Positions 1-64,000 of a DNA stretch of 64,000 bases are shown here, in pieces (the stretch's first letter is position 1; every line of letters begins with the position of its first letter). The stretch covers positions 30,471,201 to 30,535,200 of the forward strand of contig NC_069136.1 of the NCBI RefSeq assembly GCF_026914265.1. The letters are read 5' to 3'. Made by a program: the position numbers and the translations under genes. The stretch comes from Mya arenaria. Taxonomy: Eukaryota > Mollusca > Bivalvia > Myida > Myidae. Under the pieces are notes generated by a model that was not told the DNA's origin, ran no database searches, and saw only the letters and a list, made by a program, of their open reading frames with translations.

Positions 1-249
1 TTATATCATTAATTAAATGTAGGGTTTTAGAATTGTTTTTATTAATCTAAGATTAAATTGATTGCCAGTGAAGTGTAATATTGCAAACATAATTAAGATT
101 CCCAAGAGTTAAGTCATAAAGTTTAACTGCTAAAAAAATTACTACGCGATCTACTTGCAGCGGACTTAAACGTACCGCTTTTTGAGTATGTAAACCGTCC
201 AAATACATCAGAGGTTGTTTTTGATAAAATGGCCGAGGAGCTCCGAATG
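1..249. mobile_element. MITE family A, 3' part (copy 1)
   Basis: The right part of the 323-bp element seen whole at 7478-7800. It ends in the terminal inverted repeat ...GAGGAGCTCCGAATG at 249 and is followed by tcgttaaag (250-258), one half of the 9-bp target duplication. The left end lies outside the window. The 82-codon minus-strand open frame here is part of the element and is not a gene. Confidence 0.85.
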
Positions 250-258
250 TCGTTAAAG

Positions 259-810
259 TCTTTAAAAAGTGTGTGTTTTTTACATGTAATTTTTGACACA
301 CTTTTTCAGTTTGACAGCTTTAACTGACAGATACAATCAATAAAACAGTTTTCACTTATTATTAAGTTATTAATCAAATTATAAATGTACTAGATAGTTT
401 TAGCTTGGTATTGTCAAACCAAACTGAAAAAAATGTGTCATAATTTCAGTGACATTTTTCTTGTGTGCCACTTTTATATTGCCAGTATTACGCAAAATCT
501 TAACATTGTCAGTATGTAATTTTTGTTGTCTTTTTTAGTGTACATCTTGTTTTACATTTCTAATGTTTTCATGTTAATAAACTTAATAAGATTATTGCTA
601 TCTTTGTTGTGTAATGAAATATTATGTTGACATTATGTCATTTGTACTTCTCAACATAGCTGTTTGTAGAGATAATCAATGAAAGGATAGTAATGCAATA
701 GGTGAACACTCAAGATCAAATATTTTAGGTAATTGGAATCAATATATTATAACCTGTAATAACAAAAGTAACGGTTTACCCCAAATTAATTGCTTAGGTA
801 GGGCATATAG
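259..810. other. Unit spacer, no gene seen
   Basis: AT-rich sequence between the MITE and the palindromic block of copy 1. I see no coding exon, RNA gene or terminal repeat in it. The same stretch recurs at 7810-8361 and 15360-15911. Confidence 0.6.
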
Positions 811-1065
811 AGCCCACAAATACCATGTGGGACCCATATGGGTCCCATATCAAGCCCTGTTCAAAAACCCATATGGGTCCTAAATCGAGCCCAGTTCCAA
901 AACCCATGTGGGGCCCATATGGGTCCCACATTCAGCCCATATAGGTTGCCCATATGGGACCCACATGGAGCCCTGTTGCAAAACCCATGTGGGGCCCAGA
1001 TGGGTAGCCCATATGGGACCCATATGGTAACCCATGTGGGACCCATATGGGTCCCATAAGTTTTG
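811..1065. repeat. GGGACCCATATGGGTCCC palindrome block, left
   Basis: About 250 bp of irregular copies of the self-complementary word GGGACCCATATGGGTCCC and variants (CCCATGTGGGGCCCATATGG, CCCAGATGGG). The right edge, ttttgctggctgggatgt at about 1061-1078, reads in reverse complement much like acatcccagcaagcaagg at the far side of the satellite (3914-3931), so the satellite is bracketed by inverted sequence. Open frames rich in MGP and HMG on both strands come from the repeat and are not proteins. Copies at 8362-8616 and 15912-16166. Confidence 0.85.
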
Positions 1066-3915
1066 CTGGCTGGGATGTTATGATGCTTTAACCTTAAAAC
1101 AAGCAAGGGGGCCATAGCGAACTATGTCAGCGTGTAGCCGAGACCTAGTCCTAGGTGATAGTACATATGAATTACCTAGGATTTAAGGCAGGCTATGCGA
1201 GATAGGGACAAGGAAAAGGGTCCCAATCCCTATTTGCCTCATATTCATTACATGTTATGGTGCAGAAACCTTAAAACCAGCAAGGGGGCCACAGCAACCT
1301 ATATCAGCGTGTGGTATAGACCTTATCCTAGGTGAAAGTACATATGAACTACCTAGGATTTTAGGCAGGGTATGCGAGATAAGGACATGATAAAGGCTCC
1401 CAATGCCTATTTTTACCTCATATTCATTAAATGTTATGGTGCAAAAACCTTCAAACGAGCAAGGAGACCATACCGACCTATGTCAGCGTGTATCTTAAAC
1501 CTAGTCCTAGGTGATAGTACATATGAATATTTAAGATTTTAGGCAGACTATGCGGTAGAGGAACATGGAATAGACCCCCAATATATATTTGCCGCATAGC
1601 CATAAACTTGTTATGGCGCGAAAACATTAAAACGAGCAAGGGGACCACAGCGACATGTGTCACCATGTAGCCGAGACCAAGTCCTAGGTGATAGTACATA
1701 TGAATAACATAGGATTTTAGGCACGCTATGCGAGATACGTATATGAAAAAGGCTCTCAATGCATATTTGCCTCGTATTAATTACATGTTATGGTGCAGAA
1801 ACCTTAAAACGAGAAACGGGACCAAAGCGACCTATGCCACCATGTAGCAGAGACCTAGTCCTAGGTGATAGTACATATTAATAACGTCTGATTTTAGGCA
1901 GGCTATGCGAGAAAGGGACGTTGAAAAGGCTCCCAGTGTATATTTGCCTCATAGTCATTACATGTTATGGTGCAGAAACTTTCGAACGAGCAAGGGGACC
2001 ATAGCGCCCTATGTCAGCGTGTAGCTTACACCTAGTCCTAGGTGATAGTACATATGAATTACCTAGGATTTTAGGTAGGCTATGAGTGATAGGGACATGA
2101 TAAAGGCTACCAATGCATATTTGCCTCATATTCATTACATGCTATGGTGCAAAAACCTTAAAACGAGCAAGGGGACCAAAGCGACCTATGTCAGCTCGTT
2201 GCTCAGACCTAGTGCTAGATGATAGTACATATGAATTATCTAGGATTGTAGGCAGGCTATGCGATATAGGGACATGGAAAATGGCCTCTTATGCCTATTT
2301 GCCTTATTTTCATTACATGTTATGGTGAAGAAAACTTAAAACGAGCAAGGGGACCATATAGACCTATGAGAGTTTGTTGCTTAGACCTAGTCCTAGGTGA
2401 TAGTACATATGTATTACCTAGGATTTTAGGCAGATTGTACGAGAAAGTGACATGGAAAAGGCTCTAAATGACTATTTTTACCTCATATTTATTAAATGTT
2501 ATGGTGTAGAAACCATAAAAAACAAGGGGACCATAGCGACCTATGTCAGCTCGTTGCTTGAACCTAGTCCTAGATGATAGTACATATGAATTACCCAGGA
2601 TTTTAGGCAGGCTGTGCGAGATAGGGACATGAAAAATGCTGCCAATGCCAATTTGCCTCACATTTATTGCATGTTATTGCGCAAAAACCTTAAAACAATT
2701 AAGGGGACCAAAGTGACCTATGTCAAGATGTAGCTTAGACCTAGTCCTATGTGATAGTACATATGAATCACCTAGGATTTTAGGCAGGCTATGCGAGATA
2801 TGGACTTGGAAAAGGCTCGCGATGCCTATTTTTACCTCATATTCACTAAATGTTACGGTGCAGAAACCTTTAAACGAGCAAGGAGACCATACCGACCTAT
2901 GTCAGCTTGTTTCTTAGACCTAGTCCTAGGTGATAGTACATTTGAATAACATAAGATTTTTGGCAGGCTACGCGAGATAGGGACATGGAAAAGACTCCCA
3001 ATGTATAATTGTCTAATATTCATTACATGTTATGGTGTGGAAACCTTAAAACGAGCATCGGGACCATATCGACCTTTGTCATCATGCAGCCGAGACCTAG
3101 TACTAGGTAATAGTACATATGAATAACCTAGGATTTTAAGCATGCTATGCGAGATAGGGACATGGAAAAGGCTCCCAATGCATGTTTGATTCATATTATA
3201 TACATGTTTTGGTGCGGAAACCTGATAACGAGCAAGGTGACCAAAGCGACCTATGTCACCATGTAGGACAGACCTAGTACTAGATGATAGTACATATGAA
3301 TTATCTAGGATTTTAGGCAGGCTATGCGAGATAGGGACATGGATAATGCTCTCAAGGTCCATTGTCCTAATATTCATTACATGTTATTGTGCAAAAACCT
3401 TCAAACGAGCAAGGGGACCATACCACCCTATGTCAGCGTGTAGCTTAGACCAAGACCTAGGTGATAGTACATATTAATTACCTAGGATTTTAGGTAGACT
3501 ATGGGTGATAGGGACAACATGGAAAAGGCTCCCAATGCCTATTTTCCTCATATTCATTACATGTTATAGTGCAAAAACCTTAAGACGAGCAAAGGGACCA
3601 TAGCGACCTATGGCAGGTCGTTGCTTAAACCTTATCCTAGGTGATAGTACATATGAATTACATAGGATTTAAGGCAGATTGTGCGAGAAAGTGATATGGA
3701 AAAGGCCCCAAATGGCTATTTTTAACTCATATTCATTAAATAGTACGGTGCAGAAACCTTAAAACGAGCAAGATGACAATAGTGACCTATGTCAGCTCGT
3801 GGATTAAACCTAGTCCTATGTGATAGTATATATGTATTACCAGGATTTTAGGCAGGCTATGCGAGAAAGGGACATGGAAAAGGCTCCAAATCCCTATTTG
3901 CCTCATATTATTACA
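1066..3915 (+). repeat. 177-bp satellite array, copy 1
   Basis: About 16 head-to-tail monomers of roughly 177 bp. Landmarks in each monomer are aaaccttaaaacgagcaagg, gacctagtcctaggtgatag, gtacatatgaattacc, taggattttaggcaggctat and gcgagatagggacatgg. Neighbouring monomers differ by roughly 10-20 %, far more than the 7.55-kb copies differ from each other, so the array is older than the segmental duplication. Each monomer has the palindrome CCTAGTCCTAGG and a later CCTAGGATTTTAGG. No coding potential; the short open frames are periodic by-products. Confidence 0.92.
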
Positions 3916-4215
3916 TCCCAGCAAGCAAGGCTAAATGGGTCCCATATGGGCTGAATCTGGGCAAAAAGCCCATATGGGGCCCATATAGGACCCATATGGT
4001 TGAGAATGCCCAGATGGGACCCAGATGGGACCCATATAGCTGTTCATCTATATTGATTGGATATACAAAGGGAAACGAAGATCATTGTTATATGAAAATA
4101 TGTAAACATCGATACTATGTGAAAAAAGTTCATTATTTCATGAATCGGATTCACATCTTTTGACATGATATGCCCCAGATAGGTCCCATATGGGTCCCAT
4201 ATACTCGGCATTATC
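3916..4215. repeat. GGGACCCATATGGGTCCC palindrome block, right
   Basis: Begins with catcccagcaagcaagg and continues with CCCATATGG-type words to about 4055, then about 100 bp of ordinary sequence and a last pair of gggtcccatat words near 4200. It faces the left block in inverted orientation, so palindrome block, satellite and palindrome block look like one composite element. Copy 2 is at 11467-11766. Confidence 0.75.
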
Positions 4216-4741
4216 ATTATAGTAGGGCAGTGTTAGATGGTAAGGCACGATGTTGTGGCGATGATACATAAATACACAAGGAAAAAATATTTTTCCGTAT
4301 TTTCATTTTTTTATTACTTCTTAAATATAAACCTTTTGCAATTGTGTTTTTAGTAGCAATTTAGTCACGAATAAAAAAAAATATGCAGAAAAAATTGTCA
4401 CGTGACATTTTATAGACGCGCGGATGATGAACGTGATTGAGTGAAAAAATAATGGTTAAATTCATCTTTTAAGAACAGGTAAGGGTTCTTATTTAACTTT
4501 TAAAGCAACTTGTATTTATATTTATAGTAATTTGATTTTAAACAAGTGAATTACTGATGAATTTCTTGTAGAAGTATTGTTTGTGCTACGATTTTGTATT
4601 TTGTCATATAATTTCGCGATAATATATAAATTATAAAGTAAAGGCATTCGGGATGGCAGATGCCAAAAACAAAACAAAACTAAATAAAAACAACGGCAAA
4701 TTAATGGTTCATGCAGGTGTGGGGAACCTATTTACATATAG
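4216..4741. other. Spacer upstream of DUF4806-like gene
   Basis: AT-rich. It contains a 36-codon open frame from ATG at 4652 (MADAKNKTKLNKNNGK...) that ends at 4759 and does not join in frame to the exon at 4742. It could hold the promoter and 5' exon of the gene, including a possible donor at aacag|gtaagg near 4479, but no start could be fixed. Equivalent stretch: 11767-12292. Confidence 0.4.
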
Positions 4742-6147
4742 ACCTCCAAAGAGATTTTAACATTCTTTTCTCTTGAATGGATTCTGACAATCATTAATCT
4801 TTTATCCAATTTAAAAGTGCACCAAGGATCGAGGCTGTACGAGGATATGAGCCAGGGTGCCACTGATGCTAATGGTGATGATGAGGATGATGGCCTTGTT
4901 ACAGTCAAGACCATTACCCCCCAACATTCCAGCTACCTGTTCATTATTCGATGCTCGGCAGAGCAGAATCCAAAAAGGTAAATAGAAAATGTTAATGGAA
5001 TGTAGTATGGTTTTCATAATTGAACCTTGCATCTTTTTATTATTATAAACATTAACAAACAGCCAATCACATTATTGGTTTAATGGTTCACTGTTTATTA
5101 CCTGAAGTGTCTTGTTTCAATTTTTATTTTTGACAGAATGTTATTTGTTCCAGATCAGGACACCTGGATCTTTGTGATTTTGGAAAACCAGCAGGAGCAA
5201 TTGCGATAACATACGCAGCTCCTGCGTCTCATCCTGGCGAGAGATTCAGCACAAGATGCAGGTCCGAGTGAGTTGCCAGAGGAGATATCTTTCCCCCTCA
5301 AAACTGTGGTGGATTTGGCAGCCTTCAAAGAGCGAAAGTCACAAGCGAATGCTGCAACATCCATTGTAAGTTTCCCAAACATAGTTGACTGACATTTTTT
5401 ATGAGGTGTCTTTAAATTTAAAAATGCATAATTTGAGCTTTAAAATTACATTTTGAAGTGACATTATTCATTTAAGTTTGTTTTTGAAATGTGATCTGAT
5501 ATTATCAATATAAGGGCAGGCACACAAACTGAGCCAGTATAGGTGGCGCTGACAGTGCTTCAAATTTTAATATTTAATTGTACCACATTGAGTGTGATAC
5601 TATGGTTCTGCTTGAAAGTTTTTGCTGTTTTGCATTTATATGTGGATTTACAGGCATTTTCATGCACAACTTTTTGTTCAAGGTAAAAAACTTGGCAGAA
5701 TATGGTGGGAGTGACACAGTGGACACGTTTTCCCCGGATAATGAAGACGGTGTTGACAACAAATCTGGCCCGCCAATACAACCTAAAGGAAACCAAACAA
5801 AAAAAGAAACTGGACAGACTCCACTTGATAAACATCTTTTTCAGTAGGTGGTTTTGTTGTTGTATATATTAAGGTGTGCTAAATGAAACTACCTATGCTG
5901 TGCATATACATCAATGGATTTAAAAAAAAATATAACTGAGTATTAGTGTTAAAAAATAACAAACTTTTTAAGATAACTAAATTTATCTGCCTAGCTAAAA
6001 TTACCATAGATAGTTGACGATAAAATGCTGCTTATTTATTACTAAACATTTGATAATCACTTTGATGAAATAACTGTCTCAGATATTCATCTATCCACTA
6101 ACACTATTTACAGGATGTCAATAATTGAACCCAGCAACACACTTTAG
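4742..6147 (+). pseudogene. DUF4806-like spliced gene, copy 1, broken
   Basis: Four exons can be proposed with GT-AG borders and agreeing phases: 4742-4977, 5137-5365, 5683-about 5848 and 6114-6147. Exon 1 is acidic (TDANGDDEDDG). Exon 2 starts at a possible ATG (5138) and has LPEEISFPLKTVVDLAAF, close to the start of the DUF4806 domain, usually FPLKT plus a leucine-rich helix. Exon 3 begins VKNLAEYGGSDTVDT and should continue as in copy 2. Two defects are visible. An in-frame TAA at 5207-5209 in exon 2 is shared with copy 2. One extra base near 5730-5737 (gttttcccc here, ggtttccc in copy 2) shifts exon 3. The family's function is unknown, and the domain name is from memory of its pattern. 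A short C-terminal exon (MSIIEPSNTL then stop) is inferred. Confidence 0.6.
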
Positions 6148-7477
6148 AACCGCAAGGAAATGGAGGGGGCCATATAGAAGTGGCTTTCCGAGTCGCGGAG
6201 TCGTGAGGTTGGCCGCAAAGACCGAGCAAGAGTCACCCCGATGCTTCCTTCAGTAGAATGTTGACTTATTTACTTACCATAAAATTTACGATTCCACGAA
6301 CCACGAACATACGGATTTACAACTCAGAATTAAACCAGCAAAACTTGTCAGACTATTTTTCAAATTGATAGTATACAATAAGTATGCTTCTATTGTTTTA
6401 TCATAAACACATCAATGTCGTGTGACATGTTATGTAGTTTGTATGCAAAATGTATCACAATAATGTAATAATGAGATATCTCCAACTTTTCCCCTAAATT
6501 TTCATATCATTAAGGGCTTCAAGAAGAGCATTTCTTATCTATATTTATAGGCAAATCCATGTTGCTTTTACTTTTTTGTATAAACATAAGACAAACTGTC
6601 CATGACTAATAAGAGACCCATCAACAAGACAAATATATTTAGTTCACATTTGGATGATTGTTCTAAAGAAGACTCTTAATAAGCGAAACCTGTTGACATT
6701 GAATAATTATCATAATATCTCGGAATGATGTCAGTTTTTGTTTTACTATAATATTTTCTTATCCTGGGTACACCATTTTAAACTTTGATACACTCAAAAT
6801 AAACTTATTTTAAGATGAAGTAAGAAATTTGGCTGAATGAAATAAGCTACTTAAGGGTGTTACGCTTAAGAACTTTCGAGAAATTGGGGCCAGATGACTT
6901 TAATTATATCAACCCCATTTATTTCCCTGGCGATAACAGTGATCCCAGATTTGTATATGGTAGATACATATTTAACCTATGGATTGAGCGTGTATATATT
7001 AATAAATTCTTCTTGATATACAACAATGAATCAGGTCTAAATGATATAATTTTATTATGTAAATATTTGTTATACAAATGTAACTTATATGCTGTTGCTC
7101 TACTTTTGTTTCATATGTATTTTGTAATGTAACTCAACATACATGGAGGAAATAAGGATATATATATGTTTTAACATTCAGTCATGTCAGTTCACTAGTC
7201 AGTATTACAAGGTGCATTAATTGTGTTAGTCAATAGCTCTGGTTTGTGTTTAATTTTTTCTCCTTTTAAATTCTTTTTTATTTTACATGTATGATTTTTG
7301 TGATTGAATCCAATGTACCAATGAACTTGAAACTGTTATTTCATTTCTGGTTTGAAACGCTGCTTTATGTCTAAGCAATATTGTTATACTTGAATGTGTA
7401 GATGCACTCCATGCTCTGTTTATTAGAATTGTGCGTCTTTCGATTAGTGTATTTTTTTTTAAACACATTCGTTAAAG
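6148..7477. other. Unit spacer, no gene supported
   Basis: AT-rich region between the decayed gene and the next MITE. A 91-codon frame at 6857-7132 starts at GTG, not ATG, has no recognisable domain and is rejected. Near 6662-6705 a stretch (ttctaaagaagactcttaat, gcgaaacctgttgac) looks like a dispersed-repeat fragment. Same sequence at 13698-15027. Confidence 0.5.
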
Positions 7478-7800
7478 CATTCGGAGCTCCGCGGCCATTT
7501 TTATCGAAAACAACCTTTGATGTATGCCGGTACATCAGTTAAATTTCTTAATTATATCATTAATTAAATGTAGGGTTTTAGAATTGTTTTTATTGATCTA
7601 AGATTAAATTGATTGCCAGTGAAGTGTAATATTGCAAACATAATTAAGATTCCCAAGAGTTAAGTCATAAAGTTTAACTGCTAAAAAAATTACTACGCGA
7701 TCTACTTGCAGCGGACTTAAACGTACCGCTTTTTGAGTATGTAAACCGTCCAAATACATCAGAGGTTGTTTTTGATAAAATGGCCGAGGAGCTCCGAATG
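7478..7800. mobile_element. MITE family A, complete copy with 9-bp TSD
   Basis: A 323-bp non-autonomous element with terminal inverted repeats of about 45 bp. The left end starts CATTCGGAGCTCCGCGGCCA and the reverse complement of the right end starts CATTCGGAGCTCCTCGGCCA. It is flanked by the identical 9-mers tcgttaaag at 7469-7477 and 7801-7809. A 9-bp target duplication with long inverted termini is typical of the Mutator/MULE superfamily, so a MULE-type transposase is the likely mobiliser (inference). The interior is AT-rich and non-coding. Other copies lie at 1-249, 15028-15350, 52415-52610, 57981-58269, 60757-60808 and a solo end at 34354-34388. Confidence 0.9.
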
Positions 7801-7809
7801 TCGTTAAAG

Positions 7810-8361
7810 TCTTTAAAAAGTGTGTGTTTTTTACATGTAATTTTTGACACACTTTTTCAGTTTGACAGCTTTAACTGACAGATACAATCAATAAAACAGT
7901 TTTCACTTATTATTAAGTTATTAATCAAATTATAAATGTACTAGATAGTTTTAGCTTGGTATTGTCAAACCAAACTGAAAAAAATGTGTCATAATTTCAG
8001 TGACATTTTTCTTGTGTGCCACTTTTATATTGCCAGTATTACGCAAAATCTTAACATTGTCAGTATGTAATTTTTGTTGTCTTTTTTAGTGTACATCTTG
8101 TTTTACATTTCTAATGTTTTCATGTTAATAAACTTAATAAGATTATTGCTATCTTTGTTGTGTAATGAAATATTATGTTGACATTATGTCATTTGTACTT
8201 CTCAACATAGCTGTTTGTAGAGATAATCAATGAAAGGATAGTAATGCAATAGGTGAACACTCAAGATCAAATATTTTAGGTAATTGGAATCAATATATTA
8301 TAACCTGTAATAACAAAAGTAACGGTTTACCCCAAATTAATTGCTTAGGTAGGGCATATAG
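7810..8361. other. Unit spacer, no gene seen (copy 2)
   Basis: Identical by eye to the spacer at 259-810; AT-rich, with nothing gene-like. Confidence 0.6.
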
Positions 8362-8616
8362 AGCCCACAAATACCATGTGGGACCCATATGGGTCCCATA
8401 TCAAGCCCTGTTCAAAAACCCATATGGGTCCTAAATCGAGCCCAGTTCCAAAACCCATGTGGGGCCCATATGGGTCCCACATTCAGCCCATATAGGTTGC
8501 CCATATGGGACCCACATGGAGCCCTGTTGCAAAACCCATGTGGGGCCCAGATGGGTAGCCCATATGGGACCCATATGGTAACCCATGTGGGACCCATATG
8601 GGTCCCATAAGTTTTG
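8362..8616. repeat. GGGACCCATATGGGTCCC palindrome block, left (copy 2)
   Basis: Copy of the block at 811-1065, identical as far as I can read it. Confidence 0.85.
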
Positions 8617-11466
8617 CTGGCTGGGATGTTATGATGCTTTAACCTTAAAACAAGCAAGGGGGCCATAGCGAACTATGTCAGCGTGTAGCCGAGACCTAGT
8701 CCTAGGTGATAGTACATATGAATTACCTAGGATTTAAGGCAGGCTATGCGAGATAGGGACAAGGAAAAGGGTCCCAATCCCTATTTGCCTCATATTCATT
8801 ACATGTTATGGTGCAGAAACCTTAAAACCAGCAAGGGGGCCACAGCAACCTATATCAGCGTGTGGTATAGACCTTATCCTAGGTGAAAGTACATATGAAC
8901 TACCTAGGATTTTAGGCAGGGTATGCGAGATAAGGACATGATAAAGGCTCCCAATGCCTATTTTTACCTCATATTCATTAAATGTTATGGTGCAAAAACC
9001 TTCAAACGAGCAAGGAGACCATACCGACCTATGTCAGCGTGTATCTTAAACCTAGTCCTAGGTGATAGTACATATGAATATTTAAGATTTTAGGCAGACT
9101 ATGCGGTAGAGGAACATGGAATAGACCCCCAATATATATTTGCCGCATAGCCATAAACTTGTTATGGCGCGAAAACATTAAAACGAGCAAGGGGACCACA
9201 GCGACATGTGTCACCATGTAGCCGAGACCAAGTCCTAGGTGATAGTACATATGAATAACATAGGATTTTAGGCACGCTATGCGAGATACGTATATGAAAA
9301 AGGCTCTCAATGCATATTTGCCTCGTATTAATTACATGTTATGGTGCAGAAACCTTAAAACGAGAAACGGGACCAAAGCGACCTATGCCACCATGTAGCA
9401 GAGACCTAGTCCTAGGTGATAGTACATATTAATAACGTCTGATTTTAGGCAGGCTATGCGAGAAAGGGACGTTGAAAAGGCTCCCAGTGTATATTTGCCT
9501 CATAGTCATTACATGTTATGGTGCAGAAACTTTCGAACGAGCAAGGGGACCATAGCGCCCTATGTCAGCGTGTAGCTTACACCTAGTCCTAGGTGATAGT
9601 ACATATGAATTACCTAGGATTTTAGGTAGGCTATGAGTGATAGGGACATGATAAAGGCTACCAATGCATATTTGCCTCATATTCATTACATGCTATGGTG
9701 CAAAAACCTTAAAACGAGCAAGGGGACCAAAGCGACCTATGTCAGCTCGTTGCTCAGACCTAGTGCTAGATGATAGTACATATGAATTATCTAGGATTGT
9801 AGGCAGGCTATGCGATATAGGGACATGGAAAATGGCCTCTTATGCCTATTTGCCTTATTTTCATTACATGTTATGGTGAAGAAAACTTAAAACGAGCAAG
9901 GGGACCATATAGACCTATGAGAGTTTGTTGCTTAGACCTAGTCCTAGGTGATAGTACATATGTATTACCTAGGATTTTAGGCAGATTGTACGAGAAAGTG
10001 ACATGGAAAAGGCTCTAAATGACTATTTTTACCTCATATTTATTAAATGTTATGGTGTAGAAACCATAAAAAACAAGGGGACCATAGCGACCTATGTCAG
10101 CTCGTTGCTTGAACCTAGTCCTAGATGATAGTACATATGAATTACCCAGGATTTTAGGCAGGCTGTGCGAGATAGGGACATGAAAAATGCTGCCAATGCC
10201 AATTTGCCTCACATTTATTGCATGTTATTGCGCAAAAACCTTAAAACAATTAAGGGGACCAAAGTGACCTATGTCAAGATGTAGCTTAGACCTAGTCCTA
10301 TGTGATAGTACATATGAATCACCTAGGATTTTAGGCAGGCTATGCGAGATATGGACTTGGAAAAGGCTCGCGATGCCTATTTTTACCTCATATTCACTAA
10401 ATGTTACGGTGCAGAAACCTTTAAACGAGCAAGGAGACCATACCGACCTATGTCAGCTTGTTTCTTAGACCTAGTCCTAGGTGATAGTACATTTGAATAA
10501 CATAAGATTTTTGGCAGGCTACGCGAGATAGGGACATGGAAAAGACTCCCAATGTATAATTGTCTAATATTCATTACATGTTATGGTGTGGAAACCTTAA
10601 AACGAGCATCGGGACCATATCGACCTTTGTCATCATGCAGCCGAGACCTAGTACTAGGTAATAGTACATATGAATAACCTAGGATTTTAAGCATGCTATG
10701 CGAGATAGGGACATGGAAAAGGCTCCCAATGCATGTTTGATTCATATTATATACATGTTTTGGTGCGGAAACCTGATAACGAGCAAGGTGACCAAAGCGA
10801 CCTATGTCACCATGTAGGACAGACCTAGTACTAGATGATAGTACATATGAATTATCTAGGATTTTAGGCAGGCTATGCGAGATAGGGACATGGATAATGC
10901 TCTCAAGGTCCATTGTCCTAATATTCATTACATGTTATTGTGCAAAAACCTTCAAACGAGCAAGGGGACCATACCACCCTATGTCAGCGTGTAGCTTAGA
11001 CCAAGACCTAGGTGATAGTACATATTAATTACCTAGGATTTTAGGTAGACTATGGGTGATAGGGACAACATGGAAAAGGCTCCCAATGCCTATTTTCCTC
11101 ATATTCATTACATGTTATAGTGCAAAAACCTTAAGACGAGCAAAGGGACCATAGCGACCTATGGCAGGTCGTTGCTTAAACCTTATCCTAGGTGATAGTA
11201 CATATGAATTACATAGGATTTAAGGCAGATTGTGCGAGAAAGTGATATGGAAAAGGCCCCAAATGGCTATTTTTAACTCATATTCATTAAATAGTACGGT
11301 GCAGAAACCTTAAAACGAGCAAGATGACAATAGTGACCTATGTCAGCTCGTGGATTAAACCTAGTCCTATGTGATAGTATATATGTATTACCAGGATTTT
11401 AGGCAGGCTATGCGAGAAAGGGACATGGAAAAGGCTCCAAATCCCTATTTGCCTCATATTATTACA
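8617..11466 (+). repeat. 177-bp satellite array, copy 2
   Basis: The same 16 monomers in the same order as at 1066-3915, including their private variants. The whole array was therefore copied with the 7.55-kb unit and was not expanded again. Confidence 0.92.
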
Positions 11467-11766
11467 TCCCAGCAAGCAAGGCTAAATGGGTCCCATATGG
11501 GCTGAATCTGGGCAAAAAGCCCATATGGGGCCCATATAGGACCCATATGGTTGAGAATGCCCAGATGGGACCCAGATGGGACCCATATAGCTGTTCATCT
11601 ATATTGATTGGATATACAAAGGGAAACGAAGATCATTGTTATATGAAAATATGTAAACATCGATACTATGTGAAAAAAGTTCATTATTTCATGAATCGGA
11701 TTCACATCTTTTGACATGATATGCCCCAGATAGGTCCCATATGGGTCCCATATACTCGGCATTATC
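11467..11766. repeat. GGGACCCATATGGGTCCC palindrome block, right (copy 2)
   Basis: Copy of 3916-4215. Confidence 0.75.
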
Positions 11767-12292
11767 ATTATAGTAGGGCAGTGTTAGATGGTAAGGCACG
11801 ATGTTGTGGCGATGATACATAAATACACAAGGAAAAAATATTTTTCCGTATTTTCATTTTTTTATTACTTCTTAAATATAAACCTTTTGCAATTGTGTTT
11901 TTAGTAGCAATTTAGTCACGAATAAAAAAAAATATGCAGAAAAAATTGTCACGTGACATTTTATAGACGCGCGGATGATGAACGTGATTGAGTGAAAAAA
12001 TAATGGTTAAATTCATCTTTTAAGAACAGGTAAGGGTTCTTATTTAACTTTTAAAGCAACTTGTATTTATATTTATAGTAATTTGATTTTAAACAAGTGA
12101 ATTACTGATGAATTTCTTGTAGAAGTATTGTTTGTGCTACGATTTTGTATTTTGTCATATAATTTCGCGATAATATATAAATTATAAAGTAAAGGCATTC
12201 GGGATGGCAGATGCCAAAAACAAAACAAAACTAAATAAAAACAACGGCAAATTAATGGTTCATGCAGGTGTGGGGAACCTATTTACATATAG
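11767..12292. other. Spacer upstream of DUF4806-like gene (copy 2)
   Basis: Copy of 4216-4741; no start exon could be fixed here either. Confidence 0.4.
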
Positions 12293-13697
12293 ACCTCCAA
12301 AGAGATTTTAACATTCTTTTCTCTTGAATGGATTCTGACAATCATTAATCTTTTATCCAATTTAAAAGTGCACCAAGGATCGAGGCTGTACGAGGATATG
12401 AGCCAGGGTGCCACTGATGCTAATGGTGATGATGAGGATGATGGCCTTGTTACAGTCAAGACCAACACCCCCCAACATTCCAGCTACCTGTTCATTATTC
12501 GATGCTCGGCAGAGCAGAATCCAAAAAGGTAAATAGAAAATGTTAATGGAATGTAGTATGGTTTTCATAATTGAACCTTGCATCTTTTTATTATTATAAA
12601 CATTAACAAACAGCCAATCACATTATTGGTTTAATGGTTCACTGTTTATTACCTGAAGTGTCTTGTTTCAATTTTTATTTTTGACAGAATGTTATTTGTT
12701 CCAGATCAGGACACCTGGATCTTTGTGATTTTGGAAAACCAGCAGGAGCAATTGCGATAACATACGCAGCTCCTGCGTCTCATCCTGGCGAGAGATTCAG
12801 CACAAGATGCAGGTCCGAGTGAGTTGCCAGAGGAGATATCTTTCCCCCTCAAAACTGTGGTGGATTTGGCAGCCTTCAAAGAGCGAAAGTCACAAGCGAA
12901 TGCTGCAACATCCATTGTAAGTTTCCCAAACATAGTTGACTGACATTTTTTATGAGGTGTCTTTAAATTTAAAAATGCATAATTTGAGCTTTAAAATTAC
13001 ATTTTGAAGTGACATTATTCATTTAAGTTTGTTTTTGAAATGTGATCTGATATTATCAATATAAGGGCAGGCACACAAACTGAGCCAGTATAGGTGGCGC
13101 TGACAGTGCTTCAAATTTTAATATTTAATTGTACCACATTGAGTGTGATACTATGGTTCTGCTTGAAAGTTTTTGCTGTTTTGCATTTATATGTGGATTT
13201 ACAGGCATTTTCATGCACAACTTTTTGTTCAAGGTAAAATACTTGGCAGAATATGGTGGGAGTGACACAGTGGACACGGTTTCCCGGATAATGAAGACGG
13301 TGTTGACAACAAATCTGGCCCGCCAATACAACCTAAAGGAAACCAAACAAAAAAAGAAACTGGACAGACTCCACTTGATAAACATCTTTTTCAGTAGGTG
13401 GTTTTGTTGTTGTATATATTAAGGTGTGCTAAATGAAACTACCTATGCTGTGCATATACATCAATGGATTTAAAAAAAAATATAACTGAGTATTAGTGTT
13501 AAAAAATAACAAACTTTTTAAGATAACTAAATTTATCTGCCTAGCTAAAATTACCATAGATAGTTGACGATAAAATGCTGCTTATTTATTACTAAACATT
13601 TGATAATCACTTTGATGAAATAACTGTCTCAGATATTCATCTATCCACTAACACTATTTACAGGATGTCAATAATTGAACCCAGCAACACACTTTAG
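12293..13697 (+). pseudogene. DUF4806-like spliced gene, copy 2, one in-frame stop
   Basis: Proposed exons: 12293-12528, 12688-12916, 13234-13397 and 13664-13697. The exon 2/3 join is phase 0 and gives a continuous DUF4806-like segment. FPLKTVVDLAAFKERK is followed by YLAEYGGSDTVDTVSRIM, KTVLTTNLARQYN and a lysine-rich tail before LINIFFS. The exon 3/4 join is phase 2 and leads to a stop after about 11 residues. Unlike copy 1, the domain frame in exon 3 is intact. The exon 2 frame still has TAA at 12758-12760, between LENQQEQLR and HTQLLRLIL, as in copy 1. Either both copies descend from a dead gene, or translation begins after it. Exon 1 differs from copy 1 by two adjacent bases (ATT to AAC, Ile to Asn). 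Confidence 0.6.
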
Positions 13698-15027
13698 AAC
13701 CGCAAGGAAATGGAGGGGGCCATATAGAAGTGGCTTTCCGAGTCGCGGAGTCGTGAGGTTGGCCGCAAAGACCGAGCAAGAGTCACCCCGATGCTTCCTT
13801 CAGTAGAATGTTGACTTATTTACTTACCATAAAATTTACGATTCCACGAACCACGAACATACGGATTTACAACTCAGAATTAAACCAGCAAAACTTGTCA
13901 GACTATTTTTCAAATTGATAGTATACAATAAGTATGCTTCTATTGTTTTATCATAAACACATCAATGTCGTGTGACATGTTATGTAGTTTGTATGCAAAA
14001 TGTATCACAATAATGTAATAATGAGATATCTCCAACTTTTCCCCTAAATTTTCATATCATTAAGGGCTTCAAGAAGAGCATTTCTTATCTATATTTATAG
14101 GCAAATCCATGTTGCTTTTACTTTTTTGTATAAACATAAGACAAACTGTCCATGACTAATAAGAGACCCATCAACAAGACAAATATATTTAGTTCACATT
14201 TGGATGATTGTTCTAAAGAAGACTCTTAATAAGCGAAACCTGTTGACATTGAATAATTATCATAATATCTCGGAATGATGTCAGTTTTTGTTTTACTATA
14301 ATATTTTCTTATCCTGGGTACACCATTTTAAACTTTGATACACTCAAAATAAACTTATTTTAAGATGAAGTAAGAAATTTGGCTGAATGAAATAAGCTAC
14401 TTAAGGGTGTTACGCTTAAGAACTTTCGAGAAATTGGGGCCAGATGACTTTAATTATATCAACCCCATTTATTTCCCTGGCGATAACAGTGATCCCAGAT
14501 TTGTATATGGTAGATACATATTTAACCTATGGATTGAGCGTGTATATATTAATAAATTCTTCTTGATATACAACAATGAATCAGGTCTAAATGATATAAT
14601 TTTATTATGTAAATATTTGTTATACAAATGTAACTTATATGCTGTTGCTCTACTTTTGTTTCATATGTATTTTGTAATGTAACTCAACATACATGGAGGA
14701 AATAAGGATATATATATGTTTTAACATTCAGTCATGTCAGTTCACTAGTCAGTATTACAAGGTGCATTAATTGTGTTAGTCAATAGCTCTGGTTTGTGTT
14801 TAATTTTTTCTCCTTTTAAATTCTTTTTTATTTTACATGTATGATTTTTGTGATTGAATCCAATGTACCAATGAACTTGAAACTGTTATTTCATTTCTGG
14901 TTTGAAACGCTGCTTTATGTCTAAGCAATATTGTTATACTTGAATGTGTAGATGCACTCCATGCTCTGTTTATTAGAATTGTGCGTCTTTCGATTAGTGT
15001 ATTTTTTTTTAAACACATTCGTTAAAG
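13698..15027. other. Unit spacer, no gene supported (copy 2)
   Basis: Copy of 6148-7477; nothing gene-like. Confidence 0.5.
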
Positions 15028-15350
15028 CATTCGGAGCTCCGCGGCCATTTTTATCGAAAACAACCTTTGATGTATGCCGGTACATCAGTTAAATTTCTTA
15101 ATTATATCATTAATTAAATGTAGGGTTTTAGAATTGTTTTTATTGATCTAAGATTAAATTGATTGCCAGTGAAGTGTAATATTGCAAACATAATTAAGAT
15201 TCCCAAGAGTTAAGTCATAAAGTTTAACTGCTAAAAAAATTACTACGCGATCTACTTGCAGCGGACTTAAACGTACCGCTTTTTGAGTATGTAAACCGTC
15301 CAAATACATCAGAGGTTGTTTTTGATAAAATGGCCGAGGAGCTCCGAATG
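15028..15350. mobile_element. MITE family A, complete copy at the copy 2/3 junction
   Basis: Identical in structure to 7478-7800, with the same 9-bp duplications tcgttaaag at 15019-15027 and 15351-15359. It is here by segmental duplication and is not an independent insertion. Confidence 0.88.
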
Positions 15351-16654
15351 TCGTTAAAGTCTTTAAAAAGTGTGTGTTTTTTACATGTAATTTTTGACAC
15401 ACTTTTTCAGTTTGACAGCTTTAACTGACAGATACAATCAATAAAACAGTTTTCACTTATTATTAAGTTATTAATCAAATTATAAATGTACTAGATAGTT
15501 TTAGCTTGGTATTGTCAAACCAAACTGAAAAAAATGTGTCATAATTTCAGTGACATTTTTCTTGTGTGCCACTTTTATATTGCCAGTATTACGCAAAATC
15601 TTAACATTGTCAGTATGTAATTTTTGTTGTCTTTTTTAGTGTACATCTTGTTTTACATTTCTAATGTTTTCATGTTAATAAACTTAATAAGATTATTGCT
15701 ATCTTTGTTGTGTAATGAAATATTATGTTGACATTATGTCATTTGTACTTCTCAACATAGCTGTTTGTAGAGATAATCAATGAAAGGATAGTAATGCAAT
15801 AGGTGAACACTCAAGATCAAATATTTTAGGTAATTGGAATCAATATATTATAACCTGTAATAACAAAAGTAACGGTTTACCCCACATTAATTGCTTAGGT
15901 AGGGCATATAGAGCCCACAAATACCATGTGGGACCCATATGGGTCCCATATCAAGCCCTGTTCAAAAACCCATATGGGTCCTAAATCGAGCCCAGTTCCA
16001 AAACCCATGTGGGGCCCATATGGGTCCCACATTCAGCCCATATAGGTTGCCCATATGGGACCCACATGGAGCCCTGTTGCAAAACCCATGTGGGGCCCAG
16101 ATGGGTAGCCCATATGGGACCCATATGGTAACCCATGTGGGACCCATATGGGTCCCATAAGTTTTGCTGGCTGGGATGTTATGATGCTTTAACCTTAAAA
16201 CAAGCAAGGGGGCCATAGCGAACTATGTCAGCGTGTAGCCGAGACCTAGTCCTAGGTGATAGTACATATGAATTACCTAGGATTTAAGGCAGGCTATGCG
16301 AGATAGGGACAAGGAAAAGGGTCCCAATCCCTATTTGCCTCATATTCATTACATGTTATGGTGCAGAAACCTTAAAACCAGCAAGGGGGCCACAGCAACC
16401 TATATCAGCGTGTGGTATAGACCTTATCCTAGGTGAAAGTACATATGAACTACCTAGGATTTTAGGCAGGGTATGCGAGATAAGGACATGATAAAGGCTC
16501 CCAATGCCTATTTTTACCTCATATTCATTAAATGTTATGGTGCAAAAACCTTCAAACGAGCAAGGAGACCATACCGACCTATGTCAGCGTGTATCTTAAA
16601 CCTAGTCCTAGGTGATAGTACATATGAATATTTAAGATTTTAGGCAGACTATGC
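15102..16654. repeat. 7.55-kb segmental duplication, partial copy 3
   Basis: Matches copies 1 and 2 up to aggcagactatgc at 16654, then departs. Only one substitution against copy 2 was noticed (15885, c for a). After 16654 the sequence continues in the same phase of the 177-bp satellite but with a different monomer, as expected if the duplication ended by unequal exchange between monomers. It includes a spacer without genes at 15360-15911. Confidence 0.92.
15912..16166. repeat. GGGACCCATATGGGTCCC palindrome block (copy 3)
   Basis: Third copy of the block at 811-1065. No right-hand partner block follows the satellite here. Confidence 0.85.
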
Positions 16655-18065
16655 AAGATAGGGACATGGAAAATGCTCACAATGCCTATTTGTCTCATAT
16701 TCATTGCATGCTATGGTGCGGAAACCTTAAAAGAGCATGGGGATCATATAGCCCTTTGTCATCATGTAGCCAAGACCTAGTCCTAGGTGATAGTACATAT
16801 GAATAACCTAGGATTTTAGGTATGCTATGCGAGATGGGAACATGGAAAAGGCTCCCAATGTATATTTGATTCATATTCTATACATGTTTTGGTGCAGAAA
16901 CCTTAAAACAAGCAAGGGGACAATAGCGACCTATGTCACCATGTAGCAGAGACCGAGTCCTAGATGATAGTACATATGAATAACGTAAGATTTTTGGCAG
17001 GCTATGCGTGATAGGGACATGGTCAATGCTCTCAATGCCAAATTCATTAAATGTTATTGTGCAAAAACCTCAAAACGAGCTAGGGGAGCAAAGCGACCTT
17101 TGTCAGCTTGTTGATTAGACCTTGTCCTAGGTGATAGTACATATGAATTACCTATAATTTTAAGCAGGCTATGTGATATAGGGACATGGAAAATGGCCCC
17201 TTATGCCTATTTGCCTCATATTCATTAAATGTTATGGTGAAAAAACCTTAAAACGAGCAAGTGGACCATAGCGCCCTGACAGTTCGTTGCGTAGACCTAG
17301 TCCTAGGTGATAGTATATATTAATTACCTAGGATTTTAGGCAGGTTATGCAAGATAGGGACATGGAAAAGGCTCCCATTTTCAATTTGCCTAATGTTCAT
17401 TACATGTTATGGTGCAGAAACTTTAAAACGAGAAAGGAGACCATAGCGACCTATGTCACCGTTTAGCCAAGACCTGGCCATACTCGGTGTTGAAACACGA
17501 AAATATCCTATGCTATGCGGGATAGGGACATAAAATATGCCCATTATGCATATTAGTAATTTACCCGATATTCTTGCAGCGTTATTGTTTGTTATTGTGT
17601 GGAAACATTAAAACGTGCACTGCGACAATATGGACATATGTCACTGTTCAGCCGAGACCTTGCACCAAATGATGGCATATATTTGAATAACCTAGGATTT
17701 TAGGCAAGTTATGCAGGATAGGACATGGTAAGACTCCCAATACCGAATATCCAATATACAACTGTGATGGTGCGATAACCTTAAAACAAGCAAGCGAACC
17801 ATTGCCACTGTATAGCCGAGACTAGTTTAAGTTTATGGCATATATGAATCACTTAGGATTGTAGGGTGATAATGCGGGATAGGGACATGAAATAAGCTTC
17901 CAACACCTACCTGACCCACATACTTACCGTTTATGTTGCGGAATCCTTACAACGAACAAGGGTACCATATCGACCTATATTACAGTGTAACTGAGACCTG
18001 GCCCTTGGTGAGGCCTTATGTGAATAACTTCGGATTTTCGAAAGACTTTTCGAGATAGGGACATA
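16167..18065 (+). repeat. 177-bp satellite array, degenerate end
   Basis: Three monomers as in copies 1 and 2, then about four clear but distinct monomers to roughly 17460, then increasingly mutated ones (gggatagggacat and taggattttagg still legible) to 18065. The gradual loss of similarity is typical of the edge of a satellite array. Confidence 0.85.
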
Positions 18066-18825
18066 CATTTGGTTCTTAATGCGTGTTTAATATGTGTATA
18101 TAAATGTGCCTGTCATAGGCAATTAAATAAATAAATAGGTCCAGTTTTTATTTGTATTTAGAGTTACTACGGTGTTAACACCTAATTGTGTGATGGCCGT
18201 AAACGACAGTGCCCTTTAGTATTTACTTAAGGAATGAATTGCAGAGTTCGGACTCCACACACTTTGACCAGCCCAATTGCGTTCATACCCCGATAATGAT
18301 ATCAACCCCGCAATTAATTCCTTATATTTACACAAATAGTTCATTATTTCATTCAAGAATCGTTAAAAAAAATCTTCATTTCATTTAAGAAATCCTTTCA
18401 GTAATGCTTCCTTACACATTCTGTATGTGAATCACTTAGGATTTTAGGGTGATAATGCGGGATAGGGACATGAAATAAGCTTCCAACACCTACCTGACCC
18501 ACATACTTACCCTTTATGTTGCGGAATCCTTACAATGACCAAGGGTACCATATCGACCTATATTACAGTGTAACTGAGACCTGGCCCTTGGTGAGGCCTT
18601 ATGTGAATAACTTTTTCGAAAGGCTATTCGAGATAGGGACATACATTTGGTTCTTAATGCGTGTTTAATGTGTGTATATAAATGTGCCTGTCATAGGCAA
18701 TTAAATAAATAAATAGGTCCAGCTTTTATTTGCATTTAGGGTTATTATGATGTCTACACCTTATTGTGTGATGGCCGTAAACAACAGTGCACTTTAGTAT
18801 TTACTTAGGAATGAATTGCTAGGTT
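17840..18825 (+). repeat. Direct duplication of decayed satellite plus tail
   Basis: 17840-18245 and 18420-18825 match closely. Both hold a decayed satellite monomer, then atgtgcctgtcataggcaat, a run of aaataaataaata, and ttgtgtgatggccgtaaac. The copies differ at scattered positions, so this event is older than the 7.55-kb duplication. Confidence 0.8.
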
Positions 18826-18882
18826 GATGTCATTATCGGGGTATGAACGCAATTGGGCTGGTCAAAGTGTGTGAAACCCTAA
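18254..18882. repeat. ~50-bp inverted repeat around the second copy
   Basis: cacacactttgaccagccca at about 18254 reads in reverse complement at about 18832-18882 (gggctggtcaaagtgtgtg). The arms are about 50 bp with one or two mismatches and enclose the second copy of the direct duplication. No target duplication was recognised. Confidence 0.75.
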
Positions 18883-20003
18883 ACTGTGGACTCTGCTGTA
18901 TAATTAACATAAATACACTGTCATATCGATCATTGACATAACACCTTTGGGTGTGCACCGTCTTCCATGGAATCCAAAAGTATGTTGTTAAACTTATAAA
19001 GCCAAAAGGGGGTTGAGGCCTAGGGTAGCCCAATAAGATTTGCTATTGCAGTTAGGGGCGGTCCACGATTTGATATTTCCTAGGGATCACAACTTAGTCT
19101 TGATCCGTCTTCCCCTTGAAGCATAGAATATGCGGCATAAATAAATAAGGAGATTTGAGGGTTCTTACGCTATAATATCGCTATGTCTAAATTCAGTCTT
19201 GAACTGTGCACTTTGGTGTAATATTTGTTTATTTATATGGACATGAAACGTTAAATTTATGGCGTCACATTGGGAATGTGACGTCTTCCATGTTAGCCTA
19301 AAAAATGTGAACACCTAAACAAATGCGGGGCTAAAATAATTCTAAAACTGTGCATTTTGTAATACATACACATGACAGAGGCTTGGAACTATCCCGGAAT
19401 ACGGTGAAGATGTTTGCCGTTACATAATGTCGTATCCCGGAGAGCAATGCTGATTTGTGATAAATGCATATTTATATACTTGATGTATGCTTATTAATGA
19501 CAGTCTTTGATAAATTACCGCTTTAAATGGCCACATTCAGGAAAGGATACTAACACATTCATAAGTTTACAAAATGTTACCATATTTTTAAATGTAATTT
19601 ATTCAAGAAATATATTGTATATATGTAGCATACGTTTATAGACCTAAATATAAAGATAATGCGACTTATCTTTATCTAAAAGTAAACACATTGGATACTC
19701 AACAACATTGCTTAACGAAAAGCCCTCTTTTCCCCTGTAAGTAATCACTGTTTTCTCTCCTGCACCTCTTATATCATCCAAAATGTTACCCCTGTGTACC
19801 CCCGTTAATACGGATGCTCGGTAGCTCCCAAATTTCTATCTATAAGGCATTGAAGGTAAATTTCGCCAATATCTGTCTCTAAAAAATATAAAGCTATTGT
19901 TTTTGTTAAACAGGTACTATGTTACGACTGTTTCTTATATAGGGCCAATTTAAATTCGAAACTGTGCTAGAAACACCCTCAATTTCAAATCTGAAGCTAA
20001 GCT
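18883..20003. other. Intergenic, no gene seen
   Basis: No convincing exon. Weakly similar phrases (aactgtgcactttggtgtaa, gacgtcttccatg) recur near 18895, 19205 and 19340, suggesting very old tandem repeats. Confidence 0.45.
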
Positions 20004-20007
20004 TTAA

Positions 20008-20362
20008 AGCTGCACTCTCACAGATTGAATGTTTTGAGAACTTTTTTATTTTTTGCCTTGAAACTAGATTTTTTTTTGCGTAAATATCTGCAAACCAATG
20101 ATAAAAGACTGCTGACAAAAGGTCAGATCGCAGCTTTACATATTTCCGTCCCAAAATTGATGTTTTATGCATTTTTCTTAAACCGTTATAAAACATTAAA
20201 TTTGGAATGGAAATATGAAAATCTGCGATCTGATTTTTTGTCAGCAGTCTTTAATCACTGGTTAGCAGATATTTACGCAATGTTTTCCAATTCCAAGACA
20301 AAAAAAAAAATAAAAAATAAAAAAAAAATTGGAAAAAACGGTAATTCTGTGAGAGTGCAGCT
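20008..20362. mobile_element. MITE family B, TTAA-flanked
   Basis: About 355 bp with terminal inverted repeats AGCTGCACTCTCACAG and CTGTGAGAGTGCAGCT, flanked by TTAA on both sides (20004-20007, 20363-20366). The interior is itself partly self-complementary around gactgctgacaaaaggtcag and its mirror. TTAA targets suit piggyBac-like mobilisation (inference). Related copies at 29914-30273 and 41078-41425. Confidence 0.8.
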
Positions 20363-20599
20363 TTAAACCTTATGTTTGCAACCCGGTGTTAATCAATCTC
20401 CAACGCAGTGTTCTCCATTAACAAGCAGAATAGATCACTGCATATGCATGGAATGCAGTTATATATACTTCCTAAGTGCGTTTTCTTCCCTCTCGCTTTT
20501 GTAGTTTTGACCAAACTTTTGTTACAATACAATAAAATTCATTATTTACAAATGATTTACATTTCATTTACCAAAATAACGTTTTTTTTTCTATTGACA

Positions 20600-20960
20600 C
20601 GGGATTTTCATGTTGTGTGCTCAAACACCTTAGCGATGTATGAAGGAATGTTCATGTGTTCGTTCAATACGCTCAGACCAGAGTTTTCCCAGATCAATGC
20701 CCTATGTGAGGTTGAAGTGATCACTCTGGCAATATTCATGGTAATTGAACATAAACTCGTGAATGCCTCGAACATGAGTCATCACAGTATATTGAGGCAT
20801 AAGGCAATGCTCACGTGTTAATGTGCTCAAACCAGACTTTTCCGAATACAATGGTATATTTGAGGTTGAAGAGATTCCAAATGCCGACCACTCTAGCATA
20901 GTGGCAATAGCCACGATAATTTTAACCAAACATGTCAATGCCTAGAACATGAGCCATGAA
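20600..20960. repeat. Diverged ~190-bp direct repeat
   Basis: Two units share cgctcagaccagagttttcc / gctcaaaccagacttttccg, tgaggttgaag and aatgcctcgaacatgag / aatgcctagaacatgag. The 137-codon plus-strand frame at 20408-20821 overlaps the first unit, is rich in hydrophobic low-complexity residues and has no recognisable domain, so it is not called as a gene. Confidence 0.6.
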
Positions 20961-21227
20961 AGCGTATTATTATTATCCATAGTTCACATTATAGGCCCTG
21001 AACCTAGTTTATCACTACACATTCTGTTAGGGACCCCTTAGTCGAATAATCGGGTCAGTCCGTCCCCAAAATGGCCTTTGCAGCAGCAAAATTCGATTTT
21101 CGAGCTCTATTATCGGCTATTCAGTACAACAGCTCCAGCGATATAAATTGTTCATTATGTAAGCCTCGTGGCCTAGTTCATCCCTTCAATTAACGTTATG
21201 TCCCCTATGTAAAATTTTCGGGTCAGT

Positions 21228-21718
21228 TTGTCCCTATCCCGCATAGCCTGCCTAAAATCCTAGGGTATTCACATGTGCCATCACCTAGGGCCAGGTCTCG
21301 GCTACACAGTGATATAGGCCCCTTTACCCCTTGCTCGTTTCTGCGAGAACGAGCCTTACATGTATGGTAGGGGTCAGTAGGGCTTATATTGCCCATATAC
21401 GCACAATGTTGGGACGGGGCCAGACTAAAATCCTCGTAGTATTAACAGTTTCCCCGAATGTATCACACCGCCAGGTAACCCTTGGATACAGTGCCATTGG
21501 TACCCTTGCTCGTTTTTAAGGCATCCGCACCATAACAGTGTCTGAATATGGGCCAAATTGGCATGTGGGATCGAGTTCATGTCCCTATCCCGCATAGCCT
21601 GCCTAAAATCCTAGGGTATTCACATGTGCCATCACTTAGGGCCAGGTCTCGGCTACACAGTGACATAGGCCCCTATGGTCCCCTTGCTCGTTTCTGCGAG
21701 AACGAGCCTTACATGTTT
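21228..21718 (-). repeat. Two inverted 177-bp satellite monomers
   Basis: 21228-21370 and 21575-21718 each read, on the minus strand, as the satellite of 1066-3915 (ctatcccgcatagcctgcct, aaaatcctaggg, cttgctcgttt). The two blocks are nearly identical to each other, both ending in ctgcgagaacgagccttaca, and are separated by about 200 bp of other sequence. Confidence 0.8.
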
Positions 21719-21803
21719 CCTCGAGATTAATGCTCTTATTGTATTGATTTTGATGGTGATACGGTGCTAGCACCGCATCCCCGCGGTGATATGGTGATAC
21801 GGT

Positions 21804-22040
21804 GCTAACTTCACGCACATCCCGTTTCGTGAGAAGCTAAGCTTCGAGGCTCGCAATTTAAAGCGAGCTGGCGTGATCGACAAAACATGGATTTCCGGGT
21901 GTCGAGTGCTTATTCTGTTGAAAAATGAGACCCGTGGACTTGTGATCAGCTCCATGGAACAGATTGAGTCTATCCGTGATGGACGTCCGCAGTCTGTCGC
22001 ACCACCGGCCAGCCAACGTCATGACGTCACCGCGAGCTAG
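21804..22040 (+). pseudogene. ORF1-like C-terminal fragment of a non-LTR element
   Basis: An open frame without a start reads FTHIPFREKLSFEARNLK, then GVIDKTWISGCRVLILLK and RGLVISSMEQIES, and ends at TAG 22038-22040. The layout (FREKxxxEARxLK, then a short 'KTWxxxxxVxIxxK' strand) resembles the C-terminal domain of the RNA-binding ORF1 protein of L1-like LINEs. The identification is from memory of that pattern and is moderate at best. Nothing upstream can be joined to it. It could belong to the same plus-strand LINE as 25578-26035. Confidence 0.4.
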
Positions 22041-22848
22041 AGCTGCGGGAGATGAGTGCGTGAACTCTTATTACTGTCATCGCCGTGCTTTATTTACTTT
22101 TCACAGTCAATAATATTTATTGACCCACTTTGATTTGTTGTTAACCTAGTTCAATACTATATACTATCACTGTGCAGTACGCTTTCCATATTTGATCAAT
22201 ATTATCGATAATTCAACACCTTAAATAGATATATAGTGCTATTTATAGCCCACTGTATTTGTTCTTCCCTAGAACTGCATGAGCGATGTTCTGTCCGCGC
22301 CTGACGTAAATCCCTTCAGTATTGTTAATATCCTTATAACGATATTGTAATCACTTATAAGGAGTCGTAAGAATTGTCGCTCTGTTTCCTTCATAAATCG
22401 GGATTATATCCCATACATCATATTTCGGCTTATTCATTCTTCATGTCTGTTCTTTTTTTAATTACCATTAATATTTATATATTTATATTTGATCAATTAT
22501 TTTCGTCGGGGATTTGAAAAAAGGCATTTGTAAATGTTCCATATATTAGCAATATATCAGTATTTCTTAAATTTAATGAGATTATCATTCCTTTTGTTTT
22601 AATGAATTCAATGATAATGGTTCTTAGTTCACTTTTTTCTTGTAATTGGAAACTAATGTTTTCATTATTATGTATATTTTTTGCTCTTGTTCTACTGTCA
22701 TTTCTTTTCTGTTTTGTGCTCCTGTGTACTGTATCATGTTTGTGTTTATCCCTATGGCAACCGCGTTTGATTGTTGACGTTATTAAGTACATGTAGTTAA
22801 TTATGGGATCTGACTTATGTTCTTATAGGATTGCCATAGGGTTGTTTA
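22041..22848. other. AT-rich stretch, no gene seen
   Basis: Low-complexity T-rich sequence without recognisable exons. It may be the remains of the spacer between ORF1 and ORF2 of an older LINE, since an ORF1-like end lies to its left and an ORF2-like start lies to the right of the next element. Confidence 0.4.
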
Positions 22849-23356
22849 ATAGAACAGAACAGAACAGAAAATTTATTTTTGACTTAAGCATATACAGCTC
22901 ATCGTCACATTACACAAAATATAAACATAAATATAGAATACACAAACGCATAAAAAATCAAATTATATAAAGTTTCATGTATAACACATTTTAAATGAGT
23001 TTTGCATCATTGACAGATTTTTCAGTAAATTCTCGAAAATGGAAAGAACAAAAGAAAAAAAGGAAAACATCCACCAAGTTACACACAAATCAGCGTGCAT
23101 GATGGTTGATATGAAAGTGAGAATGTTAAATATATTCTTTAACACATAAACCTTGAAAAGTGCGGAAAGAAATCGAATAAGACATGAAAATAGAAGCAGT
23201 ATTGCCGTTTATAGAGGAACCTTATACCAATAGATTGGAGATACATCATGTGTGATAAAACAACGACAGGAAACAAAACAAACAAACATGTAAAAAGGAA
23301 ATACAAAGACATATACAGCTCGTCTAGTTTTTGGTGACAATTTATGAATAAAACCA

Positions 23357-23857
23357 TTAGGCATTGTTCTTTCTTATTTCAAAGGCTTTTAGACAAAAAA
23401 TTGCTAATTTAACAAGAAGTGATTTATTATCAGTTTGCAGTAGAGAGATAAACTTAGCCATACTAGGATGTTCTGAATAGTATCTGGGTATAAAGTTTCT
23501 ACGAACATCAGCATACATTGGACATTTTAAGACAAAATGGTACTCGTCTTCCAGATCGTTTAAATTACAAAATGTACACTTTCTTTCATTTCTTACAATG
23601 TTATTATGTCTCCCAACTTCAATATTTAATCTATGTGACGATAGTCTTAATTTTGCAAGTACTTGTCTGTACTTCATGTTGTCTAATTTATGAATGTAGC
23701 TTGAAACTTCGAATGTGTCTTTTAGTTCTTTATATATAGTTAGTGAGGTACACCTTTCCATACCCACTCTCCAGTCTGAAATATAAATATCTCGTAGCCT
23801 ATTTCTAATCAAAGGTACAAAGACAATCATATTTACTGATTCTGAATAAAGCCACAC
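23357..23857 (-). pseudogene. LINE ORF2 C-terminal segment with CCHC-type motif
   Basis: 166 codons in the frame that follows the RT. It holds LRLSSHRLNIEVGRHN, then a zinc-binding pattern CTFCNLNDLEDEYHFVLKC (C-x2-C-x8-H-x4-C), the usual end of ORF2 proteins in several LINE clades. The frame can be read further upstream (SNWASNVRDVL, GFHDVWLYSES), so it is the continuation of the RT protein and not a separate gene. The ATG at its start has no significance. Confidence 0.75.
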
Positions 23858-24051
23858 GTCATGAAATCCAGAATGTTGTAAAACATCTCGAACATTTGAG
23901 GCCCAATTACTAACAGCACGGTTTGCATCTATCTCTCTTAATTTTTTACCGATAGTTGTTCTTAAAATACAATTATCAGTTTTGCTAGTGAATAGTTTGA
24001 TAAAATATTTAACAATACGAATTTATCGTTCGATATGTAGCGGAAACCGAC

Positions 24052-25380
24052 CTAAGACAATGTATTTGTAGACCGTTTTACTTTAAGTATCCATTTACAA
24101 AATCGTTTTTGCACTCTTTCCAAGCACTCATATTTCCCAAATCCCCAAACCTCCGATCCATAATTAAGTATAGACACAACATATGAGTCAAACAGATTAA
24201 ACATAATTTTAACTGGAACAATTGTATCTTTTACAATAGAAAATAAGCCATTCATTGATCGAAGAGCTTTTCCAGTTTTAGCTGCTTGAGCAAAAGAACG
24301 ACCGGACGCTAGTACTACACCTAGGTAATTAAAAGAGTTAACTATTTCAACATCGACACCGGCATATTTCCATTTGTCAGTTCGCGAAAGTCTACCACAT
24401 TTTTTGAAGACAACATTTTTAGTTTTCTCAACATTCACTGTGAGTTTCCAACGATTACAATACGTTTCCAGTTGATCAAGTGATTCCTGTAAGCCTTCTT
24501 TTGATTCGGATATTAGAGCGGCATCGTCAGCAAACAACAATAGGTAAATATTAAGTTCATCAATGGTGAGCCCGGCGTTGGTTCCTTGTTGCAAATGTAA
24601 CTCAATGTCATTTAAAAATAGGGAAAAACAGACCGGGGAAGTTATCTCCCCTTGAAATAATCCGACATTACTATCAAAGAAATCAGACAATGTACCTACA
24701 TGTTTAACACATAGCTTCACTTCTTCGTACATTGAGCGTAACAGAGCCAAAAATTTACCATCGACTCCTGATTTTATTAATTTATACCACATCCTACTCC
24801 TATCAATGCAGTCATATGCTTTTTTAAAGTCAACAAAACAACAGTATAACTTCTGTTTAGAATTTAACTGTCTTTGAATCAGCCAGTGTAAAATAAAGAT
24901 AGGATCAACGGTACTGTAATTATTTTTAAAGCCAAATTGAGCATCAGTGAGAACATCATACTCTTTAGTCCATTCTTTAAGCCTCTCGTTTAAAATAACT
25001 GTAAATAATTTCGCAAAGCAACTGATCAACGTAATCCCCCTATAATTATTGGGATCCGACTGATCGCCCTTTTTATATACAGTGATTGTTGCACCGTTAG
25101 CCCAGGACTTAGGGAATGTTTCCATATCAAGAATGGTATTGAAAAATAAATGTAAGGGCTTAATCAAAATCGGGACACTGGCTTTAAAATACTCATACAA
25201 AATATTTTTAATGGAACATGCCTTGTTATTTCCAAGTTTACTAATCGCCTTCAATATTTCTTCTTCACTTATAGATCTATCCAAACAGTCAAAGGTAGGT
25301 GAATTGCTATCATTATTTCTATCAAAATCAGATAAAAATTCAGAGCTAAAATCCTCGTTATCATTCTGCAAACCAGACAT
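24052..25380 (-). pseudogene. LINE reverse transcriptase
   Basis: 442 codons with the RT blocks in order. YKKGDQSDPNNYRGITLIS lies at about 105-123, AQFGFKNNYSTVDPIF at about 148-163, and the first catalytic aspartate in CCFVDFKKAYDCIDR near 185. NVGLFQGEITSPVCFSLFLN is near 240, and LLFADDAALISE, with the paired catalytic aspartates, near 283. The C-terminal 'thumb' has NSFNYLGVVLASG and ILNYGSEVWGF. The catalytic residues are present, but the protein ends early in NTLS because of a frame change, and the endonuclease is absent. It is a dead copy used here to place the element. Confidence 0.85.
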
Positions 25381-25577
25381 AAGCCCTTCGAAATATACCT
25401 TAAAATCCTCATTTGAGATACTATCGCCTGTCTGACTTTTGGCTTTTAATTTAAAAAGTTAAAGCACGTTTTTGTAGAACTTCCAAAATATGTTCACTGA
25501 GCATATATCCATTAACAGTCTTAATCGCGTGAATATACTTTATATTACGACTCTATTCAATATCACTACGGGGCCTA

Positions 25578-26035
25578 TTGACAGTTAATGACATAATGGT
25601 ATCTATTATGAAGCCATCTTACGCAGCTTTGACAGTTTACAAATTATGCATTGAATGTATTTTTGCTGTGATGTTTGGTTTTTCAGAGAGTAACAATGAT
25701 CTTATATATATGCCAATATTACTAATTTTGTCCAGTGACGTTGAATGTAATCCTGGACCTGACTCCGAATCATGCTTTTCAATATTACACCAAAAGTATC
25801 CGATCTAAAATGGACTTCATAAAGGACAGTTTCTTTGACTTTGACATTTTGTGTTTTACTAAAACACATCTCTCTGGTGAAGTTAGCGACGATTTTCTTT
25901 TAATCGATAAACACGAATTCATGTTTAGAAAAAGATAACTCGCCCCATTCTGGAGGATTTTTAATGTACATATCGGCATACTTCCGACCGATACGTAGAA
26001 ACGAGTTAAATCAAAGCACTGAAAGTGCTGATGGA
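25578..26035 (+). pseudogene. LINE ORF2 start with 2A-like motif and partial endonuclease
   Basis: The first frame (25578-25808) encodes a hydrophobic stretch ending MPILLILSSDVECNPGPDSE. DVECNPGP at 25738-25761 fits the 2A ribosome-skipping consensus D(V/I)ExNPGP known just before the AP endonuclease in some metazoan LINEs. After a frame change come SIRSKMDFIKD and FDFDILCFTKTHLSGE (endonuclease blocks 'N.RSi..K' and 'fDIl..tETwL'). After a second change comes HSGGFLMYISAYF (block 'hGGi.iYv'). Homology stops near 26035. It is truncated after about one third of the endonuclease. Confidence 0.7.
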
Positions 26036-26099
26036 CGGTGACATTGTTCGGTCTGCAGAACTAAGTCCTTCCTCTTATAAACACAGAAAATCATCGGAA

Positions 26100-27610
26100 C
26101 CTAATCTTGAATAAAGAAGCATAATTTGAACACTTTTAAGTGAGGACAATTAGACAATGCTTCAAACCAAATATCTGAGCTTGATATTTATTTTCCAAAC
26201 ATAATTATTCATCTTAATGCTGTAGCTTTGAAAAGTTGATGAAAATGTCACCTGGCAATATCATCGTTAATGTTTGTTTGCAGAACTACTTCATAGTCAA
26301 AATTTCATTCCAGTTGCAGAACAAATATGCCAAAAGGACACAATCAAGATAACTGAAGCATAACATTAACAGATGTTTTTAAAACAGTATACATGGTCCA
26401 AAGTTCAATGTTGTACTCAAAATTAAAAACGTAGGCCTTAGCTGATGCAACTGTGCACAAGATGATCAATTTGCAAGAAAAACAATTGTCGAAAACTGAC
26501 ATAAACTTGGTATTAATGTGTAGAATGCATTGAATCTTACTAACTGAAGTACCACATAGTTTACAATTTATTTTAGCTAAGCAGTGATTTTGTATTTTTC
26601 CATTAAAAATATTACTGAGTATGTCTACGAAGGTATATAGCTTAAATATACCAGCGGTTTGGAGTAAGCCTTTGTAGCACAGTGGATACAACACTGGACT
26701 GCTATTTTTTTACATTTTGGTCCTTTCTCTATAATTATGATTCAAAGCATAACACATTCTATTAAATAATTGTCCTGAGTTGCGTTACAGGAAAAAAAAA
26801 TTGGTGCCAATCTGGTGTACAGTCCCTTTAAAGTAACACGAGAACAACAATGATGAATTGTTTTCCAAACATAGCAACATTTAATTGCAGAGGCCACAAA
26901 AATAAAAAAAGTAAGTGAAAATGTCACAATCGTGGTTAGCCAAACACAACATTTATAATTATTCTTAAAGCAGTACATTTTATGAAAGAGGGTCAAAAGG
27001 TCACAGTAAAGAAGATCTGAGGACAATATTGATAATTGTTTTGCAAAACATACTGAACTTTCGTTGCAGTACCTTAGAATAGAAAAGATGGTCAAACGGT
27101 AATTATAAAGGTTATCCAAGTACAATAATATTGATATTTGTTTTAAAAGTTATACACATGGTCTAAATTTCTTTGCTGTTGCTTCAAAAATAGAATGTAT
27201 GTCAAAAATCATATCCTATGTCATCAAAGCACTACATTGCTTTTTGTTTTGAAAACTGTACTAAAAACTTTCATTGAAGTAGCTTAAAAATAGGAAAGTA
27301 TGTCGAAAGGACAACGTTATCAAAGCACAATTTTGATTTTTGATTTCGAATCAATGGTCTTAATTTCATGGCTGAAGCTTCAAATTTTAATGTGTGTCAA
27401 AAGGCCATAATCTAGGTCATCAAAAGACAACATTAAATATTGTTTTCAAAACTGTCTAAAATGCTATAGCTCTAAAAAATAATTAGGTCAAAAAGGTCCC
27501 AGTCAGGGTCATCCGAGAACGTCATATATAAATATATGTTTGTTTTCAAAACAGTACAAATGTCAAGTTTTCATTGATGAAGCTTTAAAAAACATATTCA
27601 ACAACTTCAG
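26100..27610. repeat. Diverged tandem repeat, ~110-150 bp units
   Basis: Loose units share phrases such as ggtcacagtcagggtcatcc, gttttcaaaactgta, tttcattgcagtagct and aaaataga.atgtcaaaagg. The same family appears at about 46380-46560. A SINE (26665-26832) interrupts it. Two minus-strand open frames inside (26344-26694, 26742-27125) are by-products. A subsection, 26494-26625, recurs at 53491-53615. Confidence 0.65.
26665..26832 (+). mobile_element. tRNA-derived SINE, family 1, eroded
   Basis: The head tttgtagcacagtggatac retains the tRNA A box. The B-box region is lost. The 3' part ends ttggtgccaatctggtgtac then agtcccttta, matching the better copy at 54290-54476. Confidence 0.65.
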
Positions 27611-27773
27611 GAAATGTGTAAATAACTTAGCCTTTGTCGATCATACTAACATATTTCCTTGACGAGTTGTATAATACAGTCTATTATATGATGACGAGTC
27701 TTAGTATCTTTTTATCAAAATATTCTTTAAGTAAAAACAGCAAAAACAACTTACCTGTTTTACTTCTTTAGTA

Positions 27774-28685
27774 AACAAGAGCTGTCACAGAGACTGCGTG
27801 CTCGACTATTACGCCGCTGTTCAGTGTAAGGATTAAAAAGTTTTGTCGAAACATGGATCACTGTAAAATTAGATTAAATTTCAATGCAATACATTATGTA
27901 TTTGTTGAGATATTAACATGAATGTGGTTACATGGAAAATTTTAAGTCCAATGCTTGAAACTTTAACCAGTATTTCTAAGTTGCATAATAAAGGGGCAAA
28001 AATGATAAAATATAAAAGATAGAGTTATCTTTCCTGATTATTTAAGAAGGTTGAATAGTTTGGACCCTGTGTATAAAGTTTCAATGCAATACATGATGTA
28101 TTTGAATTTATATGTCAAATAATAAAGCAAAACCTTAACCAGAATTTTTAAGTCGAATAATAAAGCAGTGTTCGACACTAACGGGGTCCCGGGATCCCGA
28201 GGACACCAATTTTTCAGGAGGGACACCTGAACTTCGAAGTCCGGTATTCCGTCGGAACACATAAATTTTTGAAAGGGTCATTATTTGCATTAAATGCAAA
28301 CTAGAGTTATCTTACTTGGTTAATTAGGAAGGTTGGATGGTTGAGTACCATTGTATAAAATCTTAATACAATACATCAAGTAGTTGCTGAGATATCAACC
28401 TATGTGTGCTTACGTGCAAAACCTTAACAAGAATTTCAAAGTCAAATAATAAAGGCCCATTTTTTGCATTAAATTCAAATAAGTGTTATCTAACTTCATT
28501 AATTTAGTAGGTTAGATAGTTGGGAATACATATCTAAAGTTTCAATGCAATACATGATGTATTTGCTGAGATAATGACAATGATAATTAAAGGTGCTTAC
28601 ATGCAAAACCTTAACCAAGGTGTGACATCGACGCTTGGGTGAGTAGTATAGCTCTCCATATTCTTCGAATAGTCGAGCTAAAAAC
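27774..28685 (+). repeat. Dispersed repeat 'aacaagagctgtcacagag', long copy
   Basis: Starts aacaagagctgtcacagaga and ends near attcttcgaatagtcgagct. Between lie four to five diverged internal units of about 190 bp (gagttatct.actt.gtta, gttgg.tggttgagta, caatacatcaagtagttgct, cttaacaagaatttc, aataataaaggc). A second, shorter copy is at 55472-56225. Both ends show no obvious inverted repeats. An unrelated ~100-bp insertion sits at 28164-28262. Confidence 0.75.
28164..28262. mobile_element. ~100-bp insertion with short inverted ends
   Basis: Interrupts a unit of the surrounding repeat. It begins gtgttcgacactaacggggt and ends ccgtcggaacac; the ends are inverted (gtgttcgac against gtgttccgac). 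It is GC-rich, with nested inverted words (gggtcccgggatccc, gaggacacc / gagggacacc). It has no coding capacity. I could not find a clean target duplication. Confidence 0.5.
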
Positions 28686-28689
28686 AGGA

Positions 28690-29909
28690 TACATGTACCA
28701 TTAAAGCGATGCTATTCTCTGCACTACAAGCATGCATTGCAAAAATTTGTATTAGTAAAAATTTCAAACCAAAAAATCATGCGATCATTCTCACACTGTT
28801 TGTAAGAAGAATACATATAAAGGTGATATCAAGTACAGCAGAAAGGAATAAAAACAAAAAACTAAACTTTTTTTAATTGTGACATCATAATGGTCACCGG
28901 TAAGATGAAGTCATAGATTACTATGTGTTCATGACGTCATTTCCTATTTAAACCAATATAGTACCCCATTCAGTACCCAATGTGATTGAAAGTTTTTATC
29001 AGGAGATAAGATAAATATCACATTTTCCTCTTAAGAATTGATTGGAAATTTAATTTGACATTTTTTCATCACAATGAATACAAAATGACAAATTGTCATT
29101 TGAAAAAAACATTCTTGTCTACGAATTTGTTTAAAAACATGTGGAAGGATACTATAAGTTCCATGGTCAGTAGGTAGCCCGCGATATGGGATATTCAATG
29201 TAAAGGAAACCATATTGTGGTGGAGTGAAGCTCGAACCTAAATATGGATTCTTGCCCCCCATATTTCCAATACTATGTCACCTACTAACCCTGTAATGTA
29301 AGTATAACGTTGACAACCTCTTACCCTGTTTAAATGTTTTATTTATTCATTGAAATATTCATCAAATCCGAATAAAGATGCCATTTTGGTGTAATTTAAA
29401 TTTGGAAAATGGAAAAATGTGGTGTCACCGCGTGACCTGTCCTTGACCAACAGCGGTGTTTCATAAATATTGGAGTTGTTATATTTTTTTGACCAATTGA
29501 AATAGACCAATGTTATATTGATATACCCATGTGTATTTAGGAGAGAACAAATGTGTGATGGCTGTATTTAACTGGATATAAAGTATACAAGTAAATAAAA
29601 AGAACACGAAAAAAAAAATCTTTATGAATAAACATTATTCAGAATGGGTGGAGTGATCGATGATAATGAGCCCTTCTTAATCATTAAGCTAGTTACTTTA
29701 GGTCATTCAATTGACTTAGAAAACAACCTCATTGTCTAATTCATTGTCGACGTAAAATCTTATGCAGGGATTGTGCATCAGGTGAGTGACAGTAGGCTGA
29801 GGAAAAACCAAACTTGAAGAATGAAATTGTTAATGATTAAGGATAGCACTTCATGTATGCCTATCTGAAATTTCATTTGCTTAATTGTAGGTTTATTCTA
29901 TTTTTGTTG
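28690..29909. other. Intergenic, no gene seen
   Basis: AT-rich, with only short open frames; the 60-codon minus frame at 29031-29213 has no domain. Nothing repeat-like was recognised. Confidence 0.45.
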
Positions 29910-29913
29910 TTAA

Positions 29914-30273
29914 AGCTGCACTCACACAGATTGAAAGTATTGACAACTTCTTTATTTTTTGTCTTCGAACGAGCCATTTTTTTGCGAAAATCCATGGAAA
30001 CCAGTAATATAAGACTGCTGACAAAAAATCAGATCATAGATTCTTATACTTAAGTTCAAAAATTGATGTTTTATGCATTTTTTCTTTAACCGTTAGTATC
30101 AGATTAAGCCATTAAGCATCGATTTTTGAACATATATATGAAAATCTAAGATCTGATATTTTGTCAGATATCTTATTATTGGTTTGCACATATATATTTA
30201 CGCAATAATTTGCTCTTTCCAAAACAAAAAATAAAAGAAGCTGTTAAAATAGTCAATCTGTGGGAGTGCAGCT
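29914..30273. mobile_element. MITE family B, second copy, TTAA-flanked
   Basis: Termini AGCTGCACTCACACAG and CTGTGGGAGTGCAGCT, flanked by TTAA at 29910-29913 and 30274-30277. The interior again has the mirrored gactgctgacaaaaaatcag segment, but is diverged from 20008-20362. Confidence 0.8.
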
Positions 30274-30277
30274 TTAA

Positions 30278-30977
30278 GGGCTCATTATTTCTTAGTCTAA
30301 ACAAGTTGATGTTCAAATTAAGAGTCTTCTTATCCATAAACATCTATTAAAACAAGTTTTTAAAAAAGAGGGTGTTTTGAAAATATCAAAATTGAATTAA
30401 GGAAAAGAATTTCATATTTATCAGGTTTGAACGGACATTTCCAAATGCTTTACCCTTTGGAACAAGCCATGTGGTAACTAAGAAATATGTCAAGTCCAAG
30501 ATATACGCATTAGCACAAAATAAACCAAGCACAATTTTGATCACAATTCACACACTGTGCAAGCATGTCAAAACATGGCCATGCTAAAATTGCAAAATTT
30601 CCTTCTGATTGAAAAAAAATCACAGGCTGTCAGACTAAATAACTGACACTCCTTTTCTATAAAAGTTCATGCTGTCTTCAGGAATAAATTAAAATAACGA
30701 ATAAGGGTAATGTAACATTCTGCCAAAGGGGGAAGTGCATTCATAGTATGTGGATGTCCTGGATTAAATATGCAAATTAACATACCAGGTCTCTGTTTGG
30801 AGGAAGAATACATGTATATGTATATACAAGGGTTATGCATGATTTTCTCTGAAGGGATCTGTTGGCCTTGAACATTTCAGTAATATGGCTTGTTTTTATT
30901 GATCTTTTTTAGACATACATGTTTGATGCTTGATAGGCATACCAATGAGAATGATTTGCCCAAAATTGCAACAGAAC
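30278..30977. other. Intergenic, no gene seen
   Basis: No exon, RNA gene or terminal repeat recognised. Confidence 0.4.
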
Positions 30978-30982
30978 AATTT

Positions 30983-31276
30983 CAAGGGCGTAGCCAGAGT
31001 TACACACTTACGCACATGCGTAACATCAATTTAAAAAACGAAAAAATGGCCAAACATGGCATCAAAGTCGAGGGTTATGTTTTGACATCATAATAAAACC
31101 TTAAAGGGAAGATCAGCTATAGAAAGCATTGTTCCTCTGTGCTAGATATCTAACACAGCCTTAAAAATCACTTATTTTTTTTTCCGTGGGGAGCAGCTCC
31201 CCCTTAACCTCCTACGGTTACAGGAATTCCCCATCCCATAGCCTCTCACATTTAGTACAGCCTGGCTACGCCCTTG
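30983..31276. mobile_element. MITE family C, 5-bp TSD
   Basis: 294 bp with 15-bp perfect terminal inverted repeats CAAGGGCGTAGCCAG and CTGGCTACGCCCTTG, flanked by aattt on both sides (30978-30982, 31277-31281). Non-coding; the 67-codon open frame across its left end is not a gene. The superfamily is not assigned. Confidence 0.85.
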
Positions 31277-31281
31277 AATTT

Positions 31282-32151
31282 GATTAATTGCCAAAAAATG
31301 TCAAAATCCTGTCTACATTCTAGTATTTTGATTTATTTATTTTCATTGAGTAAGACCCTTTTGAGCTATTTAAACACTGTAAATATCCGTAAAGCTATAT
31401 GCATGTATACAATATTGATATCCCCAGCATGCACAATTAAGTTATGCATTATCTTTTACCATTGTTAATTTTAACATGCAAGAAAATACTGTAATTTACA
31501 CTTACCTGAAAAAAGTGTAGTAAATGATAGAGAATAATAAGTGGCAGATTTCAAATCAAGGCATTTAAGGCTCACCAGGGGCTTAGCACCATCCAGATAA
31601 TACAGACAGGCTAGCTCCGTGTCCTAATGCCAGGATCATTTATAGTAACTTTATCTTGTTGAAAAGTTTAATACTTGACTAGTCCAAATAAACAGCAACT
31701 TCAGAGTCTTGGACAAGTTTTGTTTTGGCGAGTCTTCATGTCCACATCCAACTTTTTCTCCTAGCCAAGAATGACATTTCAAGCACTAAGTTTATTTAGT
31801 TCAAATAATTGTACATTGAATGATTTTTTACCATTTTTGATATGGCACATCACATCTATAATTTTTGACTTGATGCATATTGAGCTTCAAGATGACACGC
31901 ATCAGCCAGATAGGTCCAAAATGGCAATGCTATGTTGACAGAAGCTGATCGGAATTTAAGTGTTTAATGAAACACTTGTGTAATTATACACACTTGTGTG
32001 ATTAAACAATGATATTGGCTCAAGATAAATTATGTGAAACTTTCATGTTCCTGTTTTGCAATGCAATCTTTAATATTGAAGTGTTGTTACAGTTGAAGAA
32101 AATATTTTACTATGGTATGAATCAGATCAACATGGCATTACGGCAACCAAA
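31282..32151. other. Intergenic, no gene seen
   Basis: No supported feature; the 64-codon open frame at 31274-31468 is T-rich and without a domain. Confidence 0.4.
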
Positions 32152-32154
32152 TTA

Positions 32155-32475
32155 TGCACTGGTCATTCAATTGTAACCACGCCTCCCCCCCCCCCAGATC
32201 TTGGGAATAGCAGGGACTTGGACTTTCAGTACAGCCAAAACCGGCTAAATTCCATACCATGCGGAGACGAACAGTTGGTAAAATCCCCACCAAAGTCCCT
32301 GCACCCCGGGGACTCTAGGCAAGGCCAATTACCCGCTGTATTTAAAACAGACAAAACCACCGCATTTACCCGGCAATGTGGGGCCACCTGAAAAGCATAA
32401 ACACGACCCATTTCACCGGCTATTCCCCGTATATCCCCGGACCTGGGGTGGCCGTGGTTACAATTGACTGGTGCA
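32155..32475. mobile_element. MITE family D, TTA-flanked (PIF/Harbinger-like)
   Basis: 321 bp with inverted ends TGCACTGGTCATTCAATTGT and, from the other side, TGCACCAGTCAATTGTAACC, both continuing through AACCACG. TTA flanks both ends (32152-32154, 32476-32478), which fits the 3-bp TWA target of PIF/Harbinger elements. The interior is GC-rich (ccccggggact, tatccccgg) and non-coding. Confidence 0.75.
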
Positions 32476-32760
32476 TTAATATCACAATTTTAAAGAAAAT
32501 CTGAAATACCCTACTGAACTATGCAGAAAGATGACAACTGTGACGCAGATGCAAATTGTTTCGAGTTATTTATATAATCATTATTTTTCACATCAATATT
32601 TGCAACAATTATTAACATCTACTAATGCTAGTAATGGCACGAAGCAAAACGACGTCATTGTTTTTTGGATTTTCACTTAGTTTGTATTTCCGTGTTTTAC
32701 TGCAACTTACTTTTAGTGGTGGGTGACCTTTCGCTGACAGTTGTTTGTAACAAGTAACTG

Positions 32761-33077
32761 TCACGTGTTTACAAATTCAAACTCAGTGATTTGGCTATCA
32801 TTTACTAAAGGTGCAAAATGGTTTGGTACAAAGTTGCTTATGTCAACAGACATCATCGTCAACATGACGGAAAATTGGGGTTGTGAGTTTCCGGCATCAT
32901 ATGATAATCCACTATATGCACACGATTTACAAACAAATTTGAGGTATTTGGCACTCCATGACTTAAGGTCTTGCTCGGACATTTAGCATGAACCCAATTC
33001 CTACAATTAGAACAATGTATGCATAGATCACTACTACAGTCAACAACACATATAGCACAAGGAAACTCATCCATCAT
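32761..33077 (-). pseudogene. PHD-type zinc-finger fragment
   Basis: The minus strand encodes MMDEFPCAICVVDCSS, then CIHCSNCRNWVHAKC, the Cys/His spacing of a PHD finger (CxxC, CxxC, WVHxxC), and a further FVCKSC pair that would complete it. Fingers of this type occur in chromatin readers and in the N-terminal regions of several mobile-element proteins. The parent is not recognisable, and no neighbouring exon or element end was found. It looks like a broken remnant. Confidence 0.5.
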
Positions 33078-34353
33078 TAATGATTTCAGAGTGTAAAGTT
33101 CTATTAATTTGGACTTCTTTAATACTCACAGCAATAACTTACCTTTTTACTCGCGATTGTTATTTATGAATCTTCAAATGAAGCCGTCAATTTGTGTAAA
33201 AATCACCCGCAATTATAAATGTACACGTAATGCGGTCCTTTAATGCGTAATTATTATGGTATTTACTCAACACGTGTCACAGAGCCGAAAAGGGTTTACC
33301 CAAATTAACACACTTTCAATAATACCAAACTGTCCCCCAAAAAACGTGCCGCTACTTTGTGGAGTGTCATATACCGGGTGATAGTTGTTGTTTTAAACAT
33401 CGCCTGATTCTGTGTATTTGGTGTGGTCTGGTTATTAGTGTCCATAAGTAAGCTAATTTATCTGAAGATGAGAACTTCGCTGTTTAAAAACTTCTTTTTT
33501 CAATTTTCATATAAATAAAAATTAAAATTTGAAAGCCCTGAACTATACTGTAGATCTAAGTTAGTTTAAAAGAAAATGATTTTAGCGACATTTTCGACCT
33601 ATTTCAAAGGCAATGTTTCAAGTATATTCCAAAATACTTTCAAATGCTGTTTATTGATCTAACATTTCCATAAGAATATAAATTCTATTATTTGAATCCA
33701 AATTCATAATCATTTTCATAATACAACAACTAATAAGTTATTTTACCTGCGTTAAATCGTCTTTCGGTTGGCGAAGGGAGACAACTATTTCACTGACATA
33801 TTGTCTTTATTCAATTGAACAATAAGTAAATATTTTCATGAACTTTTTCATTTTTATGAGTGTGTTTTAGTTATATGAATATTATGAGATCATCATTAAT
33901 TGGAATAATTGATTATTTTGGAAGCTTTTATCTGTCTTTCGGTTGGCGAGTCGGCACGCGGAATTCGATCTCGAACACTGAAATTTCAACTGCCTATTAC
34001 ATCATTATATTTTAATATTTTTCTCTAAAATTTTGTTTGGTAATGTATTTGTATAATATTAATATAAAAAAAAAACAATAAAATAAATGCACTAGAAGGC
34101 GTCTTTCGGTAACTTTCATGCGTCTTTCGGTAATTTTATCCGTCTTTCGGTAAATAATCGTATTTCGGTAAGTCTAGGGACCGGGTCATTTTGGGTCATG
34201 CCATTAACACATCATATTTTGATGATTCTACTAAAAGAGTCTACAGTATGATATATATTTTAAAATATTTCGATAGTTCAAAGTATTGAATTAATTATGT
34301 TTAACAACAATGTACTTCAGTATTCAGTTCGAAACATTTACGGATTTAATTTT
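33078..34353. other. Non-coding stretch with a CGTCTTTCGGT cluster
   Basis: No exon found. The undecamer cgtctttcggt or a one-base variant occurs six times: near 33762, 33933, 34102, 34121, 34141 and 34161. The last four are spaced about 20 bp apart; the first two continue as tggcga. Function unknown. Confidence 0.6.
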
Positions 34354-34388
34354 ATCGATACAGTAAAATGGCCGAGGAGTTCCGAATG
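34354..34388. mobile_element. MITE family A, solo right terminus
   Basis: tatcgatacagtaaaatggc followed by cgaggagttccgaatg at 34388 matches the right terminus of the 323-bp element with one change in the GAGCTCC core. No left end was recognised upstream. Confidence 0.65.
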
Positions 34389-35011
34389 AAAATTTGTAGT
34401 AATGTAGTGGAACTATTTCCATGAAGTAGTCAATATTGGCGAAATGATTTATCAATATAAATATTTGATTTCAGTACCAATTGTCAATAAATTATACATG
34501 ACCCACTTCTCCCACTATTCGCCCAGACATTTTAGAAAAAAAAATATGTAACAATCACTTTAAATCAGCTGTGTATTCAAAACAATGATGAGAACTATTT
34601 ACTGAGCGCACTGGCGTTCTTTGGCTTGTAGTTTGCTCGGCTGATGTGCCTACTTAGGACGGGCCCTGAGGGGCACCTTCCACGTCCAAAAATTATCTAC
34701 CTGAATCATTATGGGTCGAATTAAAATACAAAAATGAATGTTATCTAATAGGGACTATATATCGCAATCCTCATTTAACAATTGATTTTTGGGATAGAGT
34801 CAACATTTGCCTAAACAAGGCACGTGATTTCTGTAGCAATATCATTGTTTTTTTTTGAGATCTCAACGAAGACCAACTCAATCCTCTAAACCGAAAGTTT
34901 CGAGATATCATGGCATTAAACAATTTACGTAATGTCATAGATACTCCAACTAGAATAACGACCTCTACGCAGACTTAATTAGATCCAAATGCAGTTTCTC
35001 ACCACATTAAT

Positions 35012-36295
35012 GTGTTAAATTCAGGCATTTTTGAAACACCCCAACACATGAGCGACCATTATTGTGCCAATGGCTATATAAAAAGCAGTTATTCTACTAG
35101 AAATAGTATCACCAGAAAGGTATGGAACTATAAACAAGCCGATTTTAATAAAATGAATGGACTTATAAGAACCACAGACTGGACCTATTTGAATAACGGA
35201 CATATCGATGACGCTACAAATAATTTTACAAAAACATTTATAGATATCGCAGAGAAATGTATCCCTACATACTTTGCAACAATTCAATATTCAGATAAGC
35301 CGTGGTATAACTCCGAAATCAGAAAATTATCCAATACACGTGATAAATTAAAAAGCAAAGCTACTCGATCAGGTCATTTGCGTGACTGGATCGAATATAA
35401 AAGGGTTAGAAATATAGTTTCAAATATGACTAAACACGCAAAAGAACTCTTCTTTAGTAACCTTGAGGGTAAACTTACGGAGTTTAATTCATCAAATCCA
35501 CGTCTTTACTGGAAAACTGTCAGAATACTAGTTAAACAAAACAGTGGTAAAGAAAATGCAATACCGCCACTGAAAAACTTAGACAATTCTTACTCATTTA
35601 ATGATTCGGAAAAGGCAAGTTCTCTTAACGATTTTTTTGTTTCCATTTCGAATGTAGACGACGTTAATGTACAATTACCCAATTTACGAATGAAGACGAA
35701 TAGCGAATTAAGTCATATTGATATTACTGACACTGAAATAAAAGACGTCCTTGACAACTTAGACATAAATAAGGCAAGTGGTCCCGACGTAATTAGTCAT
35801 AGAATGCTTAAAAATACTTCATCCACTATTTGTATTCCTCTACGTATTATCTTTAATAGATATATTCGAGAATGTATATATCCAACAAGATGGAAACTTG
35901 CAAATGTAATGCCTCTTTATAAAAAGGGTGACCGTACTTTGGTGGCTAACTATAGACCTATTTCGTTGATAAATTGTGTGGGAAAGGTAATGGAACGAAT
36001 TATTTTTAAACACATGTACAATTATATGCACCATAACAACCTCATTTACAAGTATCTGTCGGGTTTTATTCCTGGTCACTCAACGGTGTATCAACTTATT
36101 GATATATATCACCAAATTTGTAAATCATTCAATGACAAACAGTCAACAAGCATTGTATTTTGTGACATATCTAAAGCGTTTGACAGAGTTTGGCATCGTG
36201 GTCTCATATTTAAACTCCAAGAATACGGAATTTCAGGAAATGTACGAAGATGGTTATCACATTATCTTCTTCATAGGTCTCAGCGTTTTTTTTAA
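35012..36295 (+). pseudogene. LINE 2 ORF2, endonuclease end to mid-RT
   Basis: 427 codons, the longest open frame of the element. It holds the end of the endonuclease region, a linker (KPWYNSEIRKLSNTRDKLK, ASSLNDFFVSISN) and RT blocks through FCDISKAFDRVWHRG, which carries the first catalytic aspartate. It ends at SQRFF; one base more in the T-run would continue into [14 protein letters not shown] and LFADDSS (36330-36440) in the next frame. The upstream GTIYRNP and DLNED pieces at 34745-34880 belong to the same protein. Confidence 0.85.
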
Positions 36296-37141
36296 TAGGA
36301 ACTTCATTTTCTAGCATTAAGCACATATCATCTGGGGTCCCACAAGGCTCTGTTCTAGGTCCACTACTGTTTCTAATTTATATGAACGATATCGCTGAAA
36401 CCCTTACGTCAACTAGGCTTTTTGCAGACGATAGCTCTCTTGAAGTTTCATCGAACAACACGCACTTCATGGAGGTTATAATTAATAGTGATTTACAGAA
36501 AATATGATCTAAACAATGGCTGCATGGTACAATTCAATCCTTCAAAAACAGAAGCTTTATTTTGTTCTCTTAAAAACAGCTGAAACCATCTTTTATGTTT
36601 GATACCACACCCCTAGTCCTAAGTGACCATCATAAACATTTAGGCGTAACACTTAGTGCAGATGGAACTTGGCACAACCATATAGACAATATTATTAGTT
36701 CTGCCCGAAAGATTATTGTTTCCATGCAAGCGTTAAAATATAAACTACACTGCAAAACTCTAAATCAAATATAATATATCATACCTACGACCAATTCTTG
36801 AATAAGCCTCAATAGTCTGGGATAATTGTACACTTTATGAGAAGGAAACAATAGAAAAACTTCAATACGAAGCTGCAAGAATTGTTACTGGACTCACTCG
36901 ATCAGTATCAATTGATAGACTTATCAAGGAAATAGGATAGACTTCTTTGTCGGACAGAAGAGAAATGCAAAAGTTAATTTTAGTTTACAAATATTCCCGC
37001 GGTGAATTGCCTACATACTTATCTGAACATTTTCCAACCATCGTGAACGATTCTACTCCTTATAATTTGCGAAACAACGAAAATTTTGTAATAATGAATA
37101 GACGTTTAGAAATATAAAATCGCTCAACTTTACCGTCGTCC

Positions 37142-37675
37142 GTGTCACTTTGGAACACGCTCAATATAGATATAAGGCAATCACCGACTCTTTCGAGTTT
37201 CAAGCACAAGTTAAAAGACAAATTCAAACAACGCGCTGTACCGTCTTTTTATCTATTTGGCGAACGTCGTCTATCCGTTTATCATGCGCGATTAAGAAAT
37301 AACTGTAGTGATGTAAATTTAGATTTGTTTTGCAACCACGTTAGAGAATCGCCGCTATGTACACATTGCAAAGAAGTCGAAGATGCTGAACATTTTTTCT
37401 TTCATTGTACATTATTTACAGAGCAGAGATTAACATTGTTCAGAAACACAAGACAATTTCATCCACTGCGTACAGCTGAACTACTTTTCGGACATGACAT
37501 AGTTTCCGCCGATCAAAATGTTCAAATATTCAGAGAAGTTCACTGTTTTATTAAAAACACCAATCTTATATTGTTCTCTATATTTCTTTTTCTGTATGTC
37601 CTTTTTATAACAATACAAATTTATATTGATATAAAAACTAACTTTGATATAACAAAACCTTTGCTTGGTATTTAA
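37142..37675 (+). pseudogene. LINE 2 ORF2 C-terminal segment
   Basis: The end of the ORF2 protein. SLWNTLNIDIRQSPTLSSFK is the conserved 'WN.Lp..ir...s...Fk..lk' block, and LCTHCKEVEDAEHFFFHC gives a CxxC-x7-H-x4-C zinc pattern. It is separated from the RT by stops at about 36505-37118. A hydrophobic C-terminal tail (LILFSIFLFLYVLF) is probably read into the 3' untranslated region. Confidence 0.75.
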
Positions 37676-37837
37676 TTTAACGTTTTGGGAGAGGGCCGTA
37701 ACTGATGTTGGTATAACTCGTGGCCCGATCCCTTTGCATGTCAGATAATCACTCATTTGTTTTACATAAGGTATATATATGATCTATTTGTATTGCTTTA
37801 TTGTCAACATACATGCAATAAACTATTATTAAATTAT

Positions 37838-38942
37838 GAATTTCACCTGCAGCTAGAATGGTCGATATGTGGGCGTGAATTTCACCTTCAGCTAGAATGG
37901 TCGATATGTGGGCGTGAATTTCACCTGCAGCTAGAATGGTCGATATGTGGGCGGGAATTTCACCTGCAGCTAGAACGGTCGATATGTGGGCGTGAATTTC
38001 ACCAGAAGCTAGAATGACTAGAAGGATCGATATGCGCGCGGGAATTTCACCTGCAGCTAGAATGGTTGATATGCGCGCGGGAATTTCACCAGCAGCTAGA
38101 ATGGTCGATATGCGGGCGTGAATTTCACCTGCAGCTAGAATGATCGATATGCGGGCGGGAATTTCACCTGCAGCTAGAATGGTCGATATGCGGGCGGGAA
38201 TTTCACCTGCAGCTAGAATGGTCGATATGCGCGCGGGAATTTCACCTGCAGCTAGAATGATCGATATGCGCGCGGGAATTTCACCTGCAGCTAGAATGAT
38301 CGATATGCGGGCGTAAATTTCACCAGCAGCTAGAATGATCGATATGCGGGCGTGAATTTCACCAGCATCCAGAATGATCGATATGCGGGCGTGAATTTCA
38401 CCAGCAGCTAGAATGATCGATATGCGGGCGTAAATTTCACCAGCAGCTAGAATGGTCGATATGCGGGCGTGAATTTCACCAGCAGCTAGAATGGTCGATA
38501 TGTGGGCGTGAATTTCACCAGCAGCTAGAATGGTCGATATGCGCGCGGGAATTTCACCTGCAGCTAGAATGGTCGATATGCGCGCGGGAATTTCACCTGC
38601 AGCTAGAATGGTCGATATGCGCGCGGGAATTTCACCTGCAGCTAGAATGATCGATATGCGGGCGGAAAGTTCACCAGCATCTAGAATGATCGATATGCGC
38701 GCGGGAATTTCACCAGCAGCTAGAATGATCGATATGCGCGCGGGAATTTCACCAGCAGCTAGAATGATCGATATGAGGGCGTGAATTTCACCAGCATCTA
38801 GAATGATCGATATGCGGGCGTGAATTTCACCAGCAGCTAGAATGATCGATATGCGGGCGTGAATTTCACCAGAAGCTAGAATGATCGATATGCGGGCGTG
38901 AATTTCACCTGCAGCTAGAATGATCGATATGCGGGAGTGAAT
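37838..38942 (+). repeat. 39-bp minisatellite, ~28 units
   Basis: Unit gaatttcacctgcagctaga then atggtcgatatgcgggcgt, 39 bp, repeated about 28 times with one irregular unit near 38005-38035. Variants alternate between gcgcgcggg, gcgggcgtg and gtgggcgtg, and between ctgcagc and cagcagc, in runs, which suggests block duplications. The period is 13 codons, so periodic open frames arise on the plus strand, but they break and have no start context. The array abuts the 3' end of LINE 2. Confidence 0.95.
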
Positions 38943-39428
38943 AGAACGTGTTAGATCATCTCCCGTGTTGTATTCATTGACAATTGTTTGTTTGGGCGGG
39001 GAGGTTAGAACCTTGCAATATGTTTTATGGAAATTTCAGTAAATCGTTGCGCAGTGTACTCAAGTTCTTTCGGTTAAACAGCATGTTCTTCGATCGGCTG
39101 CTCTTGTTTAGCACTTTCACTTTCTTTATCCACAAAACTTTTGTTGATATCGTAAATGCTCGAGTCGAGCCGCGATACACCAGTCTGTATTGTTTGTAAA
39201 TGTAAATAAGTATTTTGCCTAGTGAGGCCGAAGTAACGTTGTAAACTGACCCCCATAGAAGAATGACCCCTGGTCATTATTTTATATAGATTTATGACCC
39301 CTTTCTATACAATACTGACACCCCTTATAAAATAATACCCCCCCCCCCCCGAATCTTATCTATAAAATATTGACACCCACCTGACCTATTACTTACAATC
39401 TCTATATCAATTCAAGTCACTGTCGTGT
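38943..39428. other. Non-coding stretch with 'gacccc' repeat remnants
   Basis: Two short open frames on opposite strands at 38984-39277 carry no domain. From about 39245 to 39370 short phrases (tgacccccatagaa, atgacccctggtcat, tgacaccccttataa) recur; similar words are at 40078-40130 (atgacccccggtcat). Confidence 0.45.
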
Positions 39429-39520
39429 TTCTATTGCTTATATTTGTTGCTGTTGTTGTTGTTACTGCTGCTGATGTTGCTGATGCTGCTGCATCTGCTG
39501 CGTCTACAGCTGACACAACA
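39429..39520. repeat. (GTT/GCT)n microsatellite
   Basis: An imperfect trinucleotide run, ttgttgctgttgttgttgtt passing into gctgctgatgttgctgatgc. Confidence 0.85.
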
Positions 39521-40077
39521 GCAGTTTAACTTAGAGGCCCCGCTAAGAAATAAGCATACATCAATTGAAAATGAAATTTTTAATGGTTTTCATTTGAATT
39601 ATCATTATTGTACTTAAAGAGAAGTATTACAACAATAGCAGTAATATTTATGTCGTTTTAAGGTTACTATAGAAAAAGAGAGAACCGATATTTTTAGGCT
39701 GGATGATAATTTGGTTTTGTAAATTGTTTACAAACCGTGTATTATTATCTTTAATAGGTCATCGGAAATGATTCTTGTTATGTTTCTTGATAGAAATGGA
39801 GATCATCCATTAGAAATAAAGCGTTTACGAAAATAGAAACATTTGGTAACATATTTTTTATGCTAGTTCGTCATCGATTTTGGGCCTTTATATAGCCTAA
39901 TTTACGGAAAAGATTTGTTTCTTTGCTTCTCCAGATGTGGCATTTGATAAACACTGGAACCCGAAGAAAACCAGACTAGAAATGTTCACATAATGTGCTT
40001 ATCAGCGATCTGACGCCAATCACATTTTTACTAGTCACTCATTCTAACTGTTTGTTTGTATATTCAATTTCTGTCTA
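39521..40077. other. Intergenic, no gene seen
   Basis: AT-rich; nothing recognised. Confidence 0.4.
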
Positions 40078-40420
40078 TGACCCCCGGTCATATTATTACG
40101 ACCCCCGGTCATAAGTTTATGACCACGGTCAAGTTTAGTGAAGATTGCGTCAAAATGTGATTTCTAAAGCATTGGCAGGTTTTTTTTGTAAGATTTGACC
40201 TCTTGACATAGTTTAGACCCCACATAACCCAGTTTTAAACGTGACCTAGATATCCTTAAAATACTCATTTTGACCAAGTTTGGTGAGGATCAGGCAAAAA
40301 TCGTGACCTTGTTTTTGACCCCACATGACCCAGATTTGACCTAGATTTTATTAAGGTTGACATTGTGACCAAGTTTGGTGATGATTGAGCCAAAAACGTG
40401 GAATTTAGTTAAATTGGCTT
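40078..40420. repeat. 'tgaccaagtttggtgaggat' repeat, about two units
   Basis: Two to three diverged units with gacccagatttgacctagat, tgaccaagtttggtgaggat and caaaaatcgtgacc. This is the same broad family as the array at 49743-51600, here as a small decayed remnant. Confidence 0.65.
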
Positions 40421-40871
40421 GCTAGTCTTCTCTGACGTCGGGCGACGCCATTATGGTCGAAAAGTAAAGATAATCGTATTGCCATTATTCCTCGCTATGC
40501 ATATACAATGAGACCTTCGGTCAATTGTGTATGTTTCAGAGTTTTCGTATTTCATTTCGCTGCCTAACAACTGACTTTTTTGTGCAACTGGTGAATTTTT
40601 AAGAATACTTTTGCATGAATTGCTTATTCTTTTTGTGATAAATAATTTCTAAAACCATTTTTCGAATGCTCGTGAAAAGGGAAACAGAATGATAGTTATA
40701 AATTTGTTATTGATAGTACCATTAGTTTCACTGTGTGGGGGGACTTTAAACGCAACAAAACGCGCACATTTTGGGATGCAAAAGCATCACAATACAAACT
40801 TTGGTGAGAGAATTTGTCTATCGAAATGATTCAAACCACTTGCCAATTACAGTAATTTTGCTTTAATATTT

Positions 40872-41077
40872 GGATGGAGTTGCCGAGTGGTTAAGGTCGT
40901 TGACTCCTTATCCAGCGGCCCGGGTTCGATTCCCAGGCGGGGAAGCTGGAAATTGTGAAACAGATGTTTCCCACTCAACTAGAGAAGTTCTGGTACTCTT
41001 TTCTGTCTGAAAACTAGCCAATTCTGGCTATTTAAAAAGGGGACGTTAAACTGAATATGAATAATATGAATATGAAC
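40872..41077 (+). mobile_element. tRNA(Leu/Ser)-derived SINE, family 2
   Basis: The head is a class II tRNA-like sequence: gttgccgagtggttaagg is a good A box and gggttcgattcc a good B box of an RNA polymerase III promoter. A ~110-bp unrelated body follows (gtttcccactcaactagaga, tggctatttaaaaaggggac) and a short (aatatga)n tail. It is too divergent in the acceptor stem, with no 3' partner, to be a working tRNA gene. It directly abuts a MITE of family B that lacks its left end. Confidence 0.8.
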
Positions 41078-41425
41078 AAATTTATGAGACAACTTTTTTT
41101 TATTTTAGGTCTTGGAATGAGAATTGTTTTGCATATTTTTTTTGTATATATGCAAACCAGTAATATATGACTGCTGACAAAAGATCAGATCGCAGATTTT
41201 CATAACCCCGTTCCAAAATTTATGATTTATGGCTAAAACCGTTACTAACGGTGAAAGAAACATGCATAAAACATCATTTTTTTAATTTAAAAATCAAAAT
41301 CTGTAATCTAATGTTTTGTCAGCAGTCTTATACATGACTGGTTTACATTTATTTGGCATAAATTGGCTAGTTACAAGACAAAAAATAAAAAAAAGTCAAA
41401 ATGGTAAGTCTGTGAGAGTGTAGCT
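41078..41425. mobile_element. MITE family B, third copy, left end missing
   Basis: The right terminus ctgtgagagtgtagct is followed by TTAA (41426-41429). The interior has the gactgctgacaaaagatcag segment and its mirror. The left terminus is replaced by the SINE tail, so the SINE probably inserted into or beside it. Confidence 0.7.
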
Positions 41426-41429
41426 TTAA

Positions 41430-42156
41430 AGGTGCATGACTTTTTGTTTAAAACATGTTTTAGATCTAAATCTGAGCTATAAATGCATCATGCTTCAAGT
41501 ATTTAAACAGGCTTAAGTTTTATTTTTCCAAGATTCGTTGAGATAGTACCTTTAACAGCCTCGTAACTTGGTGACATCGCATTATGTTACGCATACATAT
41601 ATATAATTATTAATTTACCTTCTATACAATGTAGGGTAAGCATTCTGGAATTTTATTTTGTTATTGCATCCTACATGTTGCACTAATTTCGTAATAGTGT
41701 AAATGCTAAATGGTATTGACGGTAAAATAGTTCATTTTCTGTGTGCAAGATTGTGAAAAAGGCAATTCATTCGTGGAAAAGCATGTTTTATGAAATGTGA
41801 CGCCCATGACAATAAGATGTTGTTTGAATAAAAGGGCCATAACTCCAAAACAGGCAGAGCAAATCCATTTTATTCTTTATGCACAACTAGGCATCGGAAG
41901 TAGTAATCCCTGAACGTTTTAATCAATACCGTCCAATAATTGCGGTCACAAAAAATGTTGGACCTACGCACGCACGGACGGTGTCATTACCATATTCTCC
42001 TCCGATGCCTATCGGTGGGGATAATTATGTAGTATAAAAAAATGTCGTCGAGCTTCTGTTGTGATTGGTTGAGAAATCTTTTCTACGATCATTCACACTG
42101 TACCTCTGTCCCTGGCACGTACAGAAGTTGTCAGTTCCTTGCAGAGCTGAAGGCAC
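41430..42156. other. Non-coding; probable dispersed repeat at 41820-42025
   Basis: taaaagggccataactccaa, gcacaactaggcatcggaag, acgcacgcacggacggtgtc and tcctccgatgcctatcggtg mark a dispersed repeat of a type I know from molluscs; gcatcgga and tccgatgc are inverted to each other. No coding exon. Confidence 0.5.
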
Positions 42157-42558
42157 CTAGTACTGGTTAACCGCCAGATAGTCTGCCCAGGATAGGTGTG
42201 CGGTGGTTGAACTGTCACTCTGGGACCCTTCAATGTGCTCAAGCCGGGACCCCGGGGTATAAACTACTAACACCACCACCTCCTCGAAGAACGGCTGTGG
42301 TAATGGGGCTTGCGACCATTCGCAATCGGATCTGTCGAATTCTGAATAGTAGGATAGGTCGGAATAATCGAGCTTCTCCTTTTTAATGTTCAGTAATTCT
42401 TTGTTGACAACTACCCTCGGGTCGCTGGGAGTAAGACTATTGGCCCCAGCTGGGGCTAGGTAACGTTTACATGTGTAGCAACTCTTGTAGAACTCCTTAA
42501 TAGTCGACAAGAAGTTATCTCCCTTGTTCATTTCGTGAAAGGTGTCCCATATAATCAT
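42157..42558 (-). CDS. Orphan 133-codon open frame, unknown
   Basis: Begins MIIWDTFHEMNKGDNFLST, continues EFYKSCYTCKRYLAPAGA and DYSDLSYYSEFDRSDCEW, and ends YLAVNQY. Residue composition is ordinary for a protein rather than for AT-rich noise, with a CYTC pair, an acidic and tyrosine-rich middle and no membrane segment. It lies 460 bp downstream of the MULE gene on the same strand but shares nothing recognisable with it. I do not know the family. It may be one exon of a gene or a piece of a mobile element. Confidence 0.35.
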   Translation of the reverse strand: MIIWDTFHEMNKGDNFLSTIKEFYKSCYTCKRYLAPAGANSLTPSDPRVVVNKELLNIKKEKLDYSDLSYYSEFDRSDCEWSQAPLPQPFFEEVVVLVVYTPGSRLEHIEGSQSDSSTTAHLSWADYLAVNQY

Positions 42559-42669
42559 TTGATTAGTTAAAGTTTGCGAACATATTTTGATTGGTCATTA
42601 ATTGTCCAAAAATAATACTAGCAAATAAAATCGTTTAAATGTGCCCTAATAGCCTAGAAATAACATGCG

Positions 42670-42768
42670 GACAAACCTATCGAATCCGGGTCAACTCGGC
42701 CAAATTACCTTTTCGGCCTGGTCCAAATCGGCCCAGTTACCATTTTGGCCTGGTCCATTTCGGCCTAC
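42670..42768. repeat. Short 'ttcggcctggtcca' repeats
   Basis: Three to four units of about 33 bp: caactcggccaaattacc, ttttcggcctggtccaaatc, ggcccagttaccattttgg, cctggtccatttcggcct. Confidence 0.6.
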
Positions 42769-43020
42769 TTTTTGTATTGTTATTATTATACTCGTATTCA
42801 TTTGTGAATATGTATATTAGACGACAGTAATGTTGTATATATTTTTTAGACATTCTATTTCCTCAAGAGACAAAATGGAATCAGAAAGAATGAGAAATAT
42901 GATATACATGTATTGAAATATTTATTTCCGAATCTAATATACTCTACTGCAACCAACACACATTAAATAATAAAACATAACAGTTATTGTTGATGTCTAC
43001 AAAATCTGCAAATGTCATCA

Positions 43021-46000
43021 TCACATCCTTACACCATAAATCCCTCCGACAGTTTGGAGGAACTGTGATGTTTGAAGTGTTCCTTCCAAATACTGTTCCG
43101 AGCGTTCGTTGATTGACTTGTCCATCTGCGTCGATATCTTGGAGGATCTACGATCCAAATCACCGCCATCAACTGCTAACTTGACTGATTCCGCCTCTCG
43201 TCTTAGTAGCGGTACAAGTCGATAGAAACCCAGGCCGGCACATTCTGCCTTCGAGTTGATTCGATGATGCCAACCTGAATATAAAACAATATATTTTTTA
43301 TATGTGTGACGCACAAATGAACCTTTTTACTATACATGTATGTATTTCGTTTAACATTATATATTTTACAACGATTGTGAAGAAAGCTATGATTGCTTAT
43401 ACGTTGGCAGGATGTTGCGCGAGAGAGTATCCTGATATATTATACATTATGAAATTGTGTTGTTTACCTTCCACATCATTGTACGTCCTGATTGTTTGTT
43501 TGAAGACAGACCAATCCTGTGGCGAAAAAACTCTATTGTTTATCCACTGGCGCGTAACGTAGTTAACAAGTTGCTCTGTCGCAGCTGATGTTGCTTATGC
43601 TCTCAGTGCATCCACTGCTCGGGCGTTGTGGGCCGCAGGTAGAAACTGGAGGGCCAGTAACATCCTGACGAAGTTGTGAACACCAATTCTCCTTCGGTAG
43701 GCTTCTGCAAGCCCCACAGATTGGACATGACGCCACACGGCCTGGCTCCAGTGGAATGCGCAGCCCTCCATCTCAACCCCCGGAAACATGTCTCGCACTG
43801 CTTGCCATGCAGCTGAATTGAAAATAATTACATATTAAGACATGTATGAGTATATCAATATTTTTTAAAACATTTACCTAATTTCCTTCTTTTCACTAAA
43901 TAAACAGTAAGCTACTGATGTATACCTTGCTCATAATCTGCGACAAAGCCTTCGACAGATGCTGTCCCGATCCTCTCCTTTATCGACTCTAGATTGCTGG
44001 CATAGTCTACCTTTGTACGTCTACTATGCTTCAGCTGTCCCGCCTTCTCGATGAACGCATGTATTGAAAAAAAGTTGGCCATTTCGTCTGAATGGCTCGT
44101 CAACTACCTGAAAAACGATACATAAATAATTGTAGGATATCAATATCATATCGTATCAAATCATATCGTAATAATCATCATATCAAATAATCTCATAACA
44201 TTTCATTACATATCATATACCTTAAATGTGCCATCGATGTACCAGCGTTTGGCGTCGCGCAGCAAAGACAACTGGTACTCCGTCACGAAAACGAAGTGTC
44301 GCTGGCTTTCCATCTGAATATCGGCAACTAGAAAGTCGTCCTTGTTGATGAAGGACCCGTCCAACTGAAAAATGGTATCAGTACACTGACAAAGATTTAA
44401 AAACATTGAATATCGGCAACTAGAAAGTCGTCCTTGTTGATGAAGGACCCGTCCAACTGAAAAATGGTATCAGTACACTGACAAAGATTTAAAAACATTG
44501 AATATCGGCAACTAGAAAGTCGTCCTTGTTGATGAAGGACCCGTCCAACTGAAAAATGGTATCAGTACACTGACAAAGATTTAAAAACATTGTGTTGTTA
44601 TGTAAAATGCAATGCAATGTTCCTTTTGATATGTTTCATGTTTGCAAAGGCTTGCATTTTTGTACCTCAAAATCTAATCCCTTAGGTTCTTCCGGTCTAA
44701 GCTTTGATCGCGCACGATTGGCAACCCGTTTCAAGAGGTTCTTCTTTGGCCGCCCCACGTCATCTGGCCCACTGTTCTCCAACAATGCATTCTCCGCTAT
44801 TGTCATGGCTTTCCGGATCACCACACTACGGGCGGTCTGGCGAACCTGTATAAAGGAAAATAATTTACTAGAATCCTTACCTTTTTGTTTAAAGATTAGA
44901 AAAAAACTTATATATAAAATATTATCAAAAATCTACTATGATTAAACACTATAATATGTCTACGTACCTTTGCGCACACCTTCAGTTTCAGCTCCTTTTG
45001 TCAGCACGCTCGGATGGCGGATGAGGACAGGACATTGTGAGGCTTTCGATCTTCGTGTGCAACGCCATATCGTAGACGATTTATTAGTCCGCTACAGATG
45101 AAAAAGAAAGTTCATATTCATTCATGTTCATTCATCATATTCATTCATATTCATTTATATATACTGTTAATATACCTTTTTTCCGTTAGAAAATCCTAGG
45201 CTGGAAGCCAAAACCGTCGACCCCCTCTGAGTACCAGCATCAATGATAGTGTACACGATGCCCCTGTCTTCCAACACGGTCTCGTCGAGTGCATCGTGGT
45301 GGCCTGTATAAATATTAAACAAATAAAACATGCTGTTAACTTTTTTCGTTCGCAACAAACTAGTTAGTTAAAAAATATTCTGTAAAATGACTGTACAGAC
45401 TAGCTACAAAAACCCATGTCAACTCACGTTTCCATAATGGGCTGGACTTCGTCAACATCCCGGTCGGTTATGTCGAAATCTATAATGCTGGTGTTGTTTG
45501 ATGTGGTAGTCACATCCATGGTTGTTGAGTCAGCGATGGGAACAATGGAATCCTCATGCAAGTCTGGTATCTGTATAAATAAAAAATATATATTATTTCA
45601 TAATACATATATATAATATATAAATATATACATGTTTCGTTGTACTCATTGAACATGTGTTAAACAAAATCAAAAACAGTTTGTTTAAACGTTAAATTAA
45701 AAATGGATACATAAAATGCTTACCTCATCTCTAGTAATGTGCATGTATATGTCATCGCCAGCGTGTTCCTGCATGTCGATGTTGTCGGCCGCCTCGTCCT
45801 GCAAGTAGGCCGCCTCGTCGGCAATGGTAGACTCGCCCGTTTCGTCAGGGACCTGAAATAGCATATCATGCAATATTGTAATTGTAAATAATGCAATTAA
45901 ATTTAAACTATATGTAACATTTATTGATAACTTACCTTATTGCGCCGGCGTACTAAGTCCAACACTACTAACAAAAAGTACTTACCGCTACCATGATGCT

Positions 46001-46034
46001 GATATCCAAGGTCGGCATCTCTGTTTGCTGGCAT
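43021..46034 (-). pseudogene. FLYWCH/MULE transposase gene, ten exons, decayed
   Basis: Exons read right to left: 46034-45936 (ATG, MPANRDADLG), 45852-45724, 45570-45428, 45303-45176, 45091-44968, 44845-44666, 44364-44221, 44107-43926, 43812-43468, 43274-43021 (stop). Exons 4-5 give an FLYWCH finger (GFSNGKK, then IWRCTRRSKASQCPVLIRH). Exons 7-9 give the MULE transposase: AKRWYIDGTFK with the first Asp, VEGFVADYEQ with the second, and GCAFHWSQAVWRHVQ with the CxxH signature. Exon 10 follows RTYNDVEG with WHHRINSK. Defects: exons 3 and 4 disagree by one base; the frame slips inside exon 5 (KELKLKVCAK is in another frame); exon 8 has one T too many in a T-run and lacks about eight residues after GQLK; exon 9 has an in-frame TAA after VDALRA. 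Introns are 70-260 bp. No inverted ends or target duplication were recognised, so it could also be a domesticated gene that later died. Confidence 0.8.
44315..44590. repeat. 92-bp tandem triplication across a splice acceptor
   Basis: Three perfect 92-bp copies start at 44315, 44407 and 44499. Each contains the first ~50 bp of MULE exon 7 (LDGSFINKDDFLVADI), its 3' splice site and adjoining intron. Only the leftmost copy is followed by the rest of the exon, so the other two supply extra acceptors that would lead nowhere useful. Confidence 0.92.
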
Positions 46035-46161
46035 TCTCTTACAACAACCAAAATAACACACCGAAAAACAAGAATGCTTAACTTGTCAAATGCTGCAGCC
46101 GAATAATATACTTATTATAAAACACTATATTATAAAAGGAAATAGCCTTGGCAACAAAAAA
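46035..46161. promoter_or_regulatory. Upstream region of the MULE gene, no motif fixed
   Basis: AT-rich sequence just before the ATG at 46034. It would hold the minus-strand promoter, but I see no clear TATA box or initiator and no CATTCGGAG-type terminus. Confidence 0.2.
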
Positions 46162-47172
46162 GAACAAGAGGCCCAAAAGGGCCTATGCTCTACTGGCATG
46201 GCTTTTGTGGTCATATTAATCCAAAGCATGTATGTACATGTATGGGTAAAAAGCAACAGACATATAGTTTATGTTTTGTGTTTGGGTTACCTGAACACGT
46301 AGCACGTTCAACATCTGAGCCCAGAAAGTATTGTAAGCAGATAAGTTGCATGAACTATTTTAATATGTGCCAAGTAAAAGTCATCTGACAAAAAAAATGC
46401 TTTCAAAACTGTACTCTTAGTAAAAATTTCTGTAGTTTTAAAAGTTAAAAAAAGTTGGTCAAAAGGTCAAAGTCAAGGGCATTCTAGAACAACATTGATC
46501 AATTTGAACAAACATTCACAATCAATTGTGCTGAGATGGATGCACGAACACACAAAAAGATTTTCAAACCTTTCCAGATTTATGTTTACCAAACCTGTGA
46601 ACGCTGGTTGTGGCCAGTAATGACACCAGATGCATAACTTAAACATTCACAACCAATTTTGTTAAGATGAATGCACAAACTACAGAACTTAAAGCTAAAA
46701 AATGGCCTTTGGGCTTTCAACAAGAACAAGGCAGAGTAATTCACAAAATCAACTGCAGAAGCAAAAAGCAAATTGTCTCTCAAAATCCTAGACTTGCAAA
46801 TTGTCTCGCTTAGCTCTATACTTGAATTTACATGTACATGTAAACTTGGCTAAAAATAGAATTCGCTCATGCAGGCCTGGCTAAAAATAGAAAGCATTTC
46901 TTTAAAACTTTCATGACCCATAATCTAGGCATGCATGGGCGGACCTGGCTGGTTTTCGAAAGGAACCCAGCTCTAATGGATATCTAGATACTGTACAAGT
47001 TTCATCGAGATACAATCAAAACTGAAGACTGTATCGTGTTCACAAGCAATTGTTTACAGACGCACGGACGCACGGATGCACGGACGCACGGATGCACATA
47101 CTTGACTAAATCTGTATCAAACAATTTTCAAAGTATATAATAGCTGTGGGGTTGCTACCAGAACATCTTGTT
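46162..47172. repeat. Dispersed composite repeat 'aacaagaggcccaaaagggcc'
   Basis: Opens with agaacaagaggcccaaaagg and closes near ctaccagaacatcttgtttg; the ends share aacaaga in inverted orientation. Inside are diverged units (ggtcaaagtcaagggcattc, ttcacaaccaattttgttaa) and a run of gcacggacgcacggatgc. No gene. Confidence 0.65.
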
Positions 47173-47559
47173 TGTGTATGCAGCTGACAATACTCGTATT
47201 TAGCAACAACAACAAACAGCAGCAACAATAACAACATACAAAATTATGTTTTATAAAAAACGACGACAAAGAAAACAACAACAAGAACCAAACATGCAAA
47301 TTTGCATCTTTCGAGAAATGAAAACAACAACAATAAAATAAAAAACCATACATTATAAATAATAACAAAGAGCAAGTCTGAAGAATTTAACCGTATTTTA
47401 ATATATATGCCTTAGCAGATAATAACACTGTTTAATTGGTGTTTACAAATTGCATAGTACCAAGATTTTACAATGATCTGTCCCATGTATGTTCTCTCAA
47501 ATGCTCTCTTTTTACAGCAGTAACATCTTGCATGTTGTACAATGTTCTCATTATTATGT
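47173..47559. other. Low-complexity, CAA-rich
   Basis: gcaacaacaacaaacagcag and similar runs from 47200 to 47340; the overlapping 83-codon minus frame (CCYCCCCLL-type) is a by-product. Confidence 0.6.
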
Positions 47560-48261
47560 TATTACTCGGACAACCTTTTACCATTCAAGGTCACTTTGAC
47601 TTTGACCTTTGGCCCCTAAAATCAATAGGGACCATCTACTGACCAGGCCCAACCTCCAAGTAAAGTTTGAGGGCCATGGGTGCAGGCATTGTTGAGTTAT
47701 CACTCGGACAACCTTTTACCATTCAAGGTAGCTGTGGTCTTGACCTTTGGTCTGATGACCTCCAAAAACACCGATGACCTCCAAAAACAATAATGGTCAT
47801 CTACTGGTCAGGCCCAACCTCAAAGTCAAGTATGAGGGCCATGGGTGCAGGCATTGTCGAGTTTTCACTCGGACAACCTTTAACCATTCAAGGTCATTGT
47901 GACCTTGACCTTTGGCCTGATGACCTCCAAAATCAATAGGGGTCATCTATTGGTCAGGCCCAACTTCCATATTAAGTTTGATGACCATAGGTCTAGGCAT
48001 TGTTGAGTTATCACTCGGACAAGCTTTAAAATTATTTTACCAATTAAGGTCACTGTTACCTATGACCTGATGAGCCCTTAAATTGATAAGGGTCATCTTC
48101 TGGCCAGGGCCAACCTTCATGTCAAGTTTGATGACCATACGTCCAGATATTGTTGTGTTACATGTATCACTCGGACAAGCTTAGGTCTACCGACGGATGG
48201 ACAGACCGACCGATATGTGCAAAGCAATAGCAATATACCCCTCTTCTTCGAACGGGGGCAT
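47560..48261. repeat. ~150-bp tandem repeat 'tcactcggacaacctttt', 4+ units
   Basis: Units carry cactcggacaaccttttacc, attcaaggtcactgtgacct, aatcaataggggtcatctac and ggcccaacctccaagt. The block ends with gacggatggacagaccgacc and atataccc...cttcttcgaacgggggcat. This is a typical dispersed mollusc repeat with internal tandem units. Confidence 0.85.
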
Positions 48262-49324
48262 ACTAATGTACATGAACATGAAAGAGTGAAACCATTAGTT
48301 CTATGGTAAACAATATTTTAACAGAGTAATGCTGACAGAAATGGATCCCCCCCCATGTGCCCATTTTCTATAAAAGGGGAGAAATTGTATTACTATGTGT
48401 TGATAGAAGGTAAATGGTTAAATTATTATCATACAATGGTATAGAAAAAATTCTACCCTGGATAGATGTGCAATTTAAGAATAAGATTTTACAGTAAATC
48501 TCAAGCAATGAAATAGAAAAGCAGTAATTGTAATTCACAAATATCAGTACTGAATAGAACAGGAACCTTGCATTATAGCCTGATATACCTTCAAACATTT
48601 CATAATGTCTAGGCGCATAGCCATTTATCTTTATACCAAGTTTCATTTGTTTAAGTGTTGTGCCAATGATCGATTAATCTTCAATTGATCGGAAAGAAAT
48701 ACGTCCGCGACAATCGATAGTAAAATCAGAACAATTGATAATAAAAGCAACAGAAGTAACCACTACTGATAAAAAAAAATTTCTGGTTAATGCTGGTTAA
48801 TGTTTAGTTACTTTGTTAAGTTATTTAGTCATATTCTTATCAAGTCATTATTTTACTACAGTACCATATTATAAATTTTCTTTACTGCTGAAGGATTGGT
48901 TCTCAACTTCAATGGATAATCACTGTCTCTTTAATATTGTCTGGGACAAGGATGTTTCAAATTTGTTCCAAATATCTGATATATTCCATCTTTCCAACTT
49001 TTCATGTATATTTAACACTCACACTCATTCAGTTTGTATTCACAACCAATCCTTGAGGGCGGTTCAAGTGGCCTAGCCGAGCACTCACAAATGTCCCACT
49101 CACGCAAAACACTTTGAGTCTCACTCACACCTGTGAAAATATCTGATGTAATTACAGAGGTTTAACTAATTGGGTGTGATTGAGAGTGGTTGTTCTGAAT
49201 ACAGCCCTTTGTATTTTCCCAGTGTTGTGACATAGGTCTTTTCTAGTCATCAAGGGAGATGACTGCAAAGAATGTTTAGTAAAAGCAAGTTTTATAACCA
49301 AGTTGATAGGAAATTTATTTTTAC
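48262..49324. other. Intergenic or intronic, no exon seen
   Basis: Open frames on both strands are AT-rich and lack domains. It may be intron of the minus-strand gene to the right. Confidence 0.4.
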
Positions 49325-49429
49325 CTGGTTTTTGTTCCTGCCAGATTTCTGGTGTGGACGATTGTGACTGTAAGTGAGTGTCTTTAAAGGTCTCGTTACT
49401 GTAGCTGTTGGTCACTAAACTCATCTGTC
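49325..49429 (-). CDS. Candidate internal exon, minus strand
   Basis: Bounded by tgttttacag and gtaaaaat splice sites on the minus strand, open in one frame (QMSLVTNSYSNETFKDTH, then SQSSTPEIWQEQKP), 105 bp, entering and leaving in phase 1. Composition is polar, with no domain recognised. It may belong to the gene whose exons lie at 53050-56443, but at least one exon is needed between to correct the phase. Alternatively it is a chance open stretch. Confidence 0.4.
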
Positions 49430-49742
49430 CTGTAAAACAAAAGCGTGACAGGTTTACCAAAAATGTTCACAAGAGAAAACATTGTGCACAGCATGTAAGC
49501 ACAAACCAGTTTTGAAAAAATGAAAACTCAATACTTACGTACAATACTTAGATAATCACGATTTTTTTTATCATATTGTAAAAGGTTTTCATCAATATCA
49601 AAGGTCTCAAAAGAACTGGATTGTGCGCTTAAAACTGTGTTGGTTGTTTTTCATTTTAGTGACTATTGATACCCTGTCTGACCAAAGTTTGCTAACAAGT
49701 TATCGTCAACATTTGAGAGAGCAACATGTTAAGCTGTTCCAA

Positions 49743-51600
49743 CTCCATATTTGCGCTCTGTGACCTAGTTTTTGACCCAAGATGACCCATATTCGAACTT
49801 GAGCTAGAAATCATAAAAACAACCTTTCTGACAAATTTCAAGGATATTTGGGCTGAAAATCTTGTCTCGAGAGTGTTAACAAGGTTTTTCCTTATTTGGA
49901 CTCTGTGACCTAGTTTTTGACCCCAGATGACCCATATTCGAATTTGTGCTAGAAATCATCTGAACAACCTTTCTGACAAATTTCCAGGATATTTGGGCTG
50001 AAAATGTTACCTCGTAAGTGTAAACAAGGGTATTCCATATTTGGTCTCTGTGACCTAGTTTTTGACCACAGATGACCCATATTCAAACTTGAGCTTGAAA
50101 TCATTGAAACAACCTTTCTGGCAAATTTCCAGGATAATTGGGCTGAAAATGTTACCTCTATAGGGATATTTGGGCTGAAAATGTTACCTGGAGAGTGTTA
50201 AGAAGGTTTTTCCATATTTGGGCTCTGTGACCTTGTTTTTGAGCAAAGATGACCCATATTCTAACTTGAGCTAGAAATCATCGTAACAACTTTTCTGACA
50301 AATTTCCAGGATATTTGGACTGAAAATGTTAACTCTAGAGTGTTAACAGGGTTTTTCCATAGTTGGGCTCTGTGACCTAGTTTTTGGCCCCAGATGACCC
50401 ATATACAAACTTGAGCTAGAAATCATTAAAACAACTTTTCTGACAAATTTCCAGGATATTTTGGCTGAAAATGTTATCTCTAGAGTGTTAACAAGGTATT
50501 TCCATATTTAGGCTCTGTGACCTAGATTTTGACCCCAGATGACCCATATTCGAACTTGAGCTAGGAATCATCGAAACAACCGTTCTGACAAATTTCCAGG
50601 ATATTTGGGCTGAAAATGTTACCTCTAGAGTGTTAACAAGGTATCCATATTTGGGCTCTGTGACCTAGTTTTTGACTCCAGATGACCCATAATCGAACTT
50701 GAGCTAGAAATCATCAAAACAACCTTTCTGACAAATTTCCTGGATATTTTGGCTGAAAATGTTACCTCGAGAGTGTTAACAAGGTATTTCCATATTTGGG
50801 CTCTGTGACCTAGTTTTTGACCCCAGATGACCCATATTTGAACTTGAGCTAGAAATCATTGAAACAACCTCTCTGACAAATTTCCAGGATATTTGGGCTG
50901 AAAATGTTACCTCTAGTGTTAACAAGGTATTTCCATAATTGGGCTCTATAACCTAGTTTTTGACCCTAGATGACCCATAATCATACTTGAGCTAGAAATC
51001 ATCAAAAAAACCTTTCTGACAAATTTCCAGGATATTTGGGCTGAAAATGTTACCTCGAGAGTGTTAACAAGGTATTTCCATACTTGGGCTCTGTGACCTA
51101 GTTTTTGACCCCAGATGACCCATATTTGAACTTGAGCTAGAACTCATTGAAACAACCTTTCTGACAAATTTCCAGGATATTTGGGCTGAAAATGTTACCT
51201 CTAGTGTTAACATGGTATTTCCATAATTGGGCTCTGTGACCTAGTTTTTGACCCCAGATGACCCATATTCGAACTTGAGCTAGAAATCATCAAAACTACC
51301 TTTCTGACATATTTCAAGGATATTTGGGCTGAAAATGATACCTCAAGAGTGTTAACAAGGTATTTCCATATTTGGGCTAGAAATTGTTACCTCTAGAGTG
51401 TTAACAAGGCTGTTTCATATTTGGGCTCTGTGACCTAGTTTTTTACCCCAGATGGCCCATATTCGAACTCGTCCGAGTAATTACTGGGACAAACATCCTG
51501 ACCAAATTTCGTGACAATGGAGGCAAAAATGTGACCCCTAGAGTGTTAACAAACTAAGTGTGGACGGACGACCTACGACAGCGAACAAAAATAAGACCAC
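49743..51600. repeat. ~147-bp tandem array 'gacctagtttttgacccc', ~12 units
   Basis: About twelve units with ggctctgtgacctagttttt, gaccccagatgacccatatt, gaacttgagctagaaatcat, ttctgacaaatttccaggat and gagtgttaacaaggtatttc. The last unit (gtgacaatggaggcaaaaat, gtggacggacgacctacgac) has the terminal sequence usual for single dispersed copies. The array is therefore an expansion of that element's core. Units differ by about 5-15 %. Confidence 0.92.
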
Positions 51601-52414
51601 GAGCCGAGTACTGTATGGAAAATCCCCCAAATTCATTGATGCGTAAATCATTAAATATATTAGGTCAGTTCAGTTTACCATTAAAATCAATAGAGATTAT
51701 ATTTATTCAAAGGTAATATTTTGTTTACAAACAATAGAAACAATTAGTAGATGAGAAAATAATGAGTAAATTTTCTGTGAAGCTGATAGATGTCCAGCAT
51801 GCCATGATTCCGGCCGTAAAATAGGTCAGGTAAACAACTTTGTGCAAGCGTTTTGAATGATCTAGATCTTTTTATTCATACCGGAAAAACATTTATTGGC
51901 TTTCTTTTTGTAAACAATTTTATGAGGGGGTAATAAAGTTAAACAGACACCCTGGACTCAGATGGGTCTTTTTAATGATAGGGGTAATAAAATATAGATC
52001 GATCCCAGCATTTTATTACCCTTTGATTTAATGCAATTATGACATTTCAAAGAAATGTTACAATTCCATCTTGGAAATGCATTCACAGATGAAATAAAAT
52101 AATTTAATATTTCATTATTGACACCATTTATTAGATAATTTAATTATCTATAAAATATGTTTTCACATAAAAAAGATTTGGACACAATTATTTGGAGTAA
52201 TATTGATTTTAAGGTCATACTGCTGTATTAATTTGCTCATTTTCAAATCTCCTGAAAAGTACCTATACGGATAAGGACTGCTTATCAGTAAGTTGGCTAT
52301 TGACTGGGAGGTGTAATCTGGCCACTTGTCTATGTGCTAAAGGGTTAAAGCTATATAATGTACGTGTCCTGTCGCTTAAAGCTATGTAATGTGTCCTGTA
52401 GCTTAAAGCGATCT
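51601..52414. other. Intergenic or intronic, no exon seen
   Basis: Nothing gene-like. A short direct repeat (gcttaaagctatgtaatgtg, tcctgt.g) lies at 52345-52410. Confidence 0.4.
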
Positions 52415-52610
52415 AAGTTTGAATTGATTGCCAGTGAAGTGTATCATAGCAAACAAAACAAGAAATGTTTGTCAAACATTTTGCCCCATAAAATTACAAT
52501 GTGATCTACTTGCAGCGAACTTGCAGAACAGAACTGTTTTTTGACTATCAAAACTGTCCATATACATCTATGGTTGTTTTTGATAAAAAAAGGCAGAGGA
52601 GCTCCCAATG
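52415..52610. mobile_element. MITE family A, diverged right part
   Basis: From aattgattgccagtgaagtg to the terminus gaggagctcccaatg at 52610. The interior matches the 323-bp element (gatctacttgcagcg, ggttgtttttgataaaa) with many changes. The left terminus is absent; gcttaaagcgatctaagttt marks the breakpoint. Confidence 0.75.
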
Positions 52611-52832
52611 TCTGGCGGAGTTTACCAGCCTTGGAATAAATACGCAAAAGCTCACCATGCTGCTAGGAAGTCTGATATTGTTCCCAGTCTCAGTTTAGCT
52701 GGAGATGATGATTCCTTACAGCTGGAATACCGGTCCGTTGCACCAGAACTTCCCTCTGGGCAGTATCTGCAAAAGGGTGTAAATCTGGGAAACTGCATTT
52801 ATGTACCGCACAAACCCTTGTGCCCTCGCTAG
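52608..52832 (+). CDS. Possible coding exon starting at a MITE end, unknown
   Basis: A frame from ATG 52608: MSGGVYQPWNKYAKAHHAAR, then KSDIVPSLSLAGDDDSLQ and RSVAPELPSGQYLQKG, open to 52832. A possible donor, aaaagg|gtgtaa, near 52780 would end it after QYLQK. The composition is protein-like in the first 57 codons. The ATG is made by the last bases of the MITE. It lies on the opposite strand to the exons at 53050-53452. The family is not recognised; a gene fragment is as likely as a working exon. Confidence 0.3.
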   Translation: MSGGVYQPWNKYAKAHHAARKSDIVPSLSLAGDDDSLQLEYRSVAPELPSGQYLQKGVNLGNCIYVPHKPLCPR

Positions 52833-53049
52833 ACACACCACTGTATAGTGTATTATTTCAATTGCTCAGGTAGTCAGTGCTATAACTATTATTCACTGGT
52901 GTGTTGTTTCGTGCTTACTGCATTTCAAGGTATAACTGCAATACAAAGCAATCTGTAATAATTCTGTTTGCAGAATTAAAAGGGGTTTTCCTCTAAGATG
53001 CTAAGAAGCCATTAGAACGTTTCCACAAATCAAGTCATCAATGTCATAC

Positions 53050-53179
53050 CTTGGCAATGTCATCTCCAGTTCCAGAGGCTTTGGGATAGTCTTCAAGCTG
53101 TTTTATTGATTCATTTGCCTGTGCCTTGAATAAAGTTGGATTTCTTGAATCTGCTGCCTCACATGCAATATTGTAGGGT
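53050..53179 (-). CDS. Internal exon of an unrecognised minus-strand gene
   Basis: 130 bp between acceptor tagacaag and donor gtatgaca, open in the frame PYNIACEAADSRNPTLFKAQ then ANESIKQLEDYPKASGTGDD. It enters in phase 2 (one base completes a Leu codon) and leaves in phase 0. Residue use is clearly protein-like, mainly helical and soluble. It joins in phase to the exon at 53368-53452. No domain could be named. The next downstream exon must enter in phase 0 and was not found. Confidence 0.6.
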
Positions 53180-53367
53180 CTTGTCTACAACAAAATTCTC
53201 TTCTTTGTTATATGTAAAATGACTCCAGTTCACCACTTTCTTATGAATGTGCATGAATTTGAAGATTTCACCTTTGACACTATTTTCCCACAAATTATGA
53301 ACACTTTGTGTGTTAATTTAACACCAGACAACCATATGAAGTTTTTCTGCTATCATCATTTTTTTAC

Positions 53368-53452
53368 AGTCGCTGTCTATATTGTCCATTCGACACTGTC
53401 ATGGCCGCATCTCTGGGGTCATCTCTGAATCCATCCAACCAAGAAAAAGGTC
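53368..53452 (-). CDS. Internal exon of the same gene
   Basis: 85 bp between acceptor atttttcag and donor gtaaaaaa, reading PFSWLDGFRDDPRDAAM then TVSNGQYRQRL. It enters in phase 1 and leaves in phase 2, matching both the mini-exon at 56402-56443 (leaves in phase 1) and the exon at 53050-53179. The plus-strand frame at 53219-53428 is its shadow. Confidence 0.6.
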
Positions 53453-53490
53453 CTGAAAAATATCATTCAAAATCACATTAATGATTACTG

Positions 53491-53615
53491 AAACTGACAT
53501 AAACTTGGTATTAATGTGTACAATGCTTTGAAACTAACTAACTTATGTACCACATAGTTTACAATTAATTTATTTTTCGCAGTTTTTCGTATTTTCCCAT
53601 TAAAAAAGATTACTA
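53491..53615 (+). repeat. Dispersed 130-bp repeat, copy of 26494-26625
   Basis: Shares aaactgacataaacttggta, ttaatgtgta.aatgc, gtaccacatagtttacaatt and tttcccattaaaaa with the earlier copy, at roughly 80 % by eye. Confidence 0.7.
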
Positions 53616-54289
53616 TAGGTATGAATACCTAGTAGAATTCATTCTTATGCGGCTAGTCGATGTTATCACGAGATATTTCCAAGTTAGGTACATAGCCTAA
53701 ATATTCCATATGGTTAGAGTAAACCTCTGCATACATGCCATAATTTCTGGAGACCATTCATGGGGATTTGTTTAGAAAGGCTGAAAATTTAGGAGGAATT
53801 TGGTAGTATTCAGGGGAATTTTTTAGCAGGTTTAAGTTGGCGAAATTTCAAAGTATTTTTAGACGCAAGTACGAAAAAATGCATTCACATATATTTTGCT
53901 ATGAAAACCTCTAACTTTTTCATTATACAGAATTATTTTATGTCATGATTTATCATATTCTTATGATACACTGTCATGTCTTACTGAAATAATGTAAATT
54001 AAATTTAACTTCCTCCAAAGTCTTTTAAAAAATTCTGCTTAATACTATCAGCTATGATGACGTACAGACACTAAGAGAAAGGAATGAAAGTTAATATTTC
54101 TTTGCCTTTGACCATTACTTCAAATAAATTGATCACTTGTTGTTAGGGTTTCCTTTTGTCATTTATCAAACCATTTTTAAACAGTCATTTCACCAGTTGT
54201 ACTCACCAGTTGCACTCACATACTGTGGTTTCACTTTGTTATTATTGCATGATGTAAAATATCTAAAAAAAAAAATAAAAAAAATAAAT
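53616..54289. other. Intronic or intergenic, no exon seen
   Basis: AT-rich, ending in an A-rich run at 54266-54288. The 136-codon plus frame at 54137-54547 crosses into the SINE and is not a gene. Confidence 0.4.
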
Positions 54290-54476
54290 GCCGGTTGTAA
54301 CACAGTGGAAACAACACTTGACTGCAACACCGGTTCGAACCCATTCTTTTTTTTCATTTTGGTAATTCTTTTTACAATTATGATATCAAAGAGTAAAGCA
54401 TTTTATTCAATAATTGTCCCGAGATTAGTTACAGAAAAAACTTTTTTTGATGCCAATCTGGTGTACAGTCCCTTTA
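54290..54476 (+). mobile_element. tRNA-derived SINE, family 1
   Basis: The head gccggttgtaacacagtgg is tRNA-like and ccggttcgaaccc is a good B box. The body ends gatgccaatctggtgtacag then tcccttta, as in 26665-26832. An A-rich run precedes it. Confidence 0.75.
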
Positions 54477-55471
54477 ATGCATACCTAAACTTTTTAAACT
54501 TTAAAAACTTCAGTCCAAACTCACTACGTCAACAACTGATATCTTGATTTTCCAGTTGTGTTAAGACATTCAATTGCAGATGTATTAACATAAAACATAA
54601 ATCAGGCTCAAGGTGTGTTCAGAATTTTATTTTTTGTAAAATTAATCAGGTGTGTAGAATATTTGTTAAAAACGACTTTTTCCCTAGGTCCTGGTAAACT
54701 TGAATTAACGAGTTTTGACTGTAATACTTTCTTACTGTTAAATGTGTATCTAAGAAAAAATACACTTTTTTCCTTTTGCTAAGAAAAATTGTACCGCGCC
54801 AACAATTTAAAGACACTGTGATACTCATTGATAGGATCAGCTCTTGGACAGCCTAACATTTTCTGAGAAATGGAGATCAGACTAAATTTGAAGTTTCTCC
54901 AGATATGACTAAAATATTTATATGAAATATAATAACATGAAATAGCGTTTGTGTTATACTATACTGTTCCCTTCCCCTTCTCTCCACATAAAATGTATAT
55001 TTTAGAGCTTAATGATAGCAAAACATTGAATTGTCAATGAAATCATGCATTTTCATACTTGAATATTATAGATAAAAAATATAACAGTTGTAAATTTGAT
55101 TTATTTTTAGCACATAATGCAGATATACAATAATTAGCTTGAAAGTGGTGACTCAAAAAAATCATGAAATATGCCCAAATTGGGAAATTTTGCAGTTAAA
55201 AGAACAAGCTTTTCAGTCTCCTGCGAATGGGGGAATTTTTAAATGTAAGTTTCATTACTTTATTTTTTTTTCTTATTACTGGGAAAAATACCATATAATT
55301 GGCTTTGGGAATGGGTCCGATAGCCAGACCCATGGGTACTATAGAGAAAGGCCTGCACCCCAACCTTCCTACACATTAAATCTGCTCTTACCCCCAGTAA
55401 AAAATGAAAATTCCACAAGGCCTCTAAAAATCATTGAAAAACCCTTTTAATTGTTTGATTTTAAAGCGTTT
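54477..55471. other. Intronic or intergenic, no exon seen
   Basis: Nothing recognised. The 103-codon plus frame at 55139-55450 has no domain and lies across AT-rich sequence. Confidence 0.4.
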
Positions 55472-56225
55472 ACAAGAGATGTCACAGAGACAGAGCGCTC
55501 GGCTATTCCGCTGCTTTTCAGTGTAAGGAATGAAGAGTTTTGGCGAAACATGCATGGATCACTGTAAAATTAGATAAGAATGATGCCTGCGAAGATTTGT
55601 GAAAAATTTAAAAACATTCAGCCTTTAATGAAATACAGACTTGATGGAAATACCAGGCAATACATTAAAGGATTATAGGTTGTATACAATAATATTCTAA
55701 GGCCAAAAATAAAGGGCCATTATTTGCAATATACAGTTATCTAACTTGGTTATTCCAGTAGGTTGGGTGGTTAAGTATTTTGTATAAAGTCTCAATACAA
55801 TACATCAACTAGTTGCTGAGATGCTATTTGTGCTAACATGCAAAACCTTTACCTGAATTCCTAAGTCGCAAATTAAAGGGGCAAAATTTATATAACATGC
55901 AAGATAGAGTTATCTTACTTGATTTATTAAGAAGATTGAATGATTGGGAGCCTGTGTTAAAAGTTTCAATGTAATACATAATGTGTTGCTGAGGTATTGA
56001 CTTAAAAGTGGTAACCTTGACCAGAATTTCTATGTCACATAAAAAGGGCCATTATTTGAATGCAACTAGAGTTATCTTATTTGGTTATTTAAATAGATTG
56101 GATGGTTGAGTACAATTGTATAAAGACTCAATGCAATACATCAAATTGTTGCTGAGATATTTACCCACGTCAGCTTACATGCAATACCTTAACCAGAATC
56201 TCTAAGTCAAATAATAAAGGCCCAG
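55472..56225 (+). repeat. Dispersed repeat 'aacaagagctgtcacagag', short copy
   Basis: Starts tacaagagatgtcacagaga and has the same internal units as 27774-28685, but stops at ataataaaggcccagt without the usual attcttcgaatagtcgagct end. Confidence 0.75.
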
Positions 56226-56375
56226 TTGAGCTAAAATGGCTTTCTATACATAATGGAACACCATTAGTATCAGTGGTCACCAATGCTGTCAATGTTGTAT
56301 TTTCTGGGTACTTTTTGTATAAATAATGAAAGGAAAGCTGAAATGCTGGAGTTCTGGCAGTGTTAACTAGCCTGA

Positions 56376-56696
56376 AAATTGATAGATTAACCGAGACTTA
56401 CCTTCGTAGAGGGGAAGTTGAAGGTTGATCGGAATTTCATCTACTGCAAACCCCTTAAGAGCTCAACACGAGAGAGACACGCAGTTACCGCAGCCGAAAT
56501 ATTCAGGTTTTTAGAGAAAGCAAGGGTTTCCACCAAATCCTTGCAGTAAATGTTGAATTTGAAGAAAACTAGACATGAATTTAGGGTGGGTTCAGGGTGG
56601 GCGTGTTGAGCTCTTAAGGGGTTTGCAGTAGATGAAATTCCGATCAACCTTCAACTTCCCCTCTACGAAGGTAAGTCTCGGTTAATCTATCAATTT
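56376..56696. repeat. Perfect 95-bp inverted repeat with 131-bp spacer
   Basis: 56376-56470 and 56602-56696 are exact reverse complements over 95 bp, checked letter by letter. The outer ends are aaattgatagattaacc and ggttaatctatcaattt; the inner ends are gagctcaacacg and cgtgttgagctc. Just outside the right arm a weaker third version follows (aatttcatcactgcataacc, ccacacgagag), so the arm sequence existed here before the inverted copy was made. No target duplication was seen. Each arm contains a 42-bp mini-exon with its splice sites. Confidence 0.95.
56402..56443 (-). CDS. 42-bp mini-exon in the left palindrome arm
   Basis: On the minus strand: acceptor ggtttgcag, exon encoding (V)DEIPINLQLPLYE, donor consensus gaag|gtaagt. 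It enters and leaves in phase 1, which fits the exon at 53368-53452 (leading to GPFSWLDG). The identical sequence on the plus strand is at 56629-56670. The 2.9-kb intron between contains a SINE and a dispersed repeat. Confidence 0.5.
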
Positions 56697-57980
56697 CATC
56701 ACTGCATAACCCCGTAAAGAGCCCCACACGAGAGTTTAGAGCGTTTTCTGCAAATTTACTTCAAAACAAACAAAAAAATTACACCAATTTAGGGTTACAT
56801 ATACATTTATTTACATACATGCTTAATATGCATCACATAACACAGCACATATTAAATAGACACTGACCAATGCCTATGACAGTCGCTGTTCAAGTGTTGA
56901 AACCAAAGCTGTTTAAGTCCCCAACATTAAAGCCGTTTGAATTCTTTTTCTAACTTTTTTAATAAAAGTCCTTTTCTTTATTGAATATTAAGAGTCAAAT
57001 AAAAGGAATTGTATAGGTATGTTTTAACATCAAAGTATGTTTTTCTCAATTCTTTTCTATCATATGGCTAATGAGATACTTAAATGACTTAAGATGCTTT
57101 ATGAATAACGCCCCGTTTGTGAATATATCATATTCAAAATGTTACAAATATTAGTTTAGTCAAGACATAGCTTGATATACGTGTATTATAATCTTGTTGA
57201 GGAGGAACAATGTTGGGGATATAATACTGGAATATGGTATATGGTATTTTTGGCATTTCCAGAAATGATTTTTTTAAGAAATGTTTTTTTTTTTGCTTTG
57301 AGTCAGTGACGCACTAGAAACACTTCAGGCTGTTTATTTAGGATGTATTATGATGTTAGCATGTAGGCCTACAATTGTACAGATTTAAAACATTTTATGA
57401 ACATAACGTCAATAGTATCATCCTACTTCCGTTGGTGGCATATGTCTTTACATAATTCACTTGTTTTCATATAAATCTCAAGGTGATAATATATTATGTC
57501 ATGACGAATACATGTACAGTGAATTAAACAGTGTCCTTGTAAAAAGTATTCCTGGGCTTATATCCTTGCCACATTGCTCTGTAAAAATGTAGAATTAAAA
57601 ACACTGATTCATGCCATAGTGGTGACTATTCCGGATATATATACCAGTTCAATAGGTAAGATAATTCACAATAATCTTATGAAAATTCTGTTCTCCAAAC
57701 GACTCAAACACAACGTTACCTAAAACCATAAAACTTGTAGGCTATGTTACTCTTCACTAACATGACCCTGTTTATCAAAGGTAAAATTCACAGCCAGCAG
57801 TGTCATGAAACAGTTCAAGCCGCAGTTCAATGTTTGTTATGTTTAATCACTGTAAAAACAGGACCTTTATTCAATCGTAAACATATTCTGACAAGGAAGG
57901 ACTTAGCCAGCATTGTTTTACTTCATTTTCTTGTAACGATTTATAACACGCATTCGCATCATATGTCTTTCCGATTCTTC
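56697..57980. other. Intergenic or intronic, no exon seen
   Basis: AT-rich; nothing recognised. The 110-codon frame at 57744-58076 runs into the next MITE and is rejected. Confidence 0.4.
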
Positions 57981-58269
57981 CATTCGGAGCTCCTCGGCCA
58001 TTTTTATCGAAACGTGTCGGGTGTATGCTGGTACATCAGTTGGATGTGTTCGTACATTTATGAATTGTATTATTAATTAAATATAGTGTTTTAGAGTTGT
58101 ATTTATTGATTTAAGTTTAAATTGAATGTCAGTCGCTAATTGCAAATATCATTAAGATTCCCAGGAGTTAAGTCAAAGCGTTTAACTGCTTGATTAAATT
58201 ACTACGCGATCTTCTTGTAGCGGACTTAAACGTACCACTTTTTGAGTATGTAAACCGTCCAAATACATC
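57981..58269. mobile_element. MITE family A, right terminus missing
   Basis: The left terminus CATTCGGAGCTCCTCGGCCA is intact at 57981. The interior follows the 323-bp element (ctacgcgatcttcttgtag, gtatgtaaaccgtccaaata) and stops at catcc, about 45 bp before the expected right end. Confidence 0.85.
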
Positions 58270-58604
58270 CGGATCCAATATGTTTGCTTTATTTTTTAAG
58301 TTTTACTACAAAATAAAACTTGCCACTCTTAAAAGCATGGTTTAGATATGCCAAAAAATGATGAAAATCTCGAATTCAATGTTTTTATGAAGTATACCAA
58401 GATTAATATGGCAGAAAGGTTCATTAAGCATGGTATTTCTACCTTATGAGACGAAAGAAGATTGCAGTTAATATTTTAGCATTCACCAATCAAACAATAT
58501 GTTTGCATATTCATGGTATTCAGCTATTTAATACATATGATTATAATCTTGTTATCAGTAATTACGGTGGCACAGAGGTGACATGTGTATATTTTTTATT
58601 TATC
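58270..58604. other. Intergenic, no gene seen
   Basis: AT-rich, with no recognisable feature. Confidence 0.4.
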
Positions 58605-58862
58605 TTCGTGCGCACAACATACTAAGTCGAGCGCAAGAGATAATATGTCGTGCGCACGAGTTACTTATATGTGGTGCGCACGAGTTACTAAGTCGTGCGC
58701 ACGAGATACTTAATTCGTGCGCACGAGAAACTATGTCGTGTGCACGAGTTACTTTGTCGTGCGCACGAGTTACTTACTCGTGCACACGAGATAATTAAGT
58801 TGTGCGCACGAGATACTATGCCGTGCGCACGAGTGACTAAGTCGTGCGCACGAGATAATTAG
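58605..58862. repeat. 21-24-bp minisatellite on TCGTGCGCACGA
   Basis: Twelve units of a 12-bp perfect palindrome, tcgtgcgcacga, each followed by a variable gttactaag, gatactatg or gataatta spacer. Because the core is self-complementary, the array can extrude as a row of small hairpins. The 71-codon open frame across it is periodic and not a gene. Confidence 0.92.
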
Positions 58863-59025
58863 CCAATCAGAATACACTTTACATACATGAATGTTGTTTG
58901 AAAATGGCTGATAGCAGAAACGATTTTATTCTCTCATATTTAATCTAGGGTAAACGTATGAAGAAATTCGGTTTCTTTTAGGCGATCAGCATGATATACA
59001 CTTATCACTTTGACATTTACATAGA

Positions 59026-59241
59026 GTGTGTTGCGGATTATTGTTGCGACGAAGAATCTATAGTGACTCTCGTACTGTGGTTGACTTCATTAGCAACACA
59101 ATTGAACATTCCGGACCTCTGCATGGATACCGAGTCATGCACCAACGTTGCATTGCCAATGGTTTACGGGTTCGGGCCAACGATGTTGCAACCGTCTTTC
59201 GTATATGCGACCCTCGGGTTAACTTAAACGTGACAAAGTAA
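59026..59241 (+). pseudogene. Integrase-type mobile-element fragment
   Basis: The frame contains RTVVDFISNTIEHSGPLHGY, then RVMHQRCIANGLRV and DVATVFRICDP. This resembles the region just before the catalytic core of an integrase-bearing element family common in fish, cnidarian and mollusc genomes ('hGYRwMHq.c...gl.V....V..il...DP'). It is a short, broken fossil with no recognisable ends. The family assignment is from memory of the pattern. Confidence 0.5.
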
Positions 59242-60747
59242 AGCAGACACCTTTAAAAATCGACCTGTCCTAAAACGTATACTGAAATAAATATTAGCTT
59301 CTGACGATATTACATCAGTGGAGACTTGTATTGACAAGTGGAAATTACAGCTCCTAGGACAGCTATGCCGCTTGCCAAATGCGTATCTCGCTAAATGTTA
59401 CTTATAGGGTATGGAGTAATACTCAATAATATATAAAACCTTATCCAGAGATTTGGTTTCATAAACAATGCACTGCCACGGATAAAGCATTAAGGCATTT
59501 TTAGTAAAATCTACTCTACACTTCAAACTTGACTTAGGCGTATTTAATTTACTACCAGGGTATGCCAGCTAAACCAAATGCATCCCAACAAAATGCATTC
59601 CACATATTAATTAGGTTTATGTTTAAGGCTGAGACAAACTGAGAAATATTCACACACATTCCGTTTCATTCGGCACTACGTACGTGACTATGACACAAAA
59701 TGTAGCAGTTCGATAGCCTGTCAACGCTTTACGCGATTTGATTTGAATGGTAAAAGTGTATAATATTCATTTAGTAATGGTTAAAAGTTTGTTGGTACGT
59801 ACTTATTCAAGAGAATGGTTTTATGCGACCCACATACATGTATTACAAACACAAGTAAAAACTAACAATCTCAATAAAAATGTCAATAGCCGATTTAGGC
59901 AATTTGAAATAAAGAAAATATACTTTATATGAATGAACTGCAATCACCAGACTGATTGTAGGATAAAATGAAGTATTATAATTTAATTTAAACATTATTT
60001 TTGAAACTGTTTGCGGATTCTGCTTTTTATATTGCGTTCTATAACTCGCCGATATTAGAATATTTGTTTCCATTAATAGTTTCAATTGCGTTATATTACG
60101 CAAAACGCAGCTTATTCGAACCTTATAAACCGCATAACATAGATTGAAAACTCATTACAGCGCTATTTATAGAAAGCTAATTAGTGTGCAGAACACAGTC
60201 CGTAGCTATTAGAGCAGACGGTTTACTAGGTATTTTCGATGTAAAAGTTTATGTTAATTAGGACGGTGACCACCGCAGTTCTAACCGCGCTAGGGTTGAT
60301 ACGCCCGTGCGCTCATTAATTTTCGAGATACGGTTATAAAAGTCTCAGGCCTAACATACGCCTGCCCTTATAACGGCTCTTGCACGATTAGAACGTCTGC
60401 CCATAGACTAGGAATCGAGACGGGTAGCTATACTAACACGACCGTGAATGGAAGAATATGTGTAATATGATAAATATGAATCAGGTCGAATCTTAATTTC
60501 ATTTTCGACTTCTATACCCAAAATAGAGGGAATTAAGAAAGGAATTCTCAAAGCAGTAGTCTACGGTATTCTGTTGCTGTTGTTCAACAATCACTTGAAA
60601 AAATATGTTCAAAGAAATCCTTCTTATTATATGTTATCTGCGTTTCTCCATGGCCTACTGTGTGTTTGTTATCTGTGTTTCTTAAAACCTTTCTCTTTTT
60701 TTGGTATCTGCGTTTAATACCGGATCCCGGCTTATATAAATCTCCGC
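59242..60747. other. Intergenic, no gene seen
   Basis: No exon or mobile element recognised. 60185-60440 is less AT-rich (ggtgaccaccgcagttctaa, ctagggttgatacgcccgtg) and might be an eroded RNA-derived repeat, but no A or B box is convincing. Confidence 0.4.
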
Positions 60748-60756
60748 AATTGCGGG

Positions 60757-60808
60757 CATTCGGAGCTCCTCGGCCATTTCGATAAAAATAGCCGAGGAGT
60801 TCCGAATG
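60757..60808. mobile_element. 52-bp minimal MITE family A element with 9-bp TSD
   Basis: The element consists only of the two termini back to back: cattcggagctcctcggcca and, from the other side, cattcggaactcctcggcta, joined through tttcgataaaaa. It is flanked by the identical 9-mers aattgcggg at 60748-60756 and 60809-60817. The intact target duplication shows that this 52-bp form, or a longer ancestor that later lost its interior, was itself inserted by transposition. Confidence 0.88.
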
Positions 60809-60817
60809 AATTGCGGG

Positions 60818-61479
60818 AAAAGGGAGGTAACTAAAATTGTAAACACGGAAATGGAAGTAAAGGTGTGCAGTTTTGACGAATTACAACGAAAGACAGGTAT
60901 TGTTATTTTGTACAAGAGCTCATATGAAAAACGTAATGATAGCCATCAACTTCACCCGAAACATAAACCCCTAGCCACAATAATGCGCATTTAGGGAACT
61001 CTTTTTAACATTTGGATATTCATTTTGTTCCCTAAAGTCGACTGATCCATACCAATGTAAAATATTTTCTTCAACTGTAAATCAACAATACTTAACACTT
61101 CACTGTTAAGTAAAAACACAATGAAACCATCTAGTATGTGCCTGTTATCTTTCCGCTCAATATAGCGCTGTGATCTGTCATTCTTTGGTTAACAACTAGT
61201 CTAAAATAATAGACGTGTTATACAGGATTCTTCCAATATCTAACGTCTAAATGTGTTTGTGCAAAAACCGGGGGTGTTTGAAAAAAATTGAAATTGTATA
61301 AAGTGAAGTATTTTATGGTTGAAATGGATAAAGGTTTATATTCATATTTTACCATGTAAGTGAAAAGTTATTTTACGCAAAACAAGCATTTAATGCATTA
61401 AAACACATTATTTCCCTTTCCAATAATTCGAATGTTGACTGACACAGACAACAATTATGCCAAGGGGAACAACTTGACC
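60818..61479. other. Intergenic, no gene seen
   Basis: The 62-codon frame starting at 60806 overlaps the MITE end and has no domain. Confidence 0.4.
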
Positions 61480-61573
61480 CAATCGTAATAACTCGGCCAC
61501 CTCCAACAAGCTTTGAGATAGACCTCGTAAATACAACCGTAACAACTCGGCCATGGCCGAAATGTTCCGATTG
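61480..61573. mobile_element. Possible diverged relative of MITE family A
   Basis: Ends caatcgtaataactcggcca and, reversed, caatcggaacatttcggcca resemble each other and CATTCGGAGCTCCTCGGCCA. An internal repeat (cgtaacaactcggcca) is present. The flanking 9-mers do not match, so the call is weak. Confidence 0.35.
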
Positions 61574-62421
61574 TTTTAAAATTGTGAACTGAAGCCTTGC
61601 ATGTGCCCGTCATGTATATATTGTTATGTTTTGACAAAATGAAATGTAGAAAAACCCGTCAAACTCATGATTATTCGTTGGATATTGATTTTTTGTGTAT
61701 GGAACTAATATAAAATAACATTATCTGGTAATATTTCTTGTTTTTATGATATTTTGTAGACGCAATATGCTTTAACCAGGAATCCCGACCAGAATAACTA
61801 CCCACTTTTCGTACAAAACAATTTGTATGTGAAGGATTTGCCATATCAAAAATCGTTTAAAACATCTAATGTACAATTATTTGGACTAGATAAATAACAA
61901 GTGGGACATGGATGCGTAGAGTCGCCAAATAAAAAATTGTCAAAAACTCTGAAGCAGCTGATTTTATGGACTAATCAACCCCCAGGTTTTTTTTTTTTGT
62001 AGTAAGATCTTTACTTAATATACAATAATAGACGTGTTATACGGGGTCGGCCCCGTTGTCTATCCCTATTAAATTATGATCAGACCTGTTTCGAGGCCAT
62101 CACAATTATTAATGTAGTTCACATTGTCGTTATACACATTTTTGAGTTGCCTTTAGGCAAACTCTCTGGAGTCATGTTTGATACCATATTTCAGAGTTAC
62201 ACTATTTTTCGCGGACCCCTTGATTCAGGTAGAATGCCGCGCTGAAAGAAGTTCCATATCTATCATGTTTTCCACATGAAAATTATTCAATTATTATGTG
62301 TGATGTGTCTTAATAAATCATTTATTGTGCGAGTCTGAAACTCGATTATTTGCATTTTGGTCAAATGAAGGTATTAAAAATGATTTATCCTGTCTCGTAG
62401 TAATTTATGCTTTTACATATT
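61574..62421. other. Intergenic, no gene seen
   Basis: Contains a second copy of aataatagacgtgttatac (near 62023; the first is near 61205), the only repeat noticed. Confidence 0.4.
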
Positions 62422-62504
62422 GTCAGAGGGGTGAGCGCAAGACTGTGTTAAGTGTAAAGCAATAAAGAATGCACTTAGCACAGTCTTGCGCTCACCCCTC
62501 TGTC
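62422..62504. repeat. 83-nt near-perfect hairpin
   Basis: Arms 62422-62454 and 62472-62504 pair over 33 positions with two DNA mismatches. One becomes a U-G pair in a plus-strand transcript; the other is next to the outer end. The loop is 17 nt (taaagcaataaagaatg). The core gaggggtgagcgcaagactg is perfectly mirrored. It could be a microRNA-like precursor or a tiny fold-back element; no target duplication was found. Confidence 0.85.
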
Positions 62505-64000
62505 AAATTGTGCAGTACCGGGTAATAAAAGTAGTCCATTGAATTTCCCGCCAGCTTGTCAAAACCCGCCCAATTCTGTGGTACTTCGGCTAAAAGTAGT
62601 CCATGAATGTGAAGTGTCGGGCGTGCTATTTTGTTATTTCATTAAAATAAACGTATGGAAATTAAAAAAATTTAACGTCGAGAAACGTTTGTTATCATAA
62701 GTGATTTATATACAATTCATTTTGAATGTTCGACTAAAATATCGCGGAGGAATCGTCGCCAGCTTCAATCCGGGCTAACTCTTCTACAAACCACAAACTA
62801 TATCTGGTAAGTAGCCAACTATAACAAATTGTTTTTCCTTCAATTTCTTATTGTATGTGTTGAGTATTTTACAATCATAGCAGTGCATTGTTATTTTTGT
62901 CTTGTGACATATCTGCACAATTTACAAAGCGTCCGAAGTCAGTCATTTTTCAAAAACTCTGGGCATCGTTCAACAACACCGGAGCCTGCCATTTTGTAAA
63001 ATCTCGGCCCTCGTTCAACAACAACGAATCGACAATCAGCAGTTCCGTTTGCATGCACTTGAATATATTGTCATTCACTTGAGTTTTCTTTTTATCGTAG
63101 GTTATTTATGTTTGATGTTCTCTGTGCATTTTTAAACAAACCATTTTTGCACAAATTACGTGAATTCGACTTCGGAAAAACGATCCGTCTTCGTTCATTT
63201 TAGCATGCATGGAATAATTTCGTAACCAAGCCTTATGTTTATCTCGGGTTATATATGTATGTTGTATTCCGTGCATTTCTACTTAACGTTACTCGAGTGC
63301 GCATGCTAAATTTAGGTTATCATTTTACTGCGCTATTCGCCCCCACCACCATTATCAAACACGTACATTTGGGATTTTTTTATTGATGTTCACACTCACA
63401 GACATGTATTGAATTGACATATTAAAGACTGGTTAAAAATCAGTTAACATTTTGTTTACATCAAGAGTTTGATAATCAATAGTTTGAGGTGTTTGGAATA
63501 TTGGATACATTGTTAAAATATTGTAAAGCAAGTATTTGAGAAGCACTTGTGACTTTTTTCATCAAGTGTTTACATCACACGTGTTTGAATATTGGAAACG
63601 AGATTTTAATTGTTAAGTGTGTGTTTGATCAATAGTTTGATTTTAACTTTTTCATTTTTATTGGTCGAGCTTCTTTGATTCTAAGTCCTTTGGACTGTAT
63701 TGAGCACAAAGTGTATTCTAAGTGTTTTCTCAAAGTGTATATATATAAAAGTGAACACTTAAAAATTGATTGCGTAATTGTTATACAAAGTATACCATCA
63801 CCCATACATAGAGCTTATTGGATAGAGTGTAACAGGATTCGCCCTATGTGTCTGTCTAGCCGTACACATGTTCGTGTCTGATCCATATCTCCCGTCATGA
63901 ATAAATGATTTTTTAAATTTTACAGAAATGTTAACCACATCCAAGATTATGTGTTGCAGGTCAAAGGTCATATATTCTACTAGTACAGCTAGTGACTTCA
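62505..64000. other. No gene fixed; possible 5' exon near 62730-62806
   Basis: cgcggaggaatcgtcgccag is less AT-rich than its surroundings and is followed by acaaactatatctg|gtaagt, a strong donor site at 62807. This would suit a plus-strand 5' non-coding exon of a gene lying to the right of the window, but no coding exon follows. A weak direct repeat (ggttatttatgtttgatg, ctgtgcattt) recurs at about 63100 and 63250. Confidence 0.3.

Follow-up and report, generated by a model that had tools for sequence, protein, structure and literature searches.

A 64,000-nucleotide stretch of the genome of the bivalve Mya arenaria (the whole stretch is referred to here as the window) contains a long palindrome whose two arms each carry what looks like a very short exon with both splice sites. 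This raises the question of whether the locus belongs to the splicing of a host gene or is a structure of some other kind. A sequence-only reading of this DNA had described identical 95-bp arms, and in the whole window positions 56376-56470 and 56602-56696 are complementary at 95/95 nucleotides (100%), with 131 nt between them. It had placed in each arm an acceptor, a 42-bp open stretch and a donor; both arms hold TTTGCAG, 42 nt and GAAG/GTAAGT. It had also proposed that a transcript would fold into a 95-bp duplex, and a single RNA fold of the palindrome predicts just this duplex, at -197.5 kcal/mol (z -30; equally stable shuffles, 0/100). As to what the palindrome is, our analysis of the sequence indicates that the feature is almost certainly what is left of a DIRS1-like retrotransposon on the minus strand: the right end, running from 56847 down to 56377, of a dead copy that has lost its 5' part. 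Its parts are given in Table 1.

Table 1. Predicted parts of the DIRS1-like right end, with window positions. ICR, internal complementary region (lICR, left; rICR, right); rE, right extension.
Feature	Position	Strand	Remarks
End of the tyrosine recombinase ORF, last 7 codons (AVLCDAY) and TAA stop	56823..56846	-	Same reading in L069 and L071
Cut-off point of the DIRS copy	56847	.	Other repeat family from 56847/56848 (L014-L018)
lICR	56692..56734	-	Complementary to the element's left terminus; 43/43 identical to the left terminus of L080
Circular junction AAT(T), overlap of lICR and rICR	56692..56695	.	
rICR, the right-hand palindrome arm	56602..56695	-	
Spacer from rICR to right inverted terminal repeat (palindrome loop)	56508..56601	.	
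Right inverted terminal repeat	56433..56507	-	56433-56470 inside the palindrome, 56471-56507 outside
rE, outermost 56 bp of the right terminus	56377..56432	-	Left termini start level with 56433 to 56436
Left-hand palindrome arm, the element's right end (rE and first half of the right inverted terminal repeat)	56377..56470	-	
GGTAAGT, 5'-splice-site-like, 25 bp from the right terminus	56396..56402	-	Recurs in divergent DIRS families of the genome
ICR copy of GGTAAGT, opposite strand	56670..56676	+	
42-nt 'exon' of the sequence-only reading	56402..56443	-	Length and acceptor not conserved

Searches of the window's own 1.216-Gb genome revealed that the palindrome stretch is a dispersed repeat found on many contigs (75 first-look candidates, 40 of them scored). 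The copies that reach the right end mostly share one edge, AATTGATAG (window 56377), with different flanks outside, and some copies are truncated short of this edge. The end of the element most likely lies at 56377 and not at 56376, which would make the true arm 94 bp long, because the ICR arms have a uniform start (AAATT or AAATC in 25/25) while the first letters of the terminal arms are variable (AAA in 5/30); base 56376 is probably flanking sequence that matches by chance.

On the inner side, longer copies extend past the palindrome into minus-strand sequence coding for a tyrosine recombinase. The minus-strand translation in one of them (L036) reads ...KPHSTRSASTSKAHKGGVALPQILKRAGWSNARTFQKFYLKDMD..., with close relatives in other copies. 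Copies in which the ORFs are longer lie near C4:55967791-55973091, C9:30834000-30838780 and C6:47153580. The Phage_integrase domain (PF00589) was detected in a 188-aa piece of L072 (3e-12) and in L077 (1.7e-7), and a SAM-like N-terminus (PF13495) in L072 (6.7e-7). Upstream on the same strand, the one copy tested (L078, which continues L044 and has it as its 3' part) gave a match to a reverse transcriptase (RVT_1, PF00078; 2.5e-11). Neither RNase H nor methyltransferase had a Pfam match in the broken ORFs tried; some motifs picked out by eye in the element ORFs are presumably RNase H-like and methyltransferase-like. Since only seven recombinase codons are left in the window copy, its identity rests on these longer copies. 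Beyond the level of 56847, three copies (L011-L013) go on into recombinase-coding sequence, unlike L014-L018. In one copy both ends are present, at a distance of 4.7 kb (C3:41352050-41356747), and a second, with the outermost part of its right end missing, spans 5.1 kb (C14:14683415-14688504). A locus of about 270 bp (L064, C4:1543029-1543298) has a left and a right terminus with no ICR match between them, and is a putative minimal internal-deletion derivative.

If the window holds the right terminus and the ICR of a DIRS1-like element, the sequence past the right-hand arm must complement the left terminus. The predicted left-terminus sequence was set down beforehand and was found by the next genome search, carried out with 56680-56847; the prediction was not blind, partial matches having already been visible. 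Besides right-end copies, this search gave ten short matches ending level with 56733-56735, nine of which were compared with their flanks (C8:35583737 was omitted as an apparent duplicate of C8:38073117). The edge carries TTTCATC in 8/9 loci, mostly preceded by one or two A's, and the sequence before it differs; in the ninth locus (L071) the first bases are altered. Compared with 56692-56734, the left terminus of L080 is identical at 43/43 positions, and the others match at 38/42 to 47/53. All nine left termini also align to window 56433-56507, as inverted terminal repeats: L080 is the best, with 70/77 alignment columns identical, and the other eight range from 59/77 to 66/74. The two ICRs, the longer of 94 bp, overlap at the trinucleotide of an AAT(T) junction. 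A complete copy would be expected to have the termini AATTTCATC... and ...CTATCAATT.

The layout is close to that of molluscan elements already described. Table 3 of PMC3266345 has five of them, and for four (AcaDIRS1, AcaDIRS2, LgDIRS1 and LgDIRS3) it gives an AAT junction, ICRs of 39-45 and 86-88 bp, a divergent inverted terminal repeat (ITR) of 30-36, a conserved ITR of 31-36 and an rE of 48-49 bp. The corresponding sizes in the window element are 43 (lICR), 94 (rICR), 38 + 37 (ITR) and 56 (rE), with junction AAT(T). It resembles these four elements in the AAT junction, an ITR split into a divergent and a conserved half of similar size, a right extension, paired ICRs of ~40 + ~90 bp, a length of ~5 kb and a tyrosine recombinase, but has a longer rE (56 vs 48-49 bp) and rICR (94 vs 86-88); the likeness is structural only, by the published lengths and junction. 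The fifth element in the same table, LgDIRS2, is a poorer match, with an ATT junction, a conserved ITR of 141 and ICRs of 46/67. Dictyostelium DIRS-1, as described in PMC3266345 and PMC5633606, also has ITRs, an ICR complementary to both ends, a right extension and a tyrosine recombinase; it differs in its much longer conserved ITR (304 bp) and in its junction, given as TAA for DIRS1-2 (PMC3266345, Table 3).

The sequence-only reading took the identity of the arms to mean that the inverted copy is recent or kept alike by gene conversion. The perfect match of the window copy is not exceptional among copies: arm differences elsewhere are 2/88 (L031 and L045) and 2/78 (L039). We compared arms in 13 two-arm copies, leaving out the duplicates L030 and L050 and keeping one outlier (L044, at 33/86, whose terminal arm is truncated). 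With this outlier included, the mean arm distance was 0.077 within a copy, versus 0.152 between the termini and 0.141 between the ICRs of different copies. At the columns that distinguish subfamilies, both arms had the same letters in 16/19, and the exceptions, three columns, involve subfamily D, represented here by one copy. When each terminus was paired with the ICR of the same copy, the distance sum was 0.998, against a random mean of 1.84, and a sum as low was reached in 0/20,000 shuffles. The two arms change in concert.

In the model put forward for DIRS1-like elements (PMC3266345), the ends of the new DNA pair with the ICRs, making the circular junction. By analogy, the ends of a new DNA copy of the element described here would pair with the internal copies to give a circle with an intact junction (here AATT); the circle, a step that we carry over from the literature, would then integrate through the tyrosine recombinase without target duplication. 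Terminus and internal copy would be matched at each insertion and drift apart afterwards. The arms would then be alike because this type of element keeps its terminus and its ICR alike. Of the earlier explanation, then, the parts that stand are that a copying process keeps the arms alike (the 16/19 columns and the shuffles above) and that a transcript would form a long duplex. The identity of the arms does not in itself point to an inversion that happened locally and very recently, and there is no need to invoke ongoing conversion, as L030, the duplicate 403 kb away, already shows one arm difference. The palindrome illustrates clearly that likeness between arms can come from a copying mechanism and not from recent duplication. 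The duplicate lies in a pair of regions, C15:30527100-30528500 and C15:30930177-30931559, that are 98% identical, palindrome included, and reflect either a segmental duplication or a retained haplotype.

We then considered GGTAAGT, the donor-like part of the arms, in other DIRS elements of the same genome. Forty-seven loci (L083-L129) were examined; they were picked by eye for similarity to the recombinase C-terminus and not for the motif, they represent part of the recombinase matches listed (lists of 24 and 83), and 40 of them were added after the motif had been met in L085. Long arms, defined as an inverted repeat scoring 30 or more behind the recombinase, were present in 28/47. Among these 28, GGTAAGT occurs in at least one right-end arm in 25 and in both arms in 22, and the loci lacking it (L103, L106 and L109) form one family (K). 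Of the 19 loci that have no long arms, 12 contain GGTAAGT or its complement at some point in the stretch (in L083, not at a DIRS end), and 7 do not. Elsewhere in the arm the families are very different from one another, yet GGTAAGT stays in place, ~25 bp from the terminus (26 bp in family H).

A genome-wide pattern that did not ask for GGTAAGT gave 152 matches. Among the 100 matches listed, a score cut set apart 52 DIRS-type rows, one of which was assigned by eye to the other repeat family of the same list; the motif is present in 47 of the 51 that remain. In these 47 rows among the matches listed, the distance of GGTAAGT from the AATT end is 25 bases (44 rows) or 24 bases (3 rows). We also aligned 11 family representatives, which were chosen for having GGTAAGT and are therefore 11/11 at the motif columns by construction: positions +8, +12 and +16 are also invariant, +10 and +13 nearly so, and the motif is preceded by A/C-A-G in 9/11. 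The portions of the DIRS literature consulted, including those of PMC3266345, PMC2685390, PMC9210276 and PMC5633606, contain no mention of this motif that we could find, and the published sequences may show it. For other species, one pattern run on viral contigs found no such terminal motif.

Two readings of the conserved block can be proposed. The first, for which we see roughly even chances, is that the recombinase or a host factor binds DNA at GGTAAGTNTCGTTTAAT, whose likeness to a splice donor would be incidental. It would explain why the conserved block extends past the donor, as far as about +16, and why its distance from the recombination point hardly varies. Because the conserved block is longer than a splice donor needs, we regard a DNA-binding role as at least as likely as one in splicing. 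A symmetric recombinase site would, on the other hand, have an inverted counterpart of GGTAAGT in the left termini, and by eye there is none.

The second reading, which we put forward tentatively, is that GGTAAGT in the right extension may function as a 5' splice site in DIRS transcripts that continue beyond the end of the element. Its fuller form is, if anything, still more tentative: a 5' splice site conserved at a nearly fixed place, inverted in the ICR by replication, from which RNA running past the end would splice out. Such RNA would be spliced to a host exon or, across a head-to-tail or circle junction, to the gag leader of the next unit. Consistent with a donor are the motif in the arms of 25/28 long-arm loci picked by their recombinase, its presence in 47/51 DIRS-type rows among the 100 listed of the 152 matches to the motif-blind pattern, and the A/C-A-G before it in 9/11 representatives (these chosen for the motif). 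The leaders of two families also show donor- and acceptor-like sites before gag: GTAAGT lies ~170-230 nt from the left terminus in L078 and L079 (family B) and in L134 and L136 (family E), and a pyrimidine-rich AG stands just before the gag ATG in L079, L133 and L136. A leader intron is thus possible in families B and E. Moreover, a head-to-tail pair exists (L097/L132, contig C1, near 24811236), in which the right end of one DIRS family is joined directly to the left end of another, AATT being shared, an arrangement that places a terminal donor upstream of the leader of the following unit.

Several observations weigh against a splice donor. The invariant +8, +12 and +16, and the nearly invariant +10 and +13, go beyond what a donor needs; family K has long arms without GGTAAGT; and across the compared families no conserved acceptor partner was found. 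The leader of family G is without such a donor, and in one copy of family E (L133) the leader donor is missing through a deletion. Poly(A) signals show no pattern either: the window copy has an AATAAA after its recombinase stop, and AATAAA or ATTAAA is present in 5/7 family representatives, but also in 84 to 404 of 500 shuffles. With these signals not clearly enriched, the idea that the terminal donor suppresses the element's own poly(A) signal, in the manner of U1, found no support and was discarded.

Were GGTAAGT to work as a splice donor, the transposon end would be a built-in RNA-processing signal, and a strong donor would be planted on both strands wherever an element inserts; host genes would then gain new donors steadily from DIRS elements, and one stage in the making of DIRS RNA could be put to the test. 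Exons derived from DIRS have been described in TMPO/LAP2alpha and ZNF451, where, according to PMC4495291, an exon arose from the gag ORF and is supported by peptides. In those genes DIRS1-like sequence is the host exon; here just a motif near the terminus is seen.

Could the arms nonetheless serve a minus-strand host gene, as an alternative exon or as a natural switch of its splicing, with the splice sites hidden by the palindrome? On paper the sites and the phase fit and a strong hairpin would form, the support being the letters of the sequence themselves, but we consider this very unlikely: the sequence is present at many unrelated loci, and the 'exon' is preserved in neither length nor acceptor. 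We examined 47 of the 55 arms of the family (8 arms of 6 duplicate loci were dropped), finding GGTAAGT in 37/47, GCAG at the acceptor place in 46/47 and both in 36/47. In these 36 arms the acceptor-donor distance is 42 nt in 23, 41 in 11, 40 in 1 and 27 in 1. Since one subfamily mostly has 41 nt, no reading frame is kept in the 'exon'. Among the distant DIRS families compared, TTTGCAG persists in family I, where it lies 30 nt from the donor, and is absent from the corresponding place in families E, F, G, H and J. A host cassette exon would show a conserved acceptor, donor and frame; here the donor is conserved, and the acceptor and the length are not.

The sequence-only reading had further proposed that, on the minus strand, the phase fits the exon at 53368-53452. 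The arithmetic is right, the 42 nt being open in frame 2 only. In the matching frame, though, 53368-53452 reads PFSWLDGFRDDPRDAAMTVSNGQYRQRL and runs to a stop, so that it looks like a last exon, which argues against a splicing switch, and a phase match is expected by chance roughly 1 in 3 times. A search for the host gene of PFSWLDGFRDDPRDAAMTVSNGQYRQRL had no match among solved structures. The proposed host exon or switch was therefore not borne out, the arms being a multi-copy DIRS1-like ICR and right terminus. As its donor half, GGTAAGT, is widely shared, this part of the observation may still have a meaning in splicing, for the transposon and not for the host gene.

The dispersed short copies with inverted arms might also suggest that the 95-bp arms are the terminal inverted repeats of a MITE or foldback DNA transposon, a reading whose probability we regard as negligible and which is refuted by the longer copies, as the right-hand arm is internal and followed by recombinase-coding sequence, and a separate, different left terminus exists in place of inverted repeats at both outer ends. 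A Ngaro/PAT-like element was likewise rejected, since it requires split direct repeats and the repeats here are inverted. The palindrome exists as described, and it is an ordinary component of an element type already known, the right terminus of a DIRS1-like retrotransposon with its ICR. A near-perfect palindrome that contains splice-like motifs can be a normal part of how a transposon is built.

Across the whole window, Rfam had no match at gathering scores (in 56200-56900, just three weak sub-threshold matches), and no tRNA genes were found. Four ORFs of 1478-7132 recur letter for letter in 9029-14682, 7550-7551 bases on (pairs 1478/9029, 3030/10581, 3852/11403 and 6824/14374), apparently an identical tandem duplication of ~7.55 kb or an assembly duplicate. 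Positions 55700-56340 contain repeated units with spacings of 162-173 and 336, and similar sequence is found on many contigs. An array of 21-22-bp units based on TCGTGCGCACGA, itself an inverted repeat, occupies 58605-58882. Finally, long open frames at 24052-25458 (minus strand) and 34979-36295 (plus strand) appear by eye to be LINE reverse transcriptase-like.
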